This document shows positions 1 through 24,543 of a stretch of DNA of 24,543 nt, piece by piece. Source of the stretch: a virus; the IMG/VR virus record IMGVR_UViG_3300046648_000147, positions 1 through 24,543 of that record. The stretch is one strand, 5' to 3'. The notes beneath the pieces were generated by a model. That model saw nothing but the letters and a program-made list of their open reading frames with translations. It searched no databases and had not been told where the DNA came from. The position numbers were made by a program, and so were the translations under genes. The stretch's first letter is position 1. Each line of letters starts with the position of its first letter.

Positions 1-87
1 CGTTTTTTGAGTGCGGCAACTCATTGAAGGTGACGCCCATGCCGGTTAGGGTCGCCGCCTTGACGTATCGGTTCCGTGGGGATTTGT

Positions 88-372
88 GTGACAACAAGCA
101 TTCGATTTTGTGTGTTGGCGATCGGCTTTGCCTTATTGCCAATGGTCGCACAGGCGGAATGGTGTAGCGCGCAAAATCGCGTGGCACCGCACGCAACATC
201 AAATGGCAACAGAAACTTGATTGCAAAGGTGCTGTCGGCAGCACCCTTTTCGCTGCCTGCCGTTGTTACCCTGGTTGCCGCGTGGCGATCCCGATCGCTC
301 TCACTCGACAAAGAAGAATATCCCAGCCTCTTCGGCCGCCGCGAGAAATGCGTGCCGCGCCTCCTCTGGTGA
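88..372 (+). CDS. possible small secreted protein
   Basis: A GTG-started open frame of about 94 codons, preceded by a GGGGA ribosome-site-like stretch; another in-frame GTG lies at 76. The first 23 or so residues look like a Sec signal peptide: a short polar start, a hydrophobic core (LAIGFALLPM) and a VAQA cleavage site before EWC. The rest matches no family I know, and the last 70 bases run antisense to the DUF982 frame, where the peptide looks non-natural. It may be a decayed gene with a surviving signal peptide, or a chance frame. Confidence 0.25.
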   Translation: MTTSIRFCVLAIGFALLPMVAQAEWCSAQNRVAPHATSNGNRNLIAKVLSAAPFSLPAVVTLVAAWRSRSLSLDKEEYPSLFGRREKCVPRLLW

Positions 373-543
373 AATCGTGCCTTCGTGGGCACTGATTAGC
401 GCCTGCCTTGCAGCGTCGAAGGATTTGCCGTTCTCCTCCTCAGGCCACTGCTCCAGCAAATACTCCGCCGCCTTCTCAGTGCTGTTGATGACGACGTAAC
501 TGCCAACTCTGCGGGTTTCGATCCTGACGGGTCGTGTCCACCA
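301..543 (-). CDS. DUF982 family protein, start codon uncertain
   Basis: The frame encodes about 80 residues that fit the rhizobial DUF982 family: it begins WTRPVRIETRRVGSY, continues with EKAAEYLLEQWP in the middle, and ends with a helix ARHAFLAAAEEAGIF. Function is unknown for the family. There is no ATG, GTG or TTG in frame just before the conserved start. An ATG at 542-544 is out of frame by one base (it reads ATG-G-TGG, whereas ATG-TGG would give MWTRPV), and a GGGGA site lies at a sensible distance upstream of it. The frame stays open upstream to an ATG at 714, but those residues do not look conserved and would overlap the divergent gene at 686. Either the gene is frameshifted at its first codon, or a non-canonical start is used. 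It is probably host DNA rather than phage. Confidence 0.6.
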   Translation of the reverse strand, partial: WWTRPVRIETRRVGSYVVINSTEKAAEYLLEQWPEEENGKSFDAARQALISAHEGTISPEEARHAFLAAAEEAGIFFFVE

Positions 544-685
544 TTGCAGTGTTCCCCAGCAGGCCTTCGAAAGGCATTTGAAAAGCCCTTGAATAAGCCC
601 GCAGTTCGCATCATCTTCAGAGCGCTTGGCGGGCGGGCCAGCGTAGAATGCGGCAGACGAGGACCTTTTCAAGGGGTGTGTCCGC

Positions 686-1192
686 ATGAGCGAACCAGCG
701 AAATGGACCGACAAAATCCATTGGCTCTCCCATCATAAGGGAGAGGTAGCGTGTTTCCACTGCCCGCGCTGTGGCAAAAGCAAGAACTACGATGTCAATT
801 CGATGCTGAAGGTTCTTGGCGATATCGCCGTGCCTAGCCTTCCCGACGTCGTTTCCAAAGCGGTCGGCTGCCAGCACTTCGCTGAGGTCGGCTGGAACCG
901 TTGCCGAATGGCTCCGTCGTGGCCAGCATTCCAAAAAATCGACCTGGCCCCCTACGTCCAGATTCCGCGTGGATATCTAGCACTCGACGATACGGCGCTG
1001 GGCAAGATCTCCGAGTGGCAGATCGTCTACGGCAAATGCCGCTGCGGGCGTACACATTACATCGATCGGCGCGAACTCATCCGCAAGTATGGAGCAGACG
1101 CTATGACCAACGATCTGGCAAAGCGGTTGCTCTGCAAACGCTGCAAGAGGCGTGGCCTCGCCATCTTCATCTTCCGGACAGAACGGCGCTAG
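686..1192 (+). CDS. zinc-ribbon-like hypothetical protein
   Basis: A 168-residue protein with an AAGGGG ribosome-site-like stretch about 10 bases before the ATG. It carries cysteine pairs typical of metal-binding knuckles: CFHCPRCGK near residues 23-31, KCRCGR near 115, and CKRCKRRG near 152-159. The stretch RELIRKYGADAMTNDLAKRLLCKRC resembles the C-terminal motif of small alphaproteobacterial zinc-finger proteins of unknown role. It is one of the few plus-strand genes in the window and converges with the ORF at 1364-1711. It could be a host gene just outside the prophage or an accessory gene at the phage end; the sequence does not decide this. Confidence 0.7.
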   Translation: MSEPAKWTDKIHWLSHHKGEVACFHCPRCGKSKNYDVNSMLKVLGDIAVPSLPDVVSKAVGCQHFAEVGWNRCRMAPSWPAFQKIDLAPYVQIPRGYLALDDTALGKISEWQIVYGKCRCGRTHYIDRRELIRKYGADAMTNDLAKRLLCKRCKRRGLAIFIFRTERR

Positions 1193-1333
1193 CGTCTAAT
1201 CGCAGGTAGTGATGACCTCCCGAACGTCCTTAGAGCGACCCTAACCCTGAACGGAATAGCTACAACCGGCCCGCTCCATCCGGAACTTCGAGAAGGTGTC
1301 GAAGACGCCTGGAACCGCGTTCAAAGACAATAT

Positions 1334-1364
1334 GAAGCGTCCCGAATGCGGCCGAGAACGCTTC
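1334..1364. terminator. weak inverted repeat between convergent genes
   Basis: GAAGCGT and ACGCTTC form a perfect 7-bp inverted repeat with a 17-base loop, in the 171-base gap between two convergent genes. No clear U-tract follows on either strand, so its role as a terminator is only suggested by position. I saw nothing else in the gap from 1193 to 1363. Confidence 0.25.
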
Positions 1365-1711
1365 TAAAACGCTTCGTCCGGCAGTATCTCGGGATAATTG
1401 GCCAACTCACTCTCGCGCCAGCGACTCGCTGTGTAAGCAGGAAATGTCGGAATCCAAATCATAGTTCGCTTACCGTTTGGCGGGCCGTCTACCCGCACAT
1501 GCAAGAGTGAGGTCTGGTTTGGTTTTCGGATCGAAGCACCTATCACCTCAATTGGTGAAAGCTCCCTGGAGGCAAGCCGTTGCAAAATGGTGGCAACCTC
1601 CCCATCACTAAGATTGCCCGCTAACCGCTTTCGAAACACCGTTTCAGAACTCCGTGTGATCTCGACAATCCAATATCGCTTGTCGCGAGCGGGTTGGCGC
1701 TTTGCCGACAT
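1364..1711 (-). CDS. hypothetical protein
   Basis: A 115-residue protein that I do not recognise. It has a basic N-terminus (SAKRQPARDKRYW), a likely beta strand (YWIVEITRSSETVF), a helical segment with DGEVATILQRLAS, and a tryptophan-containing C-terminal part (SRWRESELANYP). No membrane segment or signal peptide is visible. Base composition appears lower in GC than the phage genes to its right. The start at 1711 has an AAGGG site immediately upstream, and both the site and the ATG fall in the arm of a 9-bp inverted repeat, suggesting translational or operator control. Its place beyond the tail fibre genes is where Mu-like phages often carry accessory genes, but it could equally be host DNA. 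Confidence 0.6.
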   Translation of the reverse strand: MSAKRQPARDKRYWIVEITRSSETVFRKRLAGNLSDGEVATILQRLASRELSPIEVIGASIRKPNQTSLLHVRVDGPPNGKRTMIWIPTFPAYTASRWRESELANYPEILPDEAF

Positions 1712-1751
1712 AGTCCCTTACCCCCATCGTCTTTCCTGCTATGGGACTATG
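1709..1751 (-). promoter_or_regulatory. inverted repeat covering RBS and start codon
   Basis: CATAGTCCC (1709-1717) and GGGACTATG (1743-1751) form a perfect 9-bp inverted repeat with a 25-base loop. In the minus-strand transcript the 3' arm holds the AAGGG Shine-Dalgarno site and the AUG of the ORF ending at 1364, so folding would hide the translation start. It could also serve as a dyad operator for a DNA-binding protein. Confidence 0.5.
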
Positions 1752-1916
1752 ACATCGCTTTAGGTTGGCGTCGAGGGCTCTTAAGCAGCAGCGAATATTC
1801 ACCATTTCAAAAAACCTTCGAGTCAGTCACGAATTTGACCGCCCCCCAGGGTACGGCTGTGACAGTTATCGAATGACGCTGTCGGACGGGTTAGGCTGCC
1901 AAACTTTGGCCCCGCC

Positions 1917-1940
1917 GTTCGGGTGCTCAAACACCCGAAC
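1917..1940 (-). terminator. hairpin after the last tail gene
   Basis: GTTCGGGTG and CACCCGAAC form a perfect 9-bp stem with a 6-base loop, 30 bases past the stop codon of the LamG-like gene. Position and strength suit an end-of-operon terminator for the late transcript. There is no U-tract on the minus strand (the stem is followed by GGCGGGGCC), so it is not a classical intrinsic terminator. Confidence 0.5.
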
Positions 1941-1969
1941 CGCCTGGCCGCGCGACCGATCTTAGATGG

Positions 1970-2794
1970 TCAACCGCGTCCCCGCGCCACGGCGAGTGCG
2001 AAAAGGGCATCACTTGTCTTGATGATTTCCGTTGGGTCCAGAGCGCGGCTATAGATTGCCGCCGCCTCATAGGTGATAGTGCCGGCGCGGGCGTTCTGAT
2101 GGATGCCGCCCATCCGGACCGGCAGCAACGGCGAACCGCCATTGGCGAGTACTGCCGGATTGGCAATCGTAGGGCCGCCTTTATCGAACTTGCCGTCCTT
2201 ATAGCGGCCAAGGACGAACTTGCCCGCTCCATCGTGCGACATGAATAGTGTGTGGAACGCACCCACCTTGGCGACCCATGGGCGCAACAACTGGTCGCCC
2301 TCGTTGACGGCAGTTCCCATGTTGTAGTGGGAGCCGTAAATGCCATGCGGGCTGCCGCTGGCGAAAGGCTGACCGGCTTCGATCGAAAGAAAGAACCAGA
2401 ACCCCGTGCTGAAGCTATTGCCGACTGCAAAGACGCCCTGCGACTGACTGGCTGCCGGAAACGCCGCCAGGCTGACACCGAATACAACGGTCCATGCCTT
2501 GGTCACGTCCAGCGTCGGCCCAGTGACTGCCCGCCAGCCTTTGATCACCATCCCGCCGCCACCCGGCGCAGGTACGTTGGAATTGCTGGCATCCGGGGTA
2601 ATACCCTCAAACGGAAACACCCCTGCGGTGATCTCGTCGCGCACACCGTTCGCATAGTCGGTCTCGGTAAGCTTGAAGAGATTGGCCAGCCCGAAGGACG
2701 GAAAGCCGTCGTCGCGCAGCGGGACGAGCCGGGGACCGACTGCGCCCAATGGGGCTGAAATGTTCATTTTCTCAACCAGGGTAGACGTAACCAT
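1970..2794 (-). CDS. LamG/ConA-like tail-associated protein
   Basis: A 274-residue protein, last in the tail cluster, overlapping the stop codon of the fibre gene by one base (TGATG). The C-terminal half looks like a concanavalin A/LamG beta-sandwich: a strand with KAWTVVFGVSLAAF, a central GKFVLGRYKDGKF strand pair, and the closing motif YEAAAIYSRALDPTEI, which is typical of LamG-like domains. These domains bind carbohydrate, and phage examples sit at the tip of fibres or on adhesin subunits. I infer a receptor-binding or fibre-accessory role alongside the esterase-bearing fibre. No signal peptide is present, as expected for a virion part. The length looks complete. Confidence 0.7.
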   Translation of the reverse strand: MVTSTLVEKMNISAPLGAVGPRLVPLRDDGFPSFGLANLFKLTETDYANGVRDEITAGVFPFEGITPDASNSNVPAPGGGGMVIKGWRAVTGPTLDVTKAWTVVFGVSLAAFPAASQSQGVFAVGNSFSTGFWFFLSIEAGQPFASGSPHGIYGSHYNMGTAVNEGDQLLRPWVAKVGAFHTLFMSHDGAGKFVLGRYKDGKFDKGGPTIANPAVLANGGSPLLPVRMGGIHQNARAGTITYEAAAIYSRALDPTEIIKTSDALFALAVARGRG

Positions 2795-5115
2795 CAGGTC
2801 CTCACAGCTTTGATGAAGGGGAATGCATAGTTGTGCAGCGGGTAGTATTTTCCCTGGTGCTGGCCGTAGGCCGGATCAGAGAATTGGTAGACGCTCATCG
2901 CCATATCACTGTCGACGATGTTACCGACCGCGAACGGAGCGGAAATGCCAACGACTGAGCCGATGATGGGCGTGCCAAAGGTGGCGGCATCACCGCGCAG
3001 GATCGTCTTCCCACCTGAGAAGCGAAGATCGCGGATGCAGGGATTGAAGCTGCCGCCTCCCTGGATGACGTACATTGCGCCGTTGCGCAGGCCCGGCAGG
3101 AACTGGTCGCGGACGTCGCCGTTAAATACCAACTCCTTGGTGGCGTTGCCGTTGGCATAGGCCACGCCGTCCTGGACGGATTCAAGGACGGCCGTGCTGT
3201 TGTAGCCGAACTTCTCACCCATGTACTCGACCAGGAAATTGCCACCAGCGGCAATCGTTGTGCCGGTGATGATGGCAATCGTATCGTCGGAGATGATGCT
3301 GACCGATGTGATGGAGGCTTGCGCTCCCACGGCGTCCAGCGTACCGGCGAAGACCCGGAGACCGGCATTAGCGACGGGGAAGACGAATTCCGTGTCCAGC
3401 CGGAGCGGCTTATAGGGCACATCGAACTGGACGCGAATCTCATTATTGCCGACGCGCCAGACGTCTTTGATCAAGAGCACCTTTTCGCGACGCCCAAGTT
3501 TCAGGATGCGATGCTGCAGCTTGCCGATGTATTCGCCCACCCAGCGATTGCCGTCGGCCGTCATGTGCAGGACATCGCCATACTTGCGATGACTCGGATC
3601 AAGAGCCGGATCGAGCTGAGAGTTGATCGCGTTCGGAGCAAAATAGTTCGGAGCCGTCAGGTGGATATGCGCGTCTCGGCTGGCAGCGTCCTGGAGGGCA
3701 TTGCCAATCAGCGGATAGCGCCCACAGATCGCCCACATAGGCATCGGCGCGACGCCGCCGACCAGAGCTTTGCGGGATGCTTCCTGCGCAGCGCGAAGCG
3801 CGATCAGGTTATCCCTCCATGCGTTCTGCACAGTTGTAAAGGGCTGGACCGCACCTGTGGGGGTGAGCTTCAATGCAGAGGATTCCGCCTCGCCCTGGGC
3901 GAAGATTACCCCGCCAAATCCATAAGTCATGCCAAGAGCTTCGGCTTTGGCCTTTGCCCGCCGCATATCGTCTTCGAACAGCTTGTAATAGCCCTTCTGC
4001 TCGGGGTCGTCAGGCATCAGTGCCGAAAGATAGATGCCGCCGGTAGACGAGCTGCTGGTCAGGATATGCGGCTTGGCGTTCTCCAGGTTGCCTGTATGAT
4101 AACGGCCGCCGACCCCGCTAAGTTTGAACTGCGCGGTCATGCCCGTGCTGAAGAACTCGCCCTGGCCATTGCCGTGATCCTGTTCATACAGTGGCACGAA
4201 ATCAAACATTCCATCGCCGCGACCGAGGGCTCCTTGAAAGGTCGGCCCATAGATGAAGTTCCAGGTCTGCATTCCCATCGCGAACTTGATATTACCGAGG
4301 TTCTGGAATGCGCCGGATACGACTGGCAAAGCGTCCGCGCCGCCAGCATTGGACTGGCCGTAGATCGCGAAATGGAGCACATCCGGAAAATCGGTGGGCT
4401 GTTCGAGGCCGCGAATGTATGGCCGCTTGCCGTCGCGACGAAGAACGATGGCGAGAATGTTCGAGTCCCCGAACGTCACGACTTTGGAATAAACGGCGTC
4501 CTGAGACAGATCGTGTCGATGGACATCGAAGGGTATTCCCTCCTGCGTAAGGCCCCCCTCAAGGGTATAATCATCGTAAGTGCGAACACGGGCCAGATTA
4601 TGCCCTGCATACTGAAACACAGAAATCGGCGCGGGAGCGTCGGCCTTTCGTGCATCCAGGTCTGCCACGTCGCTGTTGCGCGCGTCCGCCTCTTCCGCCA
4701 GCGCCGACGTGTCAGCCTTGGTAGCCTGCAGATCGGCAATGCCCTGTTCCAAACCAGCCTGATCGAAAAAGTCGCCGGTTCTGGTCCAACCGGTTGGAGG
4801 CACGGCGCAGCTGAAGGTCCCGCTGTTTTGGACTGTTTGCCCCGTGACCGGATCGACATGCGTGCCGCTATCTGTCTTTGCGACCGTTCCTCCCTGCAGG
4901 CGCTCCCCTACAGTGACCTTCAGCTCGTCCCAGGTTCTGGCATCCTTGCGCCCCAATTGTGCGCCTTGGATCTTGTCGGCAATCTCTCCCGTTGCCGCCA
5001 GTTGCGTCGCGAGATCGCCGATCGGCTGCACCAACGTATTGCCGCTTCGATTGACGACGACGCCATCAGAGATCGGCGTGAGCGCCAAATTCGGAGTTTT
5101 GATGCCGTTATCCAT
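2794..5115 (-). CDS. tail fibre/spike with SGNH esterase domain
   Basis: A 773-residue structural protein. Residues 1-120 are a fibre head with repeated short strands (NGIKTPNLALTPIS, and later VTGQTVQNSG). Residues 126-160 form a heptad-like stretch (IADLQATKADTSALAEE) suited to a trimeric coiled coil. Residues about 245-535 match the sialate O-acetylesterase/SGNH fold: block I GQSNAGG with nucleophile Ser255, block III IFAQGEAES near 405-411, and block V LHMTADGNRW with the likely catalytic His517. The C-terminus is beta-rich. I infer removal of O-acetyl groups from surface polysaccharide during adsorption. An AGGGG ribosome site overlaps the stop of the upstream J gene, 9 bases away. Confidence 0.85.
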   Translation of the reverse strand: MDNGIKTPNLALTPISDGVVVNRSGNTLVQPIGDLATQLAATGEIADKIQGAQLGRKDARTWDELKVTVGERLQGGTVAKTDSGTHVDPVTGQTVQNSGTFSCAVPPTGWTRTGDFFDQAGLEQGIADLQATKADTSALAEEADARNSDVADLDARKADAPAPISVFQYAGHNLARVRTYDDYTLEGGLTQEGIPFDVHRHDLSQDAVYSKVVTFGDSNILAIVLRRDGKRPYIRGLEQPTDFPDVLHFAIYGQSNAGGADALPVVSGAFQNLGNIKFAMGMQTWNFIYGPTFQGALGRGDGMFDFVPLYEQDHGNGQGEFFSTGMTAQFKLSGVGGRYHTGNLENAKPHILTSSSSTGGIYLSALMPDDPEQKGYYKLFEDDMRRAKAKAEALGMTYGFGGVIFAQGEAESSALKLTPTGAVQPFTTVQNAWRDNLIALRAAQEASRKALVGGVAPMPMWAICGRYPLIGNALQDAASRDAHIHLTAPNYFAPNAINSQLDPALDPSHRKYGDVLHMTADGNRWVGEYIGKLQHRILKLGRREKVLLIKDVWRVGNNEIRVQFDVPYKPLRLDTEFVFPVANAGLRVFAGTLDAVGAQASITSVSIISDDTIAIITGTTIAAGGNFLVEYMGEKFGYNSTAVLESVQDGVAYANGNATKELVFNGDVRDQFLPGLRNGAMYVIQGGGSFNPCIRDLRFSGGKTILRGDAATFGTPIIGSVVGISAPFAVGNIVDSDMAMSVYQFSDPAYGQHQGKYYPLHNYAFPFIKAVRT

Positions 5116-5124
5116 TCGTTGCCC

Positions 5125-7824
5125 CTATCGAATGTTGATGGTGAACGGGCCGGCCATCGGACCGGGCACACCGTCTGCGTTTTGTGGTTCAAGCCAAAAG
5201 AAGTGGAGACCGGCTGCCAGGCTGGTCGTGGTCTCTTCAAAGAGAACTGCGTTGTCGATCGAGCCGACGAACGCCGCTGACGCACGAAATGTCAGAGTGG
5301 TATTGCCGGCCACGGCCTGGATGCGATCGGAGAAGTCGCCGTTGGCGGACTTAGCGATCCCGGCCGCCGTGGTGCCACCGGTCAACTGCGGCGTCAGCGT
5401 GCCGCCCGTGACGCCTGAGAGCGTGCCAGCAATCCGGTAATATTTCCCCGCCGCCAGCTCGCGATCCTGTGACAAATTGCTGGCCGTGCCGGCCGTATGA
5501 TTTGCTACCCCGCCTGCGACCGCCCAGCCGGATCCCAACGACCAGCTCGACCCGCCGTCAAAGCCGCCATCGGCCAGAAGATTGGACCGTGTGGTGTCGC
5601 CAACTGACGTGCTATAGCCGCGAGAAGGCTCGACGGTGATCGGTTCCCCAATCGCATCCGTTGAGCGAAGGACAGTTGACGATAGCGAATGATAGATCTG
5701 AAGCTTTGTTGTCGCTGCATCGGCGGTCGTCGAGAACATCACGACTGCGCCGCCCAATAGCGCACCGACCGAGATCATGCTTGCGTCCAACGCCTGCGGC
5801 AGTGCCGCATCTTGCGCGCCGATCGTGACGTTGACGACGACCGTGAACTCCCCGGCTTGACCTGCCGCATTGAGTGCGGCGGCGCGGATCTGCACCGGTT
5901 GCCCGGTGTTATAGCCGGGGATCGAACGGCCGCCGTCGACAGCAGGAAAATCGATGCTATTCCACGTCGTCGCGCCATTGAACCTATGCTGAATGCGGAA
6001 GGACACGGTAGGCACCGAGCCGGAGCCTGGGCGCAGATTGACTTGCAGACCACCTTCCACCTCGGTCCCGGAAATCCCAGTGGCGATCGACGCAAACACG
6101 GGCGCTGCCGGAAGACCGTTGTTGTTGCCGATGTCATCGCCAACGCGCCCGGACCACGGTTCAGGGACCTCGGCATCTGTCAATTCGTCGATGATGGGAG
6201 CCGCGTCGACCATCGTGTAGATGCTCGACATGTCCTGGCCGGCCTCAACTCTGGTGACGACCAGCGGAAAGCTCTCCGTAAGCGCTTCGCCAAACATGAT
6301 CAGATCGCCGGCCTGCGGCATGACGCCGTCGTCGCTGGTCTCGATGACCACCGCATTGCCTGGCTTGGTTACGAGCTGACGAACAATGCTATTCCCGATC
6401 GTATCTTCAGCGGAGAATACGCGGAACCGGACAGCGTAAGCGCGCCCGGCGACCATCGTGGTCACGTCTTCGAGTTCGATCAGGCGACCCATTACCGAGC
6501 GAACTCGTGTAGCGAGCTGGGTGCGCTCCAGGACGTCAAAGCTGCCGACGACCTTGTCGCCTCGCGTTGCAGTGCGAATGGGACCGTCGACTGTCACCGT
6601 GTGGACATCCGGCCGGTAAAGCGCCTCGTACATGCGGCGGCGCGCCTCGCGCCATATTTCGTCCGGATTGGTCTTGCCGGGCAGTTCGAGCTGCTCTGTC
6701 AGCAGGATATCGCCGCTATGTCCCGGCCACGGGACAAGGCGCTCGGCCTGCTTGTAGTCGTTGGTTTCGTCGAGGAACTGAACGCGGAAGCCATGCGGGT
6801 GCTCGGCATACGTCCGGGTGGACTGGAAGTCGCTGCTATTGCGGGGGGTGAAATGATCGACGACCAGTGTCTGCGGCCGATCGATGACAACGCCCCATCG
6901 GACACCATCATGGCGAGGTGCGGCACGGCCCGCCGCCGCGATCTCCTTGAGGACGTCCTCAAGCGTACTCTCCTCATCAAGCACCTTGTTGAAAGAAAGT
7001 CCCTTGGCAACGCAGAACTCGTGCCATTCCTCGATCTGGGTGAAGTTTATCCCGATGTCGGCGACAGGCTTCGGGTTCGCGGGCGATTGCAGCGCCAGGC
7101 GGAACAGCGAAGCCGGGTTCTTGGTCATGCGGTATATCCACGTCCTGGACGAGCTATCCCAGTCCAGGCAGCGCCGGCGCGCGCGCCCGTTGAAATTGTC
7201 GAGGGCGCCGTTGAGCTGGTAAGTGGCCTTAATCCGCACCGCCACCAACGCCAGGGGCGCGGTGAAATTGAGCGGATACTCGGGACGCAGAGTTTGAAGA
7301 GCAACCCAGGTCGAACGGCCCTGCGTTTGTTGGCTGGTGAACTCGTCCGTCAGCCGGTTGCACTCGATGTCATAGCGTCCCCGCAACGGGAAGTTCCAGG
7401 TGTACTGCCGATAGAAGCCTTCGAACTTCTTGGCCGAGAGGTTCAGCGTGACGACTTCGGTCCATTCCGTCGTTCCCGTGGGTCTCTGTCGAATGCGGAT
7501 CTGTACCGAGACCGATTTCTGCTTGCCCTTGTCGTCAACCTTGCCGAGGCCGGCCGGGAAGCCAAAGATCACGGATGCGCCGCTGGCGTCCGGGCCTGTC
7601 GAGCGGATGATCGGCGTGTCTATCCCCGGCCCGTCGATCTCGTTGCCCTGATCGTCCCGATGTTCCGGCCGGGCCAATTCCGCGCCGACGCTCTCCTCAA
7701 CGATCTGCGTCGAGTAGAGCGTGAGTGGCCAATCCAGCGGTTGCCCCTCGCGGTACTCGATCTGGATCCCGGCGTATCGCCGATCTGGAAGTCGCTGAGA
7801 GCCACGTCTCCATAGCCAAAGCAA
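5125..7824 (-). pseudogene. tail tip protein J, large C-terminal fragment
   Basis: An open frame of 899 codons holding most of a lambda J/host-specificity-type tail tip protein. The genuine protein begins near residue 16 (RYAGIQIEYREGQPLDWPL); the first 15 residues are an out-of-frame read-through of the upstream gene. J-type features include PLTLYSTQIVEESVGAEL, the NFNGRARRRCLDWD region, the EEWHEFCVAKGLSFN region, and fibronectin-like strands near 560-660. Residues about 747-865 resemble a galactose-binding/CBM-like module (SNLLADGGFDGGSSW to SIDNAVLFEE). In relatives this region continues directly from the IGDTP segment, here encoded in another frame at 7770. The two pieces are therefore one gene split by a frameshift near 7768-7779. 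J forms the tail tip and helps contact the receptor, so the split should impair infection. Confidence 0.8.
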
Positions 7825-8444
7825 AAGATCGCGCGGATATACTGGAGGTCGCCGACGACCTCAGTGTAGGACGTCGCGGCAAAGGGCGGCGCATACCGGA
7901 CTTCGCCCATGATCATCGGAACGACGCCATTCGGATCGAGCTTGTTCTGCCATCCGGTGATCTGATAGCTCGTCGACTTGTCGTTCTTGGCCTTGGTTGG
8001 CGGGATCAGTGCATTGATCAAAAGGTTGCCGAGGACAGTGACGCCCAGGGCCGTAATGCCAGCCCATGCGCCTGCGGATAATCCAAACGTGCCGGCCAAC
8101 GCCGGGCCAAGCCATACCTGTCCGATAGCGATCGCCGCGATTGACACGACAACCGAGAGGATCGATCGGAGTGCATCCTTTCCAGGCACGATCCGGATGA
8201 CAACATGCACGCCAGGGCGCGGCCTGACACGCGCCCAATGCTCCGGCGCAACGATGACGCTGCCGCGTTCGGTGACCAGTGCGACGCGGGCGTGAGCGAG
8301 GTCCTGGACGGTTGCCCGTGGCAAGGCAAGGTTCACGATCTCGGCGATCGTTAGACCGGACGGCAGCTCCATCGTGATGCGAGCCGAGCCGGGATCAAGG
8401 AGCGGAGCCGCGAGAACGGGTATGATGTCGGTTTGACCGATCAT
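7620..8444 (-). pseudogene. tail tip protein J, N-terminal fragment
   Basis: The start of the J-type gene. Residues 1-85 are a small N-terminal domain; residues 92-148 are strongly hydrophobic and Ala/Gly-rich (SVVVSIAAIAIG, GITALGVTVLGN), as usual in this family. Residues 160-225 carry the conserved block ending YIRAIFCFGYGDVALSDFQIGDTP. The coding similarity ends at Pro225 (codon 7770-7772). The remaining 49 residues are Arg/Ser-rich, run through the neighbouring frame and look like read-through to a chance stop. The start overlaps the stop of the NlpC/P60 gene as ATGA. Homologues normally have several more residues between IGDTP and the IQIEYREG block, so a small deletion rather than a single-base change is likely. 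Confidence 0.75.
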
Positions 8445-8866
8445 TGAGCCGCCCTCGAACGCATTTCAAAGTGCCTGTAAATCCCGGTCAGGCGGTGCGC
8501 CCAGCGGCCCGAATGATAGTGCTCAAGGCGCGAGTGATGGTCGGCGGAAACATGCAGCATCAGTCCTGGCGAAACGACAACGCCGACATGCGTGTCGAGA
8601 TGGCCGCGCCGAAATACAACAATGTCAAAAGTTGCCGCCTGGACGACTCTCGTCCACGTCTCGCTAACGGCGGCCGAGCTGATCAATGCGTCCAGCTCGC
8701 GACGCTCCTCCCGCGACGTATATTGCTCTATGTAGCCCGGCAACTCGATGCCGAGGCTCTCGGCGTAAACCAGCTTGGCGAGCCCCCAGCAGTCGATGCC
8801 AGCGCGATCGCGGCCGAATTCGACATAGTGGATGCCAACAAAGTCGTTGCTCCAGGCCGCGCTCAT
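8441..8866 (-). CDS. NlpC/P60-family tail peptidase
   Basis: A 141-residue cysteine peptidase of the phage NlpC/P60 type, found at the tail tip of siphophages where it cuts cell-wall peptides during entry or takes part in tip assembly. The catalytic cysteine is in GIDCWGLAKLVYAE (near residue 26), the catalytic histidine in THVGVVV (near 98), and a third polar residue is offered by MLHVSADHH. Its length is normal for the phage family. It overlaps the genes on both sides by ATGA junctions, so it is translated as part of the tail-tip block with DUF1833 and J. No signal peptide is present. Confidence 0.9.
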   Translation of the reverse strand: MSAAWSNDFVGIHYVEFGRDRAGIDCWGLAKLVYAESLGIELPGYIEQYTSREERRELDALISSAAVSETWTRVVQAATFDIVVFRRGHLDTHVGVVVSPGLMLHVSADHHSRLEHYHSGRWAHRLTGIYRHFEMRSRAAQ

Positions 8867-9387
8867 CGGTGCAATCCCGGAAAGCGGTTCTTGGTCATGC
8901 GGCCGGCCGGCACAAATTCTTGCTCGACGTTCTCGCGGCTGAAGTTGAGCGTCACCTCGCCGGCATTGAGGGGAGCGGTCGTGATCTTCATGTCCCGATA
9001 CTCATCCTCAATCAGGGACGGTGACGACGCCAAGACCACGGCCATGTGAATCGTGGCGGGATCGGTAAAAGAACGGAGCAGCTTGGCGATGTCGTTGTCG
9101 ACATTCTCCAGGATGATGTTGCCCTCGGTCACGCCTTCATCGAGATCGGACGGGAGCACAGTCGAGGCGAGAATAAAGAGGTAGGGATCCGTGACAGGGT
9201 TGGCTCCCATCCAGGTCGAACGGGTGGCATACATCAGCGGTTCGTCCTGGATCCGTGTGGTCGGATCCGTTGAAAGACGGATCGGCTTGTCCAGCGTCGG
9301 ATGCTCGATGCAAATGAGCGCAACATAAACTTCCGCCGTGTTCTGGGCGTCTTGAGCGATACGGGCGTTGAGGGAAATTCGTCTCAT
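8863..9387 (-). CDS. DUF1833 family tail protein
   Basis: A 174-residue protein beginning MRRISLNARIAQDAQNTAEV. This start overlaps the upstream stop codon as ATGA, so I prefer it to an upstream ATG in the same frame. The sequence fits the DUF1833 phage family: IEHPTLDKPIRLSTDPT near the N-terminus, GNIILENVDNDIAKLLRSFTDPATI in the middle, and the end motif PAGRMTKNRFPGL. The family sits directly before NlpC/P60 and J genes in lambda-like and B3-like tails and is thought to be a tail-tip hub component similar in position to lambda L. It supports the view that this phage had a long non-contractile tail. Confidence 0.85.
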   Translation of the reverse strand: MRRISLNARIAQDAQNTAEVYVALICIEHPTLDKPIRLSTDPTTRIQDEPLMYATRSTWMGANPVTDPYLFILASTVLPSDLDEGVTEGNIILENVDNDIAKLLRSFTDPATIHMAVVLASSPSLIEDEYRDMKITTAPLNAGEVTLNFSRENVEQEFVPAGRMTKNRFPGLHR

Positions 9388-9806
9388 GGCATCACCACGA
9401 CGGAGAAGCTCATCCGAAACTGGACGCCGAGGATCGTTTCGGTCGGAAGGGTGTCGCCAAACAGACAGAGCCATCGGCTAGCCAGAAGCAGAGGCACGCC
9501 CGAACCCGTCAAAAGCGGCAGGCCGTCGCTCGAAAGCAGAGGCCAGCCATCGGTCGTTGGATCTGGCATGTAAAATGGCAGGGTGCCGCCAGCCGTCCTC
9601 TCGTCGAAGAACTGATCGAAGATTGCCTTTTTGTCGCGGCCAATGACGATCGATAGGGTTACGAGCTTGGCCACGGACGAGAAGCGACGCCGGTAGCCGG
9701 GTGGGCCCAGCTCCGCCCGCCTCTTCAAGCGGGCCTCCTGTGGCGTCTTCTGCCAGGTCTCTCGCTCCGGACGCGGCAATTCGCTTGGCCAGGTCGGGAT
9801 ACTCAT
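9384..9806 (-). CDS. phage tail protein, unclassified
   Basis: A 140-residue protein starting MSIPTWPSELPRPERETWQ. The N-terminal proline-rich segment, the central basic YRRRFSS, and FDQFFDERTAGGTLPFYMPDPTTDGWPLL resemble small tail proteins encoded between tape measure and DUF1833 genes in transposable siphophages. The W/P-rich repeat-like stretch GWPLLSSDGLPLLTGSGVPLLL is unusual. A lambda M-like minor tail role is an inference from position. It is the first gene after a 222-base untranslated gap containing an intrinsic terminator, so it may start a separate transcript. Only a weak GGTGA ribosome site is seen upstream. Confidence 0.7.
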   Translation of the reverse strand: MSIPTWPSELPRPERETWQKTPQEARLKRRAELGPPGYRRRFSSVAKLVTLSIVIGRDKKAIFDQFFDERTAGGTLPFYMPDPTTDGWPLLSSDGLPLLTGSGVPLLLASRWLCLFGDTLPTETILGVQFRMSFSVVVMP

Positions 9807-9879
9807 CGAGCGATCACCGCGCTGAGACGGCTATCGATGGATCTGCGATGTAAGATATTGAAATGCACGATCGCCAACC

Positions 9880-9905
9880 AAAGAAAAGGCCGGGAAACAC
9901 CCGGC
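9880..9905 (-). terminator. intrinsic terminator inside the tail operon
   Basis: On the minus strand GCCGGG (9905-9900), a TGTTT loop and CCCGGC (9894-9889) form a GC stem followed by CTTTTCTTT. This is a classical Rho-independent terminator. It lies about 120 bases past the tape measure stop codon and 75 bases before the next gene. Downstream tail genes would need antitermination, read-through or their own promoter. Confidence 0.75.
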
Positions 9906-9938
9906 TGGATTGGTTCGATCATCGCGCGAGAAAGGCAT

Positions 9939-9966
9939 GGCAAAACAGCCGCAAGGGTTTGCGGGT
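9939..9966 (-). repeat. copy A of a 23-base intergenic repeat, hairpin-forming
   Basis: Bases 9939-9961 are identical to 16135-16157, and both copies lie in the only two sizeable gaps of the late region. In copy A, CCGCAA and TTGCGG form a 6-bp stem around a 4-base loop; on the minus strand the stem is followed by CTGTTTTG, which is terminator-like. The preceding GGCAT is also shared, with a 3-base length difference. Confidence 0.55.
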
Positions 9967-10028
9967 GAGGCGTCAGCCGGTTTGGGAATGGAGAATGGCT
10001 TACACCTTTCGGATCGATTTCGCCAGTG

Positions 10029-12269
10029 TCATCGCGGGATGCCTCTGCGCTTGACGCCGTAAGTCCGCTCAAGAGTTCGACCGGCGTTTCCGCCCTTGGT
10101 ATTCAGCGCATCGCCGACAGTGTCCGAGATGATGAACTTGGTTTGACGCCGGCCGTTCTCGTCGGTCGTCCGCTCGGTCTCAACGTTCGAGTTGCTGTAG
10201 TTATGGATTTCGATCTTGCCAAAGCCGTCGTTACCCGATGACCCGCCCATTGCCCCCGAACCGCCGACGACACCGCCGCGATCGTAGCCACGATAGCCGA
10301 GGCGCATGGCCTCAACCGTAGAAACACCGCCAGCTCGCGCGACATCCGCCTGGCTCCAGACGACCTCGCCCTTGTGGACGACGCCGGCCGGTTCCTTAAC
10401 GCCCCCATGGCCGGTAAAACCGCCGTCCGAAAACAGGCCACCGATCCCACTGGAGACCGCCGCGCGCGCTTGCGCCGAACCGGCGAGAATGGAACTCGGG
10501 CTCGGCGAAAACAGACCGCCAAGCCATCCGAACAGACCGCCGCCAGCGCCACCCGCTGCCGGCGCTGAAGGAAACATGGTCTGTGAAAGGTTCTGCCCAA
10601 ACTGCCCGAGGCCCGTTCCGAACTGGCCTAAGCCTTTGGTCGCCTCTGTCGACGAGGCTGCCAGCTTGCTGACCGCCTTGGCGGCGTCGGTCATGCCGGC
10701 GGATTGGATCCCCGGCCAAAGTGCTGCCTGCTGAGAGTTCAAGCCGCCAGCCCAGGAGCCGCCACCCATACCGACCTTGTTTCCAGCCAGGTCGAAATGC
10801 ATGGTGTCCACAGCACCATACTTGCCTTTGCCGCCCTTGAAATATCCACCCCAGCGAAACTGGTCCGCAAGCTCCGGGTACTTCTCCATCTGCACTTGGC
10901 GTGCGGTCTGCGCAAATCGCTCATACGCCCGGAAGCTCGATGCATCCTGATAATTGCCAAGCATCTTACCGCTGGCGAGATCGGTCAGCTGTACATCGGT
11001 GGCCAGCTTTTGCCCATGGAACCGAGGATCGCCAGGGCGATAGCCGGAGATCGCCTGGACGCCAAACCCCGGAGTGCGCAGCGCGGCCGTGTTCAAGATA
11101 TCAGTCAGGCGAGCGTCGGTGCCACCCCTATAGTTGCCGCCAAAGGTCAGCGCGCTGCCCAGTGCTGCGGCGGTCCCCGAGGTCGATCCGGAAGCACCCC
11201 CGGACACCACGCCAATGGCACTATTATTGGCAGCCTGCGGCACGACCGAACCGAGGCCCGCCGAAATCCCGCCGTTGACCACGACGGAGCCCGCCGTCAC
11301 GGCCATGGAGGCGACCGACTGTCCGCCGCCAAACATCTGCTTGAACGCGCCGCTCAACCCGCCAACGTCGGAGAATGTGCCGTAGTTCGAACCAGTCAGC
11401 GCGTTCTTGAGTGGGTTTGTGACGCCGAGCTGTAGGAGCGTCTTCTTTGCATCGGTTAAGACGCTATCGAGCGCGCCCTTCAAATCGCCGGAACTGAGCT
11501 TGTCGACAGCCCCGTCTATGGCGTCTTCCTCAGCCCTGCGGATCGTGTTCCAGGCATCGGTCGTACGCGAAAGCTGCTGGTTCCATTTCTCCGTTTCGAC
11601 GGCGGCGGCACGAATGCCCTGGGCGATGCCGCCGTTCGGATCGGTGCCCATCTGCTTGATCTTTGCCTCGGCATCATACTGCGCCAGGAGCATAGATTGA
11701 TCGGTCGTCCCACGGCCGGCGATCGACGTCTGAAACCGCAGGCGATCGACGTTGCGCTGCTGATCGCTCAGATAGGACGCAGCATTGGCATTGCGCTGGG
11801 CCTCGGCCACGCCGTCATAGGCTGCACGAAGCTTAGTGATCGTGTCGAGCAGCGCCGCCTTTTCGGCTCCTTCCAATTTCGTCGCTGCCATGACGAGCGG
11901 CCGAAGTTGCAGCTCGGTCTGCAATTGCGTCATTGCCTGATCGGCCGTGATCGTGCCGGCGGCAACCTGCGCCGTCAGCCGGGCGCGGATCTCGGTCTCG
12001 GCCTGCATGTCGGTCGCCTGCGTTTGTGCAGTCGCGATCGTCTCCTGAATGACCTTGTTGCGCTCGCGGGCAACGCTCGCCTCAAGCTCGGTCGAGGCGA
12101 TTTCCTGCGCGCCCAGTTGCAGCCGTGCGCGGCGCGCTTCCAGTTCCGCGCGAATGGCCGGATTGCGCTCGTTCTGGATCTGGATATCGATCCGGTCCAG
12201 CTCGCTCGCTCGTGCCTGTTTGTTGATCAGGGCATCGAGCGCACGGGTCGGTGCCCTCGGTCGTTTCAA
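10029..12269 (-). pseudogene. tape measure protein, N-terminally truncated
   Basis: A frame of 746 codons whose only start is a TTG created at a deletion junction. Residues from about 11 onward are typical middle-of-tape-measure sequence: long Glu/Ala/Arg-rich helices (NPAIRAELEARRARLQ, IQETIATAQTQATDMQ). The C-terminal part has GGFTGHGGVKEPAGVVHKGEVVWS (residues about 635-660), a conserved tape measure signature, and ends with the family's TERTTDENGR and GNAGRTLERTYG segments. Residues about 395-510 look like an M15/VanY-type zinc peptidase: RFHGQKLATD with His418 and Asp425, then FRWGGYF and VDTMHFD with Asp488 and His491. Relatives are usually several hundred residues longer at the N-terminus. 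The missing part and the preceding tail genes were lost in the deletion. Confidence 0.8.
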
Positions 12270-12309
12270 TTTTTACAAGGATCGCTTTCTTTCTCGCGAA
12301 CTTCGTCAT
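12244..12309 (-). pseudogene. tail tube protein remnant, first 22 codons
   Basis: The frame starting at 12309 begins MTKFARKKAILVKIETTEGTD, which is the characteristic beginning of the major tail tube protein in Mu-like siphophages. After codon 22 the frame passes into tape measure sequence read in the wrong register and continues as unrelated residues to a stop at 12082. The rest of the tube gene (usually about 300 codons) is missing. The start lies just after the small gene ending at 12313, exactly where the tube gene belongs. Confidence 0.75.
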
Positions 12310-12312
12310 GGA

Positions 12313-12504
12313 TCAGGCCTTTCCTTTTTTGCCGCCGGTCTCTTCCTCGGCTGGGGTTTCAACGACGGCCAGATCTCCGGCCTGGGGTTCGATCACGGCC
12401 GGCGCAGTCGCCGGCGTCTCGGCTGCAACGTCCGCCGCCTTGATAGGCGTCAGGGTTCCGTTCTTTTCGCGGCGATAGGAGCCGCCAGTTTGCGGGTGCG
12501 TCAT
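12313..12504 (-). CDS. small protein upstream of tail tube gene
   Basis: A 63-residue protein beginning MTHPQTGGSYRREKNGTL, followed by an Ala/Pro/Glu-rich low-complexity middle and a basic end, GGKKGKA. I chose this start because it overlaps the upstream stop as ATGA; the frame is open further upstream but inside the neighbour gene. Similar short proteins beginning with a TGGSY-type motif sit between the tail terminator and tail tube genes of Mu-like prophages. No function is known. It is probably a minor structural or chaperone-like peptide. Confidence 0.7.
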   Translation of the reverse strand: MTHPQTGGSYRREKNGTLTPIKAADVAAETPATAPAVIEPQAGDLAVVETPAEEETGGKKGKA

Positions 12505-12923
12505 GTGCTCTCCAAAGTTCGAGTGGTTTTCCAGGTCTGGACGAACACGGTTGCTCCTTTGCCGAGCGCCGAACTCGACTGGCTGGCAACCAGCTCGAAC
12601 AGCTCCTCGCTTTCGTCCCACGCCCAGCCGGCCAGCGCGCTTTCGATCTCGTCACGGATCTGCTCGTACTCGGTGAGCCGATCGCTGCCTTTGGCGTCGT
12701 CGTAGCGGCGGATGAAGAAGGCGATGATGATCCAGACTTCGATCGACTGACGGAAACGGCCCGACGTGAACTGATTGGCCTGAGCGTTCTCCCGGAAGGG
12801 CAGAACGAAGACAGTGCGGGTCCTCGGCATGACGCCATTCGAAAGCGCTTCCAGATCCTCGGCCGCCAGGACATCGGCCAACGTTGTTTCCGCCTTCAGG
12901 CGCGCGATGACAGCCGAGATCAT
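12501..12923 (-). CDS. tail terminator-like protein (gp37/DUF1834 type)
   Basis: A 140-residue protein placed between the DUF1320 gene and the small pre-tube gene, the position of Mu gp37 and of the lambda U-like tail terminator. It starts with an amphipathic helix (ISAVIARLKAETTLADV), has strands around TRTVFVLPFRENAQANQF and FRQSIEVWIIIAFFI, then a helix with YEQIRDEIESALAGWAWDE. This alpha/beta pattern with a hydrophobic central strand and GWA/W near the C-terminus fits minor tail/terminator proteins. The tail terminator caps the tube and sets where it joins the head. Both ends overlap neighbours by ATGA. The exact family name is less certain than the role. Confidence 0.7.
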   Translation of the reverse strand: MISAVIARLKAETTLADVLAAEDLEALSNGVMPRTRTVFVLPFRENAQANQFTSGRFRQSIEVWIIIAFFIRRYDDAKGSDRLTEYEQIRDEIESALAGWAWDESEELFELVASQSSSALGKGATVFVQTWKTTRTLEST

Positions 12924-13333
12924 AGAAAGCCCTCATAATTGAAATTCGGCTTCACCAGGAGAACGCGACCAGCGCCGTCGCTCGGCTTTTGGCTGGCATC
13001 GTCAAACGGCAGATTGATCTTTCCGGTTGCCACGTCTTTCAGCGCATCCATGGCAGCTTTCCAGTCGCGGACCACATGGTCCGGAGCGCCGTTCAGATGC
13101 AGATGGTAACGTGCGATCGACACCGCCCAGGTGCGAACCAGTTCCGGGATGGCGGGAAGCGGGAGGCCATAGCGGGTGCCAATATAGCCGTCGATCTCGC
13201 TGCCTGCCGTGGCGACTGCCTTGTCGATGACATCCGCGTCCGCAACACCGTCGCGATCGCGGTCAGCGACCTGGAGGATTTCCTCCTCGCCGGCACGCTC
13301 AATGAGATCGGACAGCGTCGCGTAAGCGGTCAT
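12920..13333 (-). CDS. DUF1320 head-tail connector protein (Mu gp36-like)
   Basis: A 137-residue protein of the DUF1320 family. It begins MTAYATLSDLIERAGEEEILQVADRD and contains the family's typical central stretch: AVATAGSEIDGYIGTRYGLPLP, then LVRTWAVSIARYHLH and VVRDWKAAMDALKDVATG. The fold is helical and related to head-completion or adaptor proteins that attach to the portal. It ends NFNYEGFL and its stop overlaps the next gene as ATGA. Synteny with Mu gp36 supports the call. Confidence 0.9.
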   Translation of the reverse strand: MTAYATLSDLIERAGEEEILQVADRDRDGVADADVIDKAVATAGSEIDGYIGTRYGLPLPAIPELVRTWAVSIARYHLHLNGAPDHVVRDWKAAMDALKDVATGKINLPFDDASQKPSDGAGRVLLVKPNFNYEGFL

Positions 13334-13335
13334 GA

Positions 13336-13536
13336 TTATGCCTGCTGCTCGGATTCGGCAGCTTCTTTGGCGCGCGGCTCGACGGCCTCGGCATGCTCAA
13401 GCTGCCCAAGCACCGTGGCGGAGACATCGACGATCTCACCCGGCATGCGCTTGACGCCGTCGATACGCGCGGGCTTCAGCAGCTCGACGATGAAATTCTC
13501 CACCTGATCGGCGGCATCGCTTTTCTTCGTGGCCAT
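13336..13536 (-). CDS. small phage protein after capsid gene (gp35-like position)
   Basis: A 66-residue protein starting MATKKSDAADQVENFIVELL with a good AAAAAGGA ribosome site upstream. The middle, PARIDGVKRMPGEIVDVSATVLGQLEHAEAVEP, has the look of the small FluMu-type proteins encoded between capsid and DUF1320 in Mu-like prophages (IxGxxxxPGxxVxV followed by a short helix). Function is unknown; a capsid accessory role is inferred from position. An ATG further upstream in frame lies across the intergenic hairpin and is not favoured. Confidence 0.7.
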   Translation of the reverse strand: MATKKSDAADQVENFIVELLKPARIDGVKRMPGEIVDVSATVLGQLEHAEAVEPRAKEAAESEQQA

Positions 13537-13579
13537 GGTCGTTCCTTTTTCAAAGGTGGTTGGTGAACTGCCGCTGTTT

Positions 13580-13600
13580 GGCTGGCGCATGACGCCAGCC
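13580..13600 (-). terminator. hairpin after the major capsid gene
   Basis: GGCTGGCG and CGCCAGCC form a perfect 8-bp stem with a 5-base loop in the 117-base gap following the capsid gene. A second small dyad (AGGAC/GTCCT, 13607-13619) lies beside it. No U-tract follows. It is more likely to be an mRNA-stabilising or attenuating hairpin that raises capsid expression relative to downstream genes than a full terminator. Confidence 0.4.
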
Positions 13601-13653
13601 GGGCTAAGGACATTGTCCTCGCGGCGCTCCCGCTCAGAATTCACCCGAAGGCG

Positions 13654-14592
13654 TCAGAGGACGTCTTCCAACAGGTATCCAAGCTCCGGAGCCGCCACGA
13701 CTTCCTTGACGCTTTCGCCGGAGCGGACACGGACGGAGCCCTTGAGCCCGATCTTCGGTTCGTCGATCGATCCGGAGACGCGTTCGCCATGCTGGGCAGT
13801 CCAGGCATAGGTCGGCGTCGCATCGATCGAGCTGGCGAGAGGTGCCTTGAAGAACAGCAATGCATTGCCGCTCCAGGCACGCTGCATGCTGACGGCCTGA
13901 CCCTTCTTCGAGCGGTTGATCCAGCCTTCACCGATGATGATGTCATCCAGCTCCAGCAGATCAGCCACGGCGCGCTTGTTCGCCATGCCCTTGTCGGATC
14001 CGGAGACTGTAAGCGCTTGAAGCACAGTCGGGTTGGTGCGCAAGCCGGTCCATTCAACGCGGCCCAGCACCATGTTGTTCGGGCGCATGACCATGGTGTC
14101 AGCAGCTTCGCTGATCAGCCGGATCGGATTGCTGGCGGCATCCGACCACTTGTCCGTGCCGGTCAGTGTTTCCTTGTTGCTGGCGGGGTAGAGACTTTCG
14201 TCGAACGCCTTGTTGGCGACGCGGACTTCGCGATCCAGAAGCACCAGATCGATGAGCTTCTGCGCGGAGAACGCGCGCGGGTCGTAACCGGCCGGCGCAT
14301 TATTGATGTCATCGAGCGGAATGACGTCGTCGAGACCGTAATCATCGGTCTTGTCTTCGTGCTCGTCACCCTGAAACTCGACTTCGTTGGGCGAGGATTT
14401 ACGGCCGACTTTCGTGTCCTGCACGGTGATGAACTGACCGAAGGCGAAGGACCACCAGGTGAACTTCTTCTTCGGCAGGTTCGGCGTCAGGCGCGGCATC
14501 ACCAGATCGGCGATCAGCGTGTTGTTCTTGTAGGAGTTGATGATACCGGTCAGCACCGGATCGACGGGGAACGGCGTGCCGCTCGTGCTCAT
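13654..14592 (-). CDS. major capsid protein
   Basis: A 312-residue protein directly following the protease/scaffold and DUF2190 genes. It starts MSTSGTPFPVDPVLTGIINSY and has features of the major head proteins of Mu-like siphophages: LIADLVMPRLTPNLPKKKFTWW, a charged loop (EVEFQGDEHEDKTDDYGLDDVIP), AQKLIDLVLLDREVRVANKAF, and the C-terminal strand pattern with ALLFFKAPLASS and TYAWTAQHGERVSGSID. An HK97-type fold is inferred from family membership. The length is normal and no lesion is visible. A PAGYDPRAFSA motif marks the start of the helix that usually follows the E-loop. Confidence 0.85.
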   Translation of the reverse strand: MSTSGTPFPVDPVLTGIINSYKNNTLIADLVMPRLTPNLPKKKFTWWSFAFGQFITVQDTKVGRKSSPNEVEFQGDEHEDKTDDYGLDDVIPLDDINNAPAGYDPRAFSAQKLIDLVLLDREVRVANKAFDESLYPASNKETLTGTDKWSDAASNPIRLISEAADTMVMRPNNMVLGRVEWTGLRTNPTVLQALTVSGSDKGMANKRAVADLLELDDIIIGEGWINRSKKGQAVSMQRAWSGNALLFFKAPLASSIDATPTYAWTAQHGERVSGSIDEPKIGLKGSVRVRSGESVKEVVAAPELGYLLEDVL

Positions 14593-14619
14593 GATGACTC
14601 CTTAGAAAGTTGAGGGCGA

Positions 14620-14991
14620 TCAGCCCTGGATCTGGCCGGGGGTTACGAGGACACGGGCGATGTCACCAGAGACAGCGCCGATGGTGAGGATGCCGCCCGT
14701 TCGCGCGTTGGCGGCGGCAGCGGGGGCTGCGGCGACGGCCTTGCCGCCAGGACCGGCCGTGAAGAACGAGCCGAAGGTGACAGTGCCGCCGACCTGGACT
14801 TCGGTTTCGCCAAACAGAACGACGTCGATGCGCTCACCGATCGCAGCGCCGCCTGGATAATCGGTGACACCGATGATCTTGTCGGCGGGCGCGGTTGCAA
14901 GATCGACCTGACCGTCAGATGCGCCGGCCTTGACCAGCACCTGGTGACCGATGGCCGCGACAGCGACGAAAGACTTGATAAGCTTGCTCAT
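14620..14991 (-). CDS. DUF2190 capsid decoration protein
   Basis: A 123-residue protein beginning MSKLIKSFVAVAAIGHQVLVKAG. It has the short beta-strand pattern of the DUF2190 capsid-cement family: DKIIGVTDYPGGAAIGERIDVVLFGETEVQVGGTVTFG, then a GGKAVAAAP loop and IARVLVTPGQIQG at the end. Such proteins bind the outside of the capsid shell and stabilise it after expansion. Synteny (protease, decoration, capsid) supports this. It is 18 bases from the protease stop and 27 bases from the capsid start. Confidence 0.85.
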   Translation of the reverse strand: MSKLIKSFVAVAAIGHQVLVKAGASDGQVDLATAPADKIIGVTDYPGGAAIGERIDVVLFGETEVQVGGTVTFGSFFTAGPGGKAVAAAPAAAANARTGGILTIGAVSGDIARVLVTPGQIQG

Positions 14992-15009
14992 GCTGGACCC
15001 TTTCTGGCC

Positions 15010-15468
15010 TTAGCGTTTGGTGAGGCGCATAGCCGCTTCAGCCGGCGAGATTGTCTCGCCACGCCCGCGCGCCGCTTCGATTTCGGTATTGATCGCGTCC
15101 TTGACGTGGGACGGATCGGAGAAGTCGGGACCGTCGCCGGTAGCAACCTCGCCGGTTGCCACGGGGACCGGCAGCTTGCCGAGCAGTTGACGGAAGCCGT
15201 CGCGGGCGGACAGCGACTTGTCTTCGCCATCTTCCGAGAACGAGAGAACGCCATCGTCCAGGTCGGCGAAGATCGCCGTCACCAACGGCTTCAGCCCGAC
15301 AGGGAGACGGCCGGCCGAAACAACTCCGTTGACGAACACTTCGTCTTCGGCAGCGCGGGCGGCGCGCGCGGTCTCTTCGTTCTTGCGGGCCTTTTCCGCA
15401 AAGCTCGTTTCACGCTCTGCGATCTCACGCTCACGGCGTTCCAGTTCGGCAATTTTGGCTGCGTCCAT
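15010..15468 (-). CDS. nested in-frame scaffold protein (Mu gpZ-like)
   Basis: Within the protease gene, an ATG at 15468 is preceded by AGAGGA four bases upstream, a better ribosome site than that of the full-length gene. The product would be 152 residues: a helical, highly charged coiled coil (AAKIAELERREREIAERETSF), then LPVGLKPLVTAIFADLDDG and a C-terminus PAEAAMRLTKR. In Mu the scaffold Z is made from an internal start in gene I, and lambda Nu3 is nested in C in the same way. The call rests on that precedent plus the visible ribosome site. Confidence 0.6.
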   Translation of the reverse strand: MDAAKIAELERREREIAERETSFAEKARKNEETARAARAAEDEVFVNGVVSAGRLPVGLKPLVTAIFADLDDGVLSFSEDGEDKSLSARDGFRQLLGKLPVPVATGEVATGDGPDFSDPSHVKDAINTEIEAARGRGETISPAEAAMRLTKR

Positions 15469-16107
15469 GACATCCTCTTTTTCGGTGTAGGTGGTGAAGG
15501 GTGCTGCGGGCTCCGGATCGCGGATCTGCTGTGCAGCCTCGGTGATGGTGTCGATGCGCCAGGACGGAACGACCGCGTCGGCCGCTTCGATGCCCTTGTC
15601 GGCGATGATCGATTCCCGGAAAGTGCGAAACAGGCCGGCGATCGTGTCGAAGACCCAGGCCGTGCGAACGATGGCCGCGTCGTCAAACTGGAGAACGTCG
15701 GCGTCGTCAGCGAACTCGATAGACTTCAGCCCCTTCACGGCGGGTGCTGCCGCACCCAGGAAGCCGACATGCTTCAGGTAGTATTTCCCTGGCGTCGGAT
15801 TGTTTGGATGATTGGGCGGATAGAAGCTCGAAGAGACCTTGCTGAACCGACGATCCTTCACCAGCTCGGCAAACTGCGGCTCGACGTTTTGCGGCTCGGC
15901 AACAAGGTGACCGTCCCTGAAAGAGACGGACTTGATCCAGCCGTAGGCGGGTGCATCCTGTTTCGGATGCCCGACGACGATCGGCGCTTCATGCAGCGCC
16001 GTATCGTATTGCGCGGCGATCGCCTGCAGGTCGTCATCCGTGAAGGAAAACGGCCGGCCTTGGCTATCGGTGTGGTTGCCAGTGCGGAAAATATCGATCG
16101 GTTTCAT
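15010..16107 (-). CDS. Mu gpI-like prohead protease with scaffold region
   Basis: A 365-residue protein when started at MKPIDIFRTGNHTDSQGRPF, which matches the usual beginning of Mu-I proteases. An in-frame ATG at 16131 would add eight residues, and neither start has a clear Shine-Dalgarno site. The N-terminal half has the family blocks DDLQAIAAQYD, HEAPIVVGHPKQDAPAYGWIKS, FSKVSSSFYPP, and TPGKYYLKHVGFLGAAAPAVKGLK. The C-terminal 150 residues are a charged, coiled-coil scaffold (IAELERREREIAERE) that probably occupies the prohead and is later cut. It matures the capsid during assembly. The gene starts after a 215-base structured gap, unlike the tightly packed genes around it. Confidence 0.88.
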   Translation of the reverse strand: MKPIDIFRTGNHTDSQGRPFSFTDDDLQAIAAQYDTALHEAPIVVGHPKQDAPAYGWIKSVSFRDGHLVAEPQNVEPQFAELVKDRRFSKVSSSFYPPNHPNNPTPGKYYLKHVGFLGAAAPAVKGLKSIEFADDADVLQFDDAAIVRTAWVFDTIAGLFRTFRESIIADKGIEAADAVVPSWRIDTITEAAQQIRDPEPAAPFTTYTEKEDVMDAAKIAELERREREIAERETSFAEKARKNEETARAARAAEDEVFVNGVVSAGRLPVGLKPLVTAIFADLDDGVLSFSEDGEDKSLSARDGFRQLLGKLPVPVATGEVATGDGPDFSDPSHVKDAINTEIEAARGRGETISPAEAAMRLTKR

Positions 16108-16134
16108 GCCGGGCAGATTGGCCCAGGGCATTTC

Positions 16135-16157
16135 GGCAAAACAGCCGCAAGGGTTTG
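16135..16157 (-). repeat. copy B of a 23-base intergenic repeat
   Basis: Identical over 23 bases to 9939-9961. In this copy one stem base differs just outside the identical core (TTGTGG instead of TTGCGG), which weakens the hairpin on the minus strand. It sits 28 bases before the preferred protease start. Confidence 0.5.
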
Positions 16158-16211
16158 TGGGAAACCAGCGATCGAAGGCAATCAGTCTGTCAGAGACATA
16201 TCACACCCGCC

Positions 16212-16320
16212 CTCAGGGGCAAGGCTTCGCCGTTAAAGTGGTTTCTAAGGCCATAGACGGCGATTGAAGCCTTGCCTGCGGCAATCTCCCGTCCGGAGCC
16301 CCTGAGCGCGTTTCTGGGGC
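16212..16320 (-). other. structured intergenic element between gpG and gpI genes
   Basis: The segment holds nested inverted repeats. GGCAAGGCTTCGCCGT (16218-16233) pairs with 16257-16276, which carries the complementary arms GAAGCCTTGCC and ACGGC separated by GATT. CTCAGGGGC (16212-16220) pairs with GCCCCTGAG (16298-16306). GGGGC at 16316-16320 offers an alternative partner for GCCCC at 16298-16302. No U-tract follows. It may be a structured leader or regulatory RNA, or a small palindromic mobile remnant similar in style to rhizobial repeat elements. Confidence 0.45.
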
Positions 16321-16322
16321 CG

Positions 16323-16835
16323 CTATTTCGATCCGGCCGTATTCTCGATCGCATCCAGGAAGTGATCCTCAATGATCTCCTGGATACGGACCTGGTCCTC
16401 GCTGCTGAAGCCGAGAAATTGACGCCTGGGGATTGTGACCTTTTTCACCATGAAGGTCTGTCCGCCCATGGAGAACATCAGCGCGGCGGCGTTCTTGGGA
16501 ACGATGGTTGCGCCCTCGTTGTGGGCGCGGGCGTAGATCACATTGGAGCCGATCTCCACACCGCTCGATGCGAGCTGCCAGATGATGCTGGACAGATCGC
16601 GCGTCGGGCCGACAAGGATCGAAGCGCCCTTCTTGGTGAGGGCATAGAGATCGTTGAGCTTCTGCCAGGCATTGCCGTCCGGATCCTGCTGGGTGCGAAA
16701 CCGCTCCTTGGTCGCCTCGGCCTCGTACTCGCCGATGTTCTTGTAAACGGGTGTCAGGGTGCCGGCCGCAGCCAGCAGGCGATCGAGGGCGTCAATGATA
16801 TCCTTGTCGTCGATCGTCAGCGTTGCGGCGGTCAT
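16323..16835 (-). CDS. virion morphogenesis protein (Mu gpG-like)
   Basis: A 170-residue protein beginning MTAATLTIDDKDIIDALDRLL; this start overlaps the stop of the MuF gene as ATGA, so the longer upstream frame is rejected. It fits the phage virion morphogenesis family: ATKERFRTQQDPDGNAWQKLNDLYALTKKGASILVGPTRDLSSIIWQ, then NVIYARAHNEGATIVPKNAAALMF and the PRRQFLGFSSEDQVRIQEIIEDHF end. The PRRxFLGxS motif is diagnostic. Mu G is needed for tail/head completion and has been linked to head-tail joining. The length is normal and no lesion is seen. Confidence 0.9.
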   Translation of the reverse strand: MTAATLTIDDKDIIDALDRLLAAAGTLTPVYKNIGEYEAEATKERFRTQQDPDGNAWQKLNDLYALTKKGASILVGPTRDLSSIIWQLASSGVEIGSNVIYARAHNEGATIVPKNAAALMFSMGGQTFMVKKVTIPRRQFLGFSSEDQVRIQEIIEDHFLDAIENTAGSK

Positions 16836-18058
16836 TTGCCATTCCTTCGATAAAGCAGCGCGCCACGGCGATAGCGATCGGCGGCTTCCGCCGACGTCGG
16901 CTCTGCCACCGCCGTCCAGCCAAGCTTCGTCCATTCGAAGCGCAGAAACGTGCTCGTCCCGTCAGGGAGGAGTATGCGCTTGAGGTATGAACGACGTAGA
17001 ACAATGCCGGATTTGACCGAGCCCCAATCCAGCCAGATCTCGTCGGGCTGGCGAATCGCATCCGCCAGCACGCGCGCATATCGCCCATAGGCCGGATTGT
17101 TGTTTTCATTTGCTGCCGTCACGTCCGGCCGGAACAACGACTTGCCGATCGGCACGATGCCGCCCGAGGCATCGCGATAGTAACCGCCCTCATTGCCCTG
17201 TAGACCGAACATCGACAGGAAGGCTGCAGCACCATCCTCGGGCTTGGCTTCCGGCGGAAGCAACTCTTCCCAATTCGTTTCCGTCGCCTTCGGCATGGCG
17301 GGCAGGTTTTCAGGTTTGGTGTCGGCGACGGCGGGCAGCGGTGTGCGCAGCTCCGTGGGCACGATGCCAGAAAGCCATTCCTCGCCGACATTGTAGTCCC
17401 AGCCGCGATCGATGCCGGGATAACGCAGCTCCGGATAGCCGGTGCTCGGATCCACGCTCTCATATGGCGTCAGGTCCGGGGCCTCATCGGGACCGGATTT
17501 TCCAAGCCGCTTCAAATCCCGTTCAGAGAGGGCTTTGACATCGCAACCACAGCCCCAGCCGTTTGGCGGAAACATGTATCTCCAGGCAGGGTCGATCGTA
17601 GCGAGAACAAGGCCATCCCAATGCAGATGCAGCAAACGGGGATGCAGTGCGCGTGAATGGACATACTGGAGATAGGGCCGGTATTTCAGAACGTCCGGAT
17701 CGGTCAGCTGCTTCCAGCGCCCAGCCATATAGGATGTGCGCATGTTCGTCCTGTAGATGATCCCGGCGCGCCATTCGCGGCGCTCCTCGTCAGTGCCGCC
17801 CTTGGCATTGAACTTCCAGCCGGTGCGATCGACGATCTCGTCAAAGCTCTTTCGAAACTCGTTAAAGCCCGTGCCGGCAGTGCGAGCCGTCAGCAGTGCC
17901 GCCATGAAATCCGAGAGCATGTCGTCGCGGGCAATGCCGGCCACGGTGAAGCCACGAACCTGGCCCTGCCGCGTGACATCGTCCCAGCGCCTGGTCGGCA
18001 GGTTGACCTTGCTGCGCAGAAAGTCGATCGCTTCCTGGAAGGGGAGTTGATCAGCCAT
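16832..18058 (-). CDS. MuF/gpF head protein with C-terminal PBECR nuclease domain
   Basis: A 408-residue protein. Residues 1-215 are the MuF (Mu gp30) head morphogenesis domain: QEAIDFLRSKVNLPTRRWDD, then WRAGIIYRTNMRTSYMAGRW, and PRLLHLHWDGLVL followed by the cysteine pair FPPNGWGCGCDVKAL. After a Pro/Glu linker, residues about 284-408 match the phage Barnase-EndoU-ColicinE5/RelE-like (PBECR) nucleases: RPDVTAANENNNPAYGRYARVLADAI, QPDEIWLDWG, LRRSYLKRILL, FEWTKLGWTAV, and RRGALLYRR. MuF is a minor capsid protein near the portal; the fused domain may be injected with DNA and act as an RNase toxin on the host or competitors. The start overlaps the portal stop by 8 bases. No immunity gene was recognised. 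Confidence 0.88.
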   Translation of the reverse strand: MADQLPFQEAIDFLRSKVNLPTRRWDDVTRQGQVRGFTVAGIARDDMLSDFMAALLTARTAGTGFNEFRKSFDEIVDRTGWKFNAKGGTDEERREWRAGIIYRTNMRTSYMAGRWKQLTDPDVLKYRPYLQYVHSRALHPRLLHLHWDGLVLATIDPAWRYMFPPNGWGCGCDVKALSERDLKRLGKSGPDEAPDLTPYESVDPSTGYPELRYPGIDRGWDYNVGEEWLSGIVPTELRTPLPAVADTKPENLPAMPKATETNWEELLPPEAKPEDGAAAFLSMFGLQGNEGGYYRDASGGIVPIGKSLFRPDVTAANENNNPAYGRYARVLADAIRQPDEIWLDWGSVKSGIVLRRSYLKRILLPDGTSTFLRFEWTKLGWTAVAEPTSAEAADRYRRGALLYRRNGK

Positions 18059-19523
18059 TGGCCGAGGCCTGACCTTCCAGGTCAGCCGCCAACGTCGCCT
18101 GCGCCATCAGCTGTGCGAGATCGTCGATCGACATGTCGCCGGACAAGCGAGCAAGGCGCTCGGCCAGATCGTCATAGGATGCCGCCTCGCTAAAGGCTGC
18201 CTCAATGTCGGCGATCATGGCGTCGATTGCCGGCCGGCCGAGGGTGGCCAGTTGGTCCGAAAGATCCGCGACGGTTTTCTCGGACTGCGTTTCCGGACGC
18301 TCCGGATCGGCAAAGGCAAGACCCGCGGCGGCACTCGGCTGCTGGTCAGCTGGGTTTGGTTCGGCAATCTTCTGCTGCTCTACCCACTCGCCGCCATAGG
18401 TGTCGTTGATGTAATCCACCGAGGCTGGCTTATAGCCCATGCCGTAAATGGTCTCGTCGCGCTTGACCTTTTCGTCCAGATCTTCGGCCTCGGAGAAGTC
18501 GCGCCATACGTCCGGCACCGCTTCGCCAGGATAGTTCAAATCCACGTACCACTGAACCGCCGTTTCCTTGACAGTCTGGCAAGTCAAATCCGCATCGGCC
18601 TTCGCGATCGCGATCCGGACCTCGTTATGGATTTCACCCAGGGACCGCGCACCGCGTTCACCGGAATTGGTGCTCAAGGTCTCGCCCAGTACGGCTTCGC
18701 TCATCAGCTCGTCCAGGTAGCGCGAAAGGGTGGCGAATTGGTCGCCCTGGTTCTTGGCTTCCAGCAACTCGACTTTGACGTTTTCGGGAAAGATCAGGCT
18801 GTCGGATCCCTGCATGGACGCAAACACGCTCGCCAGCTGATCCTGTTTCAGCTGATCGAAGCCGCCCTGATACTGGCCGAGCGTCGTCGGCGCGGCATGC
18901 TTGCGGGTGGCCTGAAGCCAGTTTGCCAACACCTGGCGCTTGAACCAGGCGGGCCAGAACAACACCGAACCAAGGCCAACGCCGTAGGGGTCGTCGTCGT
19001 CATCATCGACGGAATGGCGATGGATAACGAACTTCCGATCAGGCGCCACAATGCCGTCGACCGGTGACGATCGGGTGAGGACGCGCAGGTTTCCATCCAT
19101 ATCGAACCGGAAGCGCCGCTGTTTCTTGACCTTGATCGAAGAGGGCTTCCAAATGCCGCCGTCGTTGATCCACATGATTTCGCCGACCGAAAAGCCCTTC
19201 AGCACAGCGCCAAGCAGCCCTTTGGTCAGGCGGTCGAAGTTGATCGTCTTTAGCCATTGTTCAACCTCGGCCGCGATCCGTTTGTCGATCCGGCGATCGG
19301 AAGCAGGAAAGACCTTCCACTCCCGGCTGACCACTTCAAGCTTCCGCTTCTGCAGGATGGCAAAGGCATGTGGATCGCGCCGGATCTCGTCATAGACCTT
19401 GTAGGCCGACGCGCCGCCACGCGACACCAGCACCTCGTCCGTTGGCTGCATGACCGTCTGGAAGAACGGCACAAACGGGTCCGACTGTATGGTTGCGATT
19501 TCCGTGGTGACCGGATTTGCCAT
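18051..19523 (-). CDS. DUF935 portal protein (Mu gp29-like)
   Basis: A 490-residue portal protein. It has the DUF935 blocks: DPHAFAILQKRKLEVVSREWKVFPASD, FDRLTKGLLGAVLKGFSVGEIMW, FVIHRHSVDDDDDDPYGVGLGSVLFWPAWFKRQVLANWL, KVELLEAKNQGDQFATLSRYLDELMSEAVLGETL, and a C-terminal Pro/Glu-rich part followed by a helix bundle. Portals form the dodecameric DNA channel at one head vertex. The start is supported by GAGGATGTAAC before the ATG. Upstream, where terminase genes should be, there are only 38 bases to the end of an early gene. Two unusual runs are the DDDDDD stretch near residue 170 and the Ala/Glu-rich C-terminus. Confidence 0.92.
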   Translation of the reverse strand: MANPVTTEIATIQSDPFVPFFQTVMQPTDEVLVSRGGASAYKVYDEIRRDPHAFAILQKRKLEVVSREWKVFPASDRRIDKRIAAEVEQWLKTINFDRLTKGLLGAVLKGFSVGEIMWINDGGIWKPSSIKVKKQRRFRFDMDGNLRVLTRSSPVDGIVAPDRKFVIHRHSVDDDDDDPYGVGLGSVLFWPAWFKRQVLANWLQATRKHAAPTTLGQYQGGFDQLKQDQLASVFASMQGSDSLIFPENVKVELLEAKNQGDQFATLSRYLDELMSEAVLGETLSTNSGERGARSLGEIHNEVRIAIAKADADLTCQTVKETAVQWYVDLNYPGEAVPDVWRDFSEAEDLDEKVKRDETIYGMGYKPASVDYINDTYGGEWVEQQKIAEPNPADQQPSAAAGLAFADPERPETQSEKTVADLSDQLATLGRPAIDAMIADIEAAFSEAASYDDLAERLARLSGDMSIDDLAQLMAQATLAADLEGQASANG

Positions 19524-19561
19524 GTTACATCCTCAAGAAGTTGGTCAGGGTTGCCGCCCCT

Positions 19562-19819
19562 TCATGACTGTGCCTCTCCCTCGGACTTGGTGCCTGCGAG
19601 CATCGGCAGCATGGGCTTGAAGCGGTCACCATGGTCGGCGACCAACTTTGCGGCCTTCAGAGCGAGATCGGCATTATGAATGAGCTGCTCGCTCACAGCG
19701 ACGATGGCGTCGGTACGCTTTACTTCCATCTCGATCGTCTCGGGCGTGATGCTCTCGTCAGAAAGTCGTTCCAGCTGCATGAAGAGATGGTTGTTGAGGT
19801 CGATCAGTCTGTTTTTCAT
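19562..19819 (-). CDS. small conserved phage protein
   Basis: An 85-residue protein with a strong AGGAGA ribosome site. MKNRLIDLNNHLFMQLERLSDE, followed by EMEVKRTDAIVAVSEQLIHNADLALKAAKLVADHG, matches a small helical protein common in proteobacterial phages just before or within the early-to-late junction, usually upstream of terminase or endonuclease genes. Function is unknown. It is the last gene before the apparent loss of the activator, lysis and terminase genes; its end (KSEGEAQS) looks natural, so a deletion would begin just after it. Confidence 0.75.
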   Translation of the reverse strand: MKNRLIDLNNHLFMQLERLSDESITPETIEMEVKRTDAIVAVSEQLIHNADLALKAAKLVADHGDRFKPMLPMLAGTKSEGEAQS

Positions 19820-19830
19820 GGGTTATCTCC

Positions 19831-20490
19831 TCACGCGTCGGCAATATTGAGCGAAATGCGGATCCACTCGGATTCGTGGGTCTCGCGGAAACTGAAATGT
19901 AGGTACTCTTTCGAACCGATCACGCGCACGGCCGCGTTGATGGCCTCCATGGCGCTGATCCAGCGTGGATCATCGCTCTCGATCTTGAAGAGTTCGAACA
20001 CGGCGTCTTTGCTGATCTTGCCAGCCTGATCGACATTGAAGGCGCGGGTGACGAGGCCGCGGATCTCTGCGCGACCGTCTTCGGTCCACTCATTCAGGCA
20101 CTCGTCGATAAGCCCCTTGGCAACCTGCAACTGTGGACCGAATTCGATCAGCTTGTTGACGCGGGTCTCCACGGTCATCAGGCCGTCGATCGTGCGATAC
20201 TTCTGGTTTCCTGCCCCGGCTCGTCCGCGTTTGACGAGGCCGTATTGGGCTTCCAGCAGCCGATCGAACTCGGCAATGTCTGCCCTGGTGTGCTTTTTGA
20301 AGCGGGCGAGTTCGGCGGAAAGCGGCTTGGCGAAACCGATGATCTTGCGGACCATCTGATCTTCAACGAAGTCCGCTGCCTTCACCAGTGCGAGAGGCGT
20401 TAGACCGCCTTCGGCATTCGTCACATAGTCCTTGCCATTGACGACAGTGATGCCCGTCGCGGGCGTTTCTTCGAGGATGACAGCATTCAT
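19831..20490 (-). CDS. DUF3164 family protein
   Basis: A 219-residue protein of the DUF3164 family, a regular early gene of Mu-like phages. Typical segments are NGKDYVTNAEGGLTPLALVKAADFVEDQMVRKI, LARFKKHTRADIAEFDRLLEAQYG, then QKYRTIDGLMTVETRVNKLIEFGPQLQVAKGLIDECL and EIRGLVTRAFNVDQAGKISKDAVFELFKIES. The closing VIGSKEYLHFSFRE segment is also typical. The molecular role is unknown. AAAGGATC lies upstream of the start, two bases after the stop of the DnaA-like gene. Confidence 0.88.
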   Translation of the reverse strand: MNAVILEETPATGITVVNGKDYVTNAEGGLTPLALVKAADFVEDQMVRKIIGFAKPLSAELARFKKHTRADIAEFDRLLEAQYGLVKRGRAGAGNQKYRTIDGLMTVETRVNKLIEFGPQLQVAKGLIDECLNEWTEDGRAEIRGLVTRAFNVDQAGKISKDAVFELFKIESDDPRWISAMEAINAAVRVIGSKEYLHFSFRETHESEWIRISLNIADA

Positions 20491-20492
20491 GT

Positions 20493-21191
20493 TCAGATCC
20501 TTTCAAAGGTGGTTTGAAGAGTTTTCAGGGAGGCTTCGAGCGCCTTGCGGGCCGGGCGCTCGTTGATGGTGGTTTCGGCCGCTTGCAGGGCCTGACGCGC
20601 GGCAACCACAGCCTTTGCGGCATTAACGATCGTGCCGGCCTGACTGGAGGTGTGCAGGGCGGCGGTGTCGGCCACAGCATGCAAATGATCGCGCTCGGCC
20701 TGCCAGGCGCAGCGCTCTTCTGCGAATTGAACCTCAAGCAGCTCCAGCTGCTGGGCATAATGCGAGACGCCCATCACGAGGGCGCGCATCTCTTCAAGCG
20801 ACATCGACAGCTCGCGAAGCGGCTGGTTCAACACGCGGTCGGCGACTGCGGCTGGATCGATGTCCTCGAAAACGTGCTCGAACTGTACCGACGCTTTCTC
20901 GGTCATGACGACGGACATTTCGAGCGCTTCGATTTCGCGCCGCAGGATCTCGTCGTGCACCAGCTCCTCGCCGATCAGGTGGACGGCGCGCATGACAGTC
21001 GTGTGGTCAAAGCCGCCCATGTACCGGCCTATCTCCGGATAGGAACGCGATGTCATGCGCTTGGCGATCATCCAGCCGACGTGCCGGGCGCGCACCGTTT
21101 TCGGGCCACGCCGCTTCGAGTGCAACTCGCGGATCGGCACCTGATAGGCTTCCGAGACCACTTCCGTAATCAGCCTGCAGGTAACAGTCAT
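20493..21191 (-). CDS. DnaA domain-IV-like DNA-binding protein
   Basis: A 232-residue protein beginning MTVTCRLITEVVSEAYQVPIRELHSKRRG; this start overlaps the previous stop as ATGA. Residues about 5-75 match the DNA-binding domain IV of DnaA: a helix ending in the basic KRRGPKTVRARHVGWMIAKRMT, then YPEIGRYMGGFDHTTVMRAV, close to the DnaA signature GGRDHTTVxxA that contacts DnaA boxes. No AAA+ domain precedes it. The remaining 150 residues are helical with coiled-coil potential (EMRALVMGVSHYAQQLELLEVQFAEERCAWQAER, then Ala-rich helices). The family occurs in alphaproteobacterial phages. It may compete for DnaA boxes or direct host replication machinery to Mu-type replication; this is inference. 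Confidence 0.8.
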   Translation of the reverse strand: MTVTCRLITEVVSEAYQVPIRELHSKRRGPKTVRARHVGWMIAKRMTSRSYPEIGRYMGGFDHTTVMRAVHLIGEELVHDEILRREIEALEMSVVMTEKASVQFEHVFEDIDPAAVADRVLNQPLRELSMSLEEMRALVMGVSHYAQQLELLEVQFAEERCAWQAERDHLHAVADTAALHTSSQAGTIVNAAKAVVAARQALQAAETTINERPARKALEASLKTLQTTFERI

Positions 21192-21493
21192 GCCGCGTTC
21201 CCCCCGGTCGGGCGATGATCCGGAGCGCGGCCTGGAAAGGCGACGACGTTGCCGCCGATCGGAGCGCCGCCGTCCTCGGAAATCTGACGGTCGCGGGCTG
21301 CACGGTCGTTCCACTCGCGGCAACTGATCTCGCTTTCGAGATTGCGGGCCGTGTCGATGAATTCGTCGAAGCGCTTGATGAAGCCCTCCAGCTCTTCGTC
21401 GTTGAGATAGACACCGCCATGGCGGAAATCCGCGAGACGGTTGCGGGTGGCGATTAGATGATCGGACAGATAATCAAGCTTGCGATTGGACAT
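21188..21493 (-). CDS. hypothetical early phage protein
   Basis: A 101-residue protein starting MSNRKLDYLSDHLIATRNRLADFRHGGV. The N-terminal 60 residues form a predicted helical pair rich in Asp/Glu/Arg (LNDEELEGFIKRFDEFIDTARNLESEIS); the C-terminal 40 residues are Gly/Pro-rich and probably unstructured (GGNVVAFPGRAPDHRP). No family is recognised. It overlaps the next gene as ATGA and the previous one by 20 bases, so it is part of the coupled early block. Confidence 0.65.
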   Translation of the reverse strand: MSNRKLDYLSDHLIATRNRLADFRHGGVYLNDEELEGFIKRFDEFIDTARNLESEISCREWNDRAARDRQISEDGGAPIGGNVVAFPGRAPDHRPTGGNAA

Positions 21494-21725
21494 GGCTCTT
21501 GGCCTCCAGATAGGTTTTCAGGGAGATGACCTTGCCGTCTGTCAGCAGCTCCGGCGACACCGGGTCGACGATAAGCTGACCCTCCATTTCGCGAGCAATG
21601 CCGGCGCACAGATCCAAAAGCTCGGACGCACGCTGGAACTGTTCGATGCCGAATGGAGCGCCCTCGGCACCGAGGTCGAGGGTCTGCCGGATGAGATCGA
21701 GCACACCGGAAATTCTAGGCCTCAT
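21474..21725 (-). CDS. hypothetical early phage protein
   Basis: An 83-residue protein beginning MRPRISGVLDLIRQTLDLGAEG. It looks mostly helical (FQRASELLDLCAGIAREMEG) with a short strand pair (GQLIVDPVSPELLTDGKVISLKTYLEAK). No motif gives a function. It overlaps both neighbours (11 bases upstream, 20 bases downstream). Small dense early ORFs like this in Mu-like phages are often host-takeover or anti-defence proteins, but nothing in the sequence shows that here. Confidence 0.6.
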   Translation of the reverse strand: MRPRISGVLDLIRQTLDLGAEGAPFGIEQFQRASELLDLCAGIAREMEGQLIVDPVSPELLTDGKVISLKTYLEAKSHVQSQA

Positions 21726-21933
21726 GGCGCACCTCGCTTCCAGGGCCGGAGATCAAATTCCCGTCGAGCGCGACATGTGGCCGTCCCGTCAGCAATTCGA
21801 TCCGCTCTTCCATGTTCCGCGCCTCCATCTCGAAGGCGCGGAACGTCAGCAGCAGACCGGTCACGTTGTCGGGCACGGCTCCTACCTTCACGCGTTCACG
21901 CAATTCACGGATGGCATCAGACAGCATCGTCAT
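21715..21933 (-). CDS. hypothetical early phage protein
   Basis: A 72-residue protein. I start it at MTMLSDAIRELRERVKVGAVPDN because that ATG overlaps the end of the HTH gene, whereas an earlier in-frame ATG lies deep inside it. It is a single helical unit (VTGLLLTFRAFEMEARNMEERIELL) ending in a short tail, PHVALDGNLISGPGSEVRHEA. Its size and composition recall small phage proteins of unknown role. It overlaps the HTH gene by 17 bases and the next ORF by 11 bases. Confidence 0.6.
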   Translation of the reverse strand: MTMLSDAIRELRERVKVGAVPDNVTGLLLTFRAFEMEARNMEERIELLTGRPHVALDGNLISGPGSEVRHEA

Positions 21934-22336
21934 CCTCGTTTCGGTTGGTGGAAATTCGGCTATGCGGGCAGCCTGACCGGCACGCCCGATACATCTGGAC
22001 GCGATGGGATGAGGTGGCTGCGTAGGGCTTTGCCTGCCATGAAAGGCAGGTATTGCGGGCGAGGTCGCCAAGCGCTGGGCAGGCAATGGTCTCGGCCATC
22101 AGCGCGCCGCGCACCATCTGCTCGACGCGGGAAACATCGCCGCGATAGCTGTTCGACAGGATCTGGCTGATCGTGGCGGGGCTATAGTCGAGCCGCTTGG
22201 CGACGGCCGACTGGCTGCCCTTGTTGCACTCCTCGGCAAGCACCACGACCCAATCGGGAGGGCTGCCCTGCCAGGCGAGCGTCGTCCTGGTGAGATGATC
22301 CACGGCGGCGCGGCCGGCGACGGGTCCACGGTTCAT
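21917..22336 (-). CDS. HTH regulator with Cys-rich C-terminus
   Basis: A 139-residue protein beginning MNRGPVAGRAAVDHLTRTTLAW; the start overlaps the previous stop as ATGA. A helix-turn-helix is clear in QSAVAKRLDYSPATISQILSNSYRGD (residues about 42-67), similar to Cro/Ner-like DNA-binding domains. The following VEQMVRGALMAETIACPALGDLARNTC, then KPYAATSSHRVQMYRACRSGCPHSR, is a conserved tail in proteobacterial Mu-like phages. Its four cysteines (C-x9-C and C-x3-C) could bind a metal. It probably regulates early transcription or replication; the exact role is unknown. Confidence 0.75.
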   Translation of the reverse strand: MNRGPVAGRAAVDHLTRTTLAWQGSPPDWVVVLAEECNKGSQSAVAKRLDYSPATISQILSNSYRGDVSRVEQMVRGALMAETIACPALGDLARNTCLSWQAKPYAATSSHRVQMYRACRSGCPHSRISTNRNEDDDAV

Positions 22337-22944
22337 GCCAGCACCTCCTCGGCGACGACATCGCCAATGATCTGCTCGCGATTGGGATCGTAGATCACCG
22401 TCGCGGCCATCTTGCGCGGAGCCTTCGGGCCGCTGTTGGCGCTGCCCTTCAGTACGTAGAAGCTCTGGCCGTCTTCGTCCTTTTGCAGCACCAGGACACC
22501 GCACCGGTGCAGAAGCTTGCAATAGGTGCTCGCTGTATTCCGGTTTACGACGACCTCGTCGGTGCTTGCGGCAATTGCCAGATCGGCGGCGGTGAAGCCG
22601 GTGCGCTCGCGGCGCATCACGTTCCACATCTGCTGCTGGCCCTTACCGTGTGGGCTCTCCTTGCCGTCTTTGGTGATGAGCGGGCAATCGCTTTGGCGGC
22701 GCAGGAGGCGGTACTCCTGCTGCTTCCCGGATGGCAATTGCTCGACATAGTCGCCTCTCGCCAGGGACTGCAGGAAGGCCCATAGGTGCTTGCGCTGATC
22801 TGGGTCGCACTTGCCCAGGATATCGCGGGCGGCAAAACGATCGTTGCCGTCCGCCGTCGTTTCCATGATCACCTTCCAGAAATACCGGTGACCACGACGC
22901 TGCGGCTTCACGTTGATCACGGTGAGATCAAGAAACATCTGCAT
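22333..22944 (-). CDS. winged-helix-like early phage protein
   Basis: A 203-residue protein starting MQMFLDLTVINVKPQRRGHRYFW, two bases after the MuB stop. Two segments look like winged-helix units: RFAARDILGKCDPDQRKHLWAFLQSLARGDYVEQLPSGKQQEYRLLRR (residues about 36-83), and AADLAIAASTDEVVVNRNTASTYCKLLHRCGVLVLQKDEDGQSFYVL (about 118-165). Both end in the strand-turn-strand expected of a wing. Relatives lie next to MuB in alphaproteobacterial Mu-like prophages. A DNA-binding role in transposition or early regulation is inferred. Confidence 0.7.
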   Translation of the reverse strand: MQMFLDLTVINVKPQRRGHRYFWKVIMETTADGNDRFAARDILGKCDPDQRKHLWAFLQSLARGDYVEQLPSGKQQEYRLLRRQSDCPLITKDGKESPHGKGQQQMWNVMRRERTGFTAADLAIAASTDEVVVNRNTASTYCKLLHRCGVLVLQKDEDGQSFYVLKGSANSGPKAPRKMAATVIYDPNREQIIGDVVAEEVLA

Positions 22945-22946
22945 GA

Positions 22947-23696
22947 TCAGCGCCCCCGACGCGGCGCTTGGCCGGTGAAGACATCGCCGTGATAGTCGGC
23001 AAGGGCGATTGCTTCCAACTGCTGCGCCCGTGCGAATTCGGACACCCGCGAGAGCGATGCGACGATGCGGGAGGCGACGCCGTGGGTCTTGTCGACGATG
23101 TGAGCGAGAAGATCATCCTGCACGGTCAGCTTCGGGTGATAGATGCGGGCGAGCTGCTGGGCGTCGCCGAGGTCGCTGGGATTGGCCATGCCGTAGGCGG
23201 AGACGCGGTTCTCGCAGCGCTCGTAGCGGGCAAGCTTCTCCGGCAGCAATTCTTCGCCGACCAGCAAGACCGGGATCCGCGCGCCTTTGTAGAGATCGCG
23301 CACCAACTCGATCATGCCCTTGTCAACGAGCTTGTCGGCCTCGTCGATGATCAGCAGGCGGTTGGGATCGTCCTGCAGCAGGCGCATGGCCTGGACCATC
23401 ATGCTTGCGATGGTGCCTTTCGGCTTCTCGACACCCAGCTCGGCGAGCAGAAACTCGCAGAACGTCTTCTTGGTCCAGAAATCGAAGACCTCCAGATAGA
23501 TCGCACCGGTCTTGTTCTGCACATACTGGCTGGCCTTCGATTTGCCGTAGCCAGATCTGCCGTAAAACAGGCCGAGGCCGTCGATGCCGGCAGGCCGGTT
23601 GATGATCTGCTGGGCAACCGAAAACGCTTCCGCAACGTTCTTCAGCGGGGCCACGGTTCCGAAGCTCGGATTGACATTCTGCATTCTCACGTTCAT
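22947..23696 (-). CDS. MuB-like AAA+ transposition ATPase
   Basis: A 249-residue AAA+ ATPase of the MuB/TniB type. Walker A is GRSGYGKSK (residues about 46-54), Walker B RLLIIDEADKL (about 113-123), and a sensor-like region follows at PVLLVGEELLPEKLARYE with an arginine-rich CENRVSAYGM. The C-terminal part (QDDLLAHIVDKTHGVASRIVASLSRV) resembles the MuB C-terminal domain. MuB binds ATP and DNA, selects target sites away from the phage, and activates MuA. It lies directly after the transposase gene. An in-frame ATG five codons in (MQNVNPSFG) is an alternative start. All key residues are present. Confidence 0.93.
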   Translation of the reverse strand: MNVRMQNVNPSFGTVAPLKNVAEAFSVAQQIINRPAGIDGLGLFYGRSGYGKSKASQYVQNKTGAIYLEVFDFWTKKTFCEFLLAELGVEKPKGTIASMMVQAMRLLQDDPNRLLIIDEADKLVDKGMIELVRDLYKGARIPVLLVGEELLPEKLARYERCENRVSAYGMANPSDLGDAQQLARIYHPKLTVQDDLLAHIVDKTHGVASRIVASLSRVSEFARAQQLEAIALADYHGDVFTGQAPRRGR

Positions 23697-23723
23697 CCTT
23701 CAGTCCTTCTCTAAGTTTTCTTC

Positions 23724-23747
23724 GCCCGCTGGCTGCAACCGGCGGGC
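23724..23747 (-). other. hairpin between transposase and MuB genes
   Basis: GCCCGCTGG and CCGGCGGGC form a 9-bp stem with one mismatch around a 6-base loop in the 59-base gap between the two genes. No U-tract follows. A role in mRNA stability or in setting the A:B ratio is possible but not shown. Confidence 0.35.
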
Positions 23748-23755
23748 ATTCCATT

Positions 23756-24543
23756 TCAGGTACGCAGACCCGGTGCCTGATCACCGAAATCGTCAAACAT
23801 CGCCTTTTGGGTTTTGAACTCGCTGCTGGTCTGATAGCCGCCAGCCCAGTGAGCCTCGGCCGGGTCAACCGGATCGCCGGCCCGAAGGCGGGCATCGACG
23901 TCCTGCCAGCGACGGAATCTCTGTGCCGGTGTCGGAGAGGTACGGATCGGCTGGACATTCGCGCCATGCGCTTGCGGTTTCAGATCGGCCAGAACTTCAG
24001 CGTGCAGATCCGCGACATGCGCCGCCATCTTGGCCGGTTCGGGCTTGCGGATGGCGTCCAGCGCGGCGGCGATCGCGGGTGTCGTGTGCTGCTCTTCGCG
24101 CTTCGGCAGCTGGACGACGTTGTCGATCGCGGCATCACGCTCGGCCTTTTTCTTCTTGGCAAGCCGGATGGTGCGCTCGATGCCGGAAGGACCTTTCTTC
24201 AGCTCTCGGATATCGGCCTTGATCTCGCGTTCCTTCGCGCGGATGAGGTCGGCGGAAATCTCCTTCTGCGCCTTGACGTAGGCCTGCGGATTGACATCAG
24301 CCAATTCGGGGCAAAGCGCGATATCGAGGAAGCGACCGCCATCCGGCTCGTAGACATAGATCTTGCCCATATCCATCGGATCGAGGCGGACGAACACGTC
24401 GACGCCGGGCATGATTTTGCCGGTCAGATAGTGGAAATGATTGAGCTTGATGCCCTGTTTGGTCATCTTGCAGATGCCGTTCTTCCTCGCGACCGGCATC
24501 AGCAGAGCATCGAGCGCACGCTCATCGACACGGCGGATGGTCA
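23756..24543 (-). CDS. Mu-type transposase, C-terminal part (partial)
   Basis: The gene enters from the right edge; 261 C-terminal residues are visible (first in-frame residues TIRRVDERALDALL). Residues from KLNHFHYLTGKIMPGVDVFVRLDPMDMGKIYVYEPDGGRFLDIA match the Mu transposase C-terminal beta-barrel (Mu_transpos_C). It is followed by long basic helices (QKEISADLIRAKEREIKADIRELKKG, LAKKKKAERDAAID), the region that in MuA contacts MuB and ClpX. The catalytic DDE domain and the end-binding domains lie outside the window. The closing RWQDVDARLRAGDPVDPAEAHWAGGYQTSSEFKTQ is typical of alphaproteobacterial versions. It catalyses integration and replicative transposition. Confidence 0.92.
   Translation of the reverse strand, partial: TIRRVDERALDALLMPVARKNGICKMTKQGIKLNHFHYLTGKIMPGVDVFVRLDPMDMGKIYVYEPDGGRFLDIALCPELADVNPQAYVKAQKEISADLIRAKEREIKADIRELKKGPSGIERTIRLAKKKKAERDAAIDNVVQLPKREEQHTTPAIAAALDAIRKPEPAKMAAHVADLHAEVLADLKPQAHGANVQPIRTSPTPAQRFRRWQDVDARLRAGDPVDPAEAHWAGGYQTSSEFKTQKAMFDDFGDQAPGLRT

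Follow-up and report, generated by a model that had tools for sequence, protein, structure and literature searches.

Bacterial genomes show a deletion bias, and in a survey of sequenced prophages the genes for terminase, portal, and lysis/lysin functions were preferentially lost from incomplete prophages, which were enriched in transposase, integrase, and tail fibre genes (PMC7744054). The closest relative of the element described here is a collinear prophage at 621422-662360 of Rhizobium lusitanum 629 plasmid p_1 (NZ_CP050307.1), in which both ends and a 5-bp target duplication (GCTCT) are visible. Its tape measure frame is split near 633650 by a 1-nt shift in a run of A, which may mean that this prophage is defective as well, or that there is an error in the record. 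A second collinear relative, the 40,830-bp prophage of R. lusitanum P1-7 (NZ_FMAF01000003.1; IMGVR_UViG_2615840626_000002), has intact genes for the tube (310 aa), the tape measure (1444 aa), the terminase (544 aa), and J (1111 aa); the target duplication did not fix the position of its left end.

Gene content and layout of the window

The window, i.e., the whole stretch of DNA analysed here, is a virus record of 24,543 bases (IMGVR_UViG_3300046648_000147) that comes without its wider genome. We conclude that it very probably represents the greater part of a Mu-like transposable prophage undergoing decay through deletions, one of which (junction 1) arose via a short shared sequence, and that the host, judged from the nearest relatives, is probably Rhizobium. 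Nearly all long frames with family matches lie on the minus strand in a Mu-like order, which from high to low coordinates comprises the Mu transposase C-terminus, a MuB/TniB-like ATPase, regulators, DUF3164, portal, Mu F-like protein, neck protein, protease, major capsid protein, adaptors, tape measure, minor tail proteins, J, and then fibre. The features on which the following analysis depends are:

163..217 (+): probable right prophage end, TGTAGCGCGCAAAATC..., common to the right ends of both R. lusitanum prophages
5125..8444 (-): gene for tail-tip protein J, in two frames through a deletion of ~16 nt near 7763-7775 (nucleotide alignment; single frame in relatives)
10029..12248 (-): C-terminal part of the tape measure gene, frame open, without native start (phrog_19487 from profile position 491; P1-7 residues 707-1444)
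12244..12248 (-): deletion junction 1, the 5-base overlap ACCCG of two alignments (blastn against NZ_CP050307.1)
12244..12309 (-): tail tube remnant, first 22 codons (aligned with residues 1-22 of the 310-aa PF18906 tube protein of NZ_CP050307.1)
12313..14991 (-): intact head and connector genes upstream of the tube remnant, namely small genes, head-tail adaptor, major capsid protein, and head decoration/scaffold-like (PHROG matches; 94.6% DNA identity to NZ_CP050307.1 over 12244-16837)
18051..19523 (-): intact portal gene (phrog_113; 97% to NZ_CP050307.1), directly preceded by the terminase gene in relatives
19525..19561 (-): deletion junction 2, at 19554/19555, where the last codons of the terminase large subunit gene meet the beginning of the gene that follows the 85-aa phrog_2044 gene (from relatives)
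22947..24543 (-): transposition genes, i.e., MuB/TniB-like ATPase and, truncated by the window end, the C-terminal part of the Mu transposase (PF05621, PF13401, PF09299; homology to NZ_CP050307.1 up to 24533)

The original prediction had assigned the element to Mu-like phages, and this assignment is borne out by the Mu-transpos_C domain (PF09299, E 8e-9; only the C-terminal part because the window ends), the MuB/TniB-type ATPase (PF05621/PF13401), the Mu F-like head protein (PF04233) and DUF3164 (PF11363), as well as by the 5-bp target duplication in the relative. Mu-like phages end in TG...CA with a 5-bp target duplication. The TG at 163 agrees with the right ends of the relatives, and because the conserved sequence at 163-217 is the probable right end, positions 1-162 are probably host DNA; the left end falls outside the window. 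Compared with NZ_CP050307.1, the window has 94.6% DNA identity over 12244-16837 and 89% over 16911-19554, and the transposition, head, and tail genes follow the same order; however, NZ_CP050307.1 possesses a tube gene, small genes, the tape measure N-terminus, a terminase gene, and a lysis region that the window lacks. Identity to the P1-7 prophage is lower (71-81% at the DNA level), with DUF3164 being 93% identical.

Two further genes may be mentioned here. A PBECR2 nuclease-like domain (PF18810, E 9.5e-23) lies at the C-terminus of the Mu F-like protein (16832-18058). This protein is 80% identical to that of the relative, whereas its neighbours are 97% identical (dN/dS 0.28 for the Mu F-like protein). 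Between DUF3164 and the regulators, a 276-aa frame (20493-21323) contains a DnaA C-terminal helix-turn-helix domain (PF08299).

The tail tube start is joined to the middle of the tape measure gene

The 75-aa frame at 12309..12082 (-) begins with MTKFARKKAILVKIETTEGTDP and afterwards runs out of register, while the 746-aa frame at 12269..10029 (-) consists of tape measure sequence from ...RALDALINKQARASELDR onward. The tube remnant aligns with residues 1-22 of the NZ_CP050307.1 tube protein at 73% identity (E 1e-5), and the complete 310-aa gene belongs to PF18906 Phage_tube_2 (E 1e-15). By blastn, window positions 11251-12248 correspond to 633481-634477 of NZ_CP050307.1 at 87%, and positions 12244-16837 correspond to 638006-642600 at 95% (94.6%). 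The break is at 12244-12248, inside the interval 12225-12309 in which the original prediction had read a tube start passing out of register into tape measure sequence.

The loss at this junction amounts to 3,528 bp relative to NZ_CP050307.1 and to about 3.81 kb relative to the P1-7 prophage. In NZ_CP050307.1, the missing 3,528 bases complete the tube gene and continue with a 148-aa gene, which occupies the chaperone position, and a DUF1799 gene; they also encode ~610 N-terminal residues of the tape measure, which carry a PF06791 domain. In the 1444-aa P1-7 tape measure, the 746-aa frame corresponds to residues 707-1444 (68%); in the NZ_CP050307.1 tape measure, it corresponds to the part from residue 611 onward (95%). 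The proposed absence of the tube gene, the small genes, and the tape measure N-terminus is thus supported, all of them being present in the collinear relatives, which are 3.5 and 3.8 kb longer at this site.

The parental sides of the break in NZ_CP050307.1 read GGCACCGATCCG in the tube gene and CAAACCCGCGCG in the tape measure gene; comparison of the two suggests that the undeleted parent of the window probably had three to five bases in common at these two sites. Judged from relatives at 87-95% identity, ACCCG appears to be the only sequence common to both parental sides at the break. The tape measure frame opens at an out-of-frame tube TTG at 12269. It had been proposed that this TTG was created at the junction; instead, it lies in tube codons 14-15 (AAA ATT GAA), about 20 bases before the break, and therefore predates the deletion.

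The dN/dS values relative to NZ_CP050307.1 are 0.056 for the tape measure remnant, 0.047 for the capsid, and 0.059 for the portal. Because the remnant is open throughout and has such a low value, we suggest that the deletion is recent relative to the split of these phages, an estimate from constraint that gives no date.

Two additional lesions in the same prophage

The interval between portal and DUF3164 spans about 7-8 kb in both relatives compared to 0.3 kb in the window. In the relatives, these 7-8 kb hold the terminase gene, small genes, endolysin- and spanin-like frames, the late activator, and GemA. In the window, the 0.3 kb contain the 85-aa gene (phrog_2044), the start of the next gene, an early gene, ATGAAGGGGCG, and then the terminase end, GCAACCCTGACCAACTTCTTGAGGATGTAA, which is the same in NZ_CP050307.1. 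Of the terminase gene, 11 codons are left, and the remainder together with about 7-8 kb is absent from the window. The third lesion affects gene J, which the relatives encode in a single frame (1111 or 1131 residues) and the window in two. The deletion at junction 2 (within 19525-19565) exceeds that at junction 1, and neither it nor the lesion in J was listed in the original prediction; the single deletion of a few kilobases proposed there is supported at junction 1 by both relatives, but the prophage has at least two lesions besides it.

The junctions and the missing genes in other genomes

Related loci were collected by searching with the tape measure, capsid, and portal. Wherever such a locus spans the site, a whole tube gene is present and is followed in order by the 148-aa gene, DUF1799, and the N-terminal part of the tape measure, to the extent that the locus continues; similarly, the terminase gene adjoins the portal gene in every locus covering that side. 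No relative has the junction, and we rejected the idea that it is the native arrangement of this phage group. We also considered that whole copies of the missing genes lie elsewhere in the window; the relative's tube, however, matches only 22 residues there, and the relative's terminase gives no match.

A 22-mer across junction 1 and a 28-mer across junction 2 were not found in other viral contigs, a search from which the records closest to the window may be absent, and 0 of 148 genomes of the genus had a continuous match across junction 1, closely related copies not being counted. A scan of genome contigs with the adaptor protein yielded one useful genome, and a phages collection gave only short 4-7% matches to the tape measure, which were of no help on the junction.

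Discussion

Compared with intact relatives, the window has lost genes for the phage particle: the tube gene, the tape measure N-terminus, and the terminase gene are absent, and J is frameshifted. Because two relatives that are collinear on both sides hold the missing stretch, a defective prophage is favoured. From its gene content, the prophage is predicted to be unable to package DNA or build a tail by itself. We suggest that illegitimate recombination between ~5 shared bases (ACCCG) in the tube gene and the tape measure gene took out about 3.5-3.8 kb, with this microhomology as the likely driver. The loss runs from tube codon 23 through the 148-aa and DUF1799 genes into the tape measure gene, of which about 610-700 codons are gone. 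GemA and the late activator would have been lost in a second deletion, together with the terminase and lysis-type genes; a further, small deletion would have disrupted J. All of these deletions presumably occurred recently, in the host chromosome or a plasmid.

An assembly or library artefact, in which the sampled prophage is intact and the contig wrongly joins distant places through a chimeric read or a mixed-template consensus, would account for the absence of the exact junctions from other viral contigs; moreover, the record is a single virus contig, and two large junctions within 24.5 kb are a lot. Yet, junction 1 shares only about 5 bases, far below an assembler overlap, and the window has no N, leaving nothing for a repeat-driven assembly collapse to act on. 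The ~16-nt lesion in J belongs to a different size class, a kind of change that assembly does not produce, and the other head genes are all intact at 95% identity. We consider such an artefact unlikely and a true deletion much likelier than an assembly error.

The retention of transposition and regulator genes, at least in part, and of head genes under purifying selection relative to the relative could also point to a functional mini-Mu-like or satellite derivative, i.e., a stable, selected element that has retained its genes for transposition, regulation, and the head and is moved with the help of a related active phage supplying tail, terminase, and lysis functions. Against this, both junctions lie inside genes and leave fragments (22 tube codons, 11 terminase codons, and a headless tape measure) rather than clean modules, J is frameshifted, and the selection signal is mostly older than the deletions. 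A satellite should also recur as a reduced gene set in several strains, while no second copy of either junction was found in viral contigs, nor one of junction 1 in the 148 genomes of the genus. We regard a selected element of this kind as highly improbable.

For annotation, a decaying prophage means that the record should be labelled as a defective prophage and that the 75-aa and 746-aa frames should not enter databases as natural tail proteins; beyond annotation, the significance is small. The window illustrates prophage decay clearly, its break points being readable to within a few bases.

This kind of loss is an ordinary stage of prophage decay. As in the incomplete (cryptic) prophages surveyed previously (PMC7744054), terminase and lysis genes have been lost while transposase and tail genes are kept, and the window prophage follows the reported trend except that the portal gene is retained. 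Compared with these prophages as a class, the window has nothing distinctive, and its biology is ordinary.
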